From IMG/VR virus record IMGVR_UViG_3300023171_000315, positions 1 to 55,667 of that record: a DNA stretch of 55,667 nt; one strand, written 5' to 3'. The notes under the pieces are model-generated. The model made no database searches. It saw nothing but the letters and a program-made list of their open reading frames with translations, and was not told the origin of the DNA. Both the position numbers and the translations under genes were made by a program. Source of the DNA: a virus. Shown piece after piece: positions 1 through 55,667 of the stretch. Each line of letters opens with the position of its first letter. The first letter of the stretch is position 1.

Positions 1-1125
1 GTGCTTACACCGAAAATTATTCTATATGTTCATAAAACCTACGCGGATGGTTCGCATCCAATAATTCTTCAGGTTGTTGATAGTGGTAAGCCAATTCGAA
101 AGGTTATTGCTAGATGTAAAAAATCTGATTGGCTCATCTCTAAAAATAGAGTTTCTCCAAGGCATCTTGAGGGACCGCGCATTAATAATTTAATTGAAAT
201 AGCACTGAGAGATTTTGGTATTGAAAAAGGATTAGATTTTTTTGAGTTCTTCCAGGCTGAAATAGATAAATTAGTACAACTTCAGCAAGCTTCCCAACAT
301 AGTACCTTTCAGATGGTTTATAAGCAGATTCATGAATATGCGCCCAAATTGGCATGGAAAACATTGAATGAAAAATTTATCCTTGATTTCTCTTATCATC
401 TAGCAATAAAGAATAATAAAAATTCGATCCGTTTGAAAATGCAGGTGCTCGGTAAAATAATAAAGCTAGCCAAAAAAGCTAAATTAATTAAAGAAAATCC
501 AATGGAGGATTTAAAATTTGGGAAAGCTAAATCTATTAAAAATAAACTCAATGTATCCGAGATTCAGAAATTAATCAGTGCACAACTTTCAGGGAAGGAG
601 GGTGCGTCTAGAGATATATTTATAGCATCTATTTTCCTGCGAGGCACCAGGATTAGCGACTTGCTATGTCTGACGGAAAAGAATTTAAGAGGCGATAGAT
701 TGGTATTCATTGAAAACAAAACTGGAAAGATTAATAACTATGCCACTAACGATAATCTTCAGGGAATAATTAACAGGAATACAGGGAAAAGCAAACATGG
801 TTACATATTTGATTTTTTAGATATACCAGTTGAGTTGATTAAAGATAAATTTAAACTCAAAAAATCCGTTACCAGGGCAAATTCAATTATTAGATATCAT
901 TTACTGAAAATAACGAAGGCTCTAAAAATTGACAAGAATATATCGATGCATATTGCAAGGCATAGTTTTTCAAGACTAGCTAGCAATACCATACAGGATA
1001 CAACAGTAACAATGGGATTAGTTGGCCATTCATCATTATCAATTCATGAAGCATACATTACTGAAATTTCTGATGATGCCGTAATGGATGGTTATGCTCA
1101 GCAAGTTTTTGATAAGCTAAAATAG
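1..1125 (+). CDS. int: Tyrosine recombinase (prophage integrase)
   Basis: Site-specific recombinase that would integrate and excise the prophage. The N-terminal 75 residues resemble the arm-binding domain of Bacteroidota integrases, residues 80-175 form a SAM-like core-binding domain, and the catalytic domain follows. Visible active-site residues are R217 (in GTRISDL), K240, H317 and R320 (HIARH), H343 (GHSS) and Y352. The only start inside the window is a GTG at base 1, so a few N-terminal residues may be missing. It converges on the lysis cassette, overlapping the neighbouring stop by 9 bp. Its position at one prophage end with the repressor at the other is the usual temperate-phage layout. 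Confidence 0.93.
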   Translation: MLTPKIILYVHKTYADGSHPIILQVVDSGKPIRKVIARCKKSDWLISKNRVSPRHLEGPRINNLIEIALRDFGIEKGLDFFEFFQAEIDKLVQLQQASQHSTFQMVYKQIHEYAPKLAWKTLNEKFILDFSYHLAIKNNKNSIRLKMQVLGKIIKLAKKAKLIKENPMEDLKFGKAKSIKNKLNVSEIQKLISAQLSGKEGASRDIFIASIFLRGTRISDLLCLTEKNLRGDRLVFIENKTGKINNYATNDNLQGIINRNTGKSKHGYIFDFLDIPVELIKDKFKLKKSVTRANSIIRYHLLKITKALKIDKNISMHIARHSFSRLASNTIQDTTVTMGLVGHSSLSIHEAYITEISDDAVMDGYAQQVFDKLK

Positions 1126-1680
1126 TTTAAACTTCTTAACTAAAAACATAACTACCCCAACCAAAGCTAAAACTATCACAATTAAGCCAACTAACCAGAT
1201 CCCCATTTTTGCAGGTTCTTTTTTTACCGCAACCTTTCTGCTTGTTTTATGTTCAGTAACCAATACGGCTTCCTTCACTTTGCTTTGTTGAGTAACATCC
1301 TTATTTATGGTGGTCGTTTTATCAACATGGAAATTGAAGGAACGAGGTTTAATTGTGACTACGGTTTTAAGCTTTTTTGTATTTGTATCTAGGGTTTGCT
1401 TAACTTCAACCAAATCATTGCTGATCGAGGTTAATCCGTTAACCAAGCTATCCATGTTAAAGAAGGCTTCATTAGTTACAACTTCTTTTTTGGTTACTAC
1501 GGTACTGTCGGCGCTTTCTTTAATTACAATTGTCGACTTATCAAGAATTATCCCAAGACTATCGCGTTTAACCTCTAATTTGGTTTCCGAGCTTTCCTTA
1601 AGAATGTCTTTGCTCGTTCGCTTAAAAATACCACAACTCGATAACGAAGTCACGGCAATAATGAATATTAGCTTTCTCAT
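1117..1680 (-). CDS. Probable unimolecular spanin (lipoprotein plus C-terminal TM)
   Basis: 187 aa with a lipoprotein signal peptide ending in the lipobox LSSC (Cys16), a long polar Ser/Thr/Lys-rich periplasmic stretch, and one C-terminal transmembrane helix at about residues 160-182 followed by KKFKLF. An outer-membrane lipid anchor plus an inner-membrane helix on one chain is the architecture of u-spanins such as phage T1 gp11, which fuse the two membranes at the end of lysis. Last gene of a minus-strand lysis cassette; its ATG overlaps the upstream stop (ATGA). Function is inferred from topology and context, not from sequence similarity. Confidence 0.7.
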   Translation of the reverse strand: MRKLIFIIAVTSLSSCGIFKRTSKDILKESSETKLEVKRDSLGIILDKSTIVIKESADSTVVTKKEVVTNEAFFNMDSLVNGLTSISNDLVEVKQTLDTNTKKLKTVVTIKPRSFNFHVDKTTTINKDVTQQSKVKEAVLVTEHKTSRKVAVKKEPAKMGIWLVGLIVIVLALVGVVMFLVKKFKLF

Positions 1681-1847
1681 TGGAGTACTTCCCTTAAATT
1701 ATGCATGCTTTGATCGAGGCTGTCAACCTTTGAACTAAACGTTGGTTGCTCAACTAATTTCACTCGTTCTGGTGAATAAACAACTCTACGTGGTGATGCT
1801 CCTGCAAGGCATAATAAAACCGCTGGTATAATTAGTAATTTTTTCAT
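1677..1847 (-). CDS. Small exported lysis-cassette protein
   Basis: 56 aa: an N-terminal hydrophobic signal (MKKLLIIPAVLLCLAGA) and a short polar tail with a helical, heptad-like C-terminus. ATGA overlaps tie it to both neighbours: its start overlaps the stop of the holin-like gene and its stop overlaps the start of the spanin-like gene, which implies translational coupling. The only cysteine lies inside the hydrophobic core, so it is not an obvious lipoprotein. It might be a regulator or partner of the lysis proteins; no family was recognised. Confidence 0.6.
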   Translation of the reverse strand: MKKLLIIPAVLLCLAGASPRRVVYSPERVKLVEQPTFSSKVDSLDQSMHNLREVLQ

Positions 1848-2206
1848 TTTCGTTTATTAAAGTATTCTTTAACTGATTGAACCGTTTCATTGATATTATT
1901 TAGTGATGTATCAACCTTTTTAGAAGAACTATCCTGAGAAGCTTTGATTGGCTCAAGCTGCTTTGGCAATTCAGAAAGCACCCTTTCTTTTACTGCAGCA
2001 TTAATCTTTTCATTAAGACTAGTGATGTCTGCTCTCCAGGCCTTATCCTTATTCTTGGCCTCATTGTATTGCATAAAATTCAATCCAACTGAAAGGACTA
2101 AAAGGGTTGCAAATGGATTCTCTTTAATCGCAGAAAACAATCTATCAAACATCCTTTCAATCCATGCCCCTTTTCTATCAATTATATCTTGTTGTTCTTC
2201 TGCCAT
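1844..2206 (-). CDS. Holin-like single-TM protein
   Basis: 120 aa. The charged N-terminus (about residues 1-28) is followed by one transmembrane helix around NPFATLLVLSVGLNFMQY, then a long polar, probably coiled-coil, C-terminal half. Its place between endolysin and spanin-like gene suggests the holin or another membrane component that permits endolysin release. Only one helix is evident, so an antiholin or structural membrane protein is also possible. Coupled by ATGA to the next gene. Confidence 0.55.
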   Translation of the reverse strand: MAEEQQDIIDRKGAWIERMFDRLFSAIKENPFATLLVLSVGLNFMQYNEAKNKDKAWRADITSLNEKINAAVKERVLSELPKQLEPIKASQDSSSKKVDTSLNNINETVQSVKEYFNKRK

Positions 2207-2260
2207 TACTATATGATGATGTTCTGCAAATATCTTTCCTTTACTCGCGTGGGCGAGGTG

Positions 2261-2809
2261 TTAGGGCTTACTAAATGGCTTTAATCTACTCAACCAAGAT
2301 TTAAGGAATTGGGCTTGATTGCCTTTCGCCCACGAACGATATGCAAATTCTCGCGCAGAATTATATGCTTTGTGAATCTCAGCCTGATTACCCGAATTTA
2401 AAGCAGCAAGTGTTGCTGGTCCTATCTTTCCATCCTCGACAACCTTCAATACTTTTTGCAAGAACTTTGCAGCCCTACCCGTTCCAGAGTTAACGCCAAA
2501 GTCATAGACTGTATTAGCAACTTGCTGATCATTGAACTGATCTAACTTATTCACATCCCAAAAATTTGATTTCCAAAAAGCAATCTCCTTCTCATGAAGT
2601 GTTGGATCTAACCTGCCATATTTATTAATAATCGCGGTTGATTTTCCATACTTCTGTTTAATCCCGTCGATTATTTTCCATCCACTCCAAGTGGGAAAGT
2701 TATTACGGCTTATCCCCGCCCATGTTTCGCCTCCAGTATCTGCTGGATTATTTGCATACAACCCCTCATTAACCCCTGTAATTTTATATGCTATTTCAAA
2801 CTTTGCCAT
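2261..2809 (-). CDS. Endolysin, glycoside hydrolase family 108 N-acetylmuramidase
   Basis: 182 aa, the usual size for GH108 phage lysozymes. The N-terminal catalytic region has GVNEGLYANNPADTGGETW with the expected catalytic Glu at E15. The C-terminal half matches a PG_binding_3-like region: an ANTVYDFGVNSG motif and the KVVEDGKIGPATLAAL repeat. It cleaves the glycan backbone of peptidoglycan. No signal peptide is visible, so export would depend on the holin. Lies 2 bp downstream of a fibre gene. Confidence 0.92.
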   Translation of the reverse strand: MAKFEIAYKITGVNEGLYANNPADTGGETWAGISRNNFPTWSGWKIIDGIKQKYGKSTAIINKYGRLDPTLHEKEIAFWKSNFWDVNKLDQFNDQQVANTVYDFGVNSGTGRAAKFLQKVLKVVEDGKIGPATLAALNSGNQAEIHKAYNSAREFAYRSWAKGNQAQFLKSWLSRLKPFSKP

Positions 2810-2811
2810 AA

Positions 2812-4056
2812 CTACAATGACGCCCCCACGCCTTTAAATTTGCTTGTCAAATCCGCGTTAACAGCATCACTAATTTTATCAAAGTATAAATTTTGACCAG
2901 AAATTATTAAAGTCGTTTTCTTGTCGTCGTATTGACCGAAAACCATTTTATTACCTGATATCACTTTATAATCTCTTGTTGGTTTACCGCCCTCTTGTCC
3001 TACTAAAGTTGCTCCCAAATTATTGTAATATTCTACTTTACCAAGAGTATTATAAAGAGTTAGTAATTCCCCCGCCCAATCAGTTGTTTTGTTTAAGTTT
3101 AAGGCGGTGTTATTGTATACTTTAGCATCTGCAGGTTGCGCTTGACGTTCAATAAAGTCAGGAGAAAACTGTAATTCAATCAAACCATATTTATCTCCAT
3201 CTACGCCAATATTATTGTAAATCTCCACCACTTTTCTTCCGTCGATACTATGAGGCCATATGCGCGCTAAATAACCTTGATAATTCGATGCTTTGTTATC
3301 GTGAAGCTTTCCTGTTGCCTTAAGGTAGAACATGCCGTTATCTTCATTATTTTGCTTATTGATATTTGTAAAACTATTTCCATAAATATCAAAGTCAAAA
3401 CCATTACCCAAGTAAACCATAAACTTCGAACCTAGATTGTTTTTTATGGTATTATTTATGAACTGGAAAGACTTGATTACACCATCATGAGTATTCAATG
3501 ATCTTACATTTCCATCTGAATGGAAAGGCCTGCCACCTCCGTCAAAACTAAAACCGTCTATGTTTAGTCGGTCAATAAATGTTCCTTCAACTCCTGGTTT
3601 GTAAACTACTTTATCAGCTTGAACCGTTTGGATCTGATAACCTGAAATATTCTGAAGTGTCAATCCTTTGTATCGCGCATTAATACTTTTACCATGGATA
3701 AGTAAAGCCTGATAGGAGTCTTTTACTTTAACCTTACTCAAATCAAATGAGCAGTTTTTAATATCTCTATGGTTTGCAGTTTGATTTGTTTCGACTCCCG
3801 TAACAACAAAATCAACTCCTTCAACTCCCTCGAGCTTGGCATAATCAGCATAACTAATCTCACGTGGTTTGTTGGGTGATGGAACGTTGATCGGGCCAGT
3901 TGGTGCTTTAGGCAAAGCATCAAATGCTTTCTGAACAGCTGCCTGAGCAATACTGCCAGTAACATCAAACTCAATACCGCTAGCAAGTTTTACTGTTCTT
4001 GTGGGCTCGCTGTAGACATATTCAACAGCCTTACCATTTACTTTAATCGTTGCCAT
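2812..4056 (-). CDS. Putative tail fibre/tailspike with right-handed beta-helix
   Basis: 414 aa. The first 45 residues are a small phage-type head domain, followed by a Pro-rich linker and a long region rich in short beta repeats with stacked Asn (INNTIKNNLGSK, IYGNSFTNINKQNNEDNG, IYNNIGVDGD), typical of pectate-lyase-like parallel beta-helices. Likely a receptor-binding or glycan-processing fibre. No catalytic motif could be assigned. It sits between the fibre genes and the lysis cassette, the usual place for distal tail proteins. Confidence 0.65.
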   Translation of the reverse strand: MATIKVNGKAVEYVYSEPTRTVKLASGIEFDVTGSIAQAAVQKAFDALPKAPTGPINVPSPNKPREISYADYAKLEGVEGVDFVVTGVETNQTANHRDIKNCSFDLSKVKVKDSYQALLIHGKSINARYKGLTLQNISGYQIQTVQADKVVYKPGVEGTFIDRLNIDGFSFDGGGRPFHSDGNVRSLNTHDGVIKSFQFINNTIKNNLGSKFMVYLGNGFDFDIYGNSFTNINKQNNEDNGMFYLKATGKLHDNKASNYQGYLARIWPHSIDGRKVVEIYNNIGVDGDKYGLIELQFSPDFIERQAQPADAKVYNNTALNLNKTTDWAGELLTLYNTLGKVEYYNNLGATLVGQEGGKPTRDYKVISGNKMVFGQYDDKKTTLIISGQNLYFDKISDAVNADLTSKFKGVGASL

Positions 4057-4058
4057 AA

Positions 4059-4607
4059 TTATAATTTTTTAAATCCTAAATATTGAATATTGTTTAAATG
4101 CATATCGTTAGTGCCTAGTACATCATCAGCATTTGCCGTTTTGAAGTAAAGAGATCCAGCATATCTAGTGTCTGATCTAAAAGTTATCCAAGAACCTTCC
4201 CCGTCCAATGAGTACTCGAAATAAATTGTTGTAGCATCAAATCTGATTCGTCTTGGTGTTTCTCTTGGAACTCCTTCTCCCGAAGTTTGTCCGTCATTAT
4301 CAATATGGCTTTCAAGCACAATAAAGTCACCTGAGTTATTTCTCTTTATTGAGTACTTTGCCTGATAAAAATAAACGAGGTTGGTGCTGTCGATGTCTAG
4401 TATGATGGGCAAATCCCCTTGTCCCTTTATCCAACCGATCGCCCCAGCTTCTAAGTATAACCTTGATCTACCCCTTGCCGTGCCAACAACATTATTTCCA
4501 GAGGCTACCATATCTCCTTCAAGTTCTAGCCAGTCAGATGGGATTAGGTTAGACGCTGAACTTAATACTGGTTTAGTCGCCAGAATGCCCATACCTGCGG
4601 TAATCAT
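4059..4607 (-). CDS. Phage structural protein, lectin-like, C-terminal fibre component
   Basis: 182 aa when started at the ATG whose ATGA overlaps the stop of the upstream gene at 4604-4607. A longer in-frame start exists but would run through the neighbour in another frame. Beta-rich sequence with aromatic residues (RIRFDATTIYFEYSLDGEGSWITF), reminiscent of concanavalin-like carbohydrate-binding folds. Probably part of the tail tip or fibre. No family was recognised with confidence. Confidence 0.55.
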   Translation of the reverse strand: MITAGMGILATKPVLSSASNLIPSDWLELEGDMVASGNNVVGTARGRSRLYLEAGAIGWIKGQGDLPIILDIDSTNLVYFYQAKYSIKRNNSGDFIVLESHIDNDGQTSGEGVPRETPRRIRFDATTIYFEYSLDGEGSWITFRSDTRYAGSLYFKTANADDVLGTNDMHLNNIQYLGFKKL

Positions 4608-5098
4608 GCGACTAAATCCCCCGCTACTACCCACGTGTTGGTAGCGATCTTGTGCAAGAAAGCCATTGAGTTCTGCACTCTTAGTTTCAATCCAGTTGAA
4701 GTAATTAAGGTTGTCCCCGTTCCTGCAACGATGGTTACCTGACCAGCGCCCAATTGAACAATTGGAATACTGCAACCGATTGGAAACGCAACCGAAGAAT
4801 TTTGGGGAACGGTGACATTTGTTGCTGTACCTAAAGTCTGGGTAATGGTTTTTCCGTTGTCCGCAAGGACGAGCGTGTAAGAAGCAACATTAGCCTGGAT
4901 GGCTAAATTTAAATTCTGTTTTAACCCATCATTACCATTCAGCTTGTTAATGGCAGCAACAACAGTATCAGTCGCAGCAACAGTTCCAGCACCCGATGCA
5001 TAACCAGTAATTAAAACATCAGAACCTAACAAAGTATCACCAGATTGAAGTTCTTTCGCTGCGCCTGAATAATTAGCTATAGGTTTTTTAGCTGCCAT
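4604..5098 (-). CDS. Phage fibre/structural protein
   Basis: 164 aa, Ala/Thr/Val-rich with low-complexity beta repeats (TVAATDTVVAAINKLNG, then GAGQVTIVAGTG and NTWVVAGDLVA). This pattern is common in repeat modules of phage fibres and head-fibre proteins. The N-terminal MAAK resembles the MAAKYLKI start of the next upstream gene, and the gene lies in the tail-fibre block. Translationally coupled by ATGA to the downstream gene. Confidence 0.55.
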   Translation of the reverse strand: MAAKKPIANYSGAAKELQSGDTLLGSDVLITGYASGAGTVAATDTVVAAINKLNGNDGLKQNLNLAIQANVASYTLVLADNGKTITQTLGTATNVTVPQNSSVAFPIGCSIPIVQLGAGQVTIVAGTGTTLITSTGLKLRVQNSMAFLHKIATNTWVVAGDLVA

Positions 5099-5102
5099 TT
5101 TA

Positions 5103-5618
5103 TTATGCTAATTCAATAGTCGGCTGAATTTCCACAAGCATTTCTGTTGCAGAAGTAGCAACACCTAACTTTTGAATAATCTTACCCGTTCCCGTAGGCG
5201 CAGTTGCTGTTGCTCTACCTGGTGTTGAAGCTGAAAGAAAATGGTTAACTCCAATAGTTAATCCAGATTGCTGGTTGTTTAGATTACCATAATAAACTGT
5301 TGCGTTCGCTCCGCTAGTTACAACTGCTAAAACAAATCCATGCGCTTCTTTAGCATTTGACGAAGCATCAGCTTTTCTTACGTTCAATACACCCGCATTA
5401 GAATATACGTTTACAAAATCACCTGCTGCTAATGCTTCAGAAGCTAGTATCGATTTAGTTTCAATCGCCGTTCCTAAGGGCATAAAAGAAGCGTCTAATC
5501 TACCAGACGAATCAACTTCTGGAATTTTACCAGAGTCTCCTGCTCCAGCTGACATTGCAATTGTTGCTCCTTCAACAGTTGCTCCATTTGTCCCAATTTT
5601 TAAATACTTTGCTGCCAT
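5103..5618 (-). CDS. Tail/decoration protein with a repeated C-terminal beta domain
   Basis: 171 aa. The N-terminus has a fibre-like pattern (KIGTNGATVEG, then GKIPEVDSSGRLDASFMP) and the C-terminal 80 residues form a beta domain with GLTIGVNHFLS and GKIIQKLGVATSATEMLVEI. The adjacent 5623-6075 protein ends in a clearly similar domain, so the two appear related. Predicted to be a virion surface or fibre component. Confidence 0.55.
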   Translation of the reverse strand: MAAKYLKIGTNGATVEGATIAMSAGAGDSGKIPEVDSSGRLDASFMPLGTAIETKSILASEALAAGDFVNVYSNAGVLNVRKADASSNAKEAHGFVLAVVTSGANATVYYGNLNNQQSGLTIGVNHFLSASTPGRATATAPTGTGKIIQKLGVATSATEMLVEIQPTIELA

Positions 5619-5622
5619 AATG

Positions 5623-6075
5623 TTATAATGTGATTATTGGTGAATTGATATTGATATTTAAAGTGTTTTCAGATAGAGCGCTTCCGATTGGCTGAATAAT
5701 TTTAAGCCCCATTGGATTAGTCGTTAATGCACCGTTTGGTCCTGCGTAATAAAGCTTATCTGGAATCAATCCATAACCGCTTTCGTAAAATGTCCCGTTA
5801 AGTTTAATTCCAACTGATTGACCTGTCAACGAACTTGTTTTGGTTATACCTGTCACTAAGCCATACATTTCAACATCGCTAGGATCAAAGTAAATCGCAA
5901 CAGCTGACTTCACTACCACCACTCTTCCTGAACTCATATCCATTCCAGCAATTGCGGAGTAGTCCAGATTTGGGATACTAACATCTGGTTGCACAATTAT
6001 TTCCACTTCCAAAGCTGGAGGCGGATCAATTATGATTTCAATTATGAATTCTTCGTTCTCGATATCCTCCGCCAT
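5623..6075 (-). CDS. Structural protein related to the neighbouring decoration protein
   Basis: 150 aa with a strongly acidic N-terminus (MAEDIENEEF) and a hydrophobic/proline segment, then a C-terminal domain (GLIPDKLYYAGPNGALTT, KIIQPIGSALSENTLNI) that aligns by eye with the end of the 5103-5618 product. Probably a tail or fibre accessory protein. Short gaps to both neighbours support one operon. Confidence 0.5.
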   Translation of the reverse strand: MAEDIENEEFIIEIIIDPPPALEVEIIVQPDVSIPNLDYSAIAGMDMSSGRVVVVKSAVAIYFDPSDVEMYGLVTGITKTSSLTGQSVGIKLNGTFYESGYGLIPDKLYYAGPNGALTTNPMGLKIIQPIGSALSENTLNININSPIITL

Positions 6076-6077
6076 AA

Positions 6078-6458
6078 CTAATCTGGTTTAGGAACATTTT
6101 GCACAACTTCGAACTCAAAGGTCCTGTAAGTTTGTAGAAAACTATTATCCGCTAGATCGTAAATATCTAGGTCACCTTTATGAATGCCTGCAGGTATTTT
6201 CCATTGATTTATTTCAGGGAAACTTACTTTACCAGTAATTCCATCGGGCTCTAGTATTAATAGATGTTCACTACCTTCAGCACTTGACCATCTAAAACTT
6301 TCTTCACCTAGTTCATCGAAAAGTATTAATTCAACTAATTTGCCTGCAAGAGATAGATATTCTTCGGAAAGTTTCTTTCGCAAAAGCATAGCAAAAGCAC
6401 GTAAGCCATTCTTTAAATAATACTTTTCTTCAATCCTTGTTACTCCTACGCTTGCCAT
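6078..6458 (-). CDS. Hypothetical tail-module protein
   Basis: 126 aa with a mixed helix/beta pattern and a beta-rich C-terminal half (GKVSFPEINQWKIPAGIHKG, then DIYDLADNSFLQTYRTFEFE). It somewhat resembles the small Ig-like/BppU-type modules found in tail fibre operons, but the similarity is weak. Follows the hub gene after a 66-bp gap. Confidence 0.5.
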   Translation of the reverse strand: MASVGVTRIEEKYYLKNGLRAFAMLLRKKLSEEYLSLAGKLVELILFDELGEESFRWSSAEGSEHLLILEPDGITGKVSFPEINQWKIPAGIHKGDLDIYDLADNSFLQTYRTFEFEVVQNVPKPD

Positions 6459-6524
6459 AATCCAAAATTACCCAACATGGAAGCCAACGAGAACCTAACA
6501 ACCTTACTCACAAGACATAGTAAG

Positions 6525-8438
6525 TTATCCTATTGCAAATCTGTAGGTATTATCTTCTGTTGGGATTATGGCTACAATTTGCGCTTGTAAATCATCTTGA
6601 GCGATAAATGGGCTATTCGTCGATGCACCACCACCGCTTGTTGCTCCTGCTCCAATGGGAACCTGAATGGTTTGAGTAACTCCTGAAATATTTCCGTAAA
6701 CTTCAACATCAATGGCGATATTAAGATCAGGCGCATGGTCGATAACCAAATCAACAACAGCATTTCTTGCACCGCTATGCGCAACAGATTGAACAGATAC
6801 TGTAGCAATTGGCTTTAACATTGCGCAAGTGCCATTCGCTGGATCATTCGCAAATGCTTGACCCTCTATCAAATAATTCGTGTCAGCCATTGCAGCAGTT
6901 TGTGCAGCTGCTTTACTTACTGATGATGTATATTTCTTTCTGAAAGTCACCTGAGTACCTGAATAACCTACTCCACAATCATTCCTAGTAAACGGCTCCG
7001 CTCGTTCATAGGAATATGCCCGTGGTTGTTGAATGGCTCCTGGTTGTTTAATTGCGTTTGCCTGAGCAATAGTTTTTCTCAACAACTTTGTTGCAAAATC
7101 GATATCCGGATAGTCACTTAAAACGATCTCGGTTACTTTATCCAAGATATAATCCATTTTAAAAGATTCAATCGGAATTAGGCGATTTACTCCAAGGGAT
7201 GCATCGGTAAGTAAAGCCAATTCGCCCTCTATTAATTTTCTGCCTTTTCTTTTAAAATCGATTGGATCTGGAGTAACCTCATATTTAGATTTATAGTAGT
7301 TAACCGAATTAAAATAATCAGTGCCAAATTGCAGCAAAACAGCTTCCCATTGAGTTACAAATGCAGTCGGCATATCAATATCAACCACAATAAAGAGATC
7401 GCCGATTGAAGCCTCTATTCCAGGTTGCGGCACAACCAAAGACTGTTCGGTTTTAACGGTATCAATTACAAACTTTTTTGTTGAATTATCAAATGATGAT
7501 ATCTCAATTTCATAACCTGCCAATTGTCCTGTTTGAAATATTACCTTCGCTGTTAAGCCTGGCTTTAAAGCGGTGTTAACATTGAAAGGAATATCAATAC
7601 ACTCGAAAGTAAATTCATCAGTGGTATCACTTACTGTCCCTATAAATTGAGGGTAAACTTCTGGAAACTCAACGTTATCTTCATTTGTCGGAGGATTGTT
7701 TGGGCTTGGCGTCAACTCCAAAGGTCCATTTAATTGTAGCTTTTGCGAAAAGTTACGATATCCATCAGGAAGATTACGAGAGCCACCAAAAACGGTTAAC
7801 CTGGTTACTGGTGCATTCTCACTTTCATTGGTTCGCTTTATCTCATATAATCCATTTCCTTGTCCATAAGCAAATGATAACCCACTATTCTTAGTCTTTA
7901 CTTTAAAATTGATGGTGCGATTGGTAAACCAAACCTCTGTTTGAAATACATCAACTAATTGAGATATCGCCTCTAAGCAGTTGGCATTACTAAAATTCAC
8001 CAATCGAGTTTCTGTAACGTCGATCGCTCCCAATGACCAAACACCTGGCCATTCTCGATTTAGATTTAAAATTAACAGATTGGCAAAAGTGAGAAGGTCT
8101 CCATTGATACTGAAATCCTTTTCCTTCAGCTGATTTGTCGGGTCAATCGAATAATATCTTAAGCGCTTAAATTTATACCACTCTGATTCAAAAATACAAT
8201 TAAACAAATGTCGCTTGTCGGCAAGTTTGGTAATTACGGGAAGTTTATCAATCAGGTAATAAGTATTACCCATTATCTCAACCGTATCATCTAATAATAA
8301 TGCTACTGGGCTGCTGACTGTCTGCATGAAGTCAAGCGCAACGAAGTTTACCCCGTTGCGTTGTCTTTGTAAATAACCACCAGCCAATGGATTGACATCC
8401 AAGATTGGCGTACCCCTTCGTTTAATTGTTAATGCCAT
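6525..8438 (-). CDS. Tail-associated hub/baseplate protein (Tal-like) with DUF5977-like domain
   Basis: 637 aa. The N-terminal about 450 residues behave like a Dit-adjacent hub protein of the gp27/Tal type: a beta-rich start, then GNTYYLIDKLPVITKLADKR and a segment on assembling measured values (FNSVNYYKSKYEVTP). Residues about 485-550 show a DUF5977-type module with FTRNDCGVGYSG, SVSKAAAQTAAMADTNYL, GQAFAND and GTC. Its place two genes after the distal tail protein fits a tail-tip hub. The downstream genes are probably attached fibres. Confidence 0.7.
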   Translation of the reverse strand: MALTIKRRGTPILDVNPLAGGYLQRQRNGVNFVALDFMQTVSSPVALLLDDTVEIMGNTYYLIDKLPVITKLADKRHLFNCIFESEWYKFKRLRYYSIDPTNQLKEKDFSINGDLLTFANLLILNLNREWPGVWSLGAIDVTETRLVNFSNANCLEAISQLVDVFQTEVWFTNRTINFKVKTKNSGLSFAYGQGNGLYEIKRTNESENAPVTRLTVFGGSRNLPDGYRNFSQKLQLNGPLELTPSPNNPPTNEDNVEFPEVYPQFIGTVSDTTDEFTFECIDIPFNVNTALKPGLTAKVIFQTGQLAGYEIEISSFDNSTKKFVIDTVKTEQSLVVPQPGIEASIGDLFIVVDIDMPTAFVTQWEAVLLQFGTDYFNSVNYYKSKYEVTPDPIDFKRKGRKLIEGELALLTDASLGVNRLIPIESFKMDYILDKVTEIVLSDYPDIDFATKLLRKTIAQANAIKQPGAIQQPRAYSYERAEPFTRNDCGVGYSGTQVTFRKKYTSSVSKAAAQTAAMADTNYLIEGQAFANDPANGTCAMLKPIATVSVQSVAHSGARNAVVDLVIDHAPDLNIAIDVEVYGNISGVTQTIQVPIGAGATSGGGASTNSPFIAQDDLQAQIVAIIPTEDNTYRFAIG

Positions 8439-9892
8439 TAGTATAATTCCAAAAACTCCGTATTATCTTCATCGAAATCATTCACTCCAAAGTCAAATAC
8501 ATAAATATCGGATTCGCTTGGTGTCCCAATCAAATCAACCATCTTATTCATGTAATTGATTGATTGAGTTGTATCGGCAAAACTGCTTTTACCCGTAATT
8601 GGAGTTCCGTCAGACTTGTTCTTACGCATCATTGACCCGTTAACGGCATAGTTATCAACTCCTGCCCCTAATTTAGCTGCAACTTTTTGAGGGTAAGCCA
8701 TTGTTGAAGGATCTGGATATCCAGCAGGGATTGAAGTTCCATACCATGCAATTCTTTTCCCTGACCAGTCGGCGATCAACGGTCTAAGGAAGTCTGCGCA
8801 TAAATCTGTAATTCTATCCACTGTTTTTCCTGAAGTATCCGTGCCTGGATGTAATCCATCTGGGATGACATTTGTAAAAGTGTTTACTCCATCCCTGTTT
8901 ATCACATTCATCTTTGTAGATAAATCTAAGAATGGAGCATTCCAGTAATCAGCGATAGCCTTTTGAGTAACAATGAGCGGCGCAGTTAAATTCTTGCCTG
9001 ACTTGTCTTTCGAGAAGAACCCGATAAAAGCAATAATCGCTCTAGGTTTTGCGTTCAATAGAGCAGAAATTACAGTATTGCTTGCTCCTTGAAACGTATT
9101 AAGGTTTTTGTTAGTTGAAGCCACATAACCTACTCTCTGAATCCCTGTGCTTATTCTTATTGTTCTGCCAGTTAACTGTGCATTCTCTACGTTTATTCTG
9201 ATGAAAGCGCTATTAGTAGGAGTGGTAAAGTTACCTAGCTCGTTTGGCTCACCACCACCGACCTTCCCAATTAATGATTGCGAAGGATTGTAGAAGAATA
9301 CTGTATTTGCAAAACCTTTATAAGAACAATAATACTCTTCATTTGGTTTAATTGGCAAAAATTGACTATAATTAAAACCACCGCCTACTGTTGGAATACC
9401 AGAGCCATCCAAATACATACCTGATGTGTAATTCATGTCTAAAGTAATGTTTGGGGCTGTTTCAGACTTAACTCCCTTAACTTTGCCGACGTACTCGGCT
9501 ACATCTACTATTTTTGTGTAGTCAGCTAAATCTATTGCAGACGAAGTATAATCGGCTATCCAGTTTGACCCATTAAAAATAAGTTTTGCAGATAAAACTG
9601 GATTTCCGGCAATACTTGCTGGGATTGTAATCGGAACGTTGTTAATATCCTTAAAATTTGGATAAGTAACACCTGGCTTGGCATCATAAACTTGAGCAAG
9701 TGCGGGACTACCAGGATTAGTAGAAGCAACAGCTAAACCTTTATAGTCACCTTTAATATCATTTATTGCGAAAAGATTTGTATCTCCGTTTATCGATACG
9801 CCTAGTATTTTTGCGCCAGCAATAGAAGTAGCTAAATTAAACTGATCTATGCTTTGGTTTTCATTTAATTGCGGTAATGTTTCTTCTGCCAT
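8438..9892 (-). CDS. Tail-tip SGNH-hydrolase-like protein with permuted motif order
   Basis: 484 aa. Residues 1-130 look like a fibre-attachment region and residues about 150-255 like a jelly-roll carbohydrate-binding module. An SGNH esterase follows with motifs in an unusual order: DGLHPG (D345, H348, block V) precedes WYGTS (S387, block I), NYAVNG (block II) and GVND (469-472, block III), and the protein ends 12 residues after block III. In ordinary SGNH enzymes block V comes last. Such enzymes commonly deacetylate surface polysaccharides. Whether the active site assembles is unknown. Start and stop abut both neighbours. Confidence 0.65.
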   Translation of the reverse strand: MAEETLPQLNENQSIDQFNLATSIAGAKILGVSINGDTNLFAINDIKGDYKGLAVASTNPGSPALAQVYDAKPGVTYPNFKDINNVPITIPASIAGNPVLSAKLIFNGSNWIADYTSSAIDLADYTKIVDVAEYVGKVKGVKSETAPNITLDMNYTSGMYLDGSGIPTVGGGFNYSQFLPIKPNEEYYCSYKGFANTVFFYNPSQSLIGKVGGGEPNELGNFTTPTNSAFIRINVENAQLTGRTIRISTGIQRVGYVASTNKNLNTFQGASNTVISALLNAKPRAIIAFIGFFSKDKSGKNLTAPLIVTQKAIADYWNAPFLDLSTKMNVINRDGVNTFTNVIPDGLHPGTDTSGKTVDRITDLCADFLRPLIADWSGKRIAWYGTSIPAGYPDPSTMAYPQKVAAKLGAGVDNYAVNGSMMRKNKSDGTPITGKSSFADTTQSINYMNKMVDLIGTPSESDIYVFDFGVNDFDEDNTEFLELY

Positions 9893-10392
9893 TATGGATT
9901 TGTATTTATTAACTGTCCTTTTGTTGATGTAATGAGCACTCCTGTTTTAGTTGTCAGGAATGCGTATGGTTTAAGTAAGCTTGGAACAGGTTCCCTAAAT
10001 GTCACTTCGTATTTAGCACCGATTTTAGTCGAACCTTTTATTGGACTAAGCCGCCTGAATGAAGGTGATTTAACATAGTACAAGAAGAAAGACCGGCTTA
10101 GTTCTTCTACGTACAATCTCTTTGTGCCAGGTGATCTGATCGTGTTGATGAACGTATTATAGTTGTTCCAAAAATCAGTCTCACTATAAGCCACTATTGC
10201 CATTTTCAAAGTGATTTCACGATCTTTGAAAAGCAAGGGTTGTGAAAGATCAACTTCAACACCATTAAGTTCTGGCCAAGCATATTCATCTATTGGTTTT
10301 GTCTCAGGTAATTGCAAAAAGTCGTCACTGCCAGATTCGACAATAACTCCAATGCTTTCTAAATCAATCCCATTTAAATAATATTTGCTCAT
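9892..10392 (-). CDS. Distal tail protein (Dit-like)
   Basis: 166 aa. The first third has the feel of siphovirus distal tail proteins (YYLNGIDLESIGVIVESGSD, then WPELNGVEVDL) and the centre contains the repeated pattern FKDREITLKM and FWNNYNTFINTIRSPGTKRLYVEE. It lies directly between the tape measure and the SGNH/hub genes, the canonical Dit position in the tail tip. Assignment is from context plus pattern. Confidence 0.65.
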   Translation of the reverse strand: MSKYYLNGIDLESIGVIVESGSDDFLQLPETKPIDEYAWPELNGVEVDLSQPLLFKDREITLKMAIVAYSETDFWNNYNTFINTIRSPGTKRLYVEELSRSFFLYYVKSPSFRRLSPIKGSTKIGAKYEVTFREPVPSLLKPYAFLTTKTGVLITSTKGQLINTNP

Positions 10393-10395
10393 AAC

Positions 10396-13300
10396 TTATG
10401 GCTTGATACCTCCTGCGCTCTGTAAAGGACTATAACCGTTTGAGCCTTTAGCCATTGCCAAAATCCCTGCTTCAATGTTAGCCAGTCGATCAGTATTGTT
10501 TGCAGTCCTAAGTGTATTTGCCTCAATTTTCACTTGTATAGCAAAGCTATCTAATGCGGTTAGGTATAAATCGCCCAAGGATTTACCAATAGGAGCAAGT
10601 AAAAGATTCGTTTGAAGCTGAGCTAGTCTCATGCCGCCTGTTTGACCTGCTAATAAGGTTATGCTTTCTTGAGAGGCAGCCGAATAAGCACCTTTAAGAG
10701 AATTGCTAGAATTGCCTGCCCCAGTCAAATCAATACCAGTAGCTTTACTCAATGCATCTAAATCAGCTTTAGCTTTGGTACTGGCAGCTAAGTAAGATAT
10801 TCTTAAAGTATCTATTTCGTCTTTGGTTAAACCTCCCTGAGATAACTCAGCGAATTGAGTATAAAAAGCCTGCAATTGTTTTCTGATCAACTCACCTTTG
10901 AAACCGTTTAGTAAACTTTTTTGAATCGTTTCTTCAAAGGTTTTACCGAAATCCTGAGTTCCATCAGTAAGTGTTTTAATAAAATCATCTGCAACCTCGG
11001 CAAGTGAAGTTCCAACAACCTCTTGCCTTAAACTATTTACCAATTCCTCAGCTGTTTGTTTAGCTTTTAATAGATTGGTGACAATCGTAGAAGTATTTGC
11101 ATCAAGCTTACCTTCATCGAGCAAACGTTGAAGTGAGTTGATATCGGAAGGTAACTTTAACTTATCTAAGGCAGCTTGATTTGCTTTAACAAAGGCATCA
11201 ACAGAAAGACCAAAAACACCTGTTCCCTCCCCGTTATTAATTTTAGTTAGAACGTCGTCCAACTGCTTATTGCCTGATAAAGAATATTTGGAAGTAAGCT
11301 GACTCGCATACTTCGCCTGATTATCTTGCGCCTGCTTAATTGCTTCGCTATAATTGGAAATTCTTTCAGTACCATAAACATCATTGAGCAATGCAATCTG
11401 TCTCTCCAATGCTTTATTTAAAGCTTCGGTTTGCTTGTTTTGCAAATCCCTTGAGTACGCCGCTTGTTCTTCACGTTGAGCTGATTTATCGAATAAACCA
11501 ACAATCCCTTGGAAGATTGACATTCCAGCCGCAAAAATTCCTAAGCCTGAACTTAACTGGCCAAACACATCGCCTTTGCCTTGAGCAATTTTTAGGCTTG
11601 CCATACTGCTCTTGATATTGCCTACCTGACCAAGTACATTTCCAAGTGTGCTTAAAACCTTACCAAACTCCTCGTCTAACTTTCCAACCTCGGAAGCAAC
11701 CCCATCAACTTGACGAGCAAGATCGATAAGCGCCTGGCCAGATCCGTTCCGAATGGTATTTTCGACCTCATTAAAATATTGATTGATTTCAGCGATTTGT
11801 TTTGGGTCAACAATTTTACCAGCCTTAATCTGCTTAGCTAAATCTACCCGAGCAGATTCTAGAAGCTTCATCGCGCTTTTCTTCGATAGATTCTCTATAC
11901 CAGTAAAGAGGTCACGATAAGAATCGATTTTCTTAGCGTTGGCATCATCCAATTGCTTTAGATCGGCAGTATATCGCTTTTCTCTCTCTTCAATAGCACC
12001 TGGATTATTTTCCATTGCCTGAATATCTCGCTGATAAGTTTCCGTTAAGTTTTTTCGCTTGTCAGCGTAACTCATGAATTCTTTGAGAAGAGCATCAGTT
12101 TTCTTTTGTTCTTCTTTAACCGCCTGATCGCTCGCCTCTGTAATTACCTTAAGCTGCTCGACCGCATATTCGCCAGGTCCATCATTACCACCTTTGGCTT
12201 TAGGATCTCCGTTAAGATTGTATTCTCTGTTTTTTAGATTTTGCAAATAGGTAGAATCAACGTCAATAAGCTTGGCGTATTTTGCTTTAGCTTTCTCAAT
12301 ACCGAAATCACTTTTATATTGCTCAAAATCAGCATATAAGGCCTTTTGAACTTCTAATTCTTTTTTAAGAGATTTGGCTTTATTCTCATCAGACTTTGCG
12401 CTTTTCTCCTCCGATTCGGCAACCTGAAGGCCAGAAAGATTGACTTTCAAACCTTTGTTTTTGATGGAATTGTTAAACGCTATAGCTTTATCGGTAAGCT
12501 TTTTATACTTCAATTCAATATCCAATAAATCTTGATCATCATCGGACTTCTGTTTTGCTCTACCTTTTTTCGTTAATGAATCTATTTCGGCCTGTAAAGT
12601 TCTTTGAGCGTTTAATGCTGTTTCAAGTTTTCTAGCTTCTGCCGTTTTCTTTTTATCGTCTTCAGGGATATTAGTTTCAGTTTGCACCCCTGCTGCTTTT
12701 TTATCCTTTTTTAACCCGTTATACTCACGTCTCAAAGCTGTTAAGACTTTTTGCTCATTATTATAATTTTTTATAGTGGTCTGAGTTGCGCCTAATTGAA
12801 TAGCCTGTTCGTAGGCTTTATCTCTCAGATTTGTCCTGTCTATTATAGCTTGTTTCTTCTTCTCGTCGTTGAGTAACCTAAAATTTTCTAACGCTCTTTC
12901 AACGACTGTTAATGACCCAAATCTTTTAGCTTCATCATCGACATTTGCTAATATTGCATTAACGCCTGTCCCACCTCCAATAGCTCTAGCAAGGAATGTT
13001 TTAATGGAACCAGAATTGAATAAAGACCCTATAGCTTTCACGGCTCCAGTTGCACTATCTACAATATATTTAAAGAAAGAAGCAATGTTTCCCTTAGTGG
13101 TTTCATTTGAAAAGGAATTGGATAATTTTTCTAATGAGGCGGCTAAATTTTCATTTTTTAGTTTTGCTTGTTCAGCGGCCAAAGTGGCCTCAGTAAAATC
13201 TCGAGTTGAATCTTGGATGTGACCATTTAATTCGGCTTGTCCAGCAGATAATGCTGCAATAGTTTGTGATACACCGCCTTGAGTTAATTTTAATGACTTC

Positions 13301-14637
13301 AATATATCATTAAATGACGTGGTTGTAGTTCCTCCCTTCGCAAGTCCTGCAAAAAACAAATCAAGCGCTTTCTTGGCGTCAGTATTAATTATATTGGTAA
13401 AGTCTTTTAATGTAAGGTTTGCGTCAGCTATTTTAGCAACAGCCAAGAATTTTTCTCTGTTGGTTGTTAATGCAGACAGTAAACGTTTAAAGGATGAACC
13501 TGCAACTTCCGCACTTACACCATTCTCCTGAAGTACAGCCCCGTATGAAAGAATAACCGGTAATGACAGTCCAGCCTGTTTTGCGATGCCACCGACACGC
13601 TCACTAAAATCAGCAAGATAATCACCCGTAGCTAGACCAGATTGACCCAATCCCAATATCGCAGATCCAATTTGATTTAGTGATTTTTCTACATCACCTC
13701 CATTGGATTGAGTTACTTTAAAGATATTATCAAGCACACCTAAGGACTTGGCAATACCTTCCGCGCCTCCATCGAGCTCTCCAGACAAGGCAACTGCTAA
13801 TTGATCTATTGCCTTTGTAAATCCTGCCAGTTGATCTTTTGCAATACCTAATTGACCACCAATAGCAGAAATTTCAAGTAAACCTTTTAATGATGTTCTT
13901 GTATCAATTTTTTTTAACTGCTCAGCAAGATTTTCAGCTTCAGCAGCAGTTAATCCAGCTGTACGACGAACATCAGCAAGTGAATCTGATATCTGAGCAT
14001 TGGTATCTAAAATTTGTTTGGCACCTGCGAGCAATGCGGATCCTGTTACGAATCCAGTTAAGAATCTGCTTAAACCTTCATAAGCTTTTTGATAATTACC
14101 AACATTACGTTGAAAATTACCCATCTGAGCATCAAATGCTTTGAGTCGGTCGTTTAAATCGTTGTATTCTTTAATTTGAGCCCTAAGAGTTGGCGACATT
14201 CCTGCCATTCCAATCGAGGTAGATTTAATCTGTATTCCTAATTCCTTAAGTCGTTTCTGCGCTTCGTTATATGATCCTGCGACATCCTGCGCTGCCTTTC
14301 TAGCTTCTCTGGCTTCTTTGGTTAGCTTCTGTTGCTCTAATCTATTTTCAACAAGTTTTTTTGTTAATTCAGCGGTTTCTGATCCGGTTTTTACCCTTGC
14401 ATTTCTAAACTCTTGTTCTTCTTTTTTAAGAGCAGCAAGTTCTAATCTCGATTTGCGTAATTCCTCTTGGAAAGCTAATTGAGAGTTTTTAAAAGCAGCA
14501 CTTTGAGCCGAATTAGTCGTGATGTTTAAATCCTTGTATATCTTTTGAAGTTCAAGGGCATTCTTCTTAGCTTCGTTGATATCCAACCTTGCCGTAAAAT
14601 TCAAACCTCTATCCCCGCTAACTCTTGATTTTGCCAT
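10396..14637 (-). CDS. Phage tail tape measure protein
   Basis: 1413 aa from the ATG at 14637 (MAKSRVSGDRG); a longer frame is open upstream but would run through the hairpin. The N-terminal 200 residues are coiled-coil. A TP901-type core region lies around residues 220-480 (LADVRRTAGLTAAEAENLAEQL, SLPVILSYGAVLQENGVSAEVAGSSFKRLL). Long coiled-coil and Ala/Lys-rich stretches follow. It sets tail length and delivers proteins during DNA ejection. It follows the frameshifted chaperone gene, but a plus-strand moron separates them. Confidence 0.92.
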   Translation of the reverse strand: MAKSRVSGDRGLNFTARLDINEAKKNALELQKIYKDLNITTNSAQSAAFKNSQLAFQEELRKSRLELAALKKEEQEFRNARVKTGSETAELTKKLVENRLEQQKLTKEAREARKAAQDVAGSYNEAQKRLKELGIQIKSTSIGMAGMSPTLRAQIKEYNDLNDRLKAFDAQMGNFQRNVGNYQKAYEGLSRFLTGFVTGSALLAGAKQILDTNAQISDSLADVRRTAGLTAAEAENLAEQLKKIDTRTSLKGLLEISAIGGQLGIAKDQLAGFTKAIDQLAVALSGELDGGAEGIAKSLGVLDNIFKVTQSNGGDVEKSLNQIGSAILGLGQSGLATGDYLADFSERVGGIAKQAGLSLPVILSYGAVLQENGVSAEVAGSSFKRLLSALTTNREKFLAVAKIADANLTLKDFTNIINTDAKKALDLFFAGLAKGGTTTTSFNDILKSLKLTQGGVSQTIAALSAGQAELNGHIQDSTRDFTEATLAAEQAKLKNENLAASLEKLSNSFSNETTKGNIASFFKYIVDSATGAVKAIGSLFNSGSIKTFLARAIGGGTGVNAILANVDDEAKRFGSLTVVERALENFRLLNDEKKKQAIIDRTNLRDKAYEQAIQLGATQTTIKNYNNEQKVLTALRREYNGLKKDKKAAGVQTETNIPEDDKKKTAEARKLETALNAQRTLQAEIDSLTKKGRAKQKSDDDQDLLDIELKYKKLTDKAIAFNNSIKNKGLKVNLSGLQVAESEEKSAKSDENKAKSLKKELEVQKALYADFEQYKSDFGIEKAKAKYAKLIDVDSTYLQNLKNREYNLNGDPKAKGGNDGPGEYAVEQLKVITEASDQAVKEEQKKTDALLKEFMSYADKRKNLTETYQRDIQAMENNPGAIEEREKRYTADLKQLDDANAKKIDSYRDLFTGIENLSKKSAMKLLESARVDLAKQIKAGKIVDPKQIAEINQYFNEVENTIRNGSGQALIDLARQVDGVASEVGKLDEEFGKVLSTLGNVLGQVGNIKSSMASLKIAQGKGDVFGQLSSGLGIFAAGMSIFQGIVGLFDKSAQREEQAAYSRDLQNKQTEALNKALERQIALLNDVYGTERISNYSEAIKQAQDNQAKYASQLTSKYSLSGNKQLDDVLTKINNGEGTGVFGLSVDAFVKANQAALDKLKLPSDINSLQRLLDEGKLDANTSTIVTNLLKAKQTAEELVNSLRQEVVGTSLAEVADDFIKTLTDGTQDFGKTFEETIQKSLLNGFKGELIRKQLQAFYTQFAELSQGGLTKDEIDTLRISYLAASTKAKADLDALSKATGIDLTGAGNSSNSLKGAYSAASQESITLLAGQTGGMRLAQLQTNLLLAPIGKSLGDLYLTALDSFAIQVKIEANTLRTANNTDRLANIEAGILAMAKGSNGYSPLQSAGGIKP

Positions 14638-14640
14638 AAT

Positions 14641-14680
14641 AAACAAAAATACCCAACTACCTAGGGGGTGGCGGTTGGGT
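14641..14680 (-). terminator. Hairpin with short T-run just upstream of the tape measure gene
   Basis: Minus-strand ACCCAAC and GTTGGGT arms (14651-14680) close a GC-rich loop and are followed by ATTTTTGTTT at 14650-14641, four bases before the tape measure ATG. It may terminate or attenuate read-through into the gene, or it may be the edge of the inserted moron. The T-run is imperfect. Confidence 0.45.
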
Positions 14681-14688
14681 GCGTTTAC

Positions 14689-14720
14689 TTGGGGTATTTG
14701 GTAAGAAAAATTTATATTTG
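14689..14720 (+). promoter_or_regulatory. Bacteroidota promoter of the toxin-antitoxin-chaperone operon
   Basis: TTG at 14689-14691, a 21-nt spacer and a perfect TAnnTTTG box (TATATTTG, 14713-14720), matching the Bacteroidota -33/-7 consensus. A transcript would start near 14727, about 40 nt before the first gene of the plus-strand operon. Confidence 0.6.
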
Positions 14721-14767
14721 GAAATATGTTCACGAACCATTAGCTTAGGGAAAAATTAATCTCTCAA

Positions 14768-15328
14768 TTGAAAACAATCGGACACCACACATGTAATAAT
14801 ATCGGAGGTGAAGAAAAAATTCTGGAACAATCTCCATTTCTTTCCGAAAAAGATAGATTTGGTAATGCACCTTTTTTAGGATTTGGATACTATTATTGGG
14901 ACAACAATATAGATCAAGCCCACATTTGGGGTAAAACTCGATGTAAAAATAATTATGTTATTGTCAAGTCCGAGTTAACTTTAGAAGGAAGGGATTTTTT
15001 AGATCTAGTCGGCAATCGAGCTGATATGATTGAGTTCGTAGCCTTACATGCAAAACTTTCTGCAGAGCATAATAATGGAAAGCAATGGCCTCTTGGCAAA
15101 TTCATTGAATTTCTTAGAAAATTAAACACAACAAAATATAAAGGTATATTTCCTTGGAAAGTAAGCAGAGCTGTCGATTTGAAAAGTGTATCTTCCATCA
15201 AACCTTCTGCTTTTAATTTTGTTTACAAGAAGGATAACTATACGGATTTGAATCCTTGTATCGTTATTTGTTTATACGAAAAAAACGATGTAATTTTGCA
15301 GTCCAAAATTTTGATTAATCAAAATTGA
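14768..15328 (+). CDS. Candidate toxin, ADP-ribosyltransferase-like
   Basis: 186 aa; the only plausible start is TTG at 14768, because the frame is closed at 14741 and the next Met is deep inside. An N-terminal GHHT, then FLGFGYYYW followed by an AHIWG segment, recalls the H-G-T and GxGFYxT elements of DUF3990-like ADP-ribosyltransferase folds; the third motif is not clear. First gene of a three-gene plus-strand operon ending in a SecB-like chaperone, opposite to all surrounding tail genes. By analogy with CmdTAC this would be the toxin. Family assignment is tentative. Confidence 0.5.
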   Translation: MKTIGHHTCNNIGGEEKILEQSPFLSEKDRFGNAPFLGFGYYYWDNNIDQAHIWGKTRCKNNYVIVKSELTLEGRDFLDLVGNRADMIEFVALHAKLSAEHNNGKQWPLGKFIEFLRKLNTTKYKGIFPWKVSRAVDLKSVSSIKPSAFNFVYKKDNYTDLNPCIVICLYEKNDVILQSKILINQN

Positions 15329-15336
15329 TTATAAAT

Positions 15337-15681
15337 ATGAAAACTCAACTATCCCCATTAGAATTACTTGAAAAATTTTTCAATGATAATTCCAAAGATG
15401 CTATTAAAGCAATCTTAAGTGAGTTTGATGAAAAATCTTTCGATGGACCATCTGTCGAAGATTACTTTAACAACTTCCACAAAGAATTTGAAACCTTTCA
15501 TAATGTCAACTTTACCTGTGAATACAGTAAAATGGATAAATTGAACGACATAAAGGATTATCTTAAAGAAATCCATATGAAAGATTTGTTCACATATAGA
15601 AACTCAGTAACAGTTAAGAGTGCTAAGGCTGAATTTAAAAGCGAGGCAGAAATTCCACCAACTTATAGTCAAGCTGCTTAA
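15337..15681 (+). CDS. Candidate antitoxin of a SecB-dependent TA system
   Basis: 114 aa from the ATG at 15337; an earlier TTG overlapping the preceding stop is possible. Acidic helical N-terminus (LLEKFFNDNSKDAIKAILSE) and a polar C-terminal tail (SVTVKSAKAEFKSEAEI). In known toxin-antitoxin-chaperone systems the antitoxin ends in an unstable chaperone-addiction segment recognised by SecB, and this tail is the natural candidate here. It starts 8 bp after the toxin-like gene and its stop is 1 bp before the SecB-like start. No sequence family recognised. Confidence 0.5.
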   Translation: MKTQLSPLELLEKFFNDNSKDAIKAILSEFDEKSFDGPSVEDYFNNFHKEFETFHNVNFTCEYSKMDKLNDIKDYLKEIHMKDLFTYRNSVTVKSAKAEFKSEAEIPPTYSQAA

Positions 15682-15682
15682 T

Positions 15683-16132
15683 ATGGCAAAAATACAGTTA
15701 TTAAATGTTCAGTTCCCAGAAGTTAATATGGAAACAGATTCATTTGATCCTCACATAACCGACAATATAAGCGAACCAAAATTCGGTGTAAATTGCTTAA
15801 CATCTAAAGCAAATTCTAAGAGTTTTGCCATTAAGTTTGATATTGGGTTGAAAAATGAGAACAGGAATTTTTCATTAAAGATAACCTCCGTAGCACATTT
15901 TGAGTCTGATGAAGACCTTGACGATGGATTTCTAACTTCAGATTTTGTTGTAGTAAATGCTCCTGCTATTGCTTTCCCATATGTGAGGGCATTTATTTCC
16001 AACTTCATACTTTCAAGTGGCTTTAGCCCTGTTTTTTTGCCAACTTTTAATTTTATGGCAATGGCGTCAGCAAGAAAAGAAAAGGAGCTTAAAGCAAAAG
16101 CATCGCCTAGGCAATTAAAGAAAAAAAATTAA
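15683..16132 (+). CDS. SecB-like chaperone
   Basis: 149 aa from the ATG at 15683; the upstream in-frame region overlaps the preceding gene. Residues 93-128 match the SecB core: NAPAIAFPYVRAFISNFILS and GFSPVFLPTFNF correspond to E. coli NILFPYARECITSMVSRG and APVNFDALF. The beta-sheet N-terminal half is compatible with the SecB fold. Host SecB is an export chaperone, while a solitary copy behind a toxin-antitoxin pair is typical of TAC systems (M. tuberculosis Rv1957, E. coli CmdC). Basic C-terminal tail. Ends at an intrinsic terminator. Confidence 0.75.
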   Translation: MAKIQLLNVQFPEVNMETDSFDPHITDNISEPKFGVNCLTSKANSKSFAIKFDIGLKNENRNFSLKITSVAHFESDEDLDDGFLTSDFVVVNAPAIAFPYVRAFISNFILSSGFSPVFLPTFNFMAMASARKEKELKAKASPRQLKKKN

Positions 16133-16135
16133 CAC

Positions 16136-16170
16136 CAAAGCCCCCGCCAAAAACGAGGGCTTTTATTTTT
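16136..16170 (+). terminator. Intrinsic terminator of the TAC operon
   Basis: AAAGCCC stem with GGGCTTTT partner around CCAAAAACGA, then TTTTATTTTTT. It lies between the stop of the SecB-like gene and the stop of the convergent chaperone extension, and the sequence could act in both directions. Confidence 0.75.
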
Positions 16171-16439
16171 TAGAATACATCCGCTGCATCACGCTCTTCC
16201 AATTTTGGTTCTGGACTTGTTGAATTTTCTTCTTCAGCGGATGTCATTGCCGATAAATAAGTCATGTACTTAACAAAAGTACATTCCCATAATAGTTGAT
16301 GTTCGGACATAAAACCTTTAAGGTGCCTGCCAAAGGAAATTATACCAGAATGTGGGAGGCTATCTACTCTCTCCCGTCTAGCGGACTTGCGCTTGGATTG
16401 AGGATTTGCACTGTTCCCCTTGCCAAGACAATAGAATTC
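16170..16439 (-). CDS. Frameshift extension of the tail assembly chaperone (GT-like)
   Basis: 89-residue segment open in the -1 frame relative to the 16364-16882 gene. It has no good start of its own; a slip at the heptamer 16445-16439 joins it to residue 148 of the shorter protein, giving a 237-aa product. This is the G/GT arrangement of lambda-like siphophages, in which both products bind the tape measure during tail assembly. The acidic tail (SAEEENSTSPEPKLEER) is typical of such extensions. It ends at the border of the inserted plus-strand operon. Confidence 0.7.
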   Translation of the reverse strand, partial: EFYCLGKGNSANPQSKRKSARRERVDSLPHSGIISFGRHLKGFMSEHQLLWECTFVKYMTYLSAMTSAEEENSTSPEPKLEERDAADVF

Positions 16440-16882
16440 AAAAAAGACTGCATACCCATGTGATCGAGCGCTTGAAAAAAGCAATCATAAAGGTTATCTA
16501 CAATAAAATTGTTGTTGATAAATCTGATTAGGTTTTCATCGGGTTCATGCTCATTGTTCTGAATTGAACATGCAACGATATATGTTACATCTGCAATATG
16601 ATCTTTTATAATTGGAATTATCGTATCGAACGTAGCTTCCCCATATATTTCAGTGGGTAACAATAAAGCCCTATTCGCAATACGGAACATGTTGCCTACA
16701 ACACAGCTTGTAATTACAATTTCCCTTTGATTTTCTACCTCACGCAATGGTTTTCTTAATATTTTATCAAGTAAACTACGCTTAGGTAAAGGATCAGGCG
16801 AAATAATAGGAATAATCAATTTAAATGGCTTTTTTCCAATTAAACTTTCTACAGCCTCTGATATATTTTGTTGATCAGTCAT
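16364..16882 (-). CDS. Tail assembly chaperone (G-like)
   Basis: 172 aa, mixed helical protein located between the major tail protein and the tape measure, the canonical position for tail assembly chaperones. The 3' part overlaps an open -1 frame of 89 residues and contains a slippery heptamer, supporting two products in unequal amounts. It follows a terminator hairpin placed after the gene's start region, so promoter or read-through activity is needed upstream. Confidence 0.7.
   Translation of the reverse strand: MTDQQNISEAVESLIGKKPFKLIIPIISPDPLPKRSLLDKILRKPLREVENQREIVITSCVVGNMFRIANRALLLPTEIYGEATFDTIIPIIKDHIADVTYIVACSIQNNEHEPDENLIRFINNNFIVDNLYDCFFQALDHMGMQSFLNSIVLARGTVQILNPSASPLDGRE
16439..16445 (-). 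other. -1 ribosomal slippery heptamer
   Basis: Minus-strand T TTT TTG read in the zero frame as TTT TTG (codons 147-148 of the short product). Both tRNAs can re-pair one base back to TTT TTT, after which translation continues GAA TTC into the extension. It fits the X XXY YYZ rule. Confidence 0.65.
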
Positions 16883-16898
16883 AAAATTATTAGATATT

Positions 16899-16928
16899 AA
16901 AAAGGCCTAACAGAATGCCAGGCCTTTT
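16899..16928 (-). terminator. Intrinsic terminator after the major tail protein
   Basis: Minus-strand AAAAGGCCT ... AGGCCTTTTT around a CATTCTGTTA-type loop. It lies between the major tail protein gene (ending 16947) and the chaperone gene. Partial termination here would give the major tail protein a higher dose than the downstream tail genes. Confidence 0.75.
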
Positions 16929-16946
16929 CATATGAATATTTAAGGT

Positions 16947-17762
16947 TTAAGCAATTGTTGCTGTAACCTGAGTTGTTGATGAAGTTTCAACACCTGCACT
17001 ATCTACTGCTGTTAATCTGAAAACATATACACCAGTTACTAATCCGCTAACTGAATTGCTCAATGCACCAGGTGTTGCCATTACTGCTTGAGATGGACCA
17101 GATTCTTGTGTCCAATATTGAGAAATAATTGTTTTACCTGCTGCTGGAGTTGCCGTACCAGTTAATACTTTTGGATTGGTAGTTGCAGTACTGTTTGTTC
17201 CTGCCGATACTGTTGCAGGATTTGCGTTGATTGGCGCACCATTAGCATCGAACCATTGTTTGATTGCAATCGCTTCTTTACCGTCAATGGTCATGAAACC
17301 TTTTAATTCTCCAGTAATTACAAATTTCTCAACGTTGTTAAAAGTTAATGGATCCGCTGTTCCTAAAGTTGCATCGATGTTTGGAATGGTGATGATTGCT
17401 TTCTTTCCGTTCTTCAATGATGTAAAGATTTGCAAAGCGATGTTTGCCACTTTTCTTTGCGCAAGCTCCGTGATAGTTGAAGTTGCAGGATCGTAAACAA
17501 CATTCGACATTAAAGCCTCAACTTTTGGATGCTGATCCAACAGTGAAATTGAAATCTGATCAGGATTACCAGGTGTTGAGAAAGTAACGTAAGAAGCAGA
17601 TTTACCATCAGCGATGATACGCTCTAATGTATCTACGTTTTTTGTTCTGGTAAATGTACCTGGAGCAATGTTATCCAACTCAAACATGTTAGACAATACT
17701 GATGTGTTGGATGCTGGACCAATAAGGACTTTATCGAATCCGGCAATTGTGTATTTTTCCAT
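16947..17762 (-). CDS. Major tail protein with C-terminal Ig/PKD-like domain
   Basis: 271 aa. Residues 1-180 form the tail tube part, with patterns such as GKSASYVTFSTPGNPDQI and NGKKAIITIPNID. The C-terminal 90 residues form a PKD/Ig-like module (QYWTQESGPSQAVMATP, then GLVTGVYVFRLTAVDSAG), a common decoration of siphovirus tube proteins. It lies between tail-completion and chaperone genes and has its own terminator downstream, as expected for a highly made structural protein. Confidence 0.75.
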   Translation of the reverse strand: MEKYTIAGFDKVLIGPASNTSVLSNMFELDNIAPGTFTRTKNVDTLERIIADGKSASYVTFSTPGNPDQISISLLDQHPKVEALMSNVVYDPATSTITELAQRKVANIALQIFTSLKNGKKAIITIPNIDATLGTADPLTFNNVEKFVITGELKGFMTIDGKEAIAIKQWFDANGAPINANPATVSAGTNSTATTNPKVLTGTATPAAGKTIISQYWTQESGPSQAVMATPGALSNSVSGLVTGVYVFRLTAVDSAGVETSSTTQVTATIA

Positions 17763-17795
17763 AATTTGATTAAATCTTGGTGCTCAATTGAGCGA

Positions 17796-18233
17796 TTAAA
17801 TATTTTTAAAATTTCTTTGTGATGCTTGGTACCTAAATCTTAGATTTGCAAAATAGCTTCCATCGGTGTCTTGCATGATAACTGGTAAACTCTCAATCCA
17901 ACATTCAAAATCATTGCCTTTATAGCTATCCACACGTTTCTTTACTGCTTTCGCTAAATTACTTAGGGTCGCTTGATCGGGCAATTGAACTGGCTTATTG
18001 TCGACGGTTGATATTATTGCAGGAGCGTAGCAATTAATAGATCCAAAGCCGATTTGCTCAGCTGTATTACTAATGGATGGGCAATTTACCACGATACCTT
18101 TTTTACTGGCACCAGTGCTCTTAATACTTGGTTCTACTTTACCTCCATCAAGCATTGCTTGAATAGATGCTACGTTAATTAATGCGCGAACATCGGTAAC
18201 TACATCAAACCCATCTTTATAAACTGTTTCCAT
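17796..18233 (-). CDS. Tail completion/head-tail joining protein
   Basis: 145 aa. N-terminus METVYKDGFDVVTDVRALINV and a polar middle with CWIESLPVIMQDTDGS near the end are typical of the small tail-terminator-like proteins between head connectors and the tube gene. Its start overlaps the upstream stop. Function comes mainly from position. Confidence 0.5.
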   Translation of the reverse strand: METVYKDGFDVVTDVRALINVASIQAMLDGGKVEPSIKSTGASKKGIVVNCPSISNTAEQIGFGSINCYAPAIISTVDNKPVQLPDQATLSNLAKAVKKRVDSYKGNDFECWIESLPVIMQDTDGSYFANLRFRYQASQRNFKNI

Positions 18234-18664
18234 TATTGCAACGCCGTTTTTAATTCAGTTTCGAAATAAGCATAAGAACCACTGATAACATCTTTTCCTT
18301 TAGCTTCTACATAATAAGCGTATTCTTCTCCTGCAACCAGAGCCATTGATAAACCTTCTCCCTCATCAATTAATTTTGCAACAAACAAAGCATAATCCTC
18401 TCCTACTGCCTGCCCTTCAGTTCCCGCCACCAAATCTTTGAAATAGGCTTCTACAACTTCACCGTTATAAATGATTAGGTAACCAATTGATGATCGAAGG
18501 TTCCAGGTGATGTTGTTAAACGTAGCCTTTGCAACTGCTCGCTCTACGAATGCTATACCAGACTGTCTGTAATGATCAACCAATTCATCAAACCATTCTT
18601 CAACATCATCATTAATGATTTTGTCAAGTTCATTGTAATCGAAATCAGCCGTTATAGTTATCAT
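18233..18664 (-). CDS. HK97 gp10-like tail/neck protein
   Basis: 143 aa, acidic helical N-terminal region (FDYNELDKIINDDVEEWFDELVD) then a beta-rich half. Sits in the connector cluster between capsid and tail tube, where gp10-type proteins occur. Overlaps both neighbours by a few bases. No decisive motif seen. Confidence 0.45.
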   Translation of the reverse strand: MITITADFDYNELDKIINDDVEEWFDELVDHYRQSGIAFVERAVAKATFNNITWNLRSSIGYLIIYNGEVVEAYFKDLVAGTEGQAVGEDYALFVAKLIDEGEGLSMALVAGEEYAYYVEAKGKDVISGSYAYFETELKTALQ

Positions 18665-18993
18665 ACTTCTAATCTGTGAGAAAGTTGGCCTTTATAGACT
18701 GCTCGGATAATTCCTTCAAAATGCACATAGCCGTTGTAGGCATCAATAACCTTAACTGACTGATTGACCTGTGGAACTTCTCCAACATCACAACGAATTG
18801 TACCAACTTGCAAAACTTCGGTACTATCTTCATTTTTGAAGGTTTTGGTTGCACCATTACTTCCTAAATGAAACCTGCAAGGCGTTTGTTTTTCTTCTCC
18901 AGGTGCACCAGGTATTGGGTAGCCTTCAGGCCTTTGAGTCGCCTCTCCATCAGCCGTTCTCCATTTCAAAACATGCGGCCTCAAGTTTACCAT
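18661..18993 (-). CDS. Head closure/connector protein
   Basis: 110 aa, beta-rich and Gly/Pro-containing (PEGYPIPGAPGEEKQTPCRF, GYVHFEGIIRAVYKG), as in head-closure stoppers. Located in the compact connector cluster with overlapping start and stop. Assigned from position and size. Confidence 0.5.
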   Translation of the reverse strand: MVNLRPHVLKWRTADGEATQRPEGYPIPGAPGEEKQTPCRFHLGSNGATKTFKNEDSTEVLQVGTIRCDVGEVPQVNQSVKVIDAYNGYVHFEGIIRAVYKGQLSHRLEV

Positions 18994-19304
18994 ATCTGCT
19001 TTTGCTTTACGGTCGGCTTTAATGGAGCGAAAGGATCAGCCATTTTCCACTTGCGATACAAGGCACTTACAATACCTTTATTATCGTTTGTGAACTTTAC
19101 CGAAACATCATCCTCCTTCATTTCGCTAACACTGATAGATTCCAAAAGAAGCGTCACATAAACCATATCCAAAGCCTTGCCCATTGCATCCACATCGTAT
19201 TGTGCAGCCCCATTGAGTTTTGCCTCATATAATGCTAAATCAATATCCGCTGATGTAAGGGATAAGTTTCTGGTTTTGGTTGTTAACGCTTCTTTTATGG
19301 TCAT
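18987..19304 (-). CDS. Small head-tail adaptor-like protein
   Basis: 105 aa. Helical N-terminus (MTIKEALTTKTRNLSLTSADIDLALYEAKL is an extended helix start) resembles DUF6706-type adaptor proteins of Bacteroidota phages. Immediately follows the capsid-side genes. No catalytic features are seen; function is inferred from synteny. Confidence 0.5.
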   Translation of the reverse strand: MTIKEALTTKTRNLSLTSADIDLALYEAKLNGAAQYDVDAMGKALDMVYVTLLLESISVSEMKEDDVSVKFTNDNKGIVSALYRKWKMADPFAPLKPTVKQKQIW

Positions 19305-19624
19305 TATGCTTCTTCTACGTAACCAATACTGATTAAATGATCAATTCTATCCTGTGATAAATGACTGATCTCGGATTCATCATTGTATTCTTTAGAGAAA
19401 TCATCCTTATCACGGAACGATTTACCTTCAACTACTTTGAACTTTCCGCTACCTGCAGGTGGAGCAACAATCGCATCGTAAATACTATCAACTTGCTCAG
19501 CTGAATAACCTTTTTCATCAGCCAATAAGGCTTCTTTCAATTCAGCTTCGGTCTTACCGTCTGAATGAAGCGATCCGTAAGCTTTTACGGCCGCTTTAAG
19601 TGAGTTTTTATTGAAATTTTCCAT
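19304..19624 (-). CDS. Hypothetical head-region protein
   Basis: 106 aa. An N-terminal helical repeat (KTEAELKEALLADEKGYSAEQV), then a basic/acidic segment (KVVEGKSFRDKDDFSKEYND). The C-terminus SHLSQDRIDHLISIGYVEEA is a short helix. It abuts the capsid gene (one-base overlap of stop and start), so co-production with the capsid is likely. Unknown role. Confidence 0.5.
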   Translation of the reverse strand: MENFNKNSLKAAVKAYGSLHSDGKTEAELKEALLADEKGYSAEQVDSIYDAIVAPPAGSGKFKVVEGKSFRDKDDFSKEYNDESEISHLSQDRIDHLISIGYVEEA

Positions 19625-20718
19625 TATGCTTGAACTGTTTTAGAATCAAGTAAGTAGATTTCATCTACGTTGTTGATTACTGGTAAAACCAAAGCCTGAG
19701 AAGAAGTAAACTCTTTTAATGGATCTACTTTGTGGAATTTAGAAACCAAAATGAAACCGTCAGCGACTTGATAGTCAACTGCTTTATTCTTATGGTTCAT
19801 TTCCGCTAAAGTTCCCCAGGTTAATGTTCCAACCTCTTCAGTAGTTAAGAAAACTACAGCACCTTCAGCCCAAGGCTTGCGATTAGTTTTATTGCCGTCT
19901 TTTTCAGTTTTAACAGTACGATTAACCAAAACTACTTTCCATCCAAATTCACCCATGATGTAGTTCATAGCTTTTTCTCTATTTGGAGTTGGTAAAACGG
20001 AGTTAGTATTAACTGCAATATCCAAAGAGCCTGCGTAAGCTTGCTTGAATTCAGTTGACTTCAACATGTTGTTGAAAGCAAAATCATCCATCATTACAGT
20101 AGTAATGGTATCTCCGTTTGCATCCGCTACACTTTTTACACGATTAAAATCGCTTATAGGTGTTCCACTTGCACCTGCCGACCAAACTACAGCTACACCA
20201 AACTTGTTAGCAGCCTTATAGCCAAAATCTACACGAATACCTAAGCCTACATTTTCTGTATCTGGAATAAGTGTAACGCCAGTTGATAATGCTTGTAAAA
20301 ACATAAACTCAAGACGTTCGTAAATACCAGTAATACATTTTGCAGTATCTTGGAAAAGCTTTTGAACAATTGTAGATTCCTGGCTGCCTGGATTATTTGT
20401 TAGAATATCCAAATCGGTCATTGCTCTCTCGCTCAAAGCTAATTTCATACCCAGCTTTGGGATCTCTCCGTCAGCTTTAGAAATAGCATCACGTTTTTTT
20501 AATGGTAGTGGCGAATCCATCGATACAACATCAGCTGCAACCGCTGCACCATCTACGTTAATTGAATTCCATTTTAGAGTTGGAGAATACTCTTTGCGCA
20601 ACATCGTCTTATGCAGATATGTTAACGGTGTTTTTGTGCCGTTGATTTTCTCAACAACCTTCGCAACTAAGGGCTTGAAATACTTCGCAACCCATGCGGT
20701 AAATAATGTAGGTTCCAT
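19624..20718 (-). CDS. Major capsid protein
   Basis: 364 aa, the size of phage-cap-E-type major capsid proteins. Typical features include ATDLDILTNNPGSQE-like central helices, GIYERLEFMFLQALSTG, and conserved beta stretches near the C-terminus (VADGFILVSKFHKVDPL). Followed by decoration and scaffold genes in the minus-strand order scaffold, decoration, capsid, an arrangement normal for siphoviruses. No separate maturation protease is evident in this window. Confidence 0.8.
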   Translation of the reverse strand: MEPTLFTAWVAKYFKPLVAKVVEKINGTKTPLTYLHKTMLRKEYSPTLKWNSINVDGAAVAADVVSMDSPLPLKKRDAISKADGEIPKLGMKLALSERAMTDLDILTNNPGSQESTIVQKLFQDTAKCITGIYERLEFMFLQALSTGVTLIPDTENVGLGIRVDFGYKAANKFGVAVVWSAGASGTPISDFNRVKSVADANGDTITTVMMDDFAFNNMLKSTEFKQAYAGSLDIAVNTNSVLPTPNREKAMNYIMGEFGWKVVLVNRTVKTEKDGNKTNRKPWAEGAVVFLTTEEVGTLTWGTLAEMNHKNKAVDYQVADGFILVSKFHKVDPLKEFTSSQALVLPVINNVDEIYLLDSKTVQA

Positions 20719-20720
20719 AA

Positions 20721-21122
20721 TTAATCTGCTCTATAAATCATTAAGGGTTGAGCAGTTTTAACTGCCGATAATACTGAAGTAATGGTATATTTTTGCGCAT
20801 TAGGGTTTACCGTTCCCCTATCCATTAGTCCTACGAATGGCTTAGTCTTCAATACTGAAGCTTGAGTTACGTATGGAGAAATGCTATGATTTGCAGGTAA
20901 CGTTCCATAAGCAGAACCCGATACTGGGAATGGCTTAAGATTTCCTGTGGCCGTCTCTTGAATTACAACATGACCACCTGGAATAATATCCGGTGTCCAG
21001 TCTGTAACATCCAAAGTAGCACCACCAGGTTTACCGCTGATATATTCAACAATTACAATAGAATCGTTACCGGTATCCAATGCTGTTGAATCGTTTGCTA
21101 AATTTCCGATTGCTGTTGACAT
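20721..21122 (-). CDS. Head decoration protein
   Basis: 133 aa, Gly/Thr-rich beta protein (STAIGNLANDSTALDTGNDS, then IIPGGHVVIQETATGNLKPF and VGLMDRGTVNPNAQKYT). Small beta proteins right upstream of a cap-E-type capsid gene are usually gpD-like decoration proteins stabilising the expanded shell. Two bases separate it from the capsid gene. Confidence 0.7.
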   Translation of the reverse strand: MSTAIGNLANDSTALDTGNDSIVIVEYISGKPGGATLDVTDWTPDIIPGGHVVIQETATGNLKPFPVSGSAYGTLPANHSISPYVTQASVLKTKPFVGLMDRGTVNPNAQKYTITSVLSAVKTAQPLMIYRAD

Positions 21123-21142
21123 TTGTCTTTTTGTTTAAATAA

Positions 21143-21820
21143 TTAAAGGATTACATCTACTACCGCATCAACTTCTGCTGCTGTAGCTTCTTTTTTACCT
21201 CCTGCCGGAGTAAATACACCTCCCGCTGGTCTGTCTCCGCCTAGTGCACCGTTAGCGTTTTCCTGAATCAAAACCTTATAGCTTTCAGCCTTTCCTTCTT
21301 TCCATGTGTTGAAATGTTCATCATCATTGAAATTTAAAAGGTCGAAGTCTGCTAGCTTATCAGCTTTTAATACTTCAGGCAAACCTTCCAATGTTTTAGC
21401 GTATTGTTCCCTACGGGTATTTGCCACTTTCTCGCCATTAATGGCCGCGATCTGATCTGTCAAAGCTTTTGTTGATGCTGCTTGGGCTTCCAATAAGGGT
21501 TTCAGCCATGCTGGTGCATCTTCTGGTAAATCAACTTTACCTTCTTTTGCGCCCTTTTCAGCAGCTTCTTTGTCTGCTTTTTCTTTATCATCAGCAATCT
21601 TCTTTGCTTTGGCTCTTTCGTGATCATCTAATGAAGCTATATCCTTGAAAGGAGTTAGTTCGTTAATGGCATCAAGGTTTGCATCAATTGAGGTGTCGTC
21701 CGATTCGTCCGTTAATCCTTTTTTTGCACGAGCAACAATTGCATCGATTCTTGTTTTTGATAGGTTCACTCCTGCTGCTTTCGCTTTCAGTCGTGCTGCG
21801 ATCTTTTCTTCAAGTGTCAT
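21143..21820 (-). CDS. Capsid scaffolding protein
   Basis: 225 aa, Ala/Lys/Glu-rich and almost entirely helical (KAKKIADDKEKADKEAAEKG), with a disordered C-terminal part (PAGGVFTPAGGKKEATAAE). This composition and its place before decoration and capsid genes are typical of scaffolds that guide shell assembly and are then removed. No protease motif is present. Confidence 0.7.
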   Translation of the reverse strand: MTLEEKIAARLKAKAAGVNLSKTRIDAIVARAKKGLTDESDDTSIDANLDAINELTPFKDIASLDDHERAKAKKIADDKEKADKEAAEKGAKEGKVDLPEDAPAWLKPLLEAQAASTKALTDQIAAINGEKVANTRREQYAKTLEGLPEVLKADKLADFDLLNFNDDEHFNTWKEGKAESYKVLIQENANGALGGDRPAGGVFTPAGGKKEATAAEVDAVVDVIL

Positions 21821-22013
21821 AAAATGTGTTTTTGGGTTTTGCTAAGTTGCATCCGTTAATTACTCGTCCTACACCTTGCGGTTAATTCTCGCCTTTAAGC
21901 GATATGAACCCAAAAATACCCCTACCCTTTCGCCTGCTAAACTTTGTAGGCTTACCAACGGCACCTAGTAAATTAAATTTGGTTTTACTAATATTATTAG
22001 CAAGATTTGTATA

Positions 22014-22244
22014 ATGAACCACCATGACTTTAAATTCAAGGCACAGTTTGTTGATGAGGTAATCGATTGTCGGCTTCAATTGTATTGGCCAGACAATTAC
22101 TATCTGTTTCTCGATAACCACTTGAATGGAATATTAATGAAGCGATCTGATTCTTGGACTTTTACACCAACTGGTACTCAAGAATATAACTCAGATGATA
22201 TTTTAATACTTGCAGAAATGGTCAAAACTAATTTCAACTACTAA
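22014..22244 (+). CDS. Small protein, related to the 22703-22921 product
   Basis: 76 aa. Pattern YYLFLDNHLNGILMKRSDSWTF, then TGTQEYNSDDILILAEM; the 22703-22921 protein has YQFFFNDNRIGSIEKVDGKWEQ and a similar helical end. The two probably descend from one duplicated beta-plus-helix fold. First of the plus-strand genes in the accessory region, opposite to the structural genes. Function unknown. Confidence 0.55.
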   Translation: MNHHDFKFKAQFVDEVIDCRLQLYWPDNYYLFLDNHLNGILMKRSDSWTFTPTGTQEYNSDDILILAEMVKTNFNY

Positions 22245-22257
22245 TGTTATAAAAAAC

Positions 22258-22701
22258 ATGAATACACAGGAGTTTACAATGTACCACTCAGATGGAACCG
22301 TGAAGGTTAAACTTGAGCAGGAAGATGAAGTTTTCTTTGTTTCCATCAATGATGATTTTTTGGGTTCAATGGAAATGGTCACGAATGCTGATGTTGATTT
22401 CACAACTGATGATCCTAAGTTGCAGGAGTATGTTGAGGGCATATCGATGTATCTGCGCAATGACCAGGCTAAAATGAAACTGGGTGAAAAGCTTATGGAA
22501 AGGTACTCACCTAACCTGGTCACTTATCAGTACATGAATGATGATGTATTAGAATTGGTTGCACATCCAGAGTCTGACATTGAAGAATTTGGCAATGCAA
22601 TTCGTGATTTAATATATGATGATGTAGAATTTGAATCTAAACTAAGCGTTGTATTGAGCAAGGAAGGAAGTGGTAAAACTTTTCATTTTGATATAAATTA
22701 A
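22258..22701 (+). CDS. Hypothetical protein between two related small genes
   Basis: 147 aa from the ATG at 22258 (MNTQEFTMYH); a longer frame exists upstream but overlaps the previous gene. Acidic, mixed fold (VKVKLEQEDEVFFVSINDDFLG, then DIEEFGNAIRDLIYDDVEFE). Only 1 bp before the next plus-strand gene, suggesting one operon. No family recognised. Confidence 0.5.
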   Translation: MNTQEFTMYHSDGTVKVKLEQEDEVFFVSINDDFLGSMEMVTNADVDFTTDDPKLQEYVEGISMYLRNDQAKMKLGEKLMERYSPNLVTYQYMNDDVLELVAHPESDIEEFGNAIRDLIYDDVEFESKLSVVLSKEGSGKTFHFDIN

Positions 22702-22702
22702 G

Positions 22703-22921
22703 ATGCTAAAACTAAGATACAATCTAAAGCATCCAATGCGAACAGACTTTCACTATCAAATATTTCAAATTAAACCAGGGGAACCTTACCAATTTTTCTT
22801 CAATGACAATAGGATTGGCAGCATTGAAAAGGTTGATGGCAAATGGGAACAAATTAGCGGAAGGCAGACACTCGATTCTATAGTTGAAGACATGGGTAAA
22901 TTTATTGAGCAAAATTCGTAA
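22703..22921 (+). CDS. Small protein paralogous to the 22014-22244 product
   Basis: 72 aa, basic N-terminus then a beta hairpin motif YQFFFNDNRIGSIEKVDGKWEQ and a helix (LDSIVEDMGKFIEQNS). The aligned beta pattern is shared with the gene 700 bp upstream. Eight bases separate it from the SRAP gene. Confidence 0.55.
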   Translation: MLKLRYNLKHPMRTDFHYQIFQIKPGEPYQFFFNDNRIGSIEKVDGKWEQISGRQTLDSIVEDMGKFIEQNS

Positions 22922-22929
22922 ATTAGTTT

Positions 22930-23655
22930 ATGTGTTATACTGCAACCCAAGTGGTAAAAGCTTACGAACTACAAAGCTTTTATACTGCAACCATACCAGA
23001 GCAACTACCAGATTCTGAATATTACAAGGCTGATGGATTTACTCATCCATCATTGATCGTATTGAATGGCGATCGAGAATTGAAACTTATGCAATGGGGA
23101 TTAATTCCAATTTGGGCAAAAGCTGATGCGGCGGCAAAACTTTCTAACAGCACATTAAACGCAAAATCTGAGACCGTAAGAACCCTACCATCCTTCAAGG
23201 GAAGCATTGGTAAAAACCGTTGCATTATACCAGTGAATTCATTTTTCGAGTACAAACACGTCGATAGAGATAAACTTCCATACTGCATCCATCCAAAAGA
23301 GCAGCCATTCTTTAATTTAGCTGGAATATACTCTAACTACAAACAACCTGATGGGAATTGGATAAGCACTTTTAGCATTCTTACACAACCAGCAAATGTG
23401 TTTATGGCTGATATCCACAATTCAGCCAAAAGAATGCCGATGATGCTGTCAAATAATCTTATTGATGATTGGATCAATCCTAACTCCCCTTCAAGCCTGA
23501 TCGATGATATTATGCAATTTGCTTGCGATGATTCGAGTCTAGCAGCATATAGAGTAAGAAGAGATTTAAAGAAAGCGCCTAACGATTCTTCGGTTCTATT
23601 AGGTGTGAGTGAGCAACCAGAAATACCGAGTAATGATAATTTATTTACTTTATGA
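22930..23655 (+). CDS. SOS response-associated peptidase (SRAP/YedK family)
   Basis: 241 aa. SRAP proteins bind abasic sites in single-stranded DNA and crosslink through their N-terminal Cys. Visible: Cys2 (MCYT), QWGLIPIWA, NAKSE (77-81), a central CIIPVNSFFEYK block, and HNSAKRMP near the end. Its catalytic Glu/His pattern fits the family. In a prophage it would protect or repair replicating phage DNA. Part of a plus-strand accessory operon. Confidence 0.9.
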   Translation: MCYTATQVVKAYELQSFYTATIPEQLPDSEYYKADGFTHPSLIVLNGDRELKLMQWGLIPIWAKADAAAKLSNSTLNAKSETVRTLPSFKGSIGKNRCIIPVNSFFEYKHVDRDKLPYCIHPKEQPFFNLAGIYSNYKQPDGNWISTFSILTQPANVFMADIHNSAKRMPMMLSNNLIDDWINPNSPSSLIDDIMQFACDDSSLAAYRVRRDLKKAPNDSSVLLGVSEQPEIPSNDNLFTL

Positions 23656-23656
23656 T

Positions 23657-24052
23657 ATGGGATTAGAAGAAAATCGTGAAGAATGGGAAGAAAAGCGCAA
23701 TCCTTACACCAAACAGTTACTAGCTAATTTACAGGAAAGATATCCTGATGCTGATATTCAACTTAACGCTGGAACCATCTTTTTGAATAAAGCTGGTGAT
23801 CCTGAAAAGGATATTAAACAATGGCTATACAACATCTTGGAAAGTTTACCAGAGATCCCACATCAAATTGAGCGTGTACAATTTGTTATTTATGAGAATG
23901 GGGAAATGCGTGTACCAATAATCATAAATCCAGCAGAAGAAGATGCTTATGCTATTCAAAATGCAATTGACCGAAAGCTGCATTTCTCAGGTGGATCTAG
24001 TTATTTAAAAGCTTTACCACTTAATAATGAATACTATAACAAGAAAATTTAA
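23657..24052 (+). CDS. Hypothetical acidic protein
   Basis: 131 aa from the ATG at 23657, which follows the SRAP stop by one base. N-terminal helix with EENREEWEEK, then mixed segments (KDIKQWLYNILESLPEIPHQ). No family recognised. The close spacing suggests co-expression with the SRAP gene. Confidence 0.45.
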   Translation: MGLEENREEWEEKRNPYTKQLLANLQERYPDADIQLNAGTIFLNKAGDPEKDIKQWLYNILESLPEIPHQIERVQFVIYENGEMRVPIIINPAEEDAYAIQNAIDRKLHFSGGSSYLKALPLNNEYYNKKI

Positions 24053-24068
24053 CTTTCTGAATGTTCAA

Positions 24069-24116
24069 TATCGGATGAAAAGCCGATAAGTCAAAATATC
24101 GGGTAATTAGCCGATA
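24069..24116. repeat. Four TATCGG/CCGATA half-sites at a strict 14-bp period
   Basis: TATCGG starts at 24069 and 24097; CCGATA starts at 24083 and 24111, so the half-sites alternate in orientation with 8-bp spacers. They lie between convergent genes. They could be tandem hairpins working as a bidirectional terminator, or a helically phased binding array. No T-run follows. Confidence 0.5.
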
Positions 24117-24326
24117 TTACATGTTGCTCTCGATTACCAACTTCATCGCTTTTAATCTCCATAATAGCGGCTGATTTACCCGACTATCTGGATTGGCCTT
24201 TAAAGGCGCTAAATGCGATTCCAAGAAATGAGCGTAATCATTAACTTTCGTTGCGGCATCTAAATAAACTGGCATATCTGGCTTAGGCGCGTTTCTAAAC
24301 CATTCTTCTAACTCTTGGATATTCAT
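24117..24326 (-). CDS. DUF6965-like small protein
   Basis: 69 aa, ELEEWFRNAPKPDMPVYLDAAT followed by FLESHLAPLKANPDSR and LLWRLKAMKLVI. This layout recalls a small conserved Bacteroidota family (DUF6965-like), in which short helical proteins of about 70 aa occur in prophages. Function unknown. On the minus strand between two plus-strand genes, opposite the hairpin array. Confidence 0.5.
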   Translation of the reverse strand: MNIQELEEWFRNAPKPDMPVYLDAATKVNDYAHFLESHLAPLKANPDSRVNQPLLWRLKAMKLVIESNM

Positions 24327-24376
24327 GGTGCGAAAGTAAGTTAAAACTATTTGCGTTTACTTGATGTTTTATCAAC

Positions 24377-24565
24377 ATGGACGATAAATTGAAACAAGAT
24401 GGTCGTGACGATGCTAAAGTAGATTTGAACGACCCAAATGAAGTGAGTTATGCAGCTCAGCAAGCTGGAGTAAGTACTCAAGAATATAAGGAATATGCTA
24501 AAGCATCTGGAAGCTCAAGCAGAAAGGTAATTGCTGATTATATTGTTAAACAGAAAGGTAAATAA
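24377..24565 (+). CDS. DUF3606-like protein
   Basis: 62 aa, KVDLNDPNEVSYAAQQAGVS followed by a lysine-rich helical C-terminus (KVIADYIVKQKGK) with the family's ASGSSSRKV turn. Short helical protein of unknown role, frequent in Bacteroidota mobile DNA. The stop overlaps the start of the next gene by one base. Confidence 0.5.
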   Translation: MDDKLKQDGRDDAKVDLNDPNEVSYAAQQAGVSTQEYKEYAKASGSSSRKVIADYIVKQKGK

Positions 24566-24945
24566 TGCCACGTCGTAAAAAATTTAATATTAATCTTGAT
24601 GGGATCGCAGAAAAACTTGGAGCGGAAGTTTACAATGAATCGTCTGGGTTCATTTGCTTACTTCCTGCAGATGTGCGTGAAAGTGTACTTGGTCGGGGCG
24701 ATAGCGTCGCGGAAGCTGTAAACAATTGGGATGCTAAGCTTAAAGCGCATTTGCGCAATGCTGGCCCTGATGATCCAGTTGTTGAGTTTGTCAGAGCGCA
24801 TTTGAACACAGAGCAAAAAGTTGATACGCTCATGCCTGTCATCCCCAAAGTTCGTAAGCAGGTTACCTGGTCAGACGATAACAAACCCTCTCATGTAATT
24901 GAGTGGGAAAATCAGTTTTATCCATACAAAGGGAAAACTACCTAA
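24565..24945 (+). CDS. Hypothetical protein
   Basis: 126 aa, KKFNINLDGIAEKLGAEVYN then a middle segment (DSVAEAVNNWDAKLKAHLRNAG) and a polar C-terminal half. No recognisable motif. Its overlap with the preceding gene suggests one transcript. It ends about 130 bp before a bidirectional hairpin terminator. Confidence 0.45.
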   Translation: MPRRKKFNINLDGIAEKLGAEVYNESSGFICLLPADVRESVLGRGDSVAEAVNNWDAKLKAHLRNAGPDDPVVEFVRAHLNTEQKVDTLMPVIPKVRKQVTWSDDNKPSHVIEWENQFYPYKGKTT

Positions 24946-25071
24946 TTGCATGCGGGAAGACTAAGATAATCGCCAGTAATGAAATTTGTTCTTTTTTAAA
25001 ACATTTATAACCTTACCGTGTTCTTATACCATCATCCACCTATGATGATTCATACTTTGGTTAGTTTGGTT

Positions 25072-25103
25072 AAAAAGCCCTCAATTATTTGAAGGCTTTT
25101 TTT
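25072..25103. terminator. Bidirectional intrinsic terminator
   Basis: AAAAAGCC and GGCTTTTTTT arms with an inner TCAA/TTGA pair around TTAT. It lies between plus-strand genes (to 24945) and the minus-strand gene starting downstream at 25494, so it can end both. Confidence 0.8.
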
Positions 25104-25494
25104 ATTTCCTCCTTTTCCTAATTACAAATATACCTAACGTTGCAATCGATGCTAAAAGTGCCGGCGTAAAGTCATCTAAATCGCAGGGAATGTTTGTAAA
25201 AGTATATAATGTATTTAAAATCCCACAATCGGTTCCTATACAACAAGCCGTGACTGGGGACTTTTGTGCGACCACGGTAAATCTAGGACATATTGATGTA
25301 TTGCTTGTAAAAGTGGAAAATGGCGATGTATCATATCGTGGCTTACTAGTGTTTCCTGTCCCAACACCAAAACCATTTCTTTGATAGTATATTTGAGATC
25401 CCAACGCATTAGCACATCCATCCATCACTTGAGCATTCAGTACTGAGTGATTGATCATAAATATTGTACTAATTAATAATAGAGACTTTCTCAT
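25102..25494 (-). CDS. Secreted protein with Cys-rich body and C-terminal anchor
   Basis: 130 aa: an N-terminal signal peptide (LLLISTIFMINHSVLNA), a Cys-rich middle (PRFTVVAQKSPVTACC, GTDC), and a C-terminal LDDFTPALLASIATLGIFVI followed by RKRRK. The last part looks like a sorting or membrane-anchor tail. Possibly surface-exposed lysogenic-conversion factor. Alone between two plus-strand regions. No family recognised. Confidence 0.5.
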   Translation of the reverse strand: MRKSLLLISTIFMINHSVLNAQVMDGCANALGSQIYYQRNGFGVGTGNTSKPRYDTSPFSTFTSNTSICPRFTVVAQKSPVTACCIGTDCGILNTLYTFTNIPCDLDDFTPALLASIATLGIFVIRKRRK

Positions 25495-25631
25495 TAGTGC
25501 AATTAGTTGTTAAAAAACTAATTTCACTATAAATCAAGTATTTACCTCTGTTCACTTTGTTCAAGTTGGACAGCTAAATACTTATTATCGATAATGCTTT
25601 CATAAAAATTAATTTTTCCCTATCTTGTTGT

Positions 25632-25754
25632 ATGTCAAATAATTTTAAAGAATCAATCAAGCCTTTAGTCGAAATTATTCTACTGATTGCCTTAATATTC
25701 ATTCTTAGCTGTATTTTTGGCCCAGAGTATTTGTTGTTCTCGAGGCAGTTGTAA
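25632..25754 (+). CDS. Small single-TM protein
   Basis: 40 aa: a charged start (MSNNFKESIK), one hydrophobic helix (VEIILLIALIFILSCIFG) and a short tail. Too short to classify; possible membrane toxin or regulator. It lies in the 340-bp gap between minus-strand genes, on the plus strand. Real status is uncertain. Confidence 0.4.
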   Translation: MSNNFKESIKPLVEIILLIALIFILSCIFGPEYLLFSRQL

Positions 25755-25763
25755 GGCTTTCTA

Positions 25764-25810
25764 CCACCTCAACCCCGCTATGGGGTAGCGAGGCTTTGGG
25801 AAGAAGGTGG
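25764..25810. other. Nested inverted repeats
   Basis: CCACCT (25764-25769) pairs with AGGTGG (25805-25810), and GCTA (777-780 of this block) with TAGC around a GGGG loop, with a further CCCC/GGGG pair. The region between the small TM gene and the downstream lipoprotein stop is thus structured; terminator or regulatory RNA is possible. No T-run. Confidence 0.35.
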
Positions 25811-25832
25811 ACGTTATCCCTATTGCGTATTT

Positions 25833-26147
25833 TTATATCCCAACTTGTTTAAGGGTTAATTGAATCGTACCAACCTTTTTCGCTCCCTGCTCCATCAGGA
25901 ACACTGGGAACTTATCATCAGTACTCCAAACGATATCTTCCCATCTGGAGTAAGGATTACTATTCTGGGCATAATAAAACTTACCCTTATAATCCATTAC
26001 GTAGTAATACATGATGTTAGGCTCTTTAATGTTATGATCATTGATAAAGGTTGTGTAAACAGTAGCCTGAACCGTTGCAGGTTCGCTTATTTTAGTGCAT
26101 CCTGCTGCAACTATAGCAAGCAGGATGATTAGTAAAAGTTTTTTCAT
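25833..26147 (-). CDS. Small lipoprotein
   Basis: 104 aa with an N-terminal hydrophobic signal and lipobox VAAGC, then a short polar beta region ending in TIQLTLKQVGI. Possibly membrane-anchored and lysogenic. Likely translated from an ATG preceded by a purine-rich stretch. No family recognised. Confidence 0.6.
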   Translation of the reverse strand: MKKLLLIILLAIVAAGCTKISEPATVQATVYTTFINDHNIKEPNIMYYYVMDYKGKFYYAQNSNPYSRWEDIVWSTDDKFPVFLMEQGAKKVGTIQLTLKQVGI

Positions 26148-26178
26148 AATATTTTTAATTTACTTGCCCGACATTGGG

Positions 26179-26607
26179 CTAACATCCTTGCTCTTTAAAA
26201 TATTCCCGGAAATCCTGCCATTGCTTGTTAATCCAGAAACCCCAATACCTCACATATTTGAATCGAATTACCAGTGTGAAAGCAGGCTTGTTGTTAAGTA
26301 GTTCTACTCTATGTGTATGGGTCGCTTTACGAAAAATAATCATGCCTGGATAAATTCTTTTGGTTACACGCTCAGTTAAGTTCATAAATCCGTACTTTGA
26401 TTTCGCAAAAGTCACTTCATTATATCCTCGCCACAATATTAAACTTATGAATGACCACGGATGATCATGCAAATCATCAGCATCACTCCTGTGGAACTTA
26501 TGGAAGTAAATAGCAAACTTTTCACGTTTGAGTAAAATCCATCTGGTCAAATAAGGCTGATCATAATCCCCTCGGGCTTCACAACCATGAATAATTAGCT
26601 TTTTCAC
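26179..26607 (-). CDS. Conserved phage cupin-like protein
   Basis: 142 aa. Typical pattern of a common phage family: RSDADDLHDHPWSFISLILW, then YPGMIIFRKATHTHRVEL and FTLVIRF...WGF. Histidines H47 and H49 (HDH) with the later H in THTHR are probable metal ligands in a cupin fold. Reaction unknown. Overlaps the upstream gene by 4 bp. Confidence 0.7.
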   Translation of the reverse strand: MKKLIIHGCEARGDYDQPYLTRWILLKREKFAIYFHKFHRSDADDLHDHPWSFISLILWRGYNEVTFAKSKYGFMNLTERVTKRIYPGMIIFRKATHTHRVELLNNKPAFTLVIRFKYVRYWGFWINKQWQDFREYFKEQGC

Positions 26608-26804
26608 TGCTCCCCCACTGGTTTTTCGTAATGGTAATCCTTAACGCTGAAAGGCTTGCCTTCAACATCTTTAAGGAACAGCCCAATACGTTCGCCCCAA
26701 ACCATACCTGTTTCTTTTTGAAATGCTTTCGCTATTTCTGCGCCTTCCTGAAGCAAAACCTTCAGTCGCTTATTCTCTCTCTCTAAAATTGCTGTTTGTG
26801 TCAT
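26604..26804 (-). CDS. Hypothetical small protein
   Basis: 66 aa with an N-terminal coiled-coil-like helix (ERENKRLKVLLQEGAEIAKAF) and a beta-like tail. It overlaps the cupin gene. No function evident. Confidence 0.5.
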   Translation of the reverse strand: MTQTAILERENKRLKVLLQEGAEIAKAFQKETGMVWGERIGLFLKDVEGKPFSVKDYHYEKPVGEQ

Positions 26805-26805
26805 G

Positions 26806-27144
26806 TTAAGCAGCCCTCCTATTCAATTTCGCATTATGCGAATACCTCAACCTGTTTGATTTATTCTTACGGGACTTACCAGTACCGAAACGCAAACCGT
26901 ATTCTTTTGGGCTTAGTCCAGCATCCTTAAATAAAAAAGGATTGAAGTCCAAACCACCATAAGCATTTACATTGATTGCTTCTTTTGATTTACGGTATTC
27001 ACGGGTTGCTTTCATTTCGCCAGTAGTGCGAACGTTTGCTTGTGCAGTTAATGGTTGAGTAGCTTGCGCGCTTCCCATTAATCCAGCTAATGCCATAGCG
27101 AACCCTGCGCCAATTAGCCCAAATCTGTTATTATTTCTTCTCAT
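26806..27144 (-). CDS. Hypothetical basic protein with hydrophobic N-terminus
   Basis: 112 aa: basic start, hydrophobic stretch GLIGAGFAMALAGLMGSAQA, then a polar basic half with FNPFLFKDAGLSPKEYGL and a C-terminal RKNKSNRLRYSHNAKLNRRA. Could be membrane-associated or exported. No family recognised. Confidence 0.5.
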   Translation of the reverse strand: MRRNNNRFGLIGAGFAMALAGLMGSAQATQPLTAQANVRTTGEMKATREYRKSKEAINVNAYGGLDFNPFLFKDAGLSPKEYGLRFGTGKSRKNKSNRLRYSHNAKLNRRAA

Positions 27145-27167
27145 ATTATTTGTTGTTATTGATTATG

Positions 27168-27311
27168 CTACAAAGTCATTCCTTGATCTTTGCTGCGTTT
27201 AATTTTATTTTTATTCTTGTGTTTGGCGAGCGATTTACTTGCACCTGCGAAACCAATGATGGATAATCCAATTAGGACTATTCCGAATGCGATGAATGTT
27301 GGCGTGATCAT
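27168..27311 (-). CDS. Small membrane protein
   Basis: 47 aa: a hydrophobic helix (FIAFGIVLIGLSIIGFAGA) and a strongly basic tail (KHKNKNKIKRSK). The ATG follows the upstream MazG-like stop by 3 bp. Possible phage membrane protein of unknown function. Confidence 0.55.
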   Translation of the reverse strand: MITPTFIAFGIVLIGLSIIGFAGASKSLAKHKNKNKIKRSKDQGMTL

Positions 27312-27314
27312 GAT

Positions 27315-27566
27315 TTAGCCCCCCTCAGGTAGATTTAAATTTTTAAGCATCCTGATGCAAGTAGCAGCAGTATGTATTAATTCGGTTTTCACCTCGTTGA
27401 TATGCCCGTCTTCCATTTCGTATTGAACGGCGGCCCTCATTGCCTCACCACTTTCTTCGGTGACGATAGCCATTCCATAAACCATATCCTCTGGCCAGTT
27501 TGGATGTTTCGATTCAGCTCTTTTAACCTCATTGAGGATTAAGCTTACTGCAAATTCATTTGTCAT
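27315..27566 (-). CDS. MazG-like NTP pyrophosphohydrolase fold protein
   Basis: 83 aa all-helical protein with the MazG pattern: VTEESGEAMRAA (EExxE-like), then EVKTELIHTAATCIRML. Members hydrolyse nucleoside triphosphates, and phage copies modulate host nucleotide or stringent signalling. It lacks further motifs, so activity is not proven. Located between DGR target 3 and a small membrane gene. Confidence 0.65.
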   Translation of the reverse strand: MTNEFAVSLILNEVKRAESKHPNWPEDMVYGMAIVTEESGEAMRAAVQYEMEDGHINEVKTELIHTAATCIRMLKNLNLPEGG

Positions 27567-27661
27567 ATACTTTTGGCTTTAAGTTAAATAAGCTATTAGT
27601 GCAAGCGCTGCCCACACTAGACAGTGCTTTAAGTTTGTAAGTGTGGACTGCTCTAGCCTCA

Positions 27662-27976
27662 TTATTCTTGATCCTCTTTAGGCAACGTGAATGTTGTTTT
27701 GAATAAATCGAAGAATACATTTTCACATAAGTGTTTGCATATTTCTTTAGTGGGAAATACTCGGCGGGAACCGACATGCGAGAAGGCGATGTCGTAGTAG
27801 TAGTCGATAGACGAGAACCCAGAACCCGAACTTGGCGATAAGTCAAACCAAGGGTAATATTTACGCTGATCCCAATCAGTCCAATCAATTGTTTTGCCTT
27901 CAGATAGCCAAGAAGCTTTGCTTATCATCCAAATCTTAAATTCAGCAATGGCAAGCTGCTTTATCAGCTTCGTCAT
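27662..27976 (-). CDS. DGR variable protein (remote target 3)
   Basis: 104 aa with the Bacteroidota DGR-target signature YYPWF followed by a SSGSGFS-type entry and VGSR exit. The variable repeat (27766-27831) covers about residues 49-70; its differences from the template are all at template adenines. Smaller than the two targets next to the reverse transcriptase, and separated from it by about 17 kb. Expected to display a C-type-lectin-like ligand-binding surface. Ends with KEDQE. Confidence 0.85.
   Translation of the reverse strand: MTKLIKQLAIAEFKIWMISKASWLSEGKTIDWTDWDQRKYYPWFDLSPSSGSGFSSIDYYYDIAFSHVGSRRVFPTKEICKHLCENVFFDLFKTTFTLPKEDQE
27766..27831 (-). repeat. DGR variable repeat VR3
   Basis: 66 nt aligned without gaps to the template repeat at 45160-45225. 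Over the 50-nt core I count nine substitutions, all at template adenines, plus two A-to-G changes upstream. The 3' end reads TTCCCGCC where the template has TTCCCAAA, the expected IMH/IMH* contrast. Confidence 0.85.
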
Positions 27977-28105
27977 ATGCTGATGTATCTGGTAATAAAT
28001 TCGGATCTCTACCCAAAATTTTGCAAATGTCCTCCCATGAGGTTACGTCTAAAATTTTCATATATTCTATTTTTTAATTGGTGTCAATCAAATGTTGGCA
28101 GGTGT

Positions 28106-28140
28106 AAAAAAAGTACGCTGAGGAACCACTCTCAACGTAC
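28106..28140 (-). terminator. Strong intrinsic terminator of the ncRNA locus
   Basis: Minus-strand GTACGTTGAG and CTCAGCGTAC arms around AGTGGTTC, followed by TTTTTTT. It ends the transcript that runs from the motif-A promoter through about 0.8 kb with no credible protein gene. Confidence 0.85.
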
Positions 28141-28905
28141 TAACCTAAACCAACTAAACTGCGCCTTACACGCTTTACCTTTGCCTCATCCTATCGGATT
28201 GCCCAGCGAATGGGGACTTTTAATTCGGTACGGGGCTCCCCTGCTACTAGTTATCAGATTTCGTATGTAATTCGACTGTCCCTCTTTATTAAGCTTCTCA
28301 AACAGTGTCGAAGCAGCTACGTATTTAGCGCGTTATCCTTTCCGAATCGTACTCAGCCTCACTCATGATTATGGCCTCCCTTACATACTAATTTCATCAA
28401 ACCAAAGAACCCCTATCTTGATGCATTTCTTTCGCCATGCATTGGCATTTGGTGCGGACTATTGGCACCCGAATTACCCTTACTCTAGTTAGGGCTTCAA
28501 TACATCGTTTCTAAATGTACTCGTCCAGTCCATGTGAACAGACCCCGACTTGAACGGGGATGATACCTTTGTCTGAGTGTTCTTTTAGATTAATTAATTC
28601 TGAAGGGATATCTCCCAACATTTTCATCAATCGCCTTTACGTAGATCCCAAGCTTCTCTGGCTGTCGCATTACGCTTTGAATAGGAGGTATCACGTGTAT
28701 AAACTCTAGCGTCTACCAATTCCGCCATCTGTTCAATAATAACAAACCTTCTACCTCTGAACCATACTTGCGCTGTGTAACTATGTCGGGCATCTTAACC
28801 TGATTCGGCAGGTTTGTTAACGCCAAAGCCACGACTTGTTTCAGATCGTGGCGACTTTCCCATGTTGCAGGGCTTGATTCAAATAACGTTGAGCGATTTG
28901 CTTAT
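28113..28905 (-). ncRNA. Large structured RNA (GOLLD/ROOL-like candidate)
   Basis: About 800-nt minus-strand locus between portal and DGR target 3. It has no convincing protein gene, a promoter-like element upstream and an intrinsic terminator downstream. Strong pairing is visible: TAACAAACCT/AGGTTTGTTA closing a multibranch domain, GCCACGA/TCGTGGC, CCTG/CAGG, GGTGC/GCACC, ATGCAT/ATGCAT, CGA-CTGT/ACAG-TCG, and a long-range GTATGTAA (28381-28388) with TTACATAC (28263-28270). It contains a tRNA-Leu-like skeleton. GOLLD and ROOL are large phage RNAs of similar size, often near tRNAs; identity is not shown here. Confidence 0.65.
28535..28734 (-). ncRNA. tRNA-Leu-like element with a 117-nt insert and no clear anticodon arm
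   Basis: Perfect 7-bp acceptor (GAACAGA 28734-28728 with TCTGTTC 28542-28536) with discriminator A, D arm GCG-GAATTGGTAGA-CGC, and T arm CCCCG-TTCAAGT-CGGGG. Next to the T arm TGATACCT (28693-28686) pairs with AGGTATCA (28568-28561), like a class II variable arm whose loop is 117 nt. Only 15 nt separate the D arm from this helix and they do not form a normal anticodon hairpin, so it cannot decode as written. No CCA encoded. Confidence 0.65.
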
Positions 28906-28921
28906 ACAATAATACAAACAA

Positions 28922-28946
28922 TATTCAATATATGCAATATTGCATA
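28922..28946. promoter_or_regulatory. Motif A: 25-bp dyad element upstream of the large RNA
   Basis: Plus-strand TATTCAATATATGCA plus ATATTGCATA; contains the palindrome ATGCAATATTGCAT. On the minus strand it supplies a TTG followed after 20 nt by TATTATTG, a near match to TAnnTTTG, so transcription would start near 28900. Confidence 0.7.
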
Positions 28947-28977
28947 ATAATTATTTTCACTTTGGCTCAAATGGCCA

Positions 28978-30420
28978 CTAATTGGTTATTTTCGGATCAG
29001 TTATTTTAGGAGCCAAAGCAGCACGAGCTGCTTCCTCTACCTTTATCTTTTCGTATTCTTCTTCTGGATTATCAGTAAAAGCAAGTTTGGCTATAGCCGT
29101 TTCCTTGCTCATTAAACCAGCGCCTACTAGAGTAGCTATATTCTGGTATTCCTCAGTTAAGTTGCGTGGTAATTTAATTTTAAATTTAGGCTTAATAACC
29201 ATGCTAATGGAAGGTTTGACGCTTACATTAATTACAGATAAGGCTGGCTTAAGAAAATTAAAGTGTCTTTGCCATTCCATACCCAAATCACCCTGTTGAT
29301 CTGATTCAGCTTGATTTGTAGCTGGCATAAACATCATCTCAATAGCTACACCAGGTATGTTTGAAGATCCGCTAATTTGCTCCATTGAAATTTGTGGAGT
29401 ATTAGTCTCATCATATATATCACGTCTTAAATTCTTTCGTTCTTCCGTAGCTGATGCTTGAGATCCTTTTGCTTCAACATATTTAAGATCTCCACCATTT
29501 TCTATTTCAAATGATTTTCGAGTGTTCTTCGTTCCACCACCAGACGCTGCTTCAATTTTACCGAATGAGGCCAATATAGGAAATGCACTGATTTGGTTTT
29601 CGTCTGCAGTATCTGAGTCTACCTCTTCCACCCGATCTATTTTAGGCAACACATCTGCGTAAATAGTTCTTTTTGTACCGTGAAAAACAAAGTTAGCCTT
29701 ATCATAAGCTATGGTCACGAAGGTAGGAGCTTCGTCTTTACCTACTGTGTATGTAATAATTCTGTCGGACAAATGCAGATCCAACTTTTCAATGTCATCT
29801 TCACCCACTTTAATGGAATATTTACGGGCGCAAGTAATCATATCATTATAACGATTGTAGATAGGGATAGCCAAGCTGCCGTCTTCAGGACTAAAAACAG
29901 AAAGTCTCATTTTAAACTTACTATTTGGCGATATATCTCCCCAAAAACCCTCCTCTGCTGGTACACTATACCACACTGCCATACATTGAGTGTAAGTCTT
30001 TTTTAGTCTGTCAATTTTTTGACAAACATAATCGAGCTTATTGTCCTCCCACGTCTTATCCATCATAGCGGCCATAGTTTCGTCACTAGCAAAGCCATCT
30101 CTAATTCGATAGTCCCTATCGATTCCTCCTGATAGGGCCATCCTAACACTCCAGTCAATAATTATTTTCTGTGTATTTGATGGAATACGATGGACGTCTT
30201 TTTTTTCGGTACGATAAGTCATGTTGCCTGCTGCATCGTAAACCCCTGTAGCTACATCAACATCGCGCCATGGTCGATAAGACTGATCTTTAACAACCTT
30301 ATGGTTTTCAGGTTCAATATCAAAAGCATACTCTGGAATTGTCGGCGCAAGTGCAACAATCTTTTCAACTAACTTTTTTGGTTCGCCCGCTAATAACTCT
30401 TGTAGTTCCTCTATTTCCAT
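28978..30420 (-). CDS. Phage portal protein
   Basis: 480 aa from the ATG at 30420 (MEIEELQELL); a longer frame starts 27 bp earlier. SPP1-like portal features: TEKKDVHRIPSNTQKIIIDW near the start, a central stem/wing (KMRLSVFSPEDGSLAIPIYN), and a helical acidic C-terminus (AIAKLAFTDNPEEEYEKI). Forms the dodecameric ring at the DNA-entry vertex. Downstream of the large terminase with one small gene between. Its stop lies 32 bp from motif A. Confidence 0.85.
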   Translation of the reverse strand: MEIEELQELLAGEPKKLVEKIVALAPTIPEYAFDIEPENHKVVKDQSYRPWRDVDVATGVYDAAGNMTYRTEKKDVHRIPSNTQKIIIDWSVRMALSGGIDRDYRIRDGFASDETMAAMMDKTWEDNKLDYVCQKIDRLKKTYTQCMAVWYSVPAEEGFWGDISPNSKFKMRLSVFSPEDGSLAIPIYNRYNDMITCARKYSIKVGEDDIEKLDLHLSDRIITYTVGKDEAPTFVTIAYDKANFVFHGTKRTIYADVLPKIDRVEEVDSDTADENQISAFPILASFGKIEAASGGGTKNTRKSFEIENGGDLKYVEAKGSQASATEERKNLRRDIYDETNTPQISMEQISGSSNIPGVAIEMMFMPATNQAESDQQGDLGMEWQRHFNFLKPALSVINVSVKPSISMVIKPKFKIKLPRNLTEEYQNIATLVGAGLMSKETAIAKLAFTDNPEEEYEKIKVEEAARAALAPKITDPKITN

Positions 30421-30488
30421 TGTACACAAAAATAAATGTGTTGGCAATGGCTAACGGTTTGCTTTGCTTACTTGCTTGTGTTGGTAAG

Positions 30489-30866
30489 CTAAATCCAGAC
30501 TTGAAGCATTGATGTTATTTTTAAATGAGGGTAATGATCACGCCAGTATTTTAATGTACATATTGAATTACCTCCAAAAACATGTCCATCATAATAAACT
30601 GATTGATACCACCAAAGCTCTTTTATATCAGTTCTTTTGAACCTCATTAAACATGGATGTTCTGTATTTTCATCGAATTTATTCCAACGATTATTTACAT
30701 TAAAACCTAATTTTATAAACACTTCAACAAACTTTTGACCTCCCCAGCAATTATTATTAGGTGAGGCAGCTGCAATTTCTTCTAACGGGAGTCCTGTTAG
30801 TATTGCTATACTGGTAAAATGGCCATTTTCAGGATAATACCTTGTCCAATCAAGTTCGTATTTCAT
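30489..30866 (-). CDS. Hypothetical protein, papain-like peptidase fold possible
   Basis: 125 aa from the ATG at 30866 (MKYELDW). NGHFTSIAILTGLPLEEIAAAS and a later WWYQSVYYDGHVFGG block recall C39/papain-like peptidase arrangement (N-terminal segment, then His), but the catalytic Cys is not clear. Between terminase and portal, overlapping neither strongly. Low-confidence assignment. Confidence 0.45.
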   Translation of the reverse strand: MKYELDWTRYYPENGHFTSIAILTGLPLEEIAAASPNNNCWGGQKFVEVFIKLGFNVNNRWNKFDENTEHPCLMRFKRTDIKELWWYQSVYYDGHVFGGNSICTLKYWRDHYPHLKITSMLQVWI

Positions 30867-30873
30867 AATATTT

Positions 30874-32331
30874 TTACATTGATAGAGCCCTAACACCCAG
30901 TCCTTTTTTCTTGTTGATGAAAGCTAAGTATTCAGCGGAATAATTATGAGTAATCAAATAACGCTTACAATCTGTCGCGTGACCAAATTCTTGATAAGTA
31001 ATTTTGGTAACTGGATCTTTCTTCGTTGATTTAAGTACGGTTCCGTCAGAATCTTCTTTGGTATACTGGTAATCAAATATTGACTTCTTGCATTTTGAAC
31101 TAATACCAACAGTTATTCCACTGGTGCTATTGCCTGAATAAATTTCATTTATGAAGTTTCCGGATTGGACCACCGATGGATTAACGCTCTGTATTTTAAG
31201 AATCGGCTTATAGTCTTTTAATTCCTTTAAAATATCTGTGAAGTAGTTCTCGCCTTTTTCTTTTTTTGTATCTTCCTTTATGGAAGTTTTATCACCTCCA
31301 ACAAACAACCCCGCGACTTCATCTAAAGGATAACGCTTAACAAATTCTTTTGCAGCATGAACCACACGGTTAAGTGGATCTTTCATAAATATTTCATCTA
31401 TTTGCTGAACGTGCTTGCCTTTTAATTGCCAAACTGTCCAAGGTAGATATGGGTGTACGTTCTCATCGCAAGACAACCATATAGGCAAAGATTTATCCCA
31501 AACCACATCATTTACATGCATTTCTGGCTTAAATTCTTTCCAAAACTCACCGCCAAATGTCGCTTTACCCCACTCCCCAAGAACATTCACGCGGTAAGAA
31601 TTATAATTTTTCAACCTCATTTGTTCATAGGTAGAAATAAGATTTTCATCCCTAAAGCCATAAGTACCACACGGGGAGCCAGTAATCCAATAGTTATCCT
31701 CGTACGTTGTTCTGATCAATACCACTTTACCGCATGTCGATATCTTAACAAAGCTATTTTCGGATGGTAATTTGTGGTTTTCCATCTCAACGAACTCGTA
31801 AGAATCCAAAAGCTCAGTTTTAACCCAACTTGTTTCATCAACTGGGTTCCATGCTGCAAAAATCTTCTGGCCCTGTATACCACGAAGCGACATGTTAAAT
31901 TGATCGAACTCAGCTTGCTCAAAATGATCGAGCTCATCCAGGAATAAATATTTATATGATTCAATCCCTTTAGCTTTGCCTTCAGTATCAAGACCTTTTA
32001 AAACTATTTCAGAGACAGTTCCTGCCCTATTTTCGCATAGATACCTTCTATCTTGAGTATCAAATACTTTTTCAAGCCTAGTCGTAGATACTCCTAAATT
32101 GAAAGTCTTTTTTAAGGTGGTGGGAATAATTACAGATTCTTTTCGGTAGGCTATGGTATTACTAGCTTTTACGTAACACTCCTTTGTCAATAATTGGCAA
32201 ATAGAAGCTGTTTTAGCTGCAGATTTACCACCGTAAACCAGAATTGTTCTAATTGAATCGTCCTTAATTAATTCATTAAGAATAAAATATAGCGGATTAA
32301 ACCATTTTTTATCTAACCTAAGCGGATTCAT
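30874..32331 (-). CDS. terL: Terminase large subunit
   Basis: 485 aa. Walker A-like GGKSAAKT (34-41), Walker B LFLDE with D132/E133, and a C-terminal nuclease region with an acidic D289 (SCDEN), GDKTS and HATDCKR. Motor and nuclease that packages DNA into the prohead and cuts it. Overlaps the small subunit start by one base, in the normal terS-terL-portal order. Confidence 0.93.
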   Translation of the reverse strand: MNPLRLDKKWFNPLYFILNELIKDDSIRTILVYGGKSAAKTASICQLLTKECYVKASNTIAYRKESVIIPTTLKKTFNLGVSTTRLEKVFDTQDRRYLCENRAGTVSEIVLKGLDTEGKAKGIESYKYLFLDELDHFEQAEFDQFNMSLRGIQGQKIFAAWNPVDETSWVKTELLDSYEFVEMENHKLPSENSFVKISTCGKVVLIRTTYEDNYWITGSPCGTYGFRDENLISTYEQMRLKNYNSYRVNVLGEWGKATFGGEFWKEFKPEMHVNDVVWDKSLPIWLSCDENVHPYLPWTVWQLKGKHVQQIDEIFMKDPLNRVVHAAKEFVKRYPLDEVAGLFVGGDKTSIKEDTKKEKGENYFTDILKELKDYKPILKIQSVNPSVVQSGNFINEIYSGNSTSGITVGISSKCKKSIFDYQYTKEDSDGTVLKSTKKDPVTKITYQEFGHATDCKRYLITHNYSAEYLAFINKKKGLGVRALSM

Positions 32332-32792
32332 TATTCATATACTTCATCGTCAAGGTCCTTACCAACCTTAATTGTTGTTTCAACCTCTGTCTTATCTCTC
32401 CACTTTTTAGGCTGTCTATTTTTAAGCCAATTTAAAGCTGCACCAGCATCAGGCGGAAAGTAAGTTTTAGTATCAGCACGAATGATTTGACCTTCCGATT
32501 GGAATATCTTTTCTGAATCGATTTCAAAGCCTTTAGCCCGATTATAAAATGAATTTGCTATCTCGGCATCAGCTTGGACCTTTCCTCGCGTGACTGACTG
32601 AAAAAACTCTTCATGTTCAGTTTTCCAATTGTTTATTGTTCTCTCATCAACATTAAAGAAATCAGCTAATTCAGTATCAGTTGCACCTAGCAAACAAAAC
32701 TTATATGCTTGTTCTGCATACTCGTCTTTGTAGAGAGTTGGTCGACCGCCGTCATTTCCTTTTGCGAATTTATTTTTTTTAGGTGCGGCCAT
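32331..32792 (-). CDS. terS: Terminase small subunit
   Basis: 153 aa. A basic N-terminus (GGRPTLYKDEYAEQA), a helix-turn-helix (ATDTELADFFNVDERTINNW), then a helical oligomerisation region (VQADAEIANSFYNRA) and a basic C-terminal patch (KNRQPKKWRDKT). It binds DNA near the packaging start and stimulates the large subunit. Follows motif B and one small gene. Confidence 0.85.
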   Translation of the reverse strand: MAAPKKNKFAKGNDGGRPTLYKDEYAEQAYKFCLLGATDTELADFFNVDERTINNWKTEHEEFFQSVTRGKVQADAEIANSFYNRAKGFEIDSEKIFQSEGQIIRADTKTYFPPDAGAALNWLKNRQPKKWRDKTEVETTIKVGKDLDDEVYE

Positions 32793-33256
32793 TATAAACT
32801 TAATTTAAACTGACTATCATCAGCGTGAATAGAAAAGCATTTAAAGCGCTCCACGATGCTCATAACCTTTTGCTTAAATGGTCTTATAACACCGTTAGAG
32901 TTTGGGAGCATTGGAGCTTCCACGTAAACTTTTAAGGCATTGATTGATTCAGGATTATTTACATTGAGCATGCGCTGCATTTCATCACGTACACCGATCG
33001 GAAGTTTACCAGAAGCTTTACCATCTTCTTTTTTTCTTAAGTACGATAATGGCTGAAATAACTGGTAACAGGTCGCAATGAATATTAACTTCCTGTTTTC
33101 CTCAGATTCATCGACAAACGATTCCTGAACCTGGTTAAATATTTGCTCCACATACTTCGGGTTTAACAGTGTACGTCGAAACTGAGTGACAATGTCTCTT
33201 GCCTGCTCAGGATTGTTTTGGGCATAGACCCTTCCGATGATTACGTCTTGATGCAT
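32792..33256 (-). CDS. Hypothetical packaging-operon protein
   Basis: 154 aa, helical (NPEQARDIVTQFRRTLLNPK), with a conserved middle (QLFQPLSYLRKKEDGKASG) and basic stretches. First gene of the operon driven from motif B, one base from the small terminase. Conserved in related phages in this place; function unknown. Confidence 0.55.
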   Translation of the reverse strand: MHQDVIIGRVYAQNNPEQARDIVTQFRRTLLNPKYVEQIFNQVQESFVDESEENRKLIFIATCYQLFQPLSYLRKKEDGKASGKLPIGVRDEMQRMLNVNNPESINALKVYVEAPMLPNSNGVIRPFKQKVMSIVERFKCFSIHADDSQFKLSL

Positions 33257-33281
33257 GATGCTTATGCTTAGTTTACAAAGT

Positions 33282-33306
33282 TATTCAATTTATGCAGTTT
33301 TGCATA
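33282..33306. promoter_or_regulatory. Motif B: 25-bp dyad element upstream of the packaging operon
   Basis: Plus-strand TATTCAATTTATGCA plus GTTTTGCATA, differing from motif D at four positions. On the minus strand it is followed directly by TAACTTTG (33283-33276), a perfect TAnnTTTG, and the first gene begins 26 bp beyond. Confidence 0.65.
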
Positions 33307-33313
33307 TAATTTG

Positions 33314-33511
33314 TTAAATATTTTTTATTGATGGTATCGGATCATACTTTTTGATTGCGCTATAATCCTGAACGAAACCAATTGAATGCTCGAATAAATC
33401 AATATAATCGAAAGCACTTTCTCTAAATGCTTCGGGGTCTTTTGCTTTATCCAATTTGATTATGGAACCAGGCTTTAAATTGTCGAAGTAAGATTTGATT
33501 TTTGGATCCAT
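33314..33511 (-). CDS. Small hypothetical protein
   Basis: 65 aa, polar with GSIIKLDKAKDPEAFRESAF and FDYIDLFEHSIGFVQDYSAI. No motif recognised. It lies between the repeat cluster and motif B, so it may be under the control of either. Confidence 0.4.
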   Translation of the reverse strand: MDPKIKSYFDNLKPGSIIKLDKAKDPEAFRESAFDYIDLFEHSIGFVQDYSAIKKYDPIPSIKNI

Positions 33512-33535
33512 AAGTCTCTGTTGCTTTTCGTCCCC

Positions 33536-33726
33536 TTAGTCTTTGTTAGTTAGTTACCCCTTATATAAGGGGGGTAACAAACAAAGACAAAAAGACTCTT
33601 TGTTGATTAGTCTTTGTTACCTAAAAAGACTGTTTAAACGTGTTTTAGACAAGTTTTTGTTAGTCTTTGTTACCTTATAAATTTTACCTAACAAAGAGTT
33701 TAGTCTTTGTTACCTAACAAAGACTA
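33536..33726. repeat. Iteron-like cluster of TTAGTCTTTGTTA repeats
   Basis: Direct copies start at 33536, 33607, 33660 and 33700 (TTAGTCTTTGTTACC in the last three), with inverted copies at 33715-33725 and 33689-33698 and a degenerate one near 33574. The last pair makes a perfect 12-bp inverted repeat, TAGTCTTTGTTA-CC-TAACAAAGACTA. A second palindrome GTTACCCCTTAT/ATAAGGGG lies at 33553. No gene fills this 262-bp gap. Candidate replication origin, packaging site or regulator array. Confidence 0.65.
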
Positions 33727-33772
33727 TTTAAACATCTTTAAAGGCCATTTTTGTCTTTGATATGACAATTAT

Positions 33773-34285
33773 CTATAATTTACTTTGAACCACAAACGGG
33801 CTATTTTTCGTTCGCCTTTTATTCTTCTGCTCCGCTTTTTTAATTCTTTCAGCCTTCAATTCTTCTCTATAAATCTCTAATTTTTCGCCGTTAGAATAAG
33901 GAGAAATAAAGCGATTAAAGGCATCTAATGACTTTCCTGCAATCACCCATTCAAAAAAGTAAATTATTTGCTCAGAAGTCTTAAAAATGTATGTTTTAAA
34001 GCCTTGCTTATCATGCTGGGCATGGACTACTTTTTGAGCAGCGGATACTTCACCTGTTTCAGTCTTAACTTCAATTGGGTAAAACTTGCCATTCCATATC
34101 AAATGCAAATCCTGAATTCCAGGGGTTACGCCTTGTCCAGTCATTACCGATGCTGTTAAATCATCTCGAAAGCCACCGTTTGGAATATGGTATATGACCC
34201 CGTACAGATCGTTATACTTATTCCTAATGTAAGTTATTGCGGTCTGCTGAATCTTTCCCTCAGACCAGTTTGATTCGTCTACCAT
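33773..34285 (-). CDS. VRR-NUC domain nuclease
   Basis: 170 aa. Visible pattern of the VRR-NUC (PD-(D/E)XK-like) family: IPNGGFRDDLTAS, GVTPGIQDLHLIW and YPIEVKTETGEVS, where E and K in EVK with the preceding D form the metal site. Phage members act as Holliday-junction resolvase-like or flap endonucleases in recombination and replication. First gene of the replication block after the repeat cluster; C-terminus is basic. Confidence 0.85.
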   Translation of the reverse strand: MVDESNWSEGKIQQTAITYIRNKYNDLYGVIYHIPNGGFRDDLTASVMTGQGVTPGIQDLHLIWNGKFYPIEVKTETGEVSAAQKVVHAQHDKQGFKTYIFKTSEQIIYFFEWVIAGKSLDAFNRFISPYSNGEKLEIYREELKAERIKKAEQKNKRRTKNSPFVVQSKL

Positions 34286-34287
34286 AA

Positions 34288-35283
34288 TTATCTCAATAAA
34301 AAATCTGCAATATCTAGTCCTTTTAATCGATCCTCATCAGTGGCGATCTTTTCGATGTGATCAGATATACTGAAATTAAATTCCTTCGCTTTCACTTTCC
34401 ATTTGTCGTAAGCGCTTAATGGAGGTCCATTGCCAGACTTAAATATATCTGGTGATTGATTTATAGGCAACCAATAGCTTTTACCTCTGGTGTAAAATAA
34501 ATTGGTGTCATTATCCCTATAAAAATCGCCTTCTTCACCAAAGCAACCTAAATCTGGGAACAGAGTAACCGATCTATTACGTAATATTTCCATTTTAGAT
34601 GCGCTCAGCTGATTTAATCCCCCGCAAGCAAGCCACAAGTATTTATCAATAAATAAAGACGCTATAACAGCTGTTTTTTCACTTTCAACAATTGCTATAG
34701 GTTTATTATAAATATTAATTAGGTGCTCACCAAATAGACATTGCTTCAGGTTGAAATCAGGAAAAACATTCTTGCCCTCTGACTTTTTACTATGGAACCA
34801 TGTTGAAGAAACATCTTTGGCTCTCCTTCCGTCAGGGCCATACTTAATCATCTTTCCTGACCTGATTTGATTGTCCTTATCGAATTGCCAGAAGATTACC
34901 CAGTCCTTTGTGAAGCTGCTGGTATCATCAATCCCTATCCGATATTTATTTATTGCTTCGTAAACCTTTGACTTGCCTATTTTTTCTATTAAAAATTTAA
35001 ACAGATTATTCTGATCATAATCCTTGAAAGTATTTACTGCATACTCTTTTGGGATGAACGATGTTGGCTTTTCTTCAATGATTGATCTGGGAACAAAAAC
35101 ATAATCTTCTGCATCTTCTGGCATAGTAAAATAGCCGCAACGATCTTCTCGATCGCAACGGCCAAACTTTTCAGGAGCATAATTCTTTTCGATATCGATA
35201 AACTTTACAAATGTTTTTTTAGAACATCCAGGGCACATAAACTTTTTAGATGACCTGTCAAGGGTATATTTAAAAGCTTTCAT
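34288..35283 (-). CDS. DUF6371-like primase/toprim protein
   Basis: 331 aa. N-terminal CHC2-like zinc finger with CPGCSKKTF (C18, C21) and GRCDREDRCGYF, followed by a linker and a Toprim-like core with IAIVESEKTAVIASLF. The pattern is that of Bacteroidota mobile-element primases, which make RNA primers for DNA synthesis. It sits beside RecA-like ATPase and helicase genes. Downstream of the nuclease by 2 bp. Confidence 0.8.
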   Translation of the reverse strand: MKAFKYTLDRSSKKFMCPGCSKKTFVKFIDIEKNYAPEKFGRCDREDRCGYFTMPEDAEDYVFVPRSIIEEKPTSFIPKEYAVNTFKDYDQNNLFKFLIEKIGKSKVYEAINKYRIGIDDTSSFTKDWVIFWQFDKDNQIRSGKMIKYGPDGRRAKDVSSTWFHSKKSEGKNVFPDFNLKQCLFGEHLINIYNKPIAIVESEKTAVIASLFIDKYLWLACGGLNQLSASKMEILRNRSVTLFPDLGCFGEEGDFYRDNDTNLFYTRGKSYWLPINQSPDIFKSGNGPPLSAYDKWKVKAKEFNFSISDHIEKIATDEDRLKGLDIADFLLR

Positions 35284-35285
35284 AT

Positions 35286-36434
35286 TTAAAAAGGTGGATC
35301 TTCATCATCCTGTTTTGGAACAATTGGTTTATTCCCGTAAAGGTTTTCAATTTTAGGTGACTCAATGAACTTTGCTTTGGGGATGTATTTAGGGTTCTTG
35401 CCCATATTACCTTCTCGCTGTTTGATGTATTTATTTTCCCAGATGATTCCGATCTCTAAAAGCCTATCTACAAATTCACGCGCCTTAGGATCACCAATTT
35501 CAAAACCATTTTTCATCATATATGAACGAACCGAATCATTCAGAGCGCCTTTTGTAATATGTTCTTTATGCTGAAAAATAAAATCGACCATATCAGGGTA
35601 CATCGCATCATATGCAGGATCCCAAGGATTTAATTTTTTCTTTTTACCTTCTCCACTTTGTGCGGCAATAGCTCCTGCAAAACCATCAACAATAAATGGA
35701 ATCCCATTTTCATCACGGTTGAAAGCAAAAATATCAAAGGCTTTAGATCTGGTATATTCAGGCGAACAAACGATTAATTTATCTTCATTCTGTTCCACTT
35801 TAACGACAGTTTCCGACTTATTGATCATTTCGGTTCCAAGATGCCCCCTTGCGTGCTCATTGCCTTTATTCTGGTGGAGTACGGCCATGATATGGGTATC
35901 GTATTGCTCCGCCCAGCGCATTAGGTGACCTGTTTTTGTTGTTGCCTCTTCTGGTGAATTGATATCATAAACCAAATCGCGGATACCATCAAGAATAACC
36001 AAGTCTGGGCGAAGTTCTTTAATAATCAATTCAATCATTTCGATCCTTTCCTGAGGCGTATGAATTTTTAAGTCATAGAAAAATAGTTTTTCGGAACTTT
36101 TAAATCCTGCGATGTGCAGCACCCAGCTTTGTGTCCTTGAACCATAGTATTGCCCTTGCTCAGTATCAATCCAAAGCGTAATGATATCTTCTTTAATGGA
36201 TTGAGCAACTATCCAACTGGTAACAGTTGTCTTACCGGCTTTCGCTTTGCCGATTAATGTTGAAATTGATTTTTTCGTAAAAAGCGGCACTCCATTAATT
36301 GAGAAAACAAGATCAGGCTTAGGTATTTCAATACCTTGCGGGATCAATGCTTGCTTAATTAGCGATTGAATATCTTTAGCAACAGGAGCCGAATTATTCA
36401 CTTCATCGATAAGGTTGATTATTTTTGGCTCCAT
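35286..36434 (-). CDS. RecA-like AAA ATPase (RepA/DnaB-type helicase)
   Basis: 382 aa. Walker A GKAKAGKTT (62-70), Walker B PDLVILDG, motif DTHIMAVLHQNKGNEHARGH typical of the RecA/RepA fold. C-terminal region may bind DNA. Its likely role is loading or unwinding in phage replication together with the primase-like neighbour. Short spacing of 2 bp to both neighbours shows an operon. Confidence 0.8.
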   Translation of the reverse strand: MEPKIINLIDEVNNSAPVAKDIQSLIKQALIPQGIEIPKPDLVFSINGVPLFTKKSISTLIGKAKAGKTTVTSWIVAQSIKEDIITLWIDTEQGQYYGSRTQSWVLHIAGFKSSEKLFFYDLKIHTPQERIEMIELIIKELRPDLVILDGIRDLVYDINSPEEATTKTGHLMRWAEQYDTHIMAVLHQNKGNEHARGHLGTEMINKSETVVKVEQNEDKLIVCSPEYTRSKAFDIFAFNRDENGIPFIVDGFAGAIAAQSGEGKKKKLNPWDPAYDAMYPDMVDFIFQHKEHITKGALNDSVRSYMMKNGFEIGDPKAREFVDRLLEIGIIWENKYIKQREGNMGKNPKYIPKAKFIESPKIENLYGNKPIVPKQDDEDPPF

Positions 36435-37889
36435 TTATTTTAAAACTATATCGACAAATTCAATTTTTTCTTGAGGTATGGTTTGGTGATCTAACCATGA
36501 TTTTTTGTAACCCATTGCAGCAGAGAAGTGAATCAGAAAGCCGTGGTTAATTTGTTCCTGTGCTTTCGCAATTCTTGCTGCGTAATGTTTTTTATTTTTT
36601 AATTTGGCATAATTAGCTAATTCTACTGGACTCAACTCACTTATCTTTTTACCCACCAATACATGATATTCGTCGGTTAAATCAATCAGCTCACCTTGGG
36701 CCATCCTTACTTCATTTTCAGGATATTCGTAATCACAATAGCTACATATCCTTGATGATATTGGAATGATGCTTTCACATGATGGGCAAGCTTTAGAAGT
36801 TGATGCCCCTTCTTTATCACTTGGCCTTTTTACTTTATTCCATAATTCCGAATAAGGCCTATCCTCAAAATATAAACCATGATCTTTCCAGTTGTTTCCA
36901 TAGTCAAGAACCGTAAACATATCCTTACCTGGATAGATCCTTGAACCCCTGCCAATCTCTTGTTGATATAAAGAGGTACTTTTTGTTTTGTGCATTAATG
37001 CAACCATATCAATGGGAGGATAATCCCAACCTTTTGATAATGACTTAATGGTTACCAGAATATTACACATATCCAGTTCGGTAAACTTGGCTAATTCATA
37101 ATCGCCATGATCCAAACCTGAATGATATCTGGTTGCGGCAAAACCTTCGTTATTCAAATTGACGTACAAAGCTTCGGCCTGCTTGATTGACGCAACGAAG
37201 ATGACACATTTTTTAAAAGGGAATGTCCTTAAATCTTCATACAAGCCATCATAAACAGCTCGGGCGCCAAATACACTTTCCTGTGATTTTTCAGTGTATT
37301 CACCGTTTCGAATTTGTAGTAATGAGGTATCAGCTGGGGTTCTTGCTTTATGGCGGTAGTTGGTTAAGAATCCATTCTGAATTAACCAATCAACCTGTGG
37401 TCCTTCAACCAAATCATTATAATATTCAGGCAAATGCTTATGTAAAACACCATATGGAGTAGCGGTTAAGCCAATACGATAAGCATTAGGTAAATGATCA
37501 ATTAGCTTGGTCGATGTAGCCACATGAGCTTCATCAATAAGCAATATCAGATTCTCCTTTAGGTTATCAAGTTGTTTGACTATTACTGGCCTTTTAAGGA
37601 GTGTCTGTATCATCCCAACGTAACAATGGCTTGCCTTTATCGTAGCCTCTTTAACTTTACTATTCAATTCTATACCACTGCATTCTTGTACAAGCTGATT
37701 GTAAATTTTTACAGCATCCGAAAGAACTAACACGGTTTTACCCTTTACGCAGGCATTCGAAACAATCATGCTAATCATTAAACTTTTACCAGCGCCTGTT
37801 GGAGCATGCATAATGACAGCCTTATTTTTTGCTAGTGATATACTTGTCCTTTTGACAAGATCCAATTGATAATCTCTCGGCTTTTTCAT
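36435..37889 (-). CDS. DEAH-family SF2 helicase
   Basis: 484 aa. Walker A PTGAGKS (30-36), DEAH box at 119-122 (IDEAHVA), motif III TAT at 142-144, and a conserved C-terminal region with QQEIGRGSRIYPG (motif VI). The last quarter has a zinc ribbon (CPSCESIIPISSRICSYC). Unwinds DNA during replication or recombination. One base after the RecA-like gene. Confidence 0.9.
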   Translation of the reverse strand: MKKPRDYQLDLVKRTSISLAKNKAVIMHAPTGAGKSLMISMIVSNACVKGKTVLVLSDAVKIYNQLVQECSGIELNSKVKEATIKASHCYVGMIQTLLKRPVIVKQLDNLKENLILLIDEAHVATSTKLIDHLPNAYRIGLTATPYGVLHKHLPEYYNDLVEGPQVDWLIQNGFLTNYRHKARTPADTSLLQIRNGEYTEKSQESVFGARAVYDGLYEDLRTFPFKKCVIFVASIKQAEALYVNLNNEGFAATRYHSGLDHGDYELAKFTELDMCNILVTIKSLSKGWDYPPIDMVALMHKTKSTSLYQQEIGRGSRIYPGKDMFTVLDYGNNWKDHGLYFEDRPYSELWNKVKRPSDKEGASTSKACPSCESIIPISSRICSYCDYEYPENEVRMAQGELIDLTDEYHVLVGKKISELSPVELANYAKLKNKKHYAARIAKAQEQINHGFLIHFSAAMGYKKSWLDHQTIPQEKIEFVDIVLK

Positions 37890-38467
37890 TATGCGTAAAT
37901 AAAATCAGTACTGTTTGTTTTGTGTTTCGCTATTGCAGCCCATACTGTTCCCTTAGGTCTGTTAATGGTAAAAGCGGCTTCAGTTAAGCATTCGTAGTAG
38001 ATGCCTGTTTTAGTGTTTAAAATCCATTTTGATAGCCTGTTATTCGCTCCTGATATAGATTGTTTTTGTTTAGATCTTCCTTCAGGAGAGCATGTTTTAC
38101 CATACATTCCATTATTCTTACCTGAGTTACGAATCGAAATTTTTCTTTTTACTTCGTCAGATACCCTACCAGAACGACCCTCGCATCCAACCAATCTGAT
38201 ATTCATTCCTTTTTTATTAAGTACGTTATACGCTTCTTGAAAATACCGTTCAAGTTTATTCAGATCTTCGGCTTCACATGTTGTTAATATCTCCATGTTG
38301 TGAGCATTGAAGCCATATTTCTTAATTGAGTTGTATATGATGTGCTGACCTTTACATGTCGAGTTTCTATAATGGCGTTGCCTCTCTTTATAGCACACTG
38401 TCTGTCCAATATAAACCCTACCTGTAGGGCTAGTAATTTTGTAAATACATGTTATACCTTTCTTCAT
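37889..38467 (-). CDS. GIY-YIG homing endonuclease
   Basis: 192 aa. GIY-YIG-like start ITCIYKITSPTGRVYIGQT, then RQRHYRNST and a helix with an acidic catalytic candidate, and a C-terminal DNA-binding part with NUMOD-like repeats (RSGRVSDEVKRKISIRNSGK). A free-standing selfish nuclease set between helicase and DUF3223 genes, probably a recent insertion as it breaks the replication order. Stop and start overlap with neighbours. Confidence 0.85.
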   Translation of the reverse strand: MKKGITCIYKITSPTGRVYIGQTVCYKERQRHYRNSTCKGQHIIYNSIKKYGFNAHNMEILTTCEAEDLNKLERYFQEAYNVLNKKGMNIRLVGCEGRSGRVSDEVKRKISIRNSGKNNGMYGKTCSPEGRSKQKQSISGANNRLSKWILNTKTGIYYECLTEAAFTINRPKGTVWAAIAKHKTNSTDFIYA

Positions 38468-39108
38468 CGCTTCGCTTTCTTTTTTAAAGTTGATAGATTA
38501 GCTTTAGCATTTACAGCCCGTAAACGGGTGTTAGCATTGTGAAAAGCGATGAAAGATTCTCTAATATTCCTAGATGCAAAACTGATTTCCTGCACGTGAT
38601 CAGCAGTTGTATCATTTAAGCAGGAATGCAGAAACTCAATGTTTTGCGACTTTAACCAGGTATTGCACAATTCATCGAAAGGCATATTATAATGATCAAT
38701 ATGTGTTGAATGGTCATCAATCAGGATTTCTCCACTAATTGGACATTTATCCACCCCAAAATTTACTTTAGCTCTTCTTCTGGCAACGACTTCCTTGATA
38801 GCAGATCTGCAGGCGCATTTAATATCACTTATTTTACTGGTGGCACCATCAATTGAGCGGATATAGGAGATATCAGAGGTGCTGCCATCAATTCGGGTAA
38901 CGAAAAAGCATCGGGTACTATATTCAATACCTTTAGCTATAAATATGTTACTTATGCCTGAACCAGCTTTAATATGGTATTCAGGATGGCCCTGAAAAAT
39001 TCTTAATAAAAAATTATAATCAGCAGTATTCTGTTCAAAAATAAATCCCAGAGGATTATCGTTAAGAATGGCTTTCGCTTGCGCTTTAAGTTTTGTTTTA
39101 ACAATCAT
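38464..39108 (-). CDS. DUF3223-like protein with HNH-like C-terminus
   Basis: 214 aa. N-terminal FFVTRIDGSTSDISYIRSIDG and central CRSAIKEVVA with CPISGEILIDDHSTHIDHYN recall DUF3223, whose members end in an HNH-like metal site (HIDH). A DNA-processing role is plausible. It is preceded by a 188-bp leader holding a pseudoknot-like RNA and motif C. Confidence 0.6.
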   Translation of the reverse strand: MIVKTKLKAQAKAILNDNPLGFIFEQNTADYNFLLRIFQGHPEYHIKAGSGISNIFIAKGIEYSTRCFFVTRIDGSTSDISYIRSIDGATSKISDIKCACRSAIKEVVARRRAKVNFGVDKCPISGEILIDDHSTHIDHYNMPFDELCNTWLKSQNIEFLHSCLNDTTADHVQEISFASRNIRESFIAFHNANTRLRAVNAKANLSTLKKKAKR

Positions 39109-39146
39109 ATAAATAAATATTATGTTATAGCTGCATTAATTAAACC

Positions 39147-39244
39147 CCATCCCTGTACAAAAATGGCCGTCAAGCATCACCAAATGGGATCTGGTAATAT
39201 GTACAGGGATGGAATTTTAAATGTCTTTAGTTCGGGTGACGGCC
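39147..39244 (-). ncRNA. Leader RNA C with crossing inverted repeats
   Basis: Minus-strand order: a GGCCGTCA (39244-39237), AAAGACATTTAAA (39228-39216), b CCATCCCTGTACA (39212-39200), a' TGACGGCC (39172-39165), b' TGTACAGGGATGG (39159-39147). Arms a/a' and b/b' are perfect and interleave, a pseudoknot-type topology. A short T-run follows a'. The same order and spacer motif occur in leader D. It sits just before the DUF3223 start and just after the promoter. Confidence 0.65.
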
Positions 39245-39250
39245 GCTTGG

Positions 39251-39291
39251 TAAAGATAATATTATTTATTCAATATATGCACTTTTGCATA
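39251..39291 (-). promoter_or_regulatory. Motif C promoter: 25-bp dyad element plus -7 box
   Basis: The 25-bp element occupies 39267-39291 (plus-strand TATTCAATATATGCA plus CTTTTGCATA). Minus-strand TATCTTTA (39258-39251) lies 8 bp beyond, giving a start near 39245, exactly at the first arm of leader C. Spacing is identical to motif D. Confidence 0.7.
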
Positions 39292-39295
39292 GTTT

Positions 39296-39655
39296 TTAAC
39301 CAACTAAATTGACAATTGCTTTAATTTGCTCGACCTTAGATTTATACAAAGAGTCAAATTCATAAAGCGAATCGAATGTTCTTCGAGCATAAATTATAGT
39401 ACTGTGATCGCGATTAAACATCTTGCCTATTTGTTTTAGTGTCATTTTGGGATTGGCGACACTGATTAAACCAATTGCAATTTGCCTGCCTTCGACTATA
39501 TCCCGCAATCTAGTACTTCCAATAAGGTCATGAATATTTAATTTCAGCACACTGCACACCACATCTATTATTTCGTTTGGTTCACCAATTTTGATCTTAT
39601 GCCTAGCATAATGTCTGGACTTATCATCAAGCCCTGCATAAATGTATGGTGTCAT
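39296..39655 (-). CDS. Stand-alone DnaA domain IV-like protein
   Basis: 119 aa. Matches the C-terminal DNA-binding domain of DnaA: IIDVVCSVLKLNIHDLIGST, then GRQIAIGLISVANPKMTLK and the signature GKMFNRDHSTIIYARR. It lacks the ATPase domains. Likely binds DnaA-box-like sequences, recruiting replication proteins or competing with host DnaA. In the replication block, 4 bp from motif C. Confidence 0.8.
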   Translation of the reverse strand: MTPYIYAGLDDKSRHYARHKIKIGEPNEIIDVVCSVLKLNIHDLIGSTRLRDIVEGRQIAIGLISVANPKMTLKQIGKMFNRDHSTIIYARRTFDSLYEFDSLYKSKVEQIKAIVNLVG

Positions 39656-39657
39656 AA

Positions 39658-40077
39658 TTATTTACATCCCACATTAGCCATTAGCTTAAACATTTCAATT
39701 TCGGCTTTTGCCAAATCTATAAGTTGTTTTACGCTATTGTTAACAGCAGCGGCCTGAGGAACAAAAGATTTATCCTTATTAACATTTCTTATATTTTCCA
39801 ACAAAATATTTTTTATTTCAACGCCAGTAGTTCCGACCATGGTACGTTTGCTTAACAAATGCAAACTACCGCCAGTATCATCGCTTTCAACTTGCTTAAA
39901 CAAAGGCAAAACTTCATCAATATCAGAAGTGAATATCACTACATCCGATACGTCAGTGGTTATTTTTAACTTGGCTTCTGACAATTCATACCGAATAACT
40001 CGGTGTTCTACTTTATTATAGCTGTAAACCTTTCCAATCATCGACTGCATTTGATTCTCAATTTCCTGTTTTTTCAT
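39658..40077 (-). CDS. Hypothetical replication-region protein
   Basis: 139 aa with mixed helices (QEIENQMQSMIGKVYSYNK), a beta segment (KITTDVSDVVIFTSDIDEV), and a helical end (KQLIDLAKAEIEMFKLMANV). Overlaps the HNH gene by 20 bp. No family recognised. Confidence 0.5.
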   Translation of the reverse strand: MKKQEIENQMQSMIGKVYSYNKVEHRVIRYELSEAKLKITTDVSDVVIFTSDIDEVLPLFKQVESDDTGGSLHLLSKRTMVGTTGVEIKNILLENIRNVNKDKSFVPQAAAVNNSVKQLIDLAKAEIEMFKLMANVGCK

Positions 40078-40951
40078 TTATTATTCGATTTAGTTTAAGT
40101 TGTTGACGTTTTATATCTAATAGTTCGGGATGATTAAGCAATTCCTTCTGTAATTCCTTATTTACTTTTTTGCTTTTCATCGCCATGTACATTGCTACCT
40201 TATTATCTGTTGGATTATCTGGGTCATTATTTCTTAATATATTTTCCTTTCTGGTAATGCATTCTAAATTATTTAATTCTACATTCAAAGAGTCACCATC
40301 TTTAAACCAAAGGCAATGATTCTTTGGGACTTTACCATTTTGTTGTTCCCATAAATATGTGTGAAGCGGAACCCAATTACCAATGCTCAGGCAGGTATAC
40401 TTGTAAGGATTACCTCCCCTTTTGGCATGGTCATACCTAATTGTAATTTTACCAACTTCATCATAACAGTTATGAGGCTTATTGCCTTTATTAAAACGGG
40501 TCGCTTTGGTTCGCTCAATAGCTTCAGCACTCATGTATTCTGATTGCTTTTTACCTTTATTGAAAGAGACATTACCCTTAGCTATACGGCTATTTTTTAT
40601 CCGTTGCTCAATAATTTCTCGGGGGACAACTAAGTTTAGCTGCCGCATTCTGGTCTTAACTTTCACCTCACTACATCCTAAAACGTCTGCTATCTGTTGT
40701 GGAGGAGTTGATAAATAATTTGCAGTTATGTAAGCATCGTCTTCGAGTGAGCAGCTAGTTCTTCTGGATGCTTTAGCAGCAGCAAATGATCGACTTATTG
40801 CATATGGTACAATTAGCCCGTTGCGTTTTTTATACCCACTTACACCACCTTCACCAATTCCAATCGCTATTGCAATATCTGAATTGCTTTGTTTTAGGTA
40901 ATAGGCTCGTATATACGTTTCCTGATCCGGTGTTAATTTTGTTTTTGCCAT
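40058..40951 (-). CDS. HNH homing endonuclease with HTH modules
   Basis: 297 aa. Two helix-turn-helix repeats at the N-terminus (SNSDIAIAIGIGEGGVSGYK and TPPQQIADVLGCSEVKVKTR), then an HNH_3 nuclease region: VPLHTYLWEQQNGKVPKNHC and DSLNVELNNLECITRKENIL. A mobile or modification-dependent nuclease, probably inserted in the replication block. Overlaps the preceding gene by 20 bp. Confidence 0.8.
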   Translation of the reverse strand: MAKTKLTPDQETYIRAYYLKQSNSDIAIAIGIGEGGVSGYKKRNGLIVPYAISRSFAAAKASRRTSCSLEDDAYITANYLSTPPQQIADVLGCSEVKVKTRMRQLNLVVPREIIEQRIKNSRIAKGNVSFNKGKKQSEYMSAEAIERTKATRFNKGNKPHNCYDEVGKITIRYDHAKRGGNPYKYTCLSIGNWVPLHTYLWEQQNGKVPKNHCLWFKDGDSLNVELNNLECITRKENILRNNDPDNPTDNKVAMYMAMKSKKVNKELQKELLNHPELLDIKRQQLKLNRIINEKTGN

Positions 40952-42288
40952 TATGCTACAGCCTCCATTCTTTGCGTTTTATTTTGGCGAACTTTTACCG
41001 GTTTCAATCTGCGTTTGATCAAGTGCATATTTTTGTTAACCAAGTCAATAATCTCATTGTGGTGTTTGGTATCCTTATTTCCCTTACCTCGCGCTTGAAG
41101 GATGCGAAAATCTTTTAGAGACACTTCAACCGTTTCGGCAGGAATGCCATTAATTTTCGCGGATAAAACAAGCGAATCAGGTTTTGAGAAGTAATTATTT
41201 GTGAATACACAATGTCCATGTGCTTTGCCCTCTTCAAAAAACTCTTTAACGCTTTCTAGCACCTTAATGGATAAATCGCCAGTCCTAAGCATAATTCCAA
41301 AGAACATACCTTTATCTTTGATGTAATCAGAACTATCCATTTCTGCTTTTATTCGTTGTTTTTCAGCATTCTCTGCATCTCTGATTTCATTTTGTCTTCT
41401 TAAAATCTCTTGTTGCCGTTCCACGTGTTTGTTGTGTACTTGTTTGTAATTTTTAGCACATACATATTTTGGACTTAAAAGGTCTTTGCCAGCCTTTTCG
41501 ATAAGCTTCGTGTAGTCAAGCCATGTAATTCCATCAGTAATAATGAAGTTGTTACGGATAGCGATCTTTATGGAAGACCATCGGTCTCTTACTTCATAAG
41601 ATCGGTTACCTACTCGGCAAGAAAGTAAATCATATTGTTTTGCTTTGATTAATGTTTCAGAAATGCTATCATTTAACAACTTGATGAACAGATCGTACAG
41701 CACAATGTCTTTAACTTTCGTTGTAAACCCGTTACGTTTATAAATTGGCAAACATTTGTGCTGTGGATGTACAGCCGTAGTCCAGGGATAATAATTTGTT
41801 CCGCGATAACTCCTGTAACCACCACGTATTTCCATATCACCTGTGTAACTTTCATTACCCATAAATTGAACCCTCCCAACTATCGTAACTTCTGAATTAG
41901 GTTTAAACCATTGCTGCACGATTTCATAAGTGTTTTGATGTGCTTTTTCGCCAATTTTATGGTATGACCATATTTCAAAGTGCCTGATAACTTGGAATCC
42001 TCCACTGACATCAACTATAGCAAGCTTTTCGCGGTTTTGACTAAAAACCCGTTTTGTAGTATCAATAATCTCAAGCTTTATTTGGCATGATGGACATTTG
42101 CAAGTTTTAACTTTTTGAGCACCCTTCCAAATATGGCCACAATCAAGACATGCAATCTGTTTTTTAGTTCTATAGCCAACATGTTTTAGGCAATTTTTAT
42201 ACCCCCATAATTCTTACTTTTTGGTAATGTTAGGTAAAGCCTTGCTTAACCCGATTACCTCATGATCTAGTTTAGTCCTTGGCTTCAT
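40951..42288 (-). pseudogene. PcfJ-like gene interrupted by an in-frame stop
   Basis: Full-length frame would be 445 aa from the ATG at 42288. Codon 25 is TAA (42216-42214) where related proteins carry Gln (LPNITKK-stop-ELWGYKNC), a single C-to-T change from CAA. After it the frame stays open: N-terminal zinc-binding CLDCGHIWKGAQKVKTCKC, and the PcfJ C-terminal motif VSLKDFRILQARGKGNKDTKHH. No ATG restores the zinc part. Only GTG at 41919 opens a shorter 322-aa product. Could be nonsense mutation, readthrough or sequencing error. Confidence 0.8.
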
Positions 42289-42289
42289 A

Positions 42290-42655
42290 TTAGAAAAGTG
42301 ATGCTTGGTTAGCTACTAATGGTTTAGCTTTTTTGATAACCGGTAATGGTTTAGCTTCGTGTTTATCTTCCTTATTCTTTGATTTAGTTATCGAATGGTT
42401 AACTACAACTCGGCCATTTGATGGTTTAACATCTTTTATGTCATCTTCATCATAATAATGGACAGCCATTGCAAATATTTCTTCATCTGCAAAACCATTA
42501 CAGCCTGTTTTCTTAACCTCACTAAAAATATAGTTGATGCATTCATCGATACTTTTACCTGCCTTCTTCAGTGTTTCAGCAAATAGTGAATCAGATTTAC
42601 CGCGACTTTCGAGGTAATCACTTAAAATTTTTGCAAATGGTTTAGATGCTTTCAT
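42290..42655 (-). CDS. PcfK-like protein
   Basis: 121 aa. N-terminal helix ASKPFAKILSDYLESRGKSD, middle DEEIFAMAVHYYDEDDIK, basic tail. Matches the PcfK-like family, found next to PcfJ genes in Bacteroidota mobile elements; function unknown. Its stop is one base before the ATG of the interrupted PcfJ gene, so they would be co-expressed. Confidence 0.75.
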   Translation of the reverse strand: MKASKPFAKILSDYLESRGKSDSLFAETLKKAGKSIDECINYIFSEVKKTGCNGFADEEIFAMAVHYYDEDDIKDVKPSNGRVVVNHSITKSKNKEDKHEAKPLPVIKKAKPLVANQASLF

Positions 42656-42671
42656 CTTTGGTTTTAGTTTA

Positions 42672-42719
42672 ATCCCTCAACTCACGGGTAGACTAAGTCC
42701 GCTTTAAAAGTTGAGGGAT
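42672..42719. other. 11-bp perfect inverted repeat between PAPS-like and PcfK genes
   Basis: ATCCCTCAACT (42672-42682) and AGTTGAGGGAT (42709-42719) enclose 26 bases that include GACT-A-AGTC. Intercistronic hairpin; no T-run on the minus strand. Possibly RNA processing or attenuation. Confidence 0.45.
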
Positions 42720-42746
42720 GGGTTTATATTTATGTTAATTGTTTTC

Positions 42747-43712
42747 CTATCCTGTGCAGTAGCCGCCGTGGCAGCCACCACATTGCATCTGAAATAAGTT
42801 TGTTTGTATTCCAATATCTCTGATATCTTTCATCGCCATCGTATGGTGAAAAGTTGATTTATCGTCTTTCATCATTTCAATCATTACCATTGAATTCATT
42901 GTTGCTGGTTGTGTTTCGAAATTTTGTCTTAATTGTTGCGGATGCTTCCAAAAACAGAATTGGCAATTACTATCTAATGGGAATTGGATATCCTTATCTC
43001 TCCAAAATCTTTGAACATCTGACTGAGTTATTCCGTCCTCTACAAGTGGGAATTCGCCAATTCTGAATGGAATCTCTGCCCACCTGTGACGATGTAGTAA
43101 ACTCCATCCATGATAGTAGTTTATCTCGCAATCTTCTGGCGTCACTTTACATTTCAGCAAAACCTTTTTCATGTTGCCTGGAACATCTTCGCCAATATTA
43201 TCATACACGAATTCACAGTGAGTAGAATACATGAAAGTGTCTTTAAAATTGTTTACTCGATGTGCTTCATCCGATCTGAATCCAACTCGCATCTTGCATG
43301 GTAAAGAATGATACATTAACAAATGCTCGAATATTGGCTTTATCTTAAATTCCGTAGTACACCATCTGTGGTGCTTATTTGGAAGTGTCTGCTTCGTTTC
43401 CACTAAACTCTGAAATCCTTTACCACGTAACCAAACTATTTCCCTCCCCGTCATTTGTTCTAAATCAAGCATGGTTTTGATAATCAACGGATCTTCTGCT
43501 GTACCCAAAAATTCCAACTGATGGCTACAATATTTTTGAAGCTTATCATTAACGATCTGCCTAACGTGGTTATCAATTTTGAAGGTTGTTGATCCCGCAT
43601 TTGCATTATGACTATCAATACACACCAATGCAAACAGAGAAACATCTGCAGGGTAATGCATTTCAAGAAATGAGCTCGTTTTACCACCAGAAAGACTATT
43701 TACTGTTATCAT
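42747..43712 (-). CDS. PAPS-reductase/adenine nucleotide alpha hydrolase-like protein
   Basis: 321 aa. PP-loop-like SGGKTS (8-13) at the N-terminus, then a substrate domain with WCTTEFKIKP. Cysteine-rich motifs CQFCFWKHPQ and CGGCHGGYC near the C-terminus suggest an iron-sulfur or zinc site. Phage copies probably adenylate substrates in sulfur chemistry or nucleotide modification; the substrate is unknown. It ends near a terminator hairpin, upstream of PcfK. Confidence 0.75.
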   Translation of the reverse strand: MITVNSLSGGKTSSFLEMHYPADVSLFALVCIDSHNANAGSTTFKIDNHVRQIVNDKLQKYCSHQLEFLGTAEDPLIIKTMLDLEQMTGREIVWLRGKGFQSLVETKQTLPNKHHRWCTTEFKIKPIFEHLLMYHSLPCKMRVGFRSDEAHRVNNFKDTFMYSTHCEFVYDNIGEDVPGNMKKVLLKCKVTPEDCEINYYHGWSLLHRHRWAEIPFRIGEFPLVEDGITQSDVQRFWRDKDIQFPLDSNCQFCFWKHPQQLRQNFETQPATMNSMVMIEMMKDDKSTFHHTMAMKDIRDIGIQTNLFQMQCGGCHGGYCTG

Positions 43713-43720
43713 TGCACCTC

Positions 43721-43746
43721 AAAACCCCGCTATTCTCATAGCAGGG
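43721..43746 (-). terminator. Intrinsic terminator downstream of the DGR cassette
   Basis: Minus-strand CCCTGCTAT and ATAGCGGGG arms (one T-G pair) around GAGA, then TTTT. Located between the small gene after the reverse transcriptase and the PAPS-like gene, so it may close the DGR transcript. Confidence 0.65.
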
Positions 43747-43752
43747 CGTTTA

Positions 43753-44049
43753 TTATGTAAACTCGTATCGTTCACCAACTTCAACTATTGTGGTTGTGAA
43801 GGGGAAATCATCGGCGCTCATTTGGGATACTATATCCATGAGCACTACGCTTCCGGTGAACACTAACCGAGGTTCGTTATTTAATAATATTGACAGATAA
43901 AGACATTTGCCTTTGCCTTCGTATTTTGAATCAACTATCTCGAATCCGTTAACAACGATCGGTTGATTGAATACTTTTTTAATTTTAATTTTTTCGCCTT
44001 CTCTTTTTTTGATTGATGGGCGGATGTTTAGGTCTTTAAAGTTTTTCAT
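43753..44049 (-). CDS. Hypothetical DGR-adjacent protein
   Basis: 98 aa. Basic start (MKNFKDLNIRPSIKKREGEK), then beta-rich KVFNQPIVVNGFEIVDSKY and a C-terminal MDIVSQMSADDFPFTTTIV. Does not look like the four-helix accessory Avd. It follows the reverse transcriptase by 26 bp, so a role in retrohoming or in something unrelated are both possible. Confidence 0.5.
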   Translation of the reverse strand: MKNFKDLNIRPSIKKREGEKIKIKKVFNQPIVVNGFEIVDSKYEGKGKCLYLSILLNNEPRLVFTGSVVLMDIVSQMSADDFPFTTTIVEVGERYEFT

Positions 44050-44075
44050 AATGGAGAGATTTAGATTTGCTTTTC

Positions 44076-45032
44076 CTATTCTTTTGGAGGGATAAGCTTT
44101 TTAATTAGATGTTTGGTATTAGCGTGTTTACACCAACCCAGATAAGATGCAAGTGAACTTCGGTTTATTCCTTTCGCTACCTTTCTGGCAAATTCACGTT
44201 TGATGGTTGGCCTTAATAATACATGAGTGTGGTAATGCTTATAGCCTACAAAGTCAACACTGCGAGAGGCTACAGGAAACACTTGCCAGTTTTCCTTAAC
44301 TGTTAAGTTTAATCGATTAGCTAGGTATGCCGTAATGCCATTAAGCGCCTTATGCAAGTAATTTTTATCATGATGCAGTATTACGATATCATCAGCGTAC
44401 CTGAAATAATATTTAACGGCCTTTTGCTCTTTGATCCAGTGATCGAAGTAGGCCAAATAAAAGTTGGCAAAGTATTGGCTTAAATAATTTCCGATCGGTA
44501 AACCTGGTGCACTGTCAATGATACCATCAAGAAGGGCAAGCAGCTCAGTATCTTTTATTTTCTTGCGCAATAAAACTTTAAGTATTGCATGATCGACATT
44601 CGGATAGAACTTCTTGATATCAAGTTTTAAGCAATAAGTAGTACCGACAACATCGCAAAGTGCCTCACGTAAAGCTCTGCTAGCTGCATGAATACCTTTG
44701 CCTTTAATGCAACTGTAAGTGTCCGTTGTAAATACAGATACAAACATTGTCTCTAGCAAATTCATGATAGCATGGTGAACAATTCGATCACGATATGGAA
44801 GGATCGATATTACGCGCTCTTTACGTTCGAAAATAGTCCGTGTCCTATAGGTGCCCGTTTTATAAGTACCCGTAATTAAATCACGATAGATATCGGCAAT
44901 ATTTTGATCGAAGTTCTTATCAAATTCAATAATCCCCGACTGTTTTGCTTTCCCCTTGCGTGCAAGCTTATCAGCTAAAAGCAAGTTGTCTATGCTGCAG
45001 ATGTTCTCAAATAAATTACCGATTCTTTTCAT
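44076..45032 (-). CDS. Diversity-generating retroelement reverse transcriptase
   Basis: 318 aa. DGR hallmark IGNYLSQ (180-186) in RT motif 4 in place of the QGxxxSP of group II introns, catalytic LDIKKFY with D138, and YADD (212-215). C-terminus KRSLASYLGWCKHANTK is typical of the thumb. It copies the template RNA with errors at adenines and the cDNA replaces variable repeats. Downstream of the template in one minus-strand operon with two targets. No maturase or endonuclease domain. Confidence 0.95.
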   Translation of the reverse strand: MKRIGNLFENICSIDNLLLADKLARKGKAKQSGIIEFDKNFDQNIADIYRDLITGTYKTGTYRTRTIFERKERVISILPYRDRIVHHAIMNLLETMFVSVFTTDTYSCIKGKGIHAASRALREALCDVVGTTYCLKLDIKKFYPNVDHAILKVLLRKKIKDTELLALLDGIIDSAPGLPIGNYLSQYFANFYLAYFDHWIKEQKAVKYYFRYADDIVILHHDKNYLHKALNGITAYLANRLNLTVKENWQVFPVASRSVDFVGYKHYHTHVLLRPTIKREFARKVAKGINRSSLASYLGWCKHANTKHLIKKLIPPKE

Positions 45033-45159
45033 ATTATTTACAGGCCGTTAAGCCTTTGCTTTGTAGGTCGTTTTCACTTTCGTTACCAACGCCCTTATAA
45101 GTAATTGTTATTTTTTGCCAAGAGGCAAGGTCTGTGCTGACAATATTTTTAGCAAATTT

Positions 45160-45229
45160 GGGAACTGACATTCGAGTTGTCGTTGTCGTAGTTGTAGTCG
45201 TTATACGAGAACCTAGAACCTGAACCAGC
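45160..45229 (-). repeat. DGR template repeat (TR)
   Basis: 70 nt between target 1 and the reverse transcriptase, aligned gap-free with both nearby VRs. In the 50-nt core I count 17 adenines; 16 of them differ in at least one VR. Minus-strand frame gives GSGSRFSYNDY-type Asn/Tyr/Asp codons. 3' end TTCCCAAA is the IMH* variant. A plus-Thr-like frame through it is not a gene. Confidence 0.9.
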
Positions 45230-45253
45230 ACTCAGCACACCACCCTTAATTTT

Positions 45254-45628
45254 TTATTTCATAAAGCCTTTATACTCTTCCAGAAATGTTTTTCCTGCGA
45301 ATTTGGCTAGATCACGCGTTTTAAGAACAAGGCGGGAACCGACAGTCGAGCGGCCGCCGTCGTAGTTGCAGTCGTCATACGAGAACCCAGAACCCGAACC
45401 AGCCTTATCCCGCATATCAAACCAAGGATAATATTTATATTCATCCCAGTTATTCCAATCTGGAACCCAACCTTCGTTTAATACTCTGTTGATTCGAAGT
45501 ACTTTTGCAAAGCTATTGATAGCAATATCTTCTGGTGTAGTTGCATTTTGGATCGGCAATGAGGCCACTGGATCTACATTGTCAATTTTGCAGATGTCTT
45601 CGTAAGTTTTAATATTTTCTAAATTCAT
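45254..45628 (-). CDS. DGR variable protein (target 1)
   Basis: 124 aa. N-terminal half helical with KVLRINRVLNEGWVPDWNNW, then EYKYYPWF (target signature), VR-coded residues 76-98 and a helix ending KTFLEEYKGFMK. The pattern matches C-type-lectin-like DGR proteins of Bacteroidota phages. The diversified surface probably binds a receptor or ligand; where the protein is located is unknown. Follows target 2 by 11 bp. Confidence 0.88.
   Translation of the reverse strand: MNLENIKTYEDICKIDNVDPVASLPIQNATTPEDIAINSFAKVLRINRVLNEGWVPDWNNWDEYKYYPWFDMRDKAGSGSGFSYDDCNYDGGRSTVGSRLVLKTRDLAKFAGKTFLEEYKGFMK
45334..45403 (-). repeat. DGR variable repeat VR1
   Basis: 70 nt gap-free with the TR. Eleven differences in total, all at template adenines (A-to-G mostly, two A-to-C). 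Followed by GCC where the TR has AAA, so the 3' end is TTCCCGCC. Confidence 0.9.
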
Positions 45629-45639
45629 GATATTATTGA

Positions 45640-46110
45640 TTAACCATTAATAAATTCGTTGTATTCGGCAGTAAAGGTTTTGCCAGCATATTCTGCCAAT
45701 GCTGATGTTTCAAGTAAAAGGCGGGAAACGACATCCGAGCGGACGTAGACGTAGGCGTAGACGAAAAACGAGAACCCAGAACCCGAACCAGCAGAATTGA
45801 ACCAAGGGTAGTACTTGTATACGCCCGCATCTTTATAGTCAAGATACTTACCGCCATTAAGCGCATAAACAATCATCTTGCATTTTTTGTAGCCAACTTC
45901 ATCAGGTGTGTCATTAGCTGTACGCTCTGCAAATTGTTCCGCTGTTTCGTTGTGAAATGCCAGTACATCAGCAAATGACTTGAATACATCCTGAGTTTTA
46001 AGGCCCAATTCTATTGGAGTGAAATTGGCCTTTAGTAAAACATCAAGGGCAGAGTTTTGACCTAACAAACCTTTAGCCTGGTCAATGTTTAATTCAATTG
46101 ATTTTTTCAT
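45640..46110 (-). CDS. DGR variable protein (target 2)
   Basis: 156 aa from the ATG at 46110 (MKKSIELN). N-terminal helical region (DVFKSFADVLAFHNETAEQF), then KYYPWF, VR-coded residues 107-129, and a C-terminal AEYAGKTFTAEYNEF helix. Similar end sequence to target 1. Lies behind a terminator at 46143-46170, so expression relies on read-through or a weak promoter. Confidence 0.88.
   Translation of the reverse strand: MKKSIELNIDQAKGLLGQNSALDVLLKANFTPIELGLKTQDVFKSFADVLAFHNETAEQFAERTANDTPDEVGYKKCKMIVYALNGGKYLDYKDAGVYKYYPWFNSAGSGSGFSFFVYAYVYVRSDVVSRLLLETSALAEYAGKTFTAEYNEFING
45723..45792 (-). repeat. DGR variable repeat VR2
   Basis: 70 nt gap-free with the TR: 15 of 16 differences at template adenines, one G-to-T near the 3' end. 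Mostly A-to-T, unlike the A-to-G bias of VR1, giving Phe/Val/Tyr codons. 3' end is TTCCCGCC. Confidence 0.9.
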
Positions 46111-46142
46111 TTTATTATATGATTTAGTGAAATTTTGCACCT

Positions 46143-46170
46143 AAAAAGCCCGCTTATATCTAAGCAGGCT
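46143..46170 (-). terminator. Intrinsic terminator upstream of the DGR cassette
   Basis: Minus-strand AGCCTGCTTA and TAAGCGGGCT arms (one T-G pair) around GATA, then TTTTT. It separates the SSB-like gene from the DGR operon. Confidence 0.7.
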
Positions 46171-46190
46171 GAATATCAATTGCTATTGAT

Positions 46191-46559
46191 TTAAAATGGC
46201 AGATCATCATCGTCACCTGGAGAATTACTTACATCAGCTGGAGCAGCATAAGCTGGAGTATTGGTTGCTTGGGTTGCGCCTGCTAAAGCATTAAGTCTCC
46301 AAATCACCAGACTATTGAAATATGATGTTTTTCCTGTCTTATCAGTCCAAGGTCTACCTCTTAGATTGAAGAAAACCTCCACTTCATCGCCAACCTTTAA
46401 TGTGTCAAGAAGCGGGCATTTATCTTGCAACAATTCGAACCTGATGTATTCTGGATACGTTGGGTTTTCTGCGTATTCAACAATTAGATCACGTTTTTTG
46501 AAGGTTTCGCTAACCTGTTGGGTAGCACCTACCTCGTGTACTTTTCCTTTAATTTCCAT
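46191..46559 (-). CDS. SSB-like OB-fold protein (DUF3127-like)
   Basis: 122 aa. OB-fold pattern MEIKGKVHEVG... with YPEYIRFELLQDKCPLLDTL and GDEVEVFFNLRGRPW, then a disordered Ala/Pro linker and acidic tip DDDDLPF like the C-terminal peptide of single-stranded DNA-binding proteins. Probably coats ssDNA in phage replication. Its start lies 36 bp beyond the U-run of leader D. Terminator after it. Confidence 0.8.
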   Translation of the reverse strand: MEIKGKVHEVGATQQVSETFKKRDLIVEYAENPTYPEYIRFELLQDKCPLLDTLKVGDEVEVFFNLRGRPWTDKTGKTSYFNSLVIWRLNALAGATQATNTPAYAAPADVSNSPGDDDDLPF

Positions 46560-46594
46560 ATTTATGTTTTGTGCCTGTTAGGCGGGGTTTAAAT

Positions 46595-46699
46595 AAAAAA
46601 AATAGTTTTCCTCTTTTCCCTAAGCGCATCTCAACTCGCCTTCGGTATTCAGAGAAAAACTACTTTAAATGTCTTTCAGAGCCACTTTAATTGAGATGC
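46595..46699 (-). ncRNA. Leader RNA D with crossing inverted repeats and U-run
   Basis: Minus-strand order: a GCATCTCAA (46699-46691), AAAGACATTTAAA (46676-46664), b TAGTTTTTCTCT (46662-46651), a' TTGAGATGC (46634-46626), b' AGAGGAAAACTA (46614-46603) and U8 (46602-46595). Same order and shared 13-nt motif as leader C. b/b' has one G-U pair. The U-run makes it either a terminated small RNA of about 110 nt or an attenuator before the SSB-like gene. Confidence 0.68.
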
Positions 46700-46712
46700 T
46701 GTGGTGTTGATG

Positions 46713-46753
46713 TAAAGATATAAATTATTATTCAATTTATGCAATATTGCATA
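46713..46753 (-). promoter_or_regulatory. Motif D promoter: 25-bp dyad element plus -7 box
   Basis: 25-bp element at 46729-46753 (plus-strand TATTCAATTTATGCA plus ATATTGCATA). Minus-strand TATCTTTA (46720-46713) lies 8 bp beyond, exactly as in motif C. Start expected near 46707, 8 nt before leader D arm a. Confidence 0.7.
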
Positions 46754-46760
46754 AATATTT

Positions 46761-46952
46761 TTAACGCAAATCCCATCTTTTCTCCATAATGGCCTCGTGA
46801 TTGATTTTAGGCTTAGGCAACCAATCCGATATACTATCCTCATGCTTCAGTTCGCCAGTGTGAGTATTGATAAAATACTTACCTGATTTGATGATGTACA
46901 TTGGCAATGATGCAAGGCGCGGGTCAGGTTTTGATTTACGTTTGGTTGCCAT
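46761..46952 (-). CDS. Small basic hypothetical protein
   Basis: 63 aa from the ATG at 46952 (MATKRKSKPDPRL), which starts 3 bp from the upstream stop; a longer frame exists but overlaps it. HTGELKHEDSISDWLPKPK in the middle. Its stop lies beside motif D. No function evident. Confidence 0.5.
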   Translation of the reverse strand: MATKRKSKPDPRLASLPMYIIKSGKYFINTHTGELKHEDSISDWLPKPKINHEAIMEKRWDLR

Positions 46953-46954
46953 TA

Positions 46955-47437
46955 TTACACTACCTCCTTTTCTTCGATTAAAATTCCGTATGCAATAGCC
47001 TGACGAACAAGCGGTAGCCATTGTAATGTTTTTGAAAAATAACCAGTGTGTTTACTTTCAGGCTTAACGCCTCTTTTCATCAAGAAAGACTGAATAAAAC
47101 CAGTACCGTATTCTTTCCGAATTCGCATTAGCAACAAATTTTCATCTTCGCTTACATTTGAATTCTTAAATTCTTCAGCAACATTTTGCGTATATTCTTT
47201 TTGCTCAGCGAAATAAGTATTCAATCTGACAGCTTTACCTTTCAATGATCCATTTATAATGCTGTTATGAATAAACGTGGCAAAGTTGTTCCAATTAGCT
47301 TGGATAAATTGATTAACATGATTATGATGCTTTGGTTTGAAGGTGGTGACATTTTTATACTGAAGATACTTGTTGATAGCATCTGCTGGATTCACTTCTT
47401 TCTGAAGCAGGCACATCCTTAGTCCGTAATCGTACAT
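46955..47437 (-). CDS. Hypothetical protein
   Basis: 160 aa, helical with TTFKPKHHNHVNQFIQANWN and KGKAVRLNTYFAEQKEYTQN. Polar C-terminal half. Overlaps the upstream nuclease by 19 bp and is followed by a small basic gene. No family recognised. Confidence 0.5.
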   Translation of the reverse strand: MYDYGLRMCLLQKEVNPADAINKYLQYKNVTTFKPKHHNHVNQFIQANWNNFATFIHNSIINGSLKGKAVRLNTYFAEQKEYTQNVAEEFKNSNVSEDENLLLMRIRKEYGTGFIQSFLMKRGVKPESKHTGYFSKTLQWLPLVRQAIAYGILIEEKEVV

Positions 47438-48120
47438 GGCTCTGATTTGAATATTTTAGTGTTGGTTATATGATCTTTGTATAAGATTAAAAAGTTGATG
47501 AATTCAAAAACGTTGAAAAGCAGATTCTGAAACATTTTTTCATTTGGGATATAAGTTTCTTGATATACCTTTTCGAAATCAGTAACCAGGTATTTAAAAC
47601 TATCGACTGGATTACCTTTTAATTTTCGGATTAGTGAATAAGTTGGATGCTGCGTATTTTTAACATACTTATTGCACTTATAAACTTCCGTGGTTTTTAA
47701 ATCGGTAATCATTTTAGGATAACCAAAATCAAGAACTCCATGTAATTTGATATTTCCTAAATGACTTGGAATAATAACAGACATTTCCTCTTGCTTAGTT
47801 TGGCAGTTTTTTAGTTTATTGAATACTTTCTCAACAACGATCAGCTTAAACTGGTAATCTTTAAATTGAATGGTATCGCCATCCACCTCTGGATAATATC
47901 CGTCAACCATCTTGTTGATCAACGATTCAAAAACAATACCTTTTCTTACTCCATCAGGTAGCTCTCTTTTTACACCATTGATTATATTAAATAAACTTTC
48001 CCAACTCTCATCATCCTCATTTCTAACATATCTATTGTAGGCATTCAGTAATGTTGGAGTAACAGCAAAATCATAAGGAACTGGTTTGCCATCTTTTGTT
48101 AGTACCTCTAAAATTTCCAT
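47419..48120 (-). CDS. PD-(D/E)XK exonuclease-like protein
   Basis: 233 aa. Centre has NIKLHGVLDFGYPKMITDLKTT with D, E/D and K arranged as in the PD-(D/E)XK fold (Cas4/RecB/YqaJ-type). Upstream GVRKGIVFESLINKMVDGY provides the usual helical entry. Likely a recombination exonuclease acting with the Sak4-like annealing protein three genes upstream. Confidence 0.72.
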   Translation of the reverse strand: MEILEVLTKDGKPVPYDFAVTPTLLNAYNRYVRNEDDESWESLFNIINGVKRELPDGVRKGIVFESLINKMVDGYYPEVDGDTIQFKDYQFKLIVVEKVFNKLKNCQTKQEEMSVIIPSHLGNIKLHGVLDFGYPKMITDLKTTEVYKCNKYVKNTQHPTYSLIRKLKGNPVDSFKYLVTDFEKVYQETYIPNEKMFQNLLFNVFEFINFLILYKDHITNTKIFKSEPCTITD

Positions 48121-48121
48121 A

Positions 48122-48658
48122 TTATTTAAGGCTTAGAATTAGTGATTCGCCAGCAACACGAACCGCTGGGTAAACCGTGTGAGCAGGAGTTTCTTCGCCC
48201 GTTTCCTCGTTTACTGATGCTGCAACTTCCAATGGCTTACCTAATCCTTTTAAATATGCTTCACGGACTTTCAGCTGTTCATCAATAGAAATCTTTTGAG
48301 CATTAAGGTTATTCCACTCTGGATCATTGCAAGTATCATAATGCCACTGAACACCAGTAGCCCTCTCGCTCATCGCAACATTATGTTTCTCATATCCTTT
48401 TTCTGGTAGGATACATTTGCCTTTCATACCTTCAACAATAGCCTTGAAAACATATTCGCCTTTTTTAGCAATAATTAAAGTATCCATAGGATCTGCAAAC
48501 CCATCATCAGCTGCTTCCATAATCATGCTTGCCATTTCCGACAAATCAGACTTAGTTGCCGTTAAAAGTTTTTGATTCTCGATTGGTAAAGTTGCAACCT
48601 CCGATCTAGGTTGAAGGAACAGGTTTAAATTTTCCTGGTGTTCTATAAGTTCGTTCAT
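48122..48658 (-). CDS. Hypothetical recombination-region protein
   Basis: 178 aa. Pattern SDLSEMASMIMEAADDGFAD and KGEYVFKAIVEGMKGKCILP with a polar C-terminus (HTVYPAVRVAGESLILSLK). Conserved in Bacteroidota phages near annealing genes; function unknown. One base from the exonuclease. Confidence 0.5.
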   Translation of the reverse strand: MNELIEHQENLNLFLQPRSEVATLPIENQKLLTATKSDLSEMASMIMEAADDGFADPMDTLIIAKKGEYVFKAIVEGMKGKCILPEKGYEKHNVAMSERATGVQWHYDTCNDPEWNNLNAQKISIDEQLKVREAYLKGLGKPLEVAASVNEETGEETPAHTVYPAVRVAGESLILSLK

Positions 48659-48661
48659 AAA

Positions 48662-49072
48662 CTAAGCGCTGAAAATTGGTGAATAATAAAATCCATTTAA
48701 TGATGCTAGTCTTCTTAGATATACATGGTCTGGTTTGACCATCGCAGAATCTCCACCGTGAATCATCATTGTGTGAGCCCCATCTATTTGAACTTTAGTC
48801 CTTGCGTAGGTTCCGTTATATGCAATCCCTGCGAATACTAATCTTTCAGTATGCGTATGAGCATCTGAAACACATACCAGATCAATGCCATTTAATCCAT
48901 CGTATAAAGTTGAATATTCTGGTTTAAGGTATTTTTTGCATTCTTCCAATTCAATAAGAATGTATTTTTCACCACCTTTGAAGGCTTGATAACCTTTTGT
49001 TATGCTATGATTCAATTTGTAAAATCTTTGGCCACCATTTTCGTGAACCAGTGTTGCGGTTAGGTTTTCCAT
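48662..49072 (-). CDS. Hypothetical protein with a His/Asp-rich beta region
   Basis: 136 aa. Beta-rich: AFKGGEKYILIELEECKKYL and LVCVSDAHTHTERLVFAG; motif QIDGAHTMMIHGGDSAM in the middle resembles a metal-binding loop. No family recognised. Three bases from the upstream stop. Confidence 0.45.
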   Translation of the reverse strand: MENLTATLVHENGGQRFYKLNHSITKGYQAFKGGEKYILIELEECKKYLKPEYSTLYDGLNGIDLVCVSDAHTHTERLVFAGIAYNGTYARTKVQIDGAHTMMIHGGDSAMVKPDHVYLRRLASLNGFYYSPIFSA

Positions 49073-49076
49073 TTAT

Positions 49077-49268
49077 TTAAACTTTTTTAGTATAAGTGTA
49101 GCAGCCTGATTTGATAAACTTTGCGAGGGTTGCAACTCGCATTTGAATGAGGAAAGCAGCTGATACCGCTCTCCTGAAATCTGTTACATATATGGCTTGA
49201 CGTTTTTCAGCCTTGGCAACAATACCATCAATTGTGAGTATCTGTGTGCCGATTTGTTCTACGGACAT
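49077..49268 (-). CDS. Small hypothetical protein
   Basis: 63 aa with helices (TQILTIDGIVAKAEKRQAIY) and a basic end. Shares the stop/start overlap with the Sak4-like gene upstream. Function unknown. Confidence 0.45.
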   Translation of the reverse strand: MSVEQIGTQILTIDGIVAKAEKRQAIYVTDFRRAVSAAFLIQMRVATLAKFIKSGCYTYTKKV

Positions 49269-50389
49269 TATGCTGCTTCTTTTAATGACGCCAAAATATT
49301 TGCAATCTCTGTTTCCTGCTCAGGAGTAAAATCAAAGAACTCACGTTGTTTCGTTAATTCTGCTTCACCTGCTTTTTTAAGCTTTGTTAGAAATGATTTG
49401 TATGCGGCTGACTCCATATAAACAGGCGTCTTTAAGGTTTCGAATCCGGCTTTCAATTCACCTGCTAACTTTGCTAATTCTTTCTGCTTAGCTGCTGGCA
49501 TAGCCTTATAATAGGTAGACAATGACGCTAAATCTTTTTGAGCACGAAGTTCTTTTTCGAAATCAACTCCATCACTAGCAATAAAAGCCGCTTTTAACTC
49601 TCCAGCTAAATCTTTTAATCTCACTTGTTCATTAGTAGGGAACGATTTATAGATCATTGCCAATTCAGTATTATTAGCACATTGCCTTAATTGATCTTCC
49701 AAAGTTTTTTCAACTACACCAACATTACACCACTCTTTAATTTTCTGACCAGTTTCTTCAGTAATTAGGAAAGGCTGACCGCCTTCAAAAAGCTCAGTCC
49801 TGTCTTTGCTTGGTGTCGCAAAATGGGTGTCACGATCGATCTCTAAAGAAACTGTCAATTCATATTCCCATCCATCGCGTTGCTGATCTTTCATGCCGAT
49901 TTTTTTAACTTTACCACCTTCTTGAACAGTTTCAGTTTTCGACCTGGTGCAAGTGATAAAGTGCATTGGCGTATGGAGTACTTTGTTTACAAAGGCATCA
50001 TGTCTCGGAGTAGATTTTGACCATGCAGCCCAAGTGTTGCCTTTAAATGATGTATTGGCCAAGATTTCATTTTCAGCACATAGAGTAATCCATTCATGCG
50101 TTGAGCTATCAATGATCACCAATTCCATACCTGCCTTTTCACACAAATCAATTGCCTGAATATATTTCTCAGGTGTAAATGGCGGACGCATATCGATCGT
50201 GTTAAATTCACCTAAATGAGAATACAATGATGCTGATCCGTTTTCAGTATCGATCAAACCAATTTTAGTCCAATCACCAACGATGCCGAATCCCATTCTT
50301 AATGCCGAATATGTTTTTCCAGAACCACTAGGCGCTGAAAGGTTAAGTTTAAGCTTAACTGATTTTCTGGTTGCTTTTTTTAATTCCAT
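49268..50389 (-). CDS. Sak4-like ATP-dependent single-strand annealing protein
   Basis: 373 aa. RecA-like AAA_24 pattern: Walker A APSGSGKT (19-26), Walker B LVIIDSS, motif for DNA binding MHFITCTRSKTETVQ, then GMKDQQRDGWEYEL. Helical C-terminal half with DASLSTYYKAMPAAKQKELA-like repeats. Promotes strand annealing in phage recombination together with the adjacent exonuclease and SSB-like genes. Confidence 0.82.
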   Translation of the reverse strand: MELKKATRKSVKLKLNLSAPSGSGKTYSALRMGFGIVGDWTKIGLIDTENGSASLYSHLGEFNTIDMRPPFTPEKYIQAIDLCEKAGMELVIIDSSTHEWITLCAENEILANTSFKGNTWAAWSKSTPRHDAFVNKVLHTPMHFITCTRSKTETVQEGGKVKKIGMKDQQRDGWEYELTVSLEIDRDTHFATPSKDRTELFEGGQPFLITEETGQKIKEWCNVGVVEKTLEDQLRQCANNTELAMIYKSFPTNEQVRLKDLAGELKAAFIASDGVDFEKELRAQKDLASLSTYYKAMPAAKQKELAKLAGELKAGFETLKTPVYMESAAYKSFLTKLKKAGEAELTKQREFFDFTPEQETEIANILASLKEAA

Positions 50390-50407
50390 GGTAATTTTAT
50401 GTTGTGC

Positions 50408-50635
50408 CTAGTGGCTGTTTATATAGTAAAATGTTATTATTGATCCGATTGTGAAGATTGGCCAGAACCAGTAACCAAACGTTACCCATTGATCTTTCGG
50501 CTTTTTTCTGGCTAATCTCTTAGCCTGGTTAAGCAGTTGTTCTTGCTGATCTCTGTACCACAAACCACCTTCTTTAATTTCATTGGTCATTGGCTTCCTA
50601 CCAACGGGCCATTCTGTGTGCTGGATTTTAAGCAT
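50408..50635 (-). CDS. Small hypothetical protein with C-terminal TM
   Basis: 75 aa from the ATG at 50635 (MLKIQHTEWP). Polar N-terminal half then WVTFGYWFWPIFTIGSIITFYY as one transmembrane helix. Overlaps the upstream excisionase-like gene by 8 bp. Unknown. Confidence 0.5.
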   Translation of the reverse strand: MLKIQHTEWPVGRKPMTNEIKEGGLWYRDQQEQLLNQAKRLARKKPKDQWVTFGYWFWPIFTIGSIITFYYINSH

Positions 50636-50903
50636 CTTTATGGTATGATTGATTAATGAATGATTCAATTGAACTTTGTTTGATTACCCATCCTTTTCCA
50701 ACTCTACTGCAACCTATTTTATGTTTGTTGGCAAAAACCCATGTATAACTAAGGTTCATTATTTCGGCAGCTTGCTTAAGTGAATATGCTGGATCTTTCT
50801 TTTCTGCTCCATGCAACAATTTTTCAATCATCTGCTTCATATCTGCAAGCTCTTGCTGAAGTGCTAACCAGTCTTTTGTTTCAACTAATGTTACCCCTTG
50901 CAT
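50628..50903 (-). CDS. Excisionase-like helix-turn-helix protein
   Basis: 91 aa. N-terminal coiled coil (LALQQELADMKQMIEKLL) followed by HTH_17-like YSLKQAAEIMNLSYTWVFAN and SRVGKGWVIKQSSIESFINQ. Typical of Bacteroidota Xis/MerR-type small proteins that assist integrase or control early genes. It sits in the early region, far from the integrase. Confidence 0.65.
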   Translation of the reverse strand: MQGVTLVETKDWLALQQELADMKQMIEKLLHGAEKKDPAYSLKQAAEIMNLSYTWVFANKHKIGCSRVGKGWVIKQSSIESFINQSYHKDA

Positions 50904-51124
50904 TCTTCTCTCCTTTCCCAGTAAACCAATACTGATTTAGGCTGCTTACTAACTGAATATTTCCTATCAGGATAATCGCGCTTAAGAATGATACTGACCG
51001 AAGACCTCAAATATTTTTCATTTTCAAGAGGAAAATGTTTCCCCTGATCCTTACCCTCCTCAATACCCTTCATTATGTCAACTAATGATACTGCTGGTAC
51101 TGCTTGTGCTAATTCTATTTCCAT
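50891..51124 (-). CDS. Small hypothetical protein
   Basis: 77 aa with a basic C-terminal half (IILKRDYPDRKYSVSKQPKS). Overlaps neighbours on both sides. No family recognised. Confidence 0.45.
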   Translation of the reverse strand: MEIELAQAVPAVSLVDIMKGIEEGKDQGKHFPLENEKYLRSSVSIILKRDYPDRKYSVSKQPKSVLVYWERREECKG

Positions 51125-51666
51125 TGTTGAATTGTTAATGATGGTCTGATTTTTAATAATTGTTTTTTATTTCTTGCACCTGTTTTCCTCTGAATATTTT
51201 GAAGGTGAGTGCTCACCGTAAACTTGCTTATGTAAAGCCTTTCGGCTATTTGGTCATTTGTTAAGTCAGCTAAATCAGCTATCTCCTGTTCCCTTTGGCT
51301 TAGTCCAAAAGAGCATGGTGCTCGAGCCAAACATCCTATCCCTTCCCACTTGCAATTGCCGCGATTCGGGCATTCTACAAATTCAGCGATCAATACGCCG
51401 TCTTCGGTGATGTCTGGAACTCCGTCCAGATTGGCGAACAAGCATTTTACTAACTGCTCTTTTACTCCGGATTTACCCGCCATATCTTCGTATGCCTCTG
51501 CTTTGTCGGGATTACTAATCAAGTAGTCATCTAATATTTTATGTATGTATTGAGGCGCTTCTTGTAAATCATATTGCCTTCTGTCAAATGTTACTATTGG
51601 CTGGTCGTTGCACGTGAAGAATTCTGCTCCTTTACCTGCTAAAATTGATTGTAAGGTGGTTTTCAT
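51115..51666 (-). CDS. LuxR-type HTH regulator with a Cys cluster
   Basis: 183 aa. C-terminal LuxR DNA-binding domain: LSQREQEIADLADLTNDQIA and LYISKFTVSTHLQNIQRKTG. N-terminal part is helical; CPNRGNCKWEGIGCLARAPC just before the HTH has four cysteines that may bind zinc or iron-sulfur. It could sense a signal and switch early genes. In the first early genes after the CI promoter. Confidence 0.78.
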   Translation of the reverse strand: MKTTLQSILAGKGAEFFTCNDQPIVTFDRRQYDLQEAPQYIHKILDDYLISNPDKAEAYEDMAGKSGVKEQLVKCLFANLDGVPDITEDGVLIAEFVECPNRGNCKWEGIGCLARAPCSFGLSQREQEIADLADLTNDQIAERLYISKFTVSTHLQNIQRKTGARNKKQLLKIRPSLTIQQWK

Positions 51667-51684
51667 TGGTCGGGACTGATTGGT

Positions 51685-51906
51685 TTATGTTTTTAATGTT
51701 TTCTCTAAATAATTAACCAGCCTAGCCGTTACTGCATTTTGCTTATCTAAATCAGCTTTATGCACACCAGGGTTTCCAAACACCGCATAGAAATGTCCTC
51801 CCCATATCACTCGAGCTTTGCTCTTGCTTCTCTCTATCAATTCAATCAGCGCCAATGTTCTACAAGCATTTTGCTTTAATTGGTCAAGGTTTAGTTTCAT
51901 ATTCAT
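51685..51906 (-). CDS. Small hypothetical early protein
   Basis: 73 aa, helical LNLDQLKQNACRTLALIELI then KARVIWGGHFYAVFGNPG and a helical end. Starts 4 bp into the preceding gene. No family recognised. Confidence 0.5.
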   Translation of the reverse strand: MNMKLNLDQLKQNACRTLALIELIERSKSKARVIWGGHFYAVFGNPGVHKADLDKQNAVTARLVNYLEKTLKT

Positions 51907-52034
51907 TTTTTAAATCTTAATCTGATTAAAGGCATACATTCCTTATAAGTCAATCCAATACTCAACTGGTGAGCCTTCGCATTAATAATGTAATGGATAT
52001 TCATTTTGGTACTTATTAAGTATTGTGAACTCAT
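51903..52034 (-). CDS. First early gene, small hypothetical
   Basis: 43 aa from the ATG at 52034 (MSSQYLISTKM); an upstream ATG at 52100 falls inside the operator and is unlikely. Basic end PLIRLRFKK. It is the first gene behind the leftward early promoter. Short and uncharacterised. Confidence 0.4.
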   Translation of the reverse strand: MSSQYLISTKMNIHYIINAKAHQLSIGLTYKECMPLIRLRFKK

Positions 52035-52069
52035 TCTGTTATATTTACCTTTGTTATTGTTATGTGATA

Positions 52070-52103
52070 CAAATATACATTGATACTTGTCACTTGTCAA
52101 GTG
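52070..52103 (-). promoter_or_regulatory. Leftward early promoter and CI operator
   Basis: Minus-strand TTG (52100-52098), 20-nt spacer, perfect TAnnTTTG box TATATTTG (52077-52070). The -33 element lies inside the palindrome CACTTGTCAAGTG (52091-52103); a direct repeat ACTTGTC at 52085 and 52092 and CTGTCAA nearby look like further half-sites. Repressor binding would block early transcription, and the divergent repressor gene starts at 52136. Confidence 0.72.
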
Positions 52104-52135
52104 TAAACTGTCAAATGTTAATAATTATTTTATAA

Positions 52136-52885
52136 ATGGCTGATTATCAGGGAGAAAAATTTCGATTATTTTTAAAGAAAAAAGATTTAGGCGTAACTGA
52201 GGCTTCTAAAATGATGGGTATTAGTCGGCAAGCGATTTACTTATTTTTCAAAACGACAAGTTTACAAAGAGATACTGTAAACAAAATACTTGACACTTTT
52301 AAAGTCAAGGAAGAAGATATATGGAATGACAAAGAATCTCCAAGACTTGAAGCTATTCCATTAAGACTTGCAGATCCGTATGGCTTGGACGCCACTAACG
52401 AAAAAACATATATACTTCCCGACGACTCTTTAATTATGCAGGTACCCATCATTACACAACGAGCTTATGCTGGCTATTTAGTTGGATTTTCCGATCCAGA
52501 ATTTTACGACGATCTAGATACTATCCCACTTCCCGTAGAAAAAAAACATGGTGGTTATTATTTAGCTTTTGAAGTTAAAGGCGATAGCATGGTTTCCACG
52601 GATCCAGAAATTATGCGAGACAACGTTTACGAAGGCTGGATAGCTATTGGCCGAGATATACCAAAGGATAAATGGAAGTACAAGCTTCACACACACACAA
52701 CAGATACCTGGATAATAGTACACAAAGAGAAAGGTATTTTAATTAAGCAAATTGCAAATCAAGATGTGGATCAGGGAATCATTACTATTCATTCATTAAA
52801 TCCCCAGTATTCTGATGAAGAATTTAAACTTTCAGACATAGAGCAAATATTTAGTGTAGTACAAATAATTAACAAAAAACGATAA
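52136..52885 (+). CDS. CI-like repressor with S24 peptidase domain
   Basis: 249 aa. N-terminal XRE-type helix-turn-helix (VTEASKMMGISRQAIYLFFK), linker with the cleavage candidate A112-G113 (AYAGYL), and a LexA/CI C-terminal domain with GDSM (S151) and HKEKGILIKQI (K204). It keeps lysogeny by repressing the divergent early promoter; self-cleavage under DNA damage would induce the phage. Followed by lipoprotein genes. Confidence 0.93.
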   Translation: MADYQGEKFRLFLKKKDLGVTEASKMMGISRQAIYLFFKTTSLQRDTVNKILDTFKVKEEDIWNDKESPRLEAIPLRLADPYGLDATNEKTYILPDDSLIMQVPIITQRAYAGYLVGFSDPEFYDDLDTIPLPVEKKHGGYYLAFEVKGDSMVSTDPEIMRDNVYEGWIAIGRDIPKDKWKYKLHTHTTDTWIIVHKEKGILIKQIANQDVDQGIITIHSLNPQYSDEEFKLSDIEQIFSVVQIINKKR

Positions 52886-52886
52886 A

Positions 52887-53696
52887 ATGAACAAGTCTAT
52901 TTTAAACATTCTCTCTCTAGTATTTTTACTTCTGTCGTCATGCAGCAAGTCCAATGATCCTAACACTCCTTCAACCCCAGATATTAAGTTTGAAACTTTG
53001 ATACCTAATATTTTTTATAATAATGCAAAAACGAGTTTAAAAGTGATGAGCGATCAAAAACTTGACAAAGTAGAGTTTTATCTGGATGATCAATCTGTTG
53101 GGTCAACTATTGGCAGCGATTATACAGTAGATTTCTATCCAATAGATATAGCCAGTGGAGATCACAAATTAACTATAGTAGCTACCATTGGAACTAAATC
53201 ACTTAAAAAAGAAGAAACGATTAAGTTCGTCCTAAGAATAGGAGATGGTTATAAAGGCGGCAGAATATTTTACCTTAGTAATGACAACAAAACAGGACTC
53301 GTAGCAAATGATAAAGATTTAGTTGCAAACTCTAATGATACATTTACATGGGGACCAAACACTCTAGTTGGCGCAAGTAGTTTAGATGACGGCCAAGTAA
53401 ACTCAGACAAAATAAAGAATTTCACTAACCCTGTATTTCTTTATAATTTCATCAAGACTTATTCCGATAAAGGGTACTCAGATTGGTATGTCCCTTCTTA
53501 CAATGAAATGGGTTTATTTAAAGCTCAGATAAGATACATGATAGGATTCCCGCTTTCAACAAATCAACTAATATATTGGACTTCTACAGAGAATAATGCA
53601 TCTACTGCTTACGTTAAAAATTTGCTATCGCTTCAAGGAGAGTCTGGTATTTCAAAAAGTTTGGGGTATAGAATTAGATTAATAAGAAAGTTTTAA
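52887..53696 (+). CDS. Lipoprotein with Ig-like and DUF1566-like domain
   Basis: 269 aa. Signal peptide and lipobox LLSSC, then an Ig-like segment (KVEFYLDDQSVGSTIGSDYT) and a DUF1566/Lcl-like C-terminal domain (DGYKGGRIFYLSNDNKTGLV, KGYSDWYVPSYNEM, YWTSTENNA). Surface lipoprotein expressed with the repressor, likely lysogenic conversion. Starts 1 bp after the repressor stop. Confidence 0.75.
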   Translation: MNKSILNILSLVFLLLSSCSKSNDPNTPSTPDIKFETLIPNIFYNNAKTSLKVMSDQKLDKVEFYLDDQSVGSTIGSDYTVDFYPIDIASGDHKLTIVATIGTKSLKKEETIKFVLRIGDGYKGGRIFYLSNDNKTGLVANDKDLVANSNDTFTWGPNTLVGASSLDDGQVNSDKIKNFTNPVFLYNFIKTYSDKGYSDWYVPSYNEMGLFKAQIRYMIGFPLSTNQLIYWTSTENNASTAYVKNLLSLQGESGISKSLGYRIRLIRKF

Positions 53697-53718
53697 TATA
53701 GCACAAAATAAAGAACAG

Positions 53719-54177
53719 ATGAAACGGTACATTTTAACAATTTTCACATTACTACCTTTATTTATCTTCGCCCAAAAACAGGATAGCGTCCCATTTGCAG
53801 GCGCAACAAGAATAATTATCAAGAATAATAAAACGGCTTTAGAGAATTACCAGATTGCTGCAAAAGCACTATTGGATCAGAATTTTACTATTGAAAAATC
53901 CGATAAAGAATTTAACCAGTTATGGTCTGGATCGGTAAAGGTTTTTGGAGAAGGAACTACAAGGCTTTTATCAATCTATATCGTTTCAAGGGATAACAGC
54001 ATAGCTGTAGTGGGCAATGTTAAAAGAACGGAGGGTTTAAAATTAATTAATGTTCCGCAAGACACAGATAATTTTGAAATTCTTCCTTATAAAAAATCTT
54101 TGCTGCTTAAAAACATATTTGCGGTAACCACCAAATTTGCAAAATCAATACAGGATAGCATAATCTATTCAGAGTAA
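53719..54177 (+). CDS. Secreted protein (lysogenic conversion)
   Basis: 152 aa. Signal peptide (RYILTIFTLLPLFIFAQ), then a beta-helix/alpha body with ARIIIKNNKTALENYQIAAK-like region and KVFGEGTTRLLSIYIVSRDN. DUF4468-like appearance is possible. Exported from the lysogen. Its stop overlaps the next start by one base. Confidence 0.55.
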   Translation: MKRYILTIFTLLPLFIFAQKQDSVPFAGATRIIIKNNKTALENYQIAAKALLDQNFTIEKSDKEFNQLWSGSVKVFGEGTTRLLSIYIVSRDNSIAVVGNVKRTEGLKLINVPQDTDNFEILPYKKSLLLKNIFAVTTKFAKSIQDSIIYSE

Positions 54178-54551
54178 TGCCTAAACCTAACCCAGAAGAA
54201 GAAGTAAAAAATTTCGTCGTTGAAACAGCACTAAATCGATTACATAAAATGAGACGTTCGAAGTTCTGGCCAAAGGGAGGATTTAGACAAGGCTGGGGAT
54301 ATAGTTTTAAAGTATATGGATATCTTGATATAGTAACAGTCAATGCAAGAACTTACCTAGAAGAAACAGGAGATTTATACAAAGGTCGATTGATGATAAA
54401 TGGGAATATTTATAACGAAACCAACAAGATCAAACAGTTTGACCGAGTTACAGCACTACTTGATAATTATGAAAGCGCAGGTATTATTTATAACTATGAA
54501 TTATCCACCTGTAACGACAACTGTCTTTGGTTCGCCTGGACTATAATTTAG
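54177..54551 (+). CDS. Hypothetical protein
   Basis: 124 aa, basic centre (LHKMRRSKFWPKGGFRQGWG), then beta stretch VYGYLDIVTVNARTYLEE and TCNDNCLWFAW at the end. No family recognised. One-base overlap with the preceding secreted protein suggests one transcript. Confidence 0.5.
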   Translation: MPKPNPEEEVKNFVVETALNRLHKMRRSKFWPKGGFRQGWGYSFKVYGYLDIVTVNARTYLEETGDLYKGRLMINGNIYNETNKIKQFDRVTALLDNYESAGIIYNYELSTCNDNCLWFAWTII

Positions 54552-54599
54552 TACTTAACTAGTATTGACCACCATTAACAACACGATTACCTTTGAATT

Positions 54600-54992
54600 A
54601 TGAAAACACCAAGACATGATATGGCGGTTGCCGCCAGATTTAAAGAATTTAGAATTAAGCATATTTCAAAAAACAGTATTGAAGCTGGGGAGAAACTTGG
54701 AATACCTCAAAGCAGGATTAGCAGAATAGAAAATGGAGAGCAGCCAGTAACAGTCGCGTTGACCAAGGAGATGGTAAAGAAGTACAGCTTAAACCGTGAT
54801 TGGCTCATAGACAATTTGGGTAATATGATTAAAACTGATCGTTCTAAAAAGACAGGATTAGAAAGCTCTATTCAGATGGGTGATAGAATTGATGCGCTTA
54901 ATACAAAAATTAGATTGCTGGAAGCAAACTTAAATAATGCCTACAAGGTCATTGAAACGATTCAAAAAAGACTTGATAGGTTAGAGAAATAG
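54600..54992 (+). CDS. XRE-family HTH regulator with coiled-coil tail
   Basis: 130 aa. HTH pattern NSIEAGEKLGIPQSRISRIE, then NGEQPVTVALTKEMVKKYSL and a C-terminal coiled coil (KIRLLEANLNNAYKVIETIQ). Probable small transcription factor for the lysogenic region. Last prophage gene before the host-type gene. Confidence 0.75.
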   Translation: MKTPRHDMAVAARFKEFRIKHISKNSIEAGEKLGIPQSRISRIENGEQPVTVALTKEMVKKYSLNRDWLIDNLGNMIKTDRSKKTGLESSIQMGDRIDALNTKIRLLEANLNNAYKVIETIQKRLDRLEK

Positions 54993-54998
54993 ATGGTC

Positions 54999-55019
54999 AC
55001 TTACACCATACTTACACCG
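54999..55019. repeat. CTTACACC repeats, att-core candidate
   Basis: Two tandem CTTACACC units (54999 and 55011), the second reading CTTACACCG, which also occurs at window positions 4-12 beside the integrase start. A 9-bp match at opposite prophage ends is compatible with attL/attR core, but it is short and the true left end may lie outside the window. Confidence 0.35.
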
Positions 55020-55241
55020 AGCGATCCACAAACCCATTAATAACTTAACATTCAAAGGATTAAAAGAAACAAAATCCTTGCATCCGCAAAGATAGAGAAA
55101 GAAAGGGAATTGTTAAATTGTTTTAATGTTATTTATTCCCAAATTTAAAGTAAGTTACCTGTTATTATTTGCACGCTATCGATGGTTAATCTTCATCCTA
55201 ATAATTTGGCCTTTTAACGATTGAACAATTGATCAGCTAAC

Positions 55242-55667
55242 CTAATCCTCAATCAACTTCACTTCAACCCCAAACTTTCTTAAAAAATCTACTCCTTCAT
55301 CGCTTGGCAGGCCTTTGTAGGCCGCATAAGATTTAGAATAATAGACCAATTTAATGCCTGATGATAAAATTAATCTGGCACAAGCAATACAAGGCGATAA
55401 AGTAGTATATAACGTACAACCCTCTATTTTGGCTCCATTTTTTGATGCATATAGAATGGCATTTTCTTCTGCATGTAAAGCCAATGAGCAACTTCCCTTA
55501 CTATCTCTTGCACAACCATGCTCTGGCCATTCTTCATCACAATTATGCGTTCCAGCTGGCGGACCATTATAACCGATAGAAATAATGCGGGTATCTTTAG
55601 TTAAAACGGCTCCCACGTGCGCACGAACGCAATGAGAACGTTCAGCCAGCTCAGTGGCTAGATTCAT
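55242..55667 (-). CDS. Deoxycytidylate deaminase (partial at window edge)
   Basis: 141 aa visible. HAEENAI with catalytic Glu, SPCIACA zinc ligands, and NGPPAGTHNCDEEWPEHGC typical of ComEB-type dCMP deaminases, making dUMP for dTMP synthesis. The usual N-terminal ten residues before MNLATELA are missing, so the start lies outside the window. It looks like a host chromosomal gene flanking the prophage. Region 54993-55241 holds no gene. Confidence 0.85.
   Translation of the reverse strand: MNLATELAERSHCVRAHVGAVLTKDTRIISIGYNGPPAGTHNCDEEWPEHGCARDSKGSCSLALHAEENAILYASKNGAKIEGCTLYTTLSPCIACARLILSSGIKLVYYSKSYAAYKGLPSDEGVDFLRKFGVEVKLIED

Follow-up and report, generated by a model that had tools for sequence, protein, structure and literature searches.

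The question posed by this locus is what occupies the roughly 1,000 bases without a credible open reading frame that separate the portal gene of a Bacteroidota phage from the small gene downstream of it. The window analysed here is the whole of record IMGVR_UViG_3300023171_000315, 55,667 bases of virus DNA, and within the gap one finds, in minus-strand order, a promoter, some 795 nt and a terminator, giving an RNA gene that would span approximately 28902 to 28106 (Table 1). The original prediction placed a structured noncoding RNA here, next to the portal gene and with no protein gene over 0.8 kb. The latter point stands: no credible open reading frame covers 28106-28905, the single one that overlaps it (27977-28270, plus strand) being antisense and just 97 amino acids long. 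As for the RNA itself, the assignment of 28902 to 28106 (minus strand) as a putative structured noncoding RNA gene can be called well supported, but what bears it out is covariation among homologous loci and not the folding of the single sequence.

Table 1 Predicted features of the RNA gene and its neighbours in the window, in the order of minus-strand transcription.
Feature	Positions	Strand	Basis or remarks
Terminase_3 large subunit (TerL) gene	30874-32331	-	Window
Portal gene, SPP1-type	28978-30447	-	Window
Promoter, Bacteroidetes type: TTG, 20 nt, TATTATTG, then ATAAGC	28907-28937	-	Layout in 8 loci
5' hairpin GCCACG-AUCUGAAACAAGU-CGUGGC, conserved	28828-28852	-	Covariation, 8 loci
Phage-specific domain closed by TAACAAACCT/AGGTTTGTTA	28740-28819	-	Stem present; no homolog found
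tRNA-Leu-like element	28535-28734	-	Acceptor, D-arm, T-arm, discriminator A
Core ACATGGACTGGACGAGTACATTTAGAAACG...GGGTGCCAATAGTCCGCACC, nearly invariant, 85 nt in window	28451-28535	-	8 aligned sequences plus L082
Domain between core and 3' hairpin, unique to window phage	28216-28450	-	Absent from homologs read
3' hairpin, outer stem CCCCAT/ATGAGG enclosing GGGCAAUCC	28184-28215	-	Covariation, 9 loci
Small hairpin ahead of terminator	28161-28173	-	Stem sequence varies among homologs, pairing kept (by eye)
Terminator hairpin, conserved UGGUUC loop, then T7	28106-28140	-	10-bp stem including one G-U; 10 loci
Small gene downstream of RNA	27662-27976	-	Also among the diversity-generating retroelement parts

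The many perfect stems cited in the original prediction are all present, namely GCCACGA/TCGTGGC (28828-28834 with 28846-28852), GGTGC/GCACC (28451-28455 with 28465-28469), TAACAAACCT/AGGTTTGTTA (28740-28749 with 28810-28819) and the long-range GTATGTAA/TTACATAC (28263-28270 with 28381-28388), but their abundance is no greater than chance would give, with 12 perfect stems of at least 7 bp against 13.2 in shuffled sequences, and a stem of at least 10 bp arising in 37 of 200 shuffles. The folding energy of the whole RNA is similarly ordinary (z = -0.99, minus strand). Given that stem counts and folding energy both match those of shuffles, structure read from this one sequence is in itself no proof. 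The plus strand folds better relative to its shuffles (z = -2.28), but promoter, terminator, tRNA-like element and the orientation of the homologs all indicate the minus strand, and a plus-strand RNA was set aside. Two of the named stems, TAACAAACCT/AGGTTTGTTA and GTATGTAA/TTACATAC, fall in segments unique to the window phage (in the homologs read, the 3' hairpin follows some 5-50 nt after the core), while the GGTGC/GCACC pairing is invariant across homologs, so that covariation is impossible for it.

Homologous loci were sought by several routes. TerL served as bait and brought in 18 related viral loci; the portal protein, used as bait in the form of peptide patterns, gave no confirmed relative. 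L004, L009 and L010 were identified by blastn with the RNA region, L025, L028 and L052 (a bacterial contig) by a 16-base pattern from the core, and L074 by a second pattern. The core was then turned into a covariance model, R1, which gives E values of 5e-20 to 5e-31 in the loci used to build it and which also recovered L082 (E 2e-16), a locus left out of the model. Together with the window this makes nine core-bearing loci, the eight homologs belonging to related prophages and phage contigs. When R1 was scanned against about 1,000 Bacteroidota genomes the core appeared in three, all within one Sphingobacteriaceae genus (145 species sampled), and in none of the other genomes sampled; the match in G820 coincides with L074 in both coordinates and score. 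Since three loci thus lie in genomes of a single bacterial genus, cultured hosts may be available. The surroundings are also partly shared, the order portal, RNA and a homolog of gene 26806-27144 recurring in L004, L009 and L074, and the RNA being followed by that same homolog in L082.

The core itself hardly varies. Between the window and L010 it is 96.6% identical over 89 nt, while the portal proteins of the two are only 40% identical, implying that the core is either conserved far beyond its neighbours or has been moved horizontally. Its length is 68, 74, 85 or 94 nt, with a variable middle and very little change elsewhere, and as these variants include lengths that do not differ by multiples of three, protein coding is unlikely. 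A pairing GGACTR/YAGTCC is likely alongside GGTGC/GCACC; with so little variation to draw on, however, the core's own fold, pseudoknot included, has almost no covariation support.

It is at the two ends of the RNA that covariation can be seen. For the 5' hairpin, compared in eight loci, 91.8% of cells are paired and changes on both sides occur in six of the seven pairs, giving a covariation score of 0.619, where shuffles score 0.207 and the slid helix no more than 0.333. For the outer helix of the 3' hairpin (nine loci) 94% of cells are paired and four of the six pairs show changes on both sides; the score for the whole hairpin is 0.483 against 0.137 in shuffles, though the count of pairs changed on both sides does not exceed that in shuffles. 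The terminator was correctly placed by the original prediction, and its stem forms 84 of 84 pairs over ten loci with compensatory changes in nine of ten columns; when whole strands were swapped as a null, that degree of pairing was never reached, and the column count was reached in 73 of 2,000 shuffles. Because these terminator stems were aligned by hand, which favours pairing, and because intrinsic terminators pair in any case, the 5' and 3' hairpins, which come from tool alignments, constitute the stronger evidence. RNAalifold, run unaided on an automatic alignment, recovered both the 3' hairpin and the terminator, and covariation in homologs, the check proposed at the outset, is thus found at three elements of the RNA.

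The promoter element had been put at 28922-28946, which holds for its upstream part; a better position for the box itself is about 28937-28907 (TTG-N20-TATTATTG), with a predicted start of transcription at about 28902-28899. The same layout, with a spacer of 19-21 nt (judged by eye), is present in all eight loci compared at their 5' ends (the window, L004, L009, L010, L025, L028, L074 and L082), and corresponds to the Bacteroidetes promoter consensus. An element of the TGCAATATTGCATATATTGAATA type, seen upstream of the RNA at 28922-28955, recurs at 46729-46762, 39267-39291 and 33281-33317, and may represent a common promoter or operator of the phage. From the comparisons of sequence, then, a frame consisting of promoter, 5' hairpin, near-invariant core, 3' hairpin and terminator, sited in a conserved position behind the portal gene, is well supported.

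Between the 5' hairpin and the core lies a cargo region, whose occupants are intact tRNAs, tRNA-like elements that have degenerated or an HNH-like open reading frame. In the window it contains a tRNA-Leu-like element that the original prediction had missed, with a 7-bp acceptor (GAACAGA/TCTGTTC), a 5-bp T-arm (CCCCG-TTCAAGT-CGGGG) and an A as discriminator, and with an insert of about 106-130 nt that either takes the place of the anticodon arm or splits it. Its D-arm matches annotated tRNA-Leu genes in a blastn search of GenBank phages, which returned nothing beyond such D-arms and chance matches, and the 200-nt piece folds as tRNA-like (z = -2.15). It was not accepted as a tRNA gene: ARAGORN in its standard form finds no tRNA in the window, that is, no complete cloverleaf with an anticodon arm, and draws 28535-28734 as an intron-bearing tRNA when introns are allowed and the threshold is lowered. 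The homolog in L052, which also lies directly before the core, shows three compensatory changes, of which two fall in the acceptor and one in the T stem, suggesting that the tRNA shape is under selection or was lost only recently. There is some likeness to tmRNA, in the tRNA-like ends and the long insert in place of an anticodon arm, but the window element has a Leu-type D-arm, no G3-U70 and no tag frame that could be recognised, and no Rfam tmRNA match was obtained in the window, so tmRNA was also rejected.

In the other loci the position directly before the core is filled in different ways: by an abutting tRNA-Pro in L009 (with a tRNA-Arg further upstream), by a 52-nt mini-tRNA in L010 and L074 (ending in ACCA in the latter), by a T-arm remnant in L025, by an unassigned hairpin in L028, and by an HNH-like open reading frame in L004 (9633-10310) and L082 (833-1504). 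The label of homing endonuclease for this last was read from the sequence by eye, the frame having zero Pfam matches, and its presence in the tRNA slot may possibly reflect a homing event into the RNA gene. Intact tRNAs lie upstream within the RNA in L010 (tRNA-Trp), L028 (tRNA-Pro and tRNA-Ile), L052 and L074 (tRNA-Met in each), while no whole tRNA was found in the RNA of L004, L025 or L082, which indicates that tRNA cargo is not essential. The mini-tRNA is identical letter for letter in L010 and L074, yet their core variants differ, and the same tRNA-Pro that abuts the core in L009 does not do so in L028, where another module follows it; both patterns imply that modules move independently between phages.

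The original prediction offered two options, membership of the GOLLD or ROOL class or a new one, and it is the second that has prevailed. A search of 27900-29050 with 4227 Rfam models at E values up to 10 gave no credible match (GOLLD, ROOL, ribozymes and group I introns included), matches to GOLLD, ROOL or ribozymes were absent from eight homolog loci at E values up to 5, and at gathering score neither GOLLD nor ROOL was matched in the window or in ten kin loci. The setting is nonetheless of the GOLLD/ROOL kind, as had been claimed: a phage or prophage location with tRNAs inside the RNA is seen in L009, L010, L028, L052 and L074, with a tRNA-like element in the window. GOLLD is likewise a large phage or prophage RNA with a conserved 3' part, a variable 5' part and a linker that sometimes carries tRNAs (PMC12286853), but the present family lacks a match to its covariance model and has another core, a slot with tRNA relics or an HNH-like frame, and shuffled modules. 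ROOL too is a large RNA of phages and prophages that is often encoded close to tRNAs; again there is no covariance-model match, and in ROOL the tRNAs lie beside the RNA, whereas here they lie inside it. No description of the family was found in the open-access literature searched. The family is thus new, within a known kind of large ornate phage RNAs, and is neither GOLLD nor ROOL.

Ribozymes and introns were also considered. A hammerhead-like GACGAG...GAAAC lacks stem II and any Rfam match. A group I intron might be suggested by the P7-like feature of the core and the inserted HNH-like frame, but there is no Rfam match, the RNA does not lie inside a gene, and an abutting tRNA leaves no space for P4-P6. 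HDV-like theta ribozymes abut phage tRNAs at their 3' ends, and the phages concerned mostly infect Bacteroidota (PMC10879173). The core resembles them in this respect: in L009 it begins right at the 3' end of tRNA-Pro, and in L010, L025, L052, L074 and the window it begins where a tRNA-like element ends. By eye, however, it lacks the HDV topology of a nested double pseudoknot, it has no match among the Rfam models, it belongs to an 800-nt RNA and it also occurs without a tRNA, so that membership of the theta class is not supported by the Rfam models or by inspection of the helix order.

Taking these observations together, we think it rather probable that the locus encodes an autonomous large structured noncoding RNA of about 795 nt, belonging to a new modular family of Sphingobacteriaceae prophages and phages, and that this RNA is a scaffold with a variable slot for tRNA cargo. 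By analogy with what has been proposed for GOLLD, we infer that it would fold into a stable scaffold or particle that displays or encloses its tRNA or tRNA-like cargo. An intact tRNA may, in addition, be set free for use in translation; the tRNA-like part in the window would more likely be structural, or a handle for tRNA-binding proteins. It is conceivable, although we regard it as rather doubtful, that a modular scaffold (possibly a particle) with interchangeable tRNA or mimic cargo has as its core a new catalytic or protein-binding element working on the 3' end of the slot tRNA. No function is known for GOLLD, ROOL and other large phage RNAs of this sort, and an apparently unrelated ornate RNA, with natural swaps of tRNA, mimic and open reading frame in one slot, offers a comparative handle on the role of the tRNA.

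The main rival, unlikely in our view while still carrying appreciable weight, sees instead a phage tRNA operon with processing elements as spacers, in which the core would be a cis signal or an undescribed self-cleaving ribozyme freeing the 3' end of the tRNA, the window having lost its working tRNA. In its favour, the core of L009 begins where a tRNA ends, those of L010, L025, L052, L074 and the window come directly after the 3' ends of tRNA-like elements, theta ribozymes occupy exactly that position in phages, mostly of Bacteroidota hosts (PMC10879173), and a near-invariant core resembles a catalytic or ligand site. Against it, no Rfam ribozyme matches, the core lacks (by eye) the HDV helix order P1-P2-P3-P1'-P4-P2', a reading frame and not a tRNA precedes the core in L004 and L082, the tRNA-Pro of L028 leads into another module, and the conserved 5' and 3' hairpins would need some other reason. 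An operon of this sort is compatible with a scaffold, and both could hold together. It is improbable that the locus is a decaying, functionless remnant, in which a strong terminator has come together with tRNA genes and a gene for a homing endonuclease in an intergenic hot spot: degenerate tRNAs, high turnover and an HNH-like frame at the same spot in two loci would be expected of such a remnant, but one would not expect a core so nearly invariant, with covarying hairpins at either end of the RNA, in phages whose portals are down to 40% identical. A true GOLLD or ROOL RNA that has diverged beyond the reach of the models is very improbable indeed, in spite of the phage and prophage setting, the tRNAs inside or near, the length of 0.6-1 kb and the conserved 3' and variable 5' parts, as even permissive thresholds (E values of up to 10 for the window and of up to 5 for eight homolog loci) gave no match and the conserved 3' part of this family is short and different.

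Related phages without the core also deserve mention. In L005, L006, L008, L012 and L117, whose portals are 54-67% identical, other tRNA-holding regions follow the portal gene, and some of these kin have modules in common with the core-bearing group; patterns made for two further modules found L117 as the only new relative. In L006, L012 and L117 the coreless region is about 1.1-1.2 kb long, with tRNA-Met or -Gln, -Ala and -Trp, and has recurring hairpins with a GGAAAGAC loop. A module ACCTTAACAA...GGCGCC...TTGTTAAGGT, whose inner stems vary in sequence while remaining paired, is common to L005, L025 and L052; in L005 it follows the tRNA-Met, in L052 it precedes it. In another phage, L140, a long region poor in open reading frames (minus strand, about 1330-2350) has a hairpin resembling the 5' hairpin of the window, a 73-nt tRNA-like fold and a weak, sub-threshold match to permuted tmRNA (E 0.0012).

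The window also contains a diversity-generating retroelement (44076-45032, 45160-45229, 45254-46140 and 27662-27976, minus strand), made up of a template repeat, a reverse transcriptase gene and three genes that carry variable repeats, most of whose mismatches coincide with adenines of the template. An Rfam RT-17 RNA (45055-45132, minus strand), just over the gathering score, lies between the template repeat and the reverse transcriptase gene, and one of the target genes is remote, immediately downstream of the RNA gene.

Follow-up and report, generated by a model that had tools for sequence, protein, structure and literature searches.

The tRNA-like domain of tmRNA is closed by a helix and lacks an anticodon arm. 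Non-standard tRNA shapes are also known from Bacillus tRNA-Other and from the tRNA-like structures of plant viruses, which are located at genome 3' ends. To our knowledge, neither these two groups nor the allo-tRNAs include a leucine-type RNA with a hypervariable arm. tmRNA is described as having a tRNA-like upper half connected with RNase P and alanine (PMC3985003), and allo-tRNAs as having non-standard tRNA shapes that keep the anticodon (PMC7609411). A tRNA-like domain is also reported for the noncoding bacterial Y RNA YrlA (PMC7790460), and the linker of GOLLD is reported to contain tRNAs in some cases (PMC12286853). For E. coli tRNA-Leu, it is reported that the molecule is still leucylated without the anticodon and variable arms, and that leucylation needs A73, A15-U48, G18G19, A20a and the D/T-loop contacts (review, PMC9976931).

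The DNA analyzed here (the window), a virus record, comprises 55,667 bases and includes terminase genes and a candidate for a CI-like repressor. In this phage, an RNA copies the upper half of a leucine tRNA, and a long variable arm replaces the codon-reading part. The descriptor described below and the sequence place the tRNA-Leu-like element at positions 28534 to 28734 of the minus strand, on which all features named in this and the following paragraphs lie; it comprises 201 nt, with its 5' end at 28734 and A73 plus C as its 3' end. A sequence-only reading had given 28535 to 28734, which was right within one base, the minus strand being implicit. The acceptor stem pairs GAACAGA (28728 to 28734) with TCTGTTC (28536 to 28542) by seven of seven Watson-Crick pairs; with A73 and C (28534 to 28535), the 3' strand extends from 28534 to 28542. 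The D arm GCG-GAATTGGTAGA-CGC (28709 to 28725) has a 3-bp stem and is identical to that of Pedobacter tRNA-Leu(caa), and the T arm CCCCG-TTCAAGT-CGGGG occupies 28543 to 28559. The 149 nt between these arms begin with the 15-nt linker TAGAGTTTATACACG (28694 to 28708), which replaces the anticodon arm and has no stem of its own. It is followed by an 8-bp helix formed by TGATACCT (28686 to 28693) and AGGTATCA (28561 to 28568), which encloses the variable insert of 117 nt (28569 to 28685) and ends 1 nt (U48, T48 in the DNA) before the T stem. The insert contains a single open frame, without a Pfam match and with no indication of a tag. Of the parts by which membership in tRNA-Leu is judged, the 7-bp acceptor, D arm, T arm and A73 are all present, and neither standard ARAGORN nor RNAfold revealed in the window element an anticodon arm that has a 7-nt loop and reads leucine codons.

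The tRNA descriptor consisted of a 7-bp acceptor, a 3-bp D stem with a GG loop and a 5-bp T stem with a T loop, 35 to 230 nt apart. It matched once in the whole window, exactly at the element, and in none of 100 dinucleotide shuffles. The tRNA-Leu skeleton with a 117-nt insert and no anticodon arm, as originally described, is present in the sequence with all its parts. RNAfold folded the element stretch into the acceptor, the 8-bp helix and the T arm, and the closing helix taken alone had moderate support (p 0.014 against shuffled middles). The z value of the folding free energy against shuffles was only -1.77 for the element and -1.17 for the 816-nt RNA; free energy alone is therefore little proof, and we set it aside as weak evidence. 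A covariance model, R1, gave the window element 84 bits, its training set including the window sequence. Members scored 76 to 110 bits, having themselves been used to build the model, and host tRNA-Leu 32 to 53 bits; R1 did not sharply separate the family from ordinary tRNA-Leu and was rejected as a classifier.

ARAGORN, proposed earlier as a check, gave a divided answer: its standard mode reported no tRNA or tmRNA gene at the element, and its intron mode assigned c28534-28734 to tRNA-Ile(tat) with a 106-nt intron. The element was not reported in an Rfam search of the window (E up to 10) either. Since standard ARAGORN overlooks 11 of the 12 family elements presented below, RNAs of this design are probably under-annotated in phages.

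The element shares with class II tRNA-Leu the D arm, the elbow contacts, A15-U48, A20a, A73, the T arm and the 7-bp acceptor, and its A73-C end is that of host tRNA-Leu genes. It differs in that it has no anticodon arm and that variable sequence (40 to 149 nt across the family) replaces the anticodon and variable arms. With the tRNA-like domain of tmRNA it shares the upper tRNA half, the missing anticodon arm and a helix closing just before the T arm. In contrast to tmRNA, it has a leucine-type D arm with a 3-bp stem and no G3-U70 (acceptor pair 3 is A-U), and the window contains no Rfam match to tmRNA, no ARAGORN tmRNA gene and no conserved tag frame. GOLLD and ROOL are likewise large structured phage noncoding RNAs near tRNAs, but the conserved 3' module of the window RNA is another one, and no Rfam match to them was found in the window (E up to 10) or in the relatives searched. 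YrlA, whose family is included in the Rfam library, also has its tRNA-like domain within a noncoding RNA. It had no match in the window, and no Ro/TROVE (Ro60/Rsr) domain was found among the 19 ORFs scanned with Pfam out of the window's 97 ORFs of at least 80 aa. Plant-virus tRNA-like structures, Bacillus tRNA-Other and allo-tRNAs resemble the element as non-standard tRNA shapes, some of them aminoacylated; the anticodon, however, is kept in allo-tRNAs and gone in the element. In the open-licence literature searched, no leucine-type, anticodon-less, hypervariable phage RNA family was found. tRNA mimics as such are already known.

The element is embedded in a larger noncoding RNA. Downstream of the portal gene (28978 to 30447; phrog_64, SPP1_portal), approximately 880 nt contain no same-strand ORF of at least 80 aa and end in a terminator-like hairpin and U run; the element sits midway in this stretch. 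A conserved 5' part of the RNA, together with a promoter-like AT-rich stretch, lies at 28819 to 28991 and is 70% identical to the related locus L019 over 180 nt. The 3' module (28107 to 28531) is conserved in nine loci, with an insertion of approximately 230 nt in the window phage, and has the order GGACTRGACGAGTNCATTTANAAACG, GGGTGCCAATAGTCCGCACC, terminator in all of them. The invariant 20-nt motif GGGTGCCAATAGTCCGCACC is located at 28451 to 28470, and by reading, its loop AGTCC can pair with the GGACT with which the module begins, which would form a pseudoknot. The intrinsic terminator, a hairpin followed by a U run, was recognized by reading the sequence at 28106 to 28141. Five relatives were obtained via the helicase gene and more via the invariant motif and a second pattern in genomes; a search of viral contigs with the portal protein retrieved 20 stretches, none of which was confirmed. 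The genome pattern scan found the 3' module in 3 of 399 genomes of the Sphingobacteriaceae group. RNAalifold predicted 19 pairs in the module, just one of them changed on both sides, and the module was unusable for covariation because it is too conserved and too gapped. Elsewhere in the window, a reverse transcriptase gene (44076 to 45132, minus strand; RVT_1, phrog_1423) lies directly downstream of an Rfam RT-17 RNA (45055 to 45132), which looks like a retron-type cassette inside a phage.

The position directly 5' of the 3' module is occupied differently among the relatives. A leucine-type tRNA-like element is found there in the window and in L035, an intact tRNA-Pro in L019 (the same phage as L029), and a lone T arm with the acceptor 3' half in L025. 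L026 (3642 to 4319) and L034 (828 to 1499) carry an HNH endonuclease gene in this slot, and L028 nothing recognizable. In L024 and L027, we recognized by reading a short hairpin, with the fold computed for L024, which may represent a small stem of the acceptor kind that has G3-U70. Because the slot contents differ in this way, the window element is to be seen as one of several alternative occupants of a tRNA slot within a large phage RNA. For the same reason, the proposed alignment across related prophages was mostly inapplicable, and most homologues were found in more distant phages. Other relatives have a different type of RNA after the portal gene, with tRNA-Met, tRNA-Ala, tRNA-Gln, tRNA-Trp, tmRNA or tRNA-like fragments. 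The tmRNA (L021:874-1203, minus strand; Rfam 72.5 bits, tag VRQIEAKVVSMAKSRVGSSVSLAA) is located in the post-portal region where relatives carry tRNAs. In L023 (around 4395 to 4425, minus strand), 25 nt match the 3' end of host tRNA-Leu(tag) without a difference, which resembles an attachment site or a tRNA fragment that was captured. In addition, a recurring hairpin with a GGAAAGAC-like sequence was seen a few nt 5' of many tRNAs and tRNA-like elements (L020, L022, L053, L065 of phage BS-TP2, and others).

The window element is not a lone pseudogene but belongs to a family. We collected 12 distinct members from phages of the Bacteroidota type, among them Bacteroides phage BS-TP2 and Riemerella phage PJN03. 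The final scan of viral contigs fixed only the 5' acceptor strand GA[AG]CA[AG][AC] and a leucine-type D arm, a pattern that would also catch any intact tRNA-Leu with such an acceptor. It yielded 11 stretches, 8 of them distinct, and none of the 8 was a normal tRNA-Leu. In each, the D arm is followed by 40 to 136 nt without a leucine anticodon arm and, after this variable middle, the sequence returns to a T arm and a matching acceptor 3' strand. BLAST with one of the scan elements led to the isolated phages BS-TP2 (L065; also contig MT840030, L067) and vB_RanS_PJN03 (L066), in which elements with other acceptors and the same architecture are unannotated. Family elements occupy noncoding gaps, for example after the portal gene (L056), beside the helicase gene (L054) or before a NinG-like gene (BS-TP2). 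Excluded from the counts were L057, L062 and L063, which repeat the L056 element, L067, which repeats L065, and a second element of L058 (6721 to 6836), which lacks G18G19. BLAST of the whole region against phages returned just short, tRNA-Leu-like or chance matches, and the T-arm pattern of the window and L035 retrieved no stretch. A pattern of D arm, long gap and T arm had no match in 295 genomes of the class; it fits only 5 of the 12 elements and shows rarity in genomes alone.

Covariation was analyzed in an alignment of the 12 elements (A2), in which the acceptor, D and T stems comprise 15 pairs and 180 pair cells. Standard pairs fill 97.2% of the cells, 10 of the 15 pairs changed on both sides, and none of 500 shuffles reached the observed value on any of five measures; in controls with the partners slid by 1 to 3 columns, 37 to 46% of cells were paired. 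The five unpaired cells are three D-stem cells of L066, where MAFFT left the longer D loop unaligned, and one acceptor and one T-stem mismatch in L056. Four unrelated acceptors pair fully (GAACAGA/TCTGTTC, GAGCAAC/GTTGTTC with one G-U, GGTATCG/CGATACC and GAAGTGG/CCACTTC), and part of this covariation could reflect descent from different tRNA-Leu genes. The 52-nt upper half has a mean identity of 84% over 66 sequence pairs, and of 92% among the nine GA[AG]CAGA types. In contrast, the middle is near random and essentially unalignable (mean z of 0.73 over shuffled sequences; 3 of 66 pairs above 3). A helix ending at most 3 nt from the T stem had a combined p of 0.005, with 3 of the 12 elements individually below 0.05 (window, L058 and L065), so that the closing helix is only a trend across the family. 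The fold of the elements as such is well supported. The earlier proposal of a tRNA mimic inside a larger RNA is borne out by 12 elements in which compensatory changes preserve the acceptor, D and T arms and the anticodon region is replaced. It had named homologues without acceptor, D and T pairing as a finding against a mimic; the homologues do pair, favoring it.

All 12 elements and the four host tRNA-Leu examined contain A15, G18G19, A20a, U48, A73 and U54/U55/C56/A58. None of seven other phage tRNAs checked had A15 together with U48, position 15 being unreadable by the script in two of them. Eight of the 12 elements were fetched with a fixed acceptor 5' strand and D arm, which are thus conserved by construction, and in these the independent test is only the region following the D arm on its 3' side; sequence similarity also led to the remaining members outside the window. 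The search pattern left U48, A73 and the T-loop positions free. The window element has A73, A15-U48, G18G19, A20a, U54-A58, U55 and C56, the determinants published for LeuRS of E. coli, not of Bacteroidota. The family thus retains the positions that LeuRS is reported to read and drops the parts that it can do without. The best reading is therefore a tRNA mimic of the leucine type that undergoes tRNA-like maturation and is probably charged.

Alternatively, the element could serve as processing punctuation only, as a substrate of RNase P and RNase Z with an end-protecting fold, which would free or stabilize parts of the large RNA with no amino acid attached. The acceptor and T arm are common to all elements, intact tRNAs occur in the same slot of relatives (L019), and non-leucine tRNA-like pieces in related RNAs (L020, L024/L027, L050, L058) have kept their acceptor stems. 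However, this leaves unexplained why all 12 elements keep A15-U48 and the D-loop positions of the leucine type, unless elbow constraints account for them, and we regard this explanation as possible but doubtful. The hypervariable middle would also suit a decoy or competitor for a host defense enzyme acting on tRNA, a tRNA-shaped RNA without the cleavage site. An anticodon nuclease, though, is expected to require the anticodon arm for binding, and a decoy seems unlikely. Evasion of anticodon nucleases by phage tRNAs is the subject of PMC10264068, in which a term search gave nothing on missing arms.

The sequence-only reading had named an intron and decay as alternatives, and both are now disfavored. 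In favor of a decoding tRNA-Leu with a removable intron, the intron mode of ARAGORN yields a structure for the window element and, in L035, the best case, a tRNA-Leu(taa) whose intron has 28 nt; GAG...CTC in L035 and in the window can pair as an anticodon-stem remnant. But the 12 elements yielded eight intron calls with eight isotypes (Ile in the window, Leu in L035, Tyr in L054, Gly in L055, Cys in L060, Phe in L061, Lys in L064 and Ser in L065). L056, with a possible 7-nt anticodon loop, was called tRNA-Asn (gtt) without an intron, and L058, L059 and L066 gave no call. Moreover, the would-be exon nucleotides beside the D arm are unconserved, these inserts are on the short side for self-splicing introns, and the window has no Rfam match to group I or group II intron families. 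Neither the model match nor the restored anticodon stem of group I introns in tRNA-Leu(UAA) was found. Because just one of the eight forced calls, that of L035, yields a leucine anticodon, splicing is unlikely, and we give it a very low probability. In favor of a decayed tRNA-Leu pseudogene, standard ARAGORN misses the element, and seemingly decayed or truncated tRNA pieces occur nearby (the 3' half only of a tRNA-Leu in L023; a neighbor with a broken D loop in L058). Yet the 7-bp acceptor, T stem, A73 and U48 are kept in the 12 elements with compensatory changes, the only acceptor and T-stem mismatches, one of each, being those of L056, while the middle turned over. That the upper half is conserved although the middle was replaced argues most strongly against decay, with the selection of 8 of the 12 for acceptor 5' strand and D arm to be kept in mind, and we regard decay as very improbable.

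We therefore favor, with a probability of about 0.5, a phage family of leucine-type tRNA mimics that do not decode, undergo maturation in the manner of tRNAs and are probably leucylated. What we observe is the fold and its covariation, the absence of the anticodon arm and the location within a noncoding RNA that has a terminator and a conserved 3' module; charging and purpose are what we infer. The element keeps the stacked acceptor and T arm of tRNA-Leu and the elbow of its D and T loops, with the hypervariable arm in place of the anticodon and variable arms. It would be transcribed as part of the large noncoding RNA, and RNase P and RNase Z of the host may cut both of its ends, as for the tRNAs in the same slot of relatives, after which CCA would be added and host LeuRS would attach leucine. 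The resulting aminoacylated RNA would be stable, present the variable arm and be kept out of decoding. Synthetase binding, RNase P/Z processing and stability, the roles suggested at the outset, may each contribute.

Odd tRNA-like elements of other types were seen in passing. Vibrio phages PhiImVa-1, BUCT194 and vB_VpaP-MS02 carry elements of 115 to 116 nt (L071:311-426, L073:211-326 and L074:212-326), that of PhiImVa-1 annotated as a suppressor tRNA, with intact acceptor and T arms and no ordinary anticodon arm. The same holds for Salmonella phage S5 (L075, around 240 to 327), and in Streptomyces phage Yara (L069, around 461 to 528) a CCGG-GACG-CCGG hairpin replaces the anticodon arm, acceptor and T arms being intact. 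A noncoding stretch of approximately 1.6 kb (L058:5820-7470, minus strand) contains several tRNA-like elements in succession, the majority of which lack a normal anticodon arm, and a tRNA-Phe with anticodon AAA. These non-leucine elements favor a role that extends beyond leucine, for instance in processing, covariation having been computed for the leucine-type family alone, and they count as much against leucylation as for it.

It has long been asked why phages carry tRNAs, and the usual answers are decoding and escape from defenses that cut tRNAs. For a family that keeps the part reportedly read by LeuRS and drops the codon-reading part, codon supply is no explanation, and the same design in other phages suggests an engagement of host tRNA enzymes without decoding. 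The finding also links tRNA mimicry with large noncoding phage RNAs of unknown function. More tentatively, Bacteroidota phages may encode aminoacylatable non-decoding RNAs, leucylated by the host, with the anticodon arm gone and a fast-changing RNA arm as cargo, a counterpart of the tRNA-like structures of plant viruses. If this is true, the similar anticodon-less elements that phages of Vibrio, Streptomyces and Salmonella build on other tRNA bodies would point to a widespread, unannotated class of phage RNA.

Follow-up and report, generated by a model that had tools for sequence, protein, structure and literature searches.

The window analyzed here, positions 1–55,667 of the IMG/VR virus record IMGVR_UViG_3300023171_000315, carries a DGR cassette on its minus strand, whose parts follow one another in the direction of transcription as target 2 (T2), target 1 (T1), template repeat (TR), spacer, RT and the gene for a 98-aa protein. 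The features of the cassette are the following.

43753–44049, minus strand: 98-aa OB-fold-like protein directly 3' of the RT, a proposed DGR accessory (conserved place; AlphaFold; Hankyphage fusion)
44076–45032, minus strand: DGR RT, 318 aa (IGNYLSQ and YADD; Pfam RVT_1, 2e-20; PHROG 1423, 3e-123)
45055–45132, minus strand: structured RNA between TR and RT, Rfam RT-17 (RF03020; 40.8 bits; covariation)
45157–45164, minus strand: IMH*-like end of the TR (TTCCCAAA), the name IMH* being given by analogy with BPP-1
45160–45229, minus strand: TR, not in a target-type open frame (TR/VR comparison); mutagenic core at 45167–45213 (limits from the alignment of 157 pairs)
45254–45628, minus strand: T1, 124 aa (VR1 in frame; PHROG 11581, 5e-20)
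45334–45403, minus strand: variable repeat VR1, inside T1 (11 of 11 differences at template A)
45640–46110, minus strand: T2, 156 aa from the ATG at 46110, distal type (VR2 in frame; tree)
45723–45792, minus strand: VR2, inside T2 (15 of 16 differences at template A)

The open reading frame list starts T2 at a GTG (46140); the ATG at 46110 is used here. A PAPS-reductase-like gene flanks the cassette on one side and an SSB-like gene on the other, the latter encoding a DUF3127 protein that adjoins the cassette opposite the OB-fold-like protein. The PAPS-reductase-like protein (42747–43712, minus strand) matches PHROG 424 at 9e-16 and SspD of PADLOC at 6e-15; LoVEphage likewise has a PAPS reductase close to its T-family gene. 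Genes resembling GIY-YIG-type and HNH homing endonucleases are found in the replication block (37889–38467 and 40058–40951, minus strand). The RT carries the two motifs named in the original prediction, IGNYLSQ and YADD, which correspond to the GxxxSQ-type motif 4 and YxDD of DGR RTs and are present in all 80 RT relatives, themselves fetched by similarity. A Pfam scan of ten neighboring proteins gave no match to Avd (PF05635-like). PF05635 is described as resembling Avd (PMC10053308), and Avd is reported to be absent from about a quarter of DGRs (PMC7290462).

The proposal of a DGR with one template and A-directed variation was borne out by comparison of the repeats. TR and VR1 differ at 11 positions, every one a template A, and TR and VR2 at 16, of which 15 are A and the remaining one is a G to T change; over the 70 nt, the probability of such a bias by chance is 3.5e-8 for VR1 and 8e-11 for VR2. 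As had been noted, the stretch from TR position 26 to 64 holds 17 A, and 16 of these differ in at least one of VR1 and VR2, position 41 alone being invariant. The ends were also read correctly: all three VRs, including the remote one described below, end in TTCCCGCC and the TR ends in TTCCCAAA, a difference that makes them a candidate IMH/IMH* pair. When C, G or T was freed instead of A, the best non-self site kept at least 11 mismatches. Within the 47-nt core, which holds 16 A, the differences at A number 8 of 8 in VR1, 12 of 12 in VR2 and 8 of 8 in VR3 (28 of 28 in total; p = 4e-5, 3.5e-8 and 4e-5, respectively).

To set the limits of the transferred segment, 157 TR/VR pairs (154 from relatives and 3 from the window) were aligned on a conserved anchor. 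Between about positions -43 and -1, each of the other three bases is met in place of template A, and the 2421 cells at template A between -48 and -2 hold A in 890, G in 753, T in 511 and C in 267. Non-A positions are hardly altered inside the core, and from about -5 onward non-A changes are frequent once more. Each flank has template A that are nearly always G in the VR, at -51 (66 of 75), -44 (70 of 76), +4 (127 of 151) and +11 (110 of 131). The simplest reading of these alignments would be that cDNA transfer ends within the flanking A/G marks and that the transferred core measures about 46 nt. This bears on the earlier counting of every A difference as mutagenesis, which holds for the core, where all differences are at A, and needs correction outside it. 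TR positions 9, 16 and 64 are G in all three window VRs and nearly always G across the 157 pairs, window included (66 of 75, 70 of 76 and 127 of 151 cases), and are therefore probably fixed flank differences and not mutagenesis hits. The VRs lie within open frames near the 3' end, with about 24 residues after the VR in relatives. A search for a BPP-1-like hairpin or cruciform just after the VR, restricted to perfect stems with loops of 3–6 within 50 nt, found none in 157 VRs against 0.6 expected from shuffles.

The targets had been described as adjacent. VR1 and VR2 do lie side by side, but a third VR lies 17.3 kb away, with the following features.

27662–27976, minus strand: target 3 (T3), the frame holding VR3, proximal type, 17.3 kb from the TR (whole-window scan; protein search)
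27766–27835, minus strand: VR3, inside T3 (core 8 of 8 differences at A; ends TTCCCGCC)
27942–28061, minus strand: stretch homologous to the N-terminal half of proximal-type targets, in a frame other than that of VR3 (best 10 hits all proximal targets)

In a scan of the whole window with A free, VR3 was the only site beyond TR, VR1 and VR2 with as few as 3 non-A mismatches, the next best having 24, and it was recovered independently through the protein search. It differs from the TR at 11 A and at 3 non-A positions; these 3 fall within the first 4 nt, which are not part of the repeat. By its best hits T3 is of proximal type, in the N-terminal half (10 of 10) as in the middle part (8 of 10). 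The halves of T3 are in different frames, yet the VR3 core matches the template perfectly at non-A positions; the split may come from the assembly, from decay of the gene or from a true change of frame. The portal gene stands on one side of T3 and head genes on the other, with MazG-like and other small genes nearby. The roughly 700 bases between T3 and the portal gene (28270–28978) hold no ORF of 80 aa, tRNA or Rfam match.

The arrangement is conserved among relatives. With the RT as query, IMG/VR yielded 481 relatives, and the 80 best of these were retained. At least two VRs lie upstream of the RT in 71 of these 80; the five lacking any VR all have a contig start no more than 350 nt from the RT. 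The proximal VR stands some 180–210 nt and the distal VR some 550–660 nt before the TR. Clustering of the genes around the 80 RTs and in the window left only three families in more than 30 of the 81 loci, namely the RT, the targets and the small protein 3' of the RT; the RT and the small protein fell into one cluster and were separated afterwards by profile. These shared parts place the cassette in a conserved phage DGR subtype, as judged from sequence, made up of short paired targets, TR, structured spacer RNA, RT and an OB-fold protein. The subtype is set apart by its OB-fold partner, short paired targets and short core, and the mechanism itself is that of an ordinary DGR.

The VR is common to the targets of a locus through conversion from the same TR, and the target tree was built after its removal. 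Proximal and distal targets form two largely separate groups, not cleanly so: the proximal label requires 7 changes against 48.4 in shuffles and the distal label 14 against 47.5, values that none of 500 shuffles reached. The tree has few columns and 148 rows (128 different), with near-copies and unsettled bootstrap support; 9 of the 157 targets, with a front part under 60 aa, were left out. Because of this separation, the pair appears to be old and co-inherited, not newly duplicated in each phage. The N-terminal part is longer in distal than in proximal targets (59 target proteins picked by hand). T2 groups with the distal targets of loci L006–L008 (support 100/98), and T1 gives mixed signals, grouping weakly with distal targets in the tree (98/73) and having six proximal and four distal targets among its best ten BLAST hits. 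T1 and T2 are paralogous, with 71% identity over 146 nt.

The third conserved family is the small protein 3' of the RT. Counting the window, 79 loci extend for 1300 nt or more from the RT start, and in 78 of them a profile found a homologue directly after the RT; the sole exception, L077, has a template poor in A. A reverse search with the small protein alone gave 12 loci (11 viral and one Bacteroidetes MAG), all with a DGR RT directly 5'. T-family targets are present in 10 of them, and the other two contigs end too soon. Among 225 further DGR loci with room on both sides, 79 have the OB protein together with T targets, 3 the OB protein only, 6 T targets only and 137 neither; these loci span several RT lineages with their relatedness left in, and some contigs repeat the first set. 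The loci with T targets and no OB protein beside the RT (L168, L169, L170, L241, L365, L367) and those with the OB protein and no T targets (L222, L240, L285) are genuine exceptions. None of 72 loci with under 45% RT identity had the OB protein. Other families of about 125 aa stand 3' of the RT in related DGRs that lack the OB protein (L176–L180, L182–L184, L224, L228–L233 and others) and are possibly subtype-specific partners. L365 and L367 have an extra protein with target-family features where the OB protein would stand.

An AlphaFold model of the 98-aa protein (pLDDT 87.2, pTM 0.70) has the strand order of an OB fold, and an OB fold is accordingly what the model predicts for it. VIA-align matched the model to OB domains at middling Z scores of 4.3–6.5, a range that common arrangements also reach, and many of the rows are single-strand binders such as SSB, PriB and mitochondrial SSB; Foldseek gave no hit at E <= 0.001. 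Four of 61 distinct OB proteins (L024, L040, L058, L070) were left out. In the phage collection only 22 records match, 19 of them Bacteroides phages, and where these are annotated the match falls under reverse transcriptase features. The 434-aa RT of Hankyphage (BK010646.1) matches the RT profile over residues 1–324 and the small-protein profile over residues 327–422 (1e-14), and in L066 the RT and OB protein share one frame up to the contig end. Fusion, fixed place and reverse search together make it very likely that the OB protein works in partnership with the RT. Avd is not necessarily replaced by it, as the annotation of Hankyphage lists an Avd besides the RT–OB fusion (PMC12135933). Accessory proteins named for DGRs are Avd, HRDC and MSL (PMC10053308), and our searches of the open-access literature found no OB-fold DGR accessory.

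Between TR and RT lies the structured RNA. The RT-17 match passes narrowly, at 40.8 bits against a gathering score of 40.4, and weaker RT-14 and RT-18 matches fall at the same place; the RT-17 threshold is passed by 4 of 9 relatives scanned whole and by 1 of 11 further loci. Distinct spacers numbered 66, of which two (L029, L077) were left out. In the 64 aligned relatives, 84% of the cells in a five-helix structure are paired, compared with 74% in shuffles and 33–47% when the structure is slid, and both sides of a pair have changed in 124 cells versus 29.7 in shuffles. This covariation is carried by helices 2, 4 and 5 and partly by helix 3. A closing stem (helix 1), formed by the segment next to the TR and the segment before the RT start, was considered and is not supported: only one of its five pairs has both-side change, and in an alignment-free test covering 34 of the 64 rows the own segment scored 13.6 against 13.4 for foreign ones and was better in 14 of 34.

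Related RNAs occupy the same place elsewhere. Hankyphage has RT-3 between TR and RT, and LBR48 has RT-18 just before the RT. RT-3, RT-18 and RT-17 stand directly before DGR RTs, at 3331–3480 of locus L381, 702–777 of locus L101 and 45055–45132 of the window, respectively, and all three may belong to DGRs as structures of the template RNA. The BPP-1 spacer is reported to fold and to recruit the RT complex (PMC12875486); by analogy, the spacer here would recruit the RT. Rfam lists RT-3, RT-17 and RT-18 as sRNA genes only, and a place between TR and RT would give them a function. No description of RT-n RNAs as DGR parts was found in the open-access literature searched.

T1 and T2 match a single family, PHROG 11581, which carries no functional annotation. 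No known family was found for T1, T2 or the OB protein in NCBIfam or PADLOC, a sequence search of the PDB gave nothing convincing (best E 0.92 and 0.1), and in Pfam the protein sets A1 and A2 had nothing beyond stray weak matches, in at most 3 of 58 and 1 of 59 members. The T1 model is good outside the VR (pLDDT 86.5, pTM 0.82) and weak within it (58–67). Against the PDB it had no match at E <= 0.001 and, among 73 chains, none with Z >= 2; a C-type-lectin fold, sought in the PDB, was likewise not matched. Its five BFVD matches at E <= 0.001 are all nameless phage proteins, several of them crAss-like. The T proteins leave no room for the usual lectin domain with its anchor; they may be a reduced lectin. 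The genes beside the cassettes mostly lack a functional annotation, and those with a name include RecT, RecE, exonuclease, helicase, integrase, DNA methyltransferase and terminase. Of these neighbors, 114 of 151 lying upstream and 110 of 185 lying downstream were scanned, and no tail family occurs among the 25 most matched families of either list (97 and 113 families in all). In LoVEphage the T-family gene stands beside methyltransferases and a tRNA ligase.

T-family genes also occur far from the RT that serves them. In the crAss-like phage cr60_1, two genes are matched by the TR that adjoins the RT: a tail gene, over 93 nt with 23 of 32 A changed, and a T-family gene, over 58 nt with 15 of 20 A changed. 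The corresponding values in cr56_1 are 92 nt and 22 of 33 A for the tail gene and 68 nt and 18 of 24 A for the T-family gene. The T gene lies some 46 kb (cr60_1) and 54 kb (cr56_1) from the tail target, among unnamed genes, and scans of both T loci with C, G or T freed gave no match. These matches suggest that T-family genes have also been recruited as remote second targets. At loci L098 and L103, L379 and L380 (crAss-like cr60_1, cr56_1), one TR thus serves both a tail protein and, at a distance, a small gene of the T family; no description of such an arrangement was met in the open literature searched. In a global survey, phage DGR targets are mostly tail proteins and fall into 24 target clusters, by a method that is reported to miss remote targets (PMC8144416). 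Two targets are reported in about 13% of DGRs (PMC10743442) and multiple VRs in 28.6% (PMC6642488).

The cassette shares with BPP-1 (PMC3240598, PMC12875486) an RT, a single TR, A-directed VR variation, IMH/IMH* ends and a structured TR–RT spacer. However, BPP-1 has Avd, a hairpin after the VR and a tail fiber target, whereas the cassette has no Avd among ten neighbors and an OB-fold protein 3' of the RT instead, the subtype has no such hairpin in any of 157 VRs, and its targets are small, with a transferred core of about 46 nt. Since neither Avd nor the hairpin was found in the scans made, the cassette is outside the BPP-1 type. Hankyphage p00, whose A-directed DGR activity was measured by its authors (PMC6199706, PMC12135933), carries an OB-like homologue as the C-terminal part of its RT. 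It differs in having a single large target, a tail protein with a C-type lectin domain, and an annotated Avd (same reports), and in a spacer RNA that matches RT-3 rather than RT-17. The crAss-like cr56_1 and cr60_1 and crAssphage LMMB share the target–TR–RT order, and no Avd is reported for LMMB. The RTs of cr56_1 and cr60_1 are 53% identical to that of the window, and in both the same TR serves a T-family gene. In these DGRs, in contrast to the cassette, the adjacent target is a tail protein and the T gene is remote; cr52_1 and cr60_1 have no OB protein beside the RT.

Among two-target systems, Quimbyvirus is like the cassette in its non-structural target, which is described in a block with methyltransferases, and unlike it in an RT spread over three frames and one target in the structural module (PMC8008677). 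The setting of the LoVEphage T gene resembles that of the Quimbyvirus non-structural target (PMC8008677). The tentaclin DGRs nd4 and nd12 likewise have two different targets per DGR, but their target1 exceeds 500 aa and has C-lectin and Ig-like domains (PMC10743442).

Past mutagenic retrohoming, as originally predicted, is by far the best account of the TR/VR pattern, given the A-only core differences in three VRs and 157 pairs. That T1 and T2 are paralogous might suggest a tandem duplication followed by ordinary mutation or gene conversion with no retroelement. This has practically no chance of being right: the differences are confined to template A in three copies and 157 pairs, the controls with another base freed fail, and the A-only pattern together with the RT and these controls rules out ordinary repeats or gene conversion. 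The cassette could instead be a relic, with mutagenesis in an ancestor and the element dead here, which would fit the different frames of the T3 halves, and activity is beyond what one contig can show. Yet RT, T1, T2 and the OB gene are all open, the core non-A positions are identical to the TR, as would not be expected of a long-dead repeat, and the flank and spacer elements are conserved, and we regard a dead element as quite improbable. Nearly as improbable is that the OB-like protein is an ordinary phage SSB that sits beside the RT by chance and takes no part in retrohoming. Phages carry many OB proteins, an SSB-like DUF3127 protein stands at the other side of the cassette, and the VIA-align rows include plain SSBs; however, this protein is the only family other than RT and targets in more than 30 of 81 loci, holds a fixed place, lies beside a DGR RT in 12 of 12 reverse-search loci and is fused to the DGR RT in Hankyphage.

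The role of the targets is less settled. They may be virion or receptor-binding parts, as in most phage DGRs, with their place among early genes accidental. The predominance of annotated tail proteins in the global survey (PMC8144416) agrees with this, as does the use of the same TR for a tail protein and a T-family gene in cr56_1 and cr60_1. Against it, the T proteins have only 120–160 aa and match no tail family in Pfam, NCBIfam or PHROGs, the most matched families of the scanned neighbors include no tail family, and the T genes of the two crAss-like phages lie tens of kilobases from the tail target among unnamed genes; a virion role thus seems unlikely, if far from negligible. Because the targets are short, lack a virion-family match and lie among early genes, we favor a role inside the cell. 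They would be small soluble binders in the infected or lysogenic cell, most likely acting in phage–host or phage–phage conflict, a reading that we hold tentatively and rate at a little under an even chance.

We are highly confident that the cassette is a working-type DGR of a temperate phage, of a subtype with two or more short targets, TR, structured spacer RNA, RT and OB-fold protein. In the mechanism that we propose, the TR and the RNA 3' of it would be transcribed, and the folded spacer would recruit the RT, as extrapolated from BPP-1. The RT would then copy the TR and misread A, and the cDNA would replace about 46 nt of the VR between the flank positions with A in the TR and G in the VR. 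The OB-fold protein would most likely act with the RT on the RNA template or, by binding it, on the single-stranded cDNA. The element would presumably still be active today. The original prediction was incomplete and not wrong, having missed the third target, the flank markers, the OB-fold protein, the spacer RNA and the age of the target pair.

Many DGRs have no known accessory protein, and the subtype described here offers an OB-fold candidate that is separate in the cassette and fused to the RT in the experimentally active Hankyphage. A compact, Avd-free cassette with a separate accessory candidate would allow a clear gene-removal test of the accessory role in mutagenic retrohoming, and its transferred core of about 46 nt and targets of about 125 aa make it compact enough for reconstitution. 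A bolder picture, which we think rather doubtful as a whole, is that of a matched pair of small proteins repeatedly re-invented in the cell. The two would be ancient, co-inherited paralogues sharing one mutating hairpin, might form a heteromer whose two binding faces vary independently, and would be directed at proteins of the host or of rival phages, with RT and OB-fold protein doing the writing and orphan Rfam 'RT' RNAs serving as template handles. Action of the paired targets in the cell would make them hypervariable phage proteins that are not part of the virion, in a role of the kind proposed for Quimbyvirus (PMC8008677).
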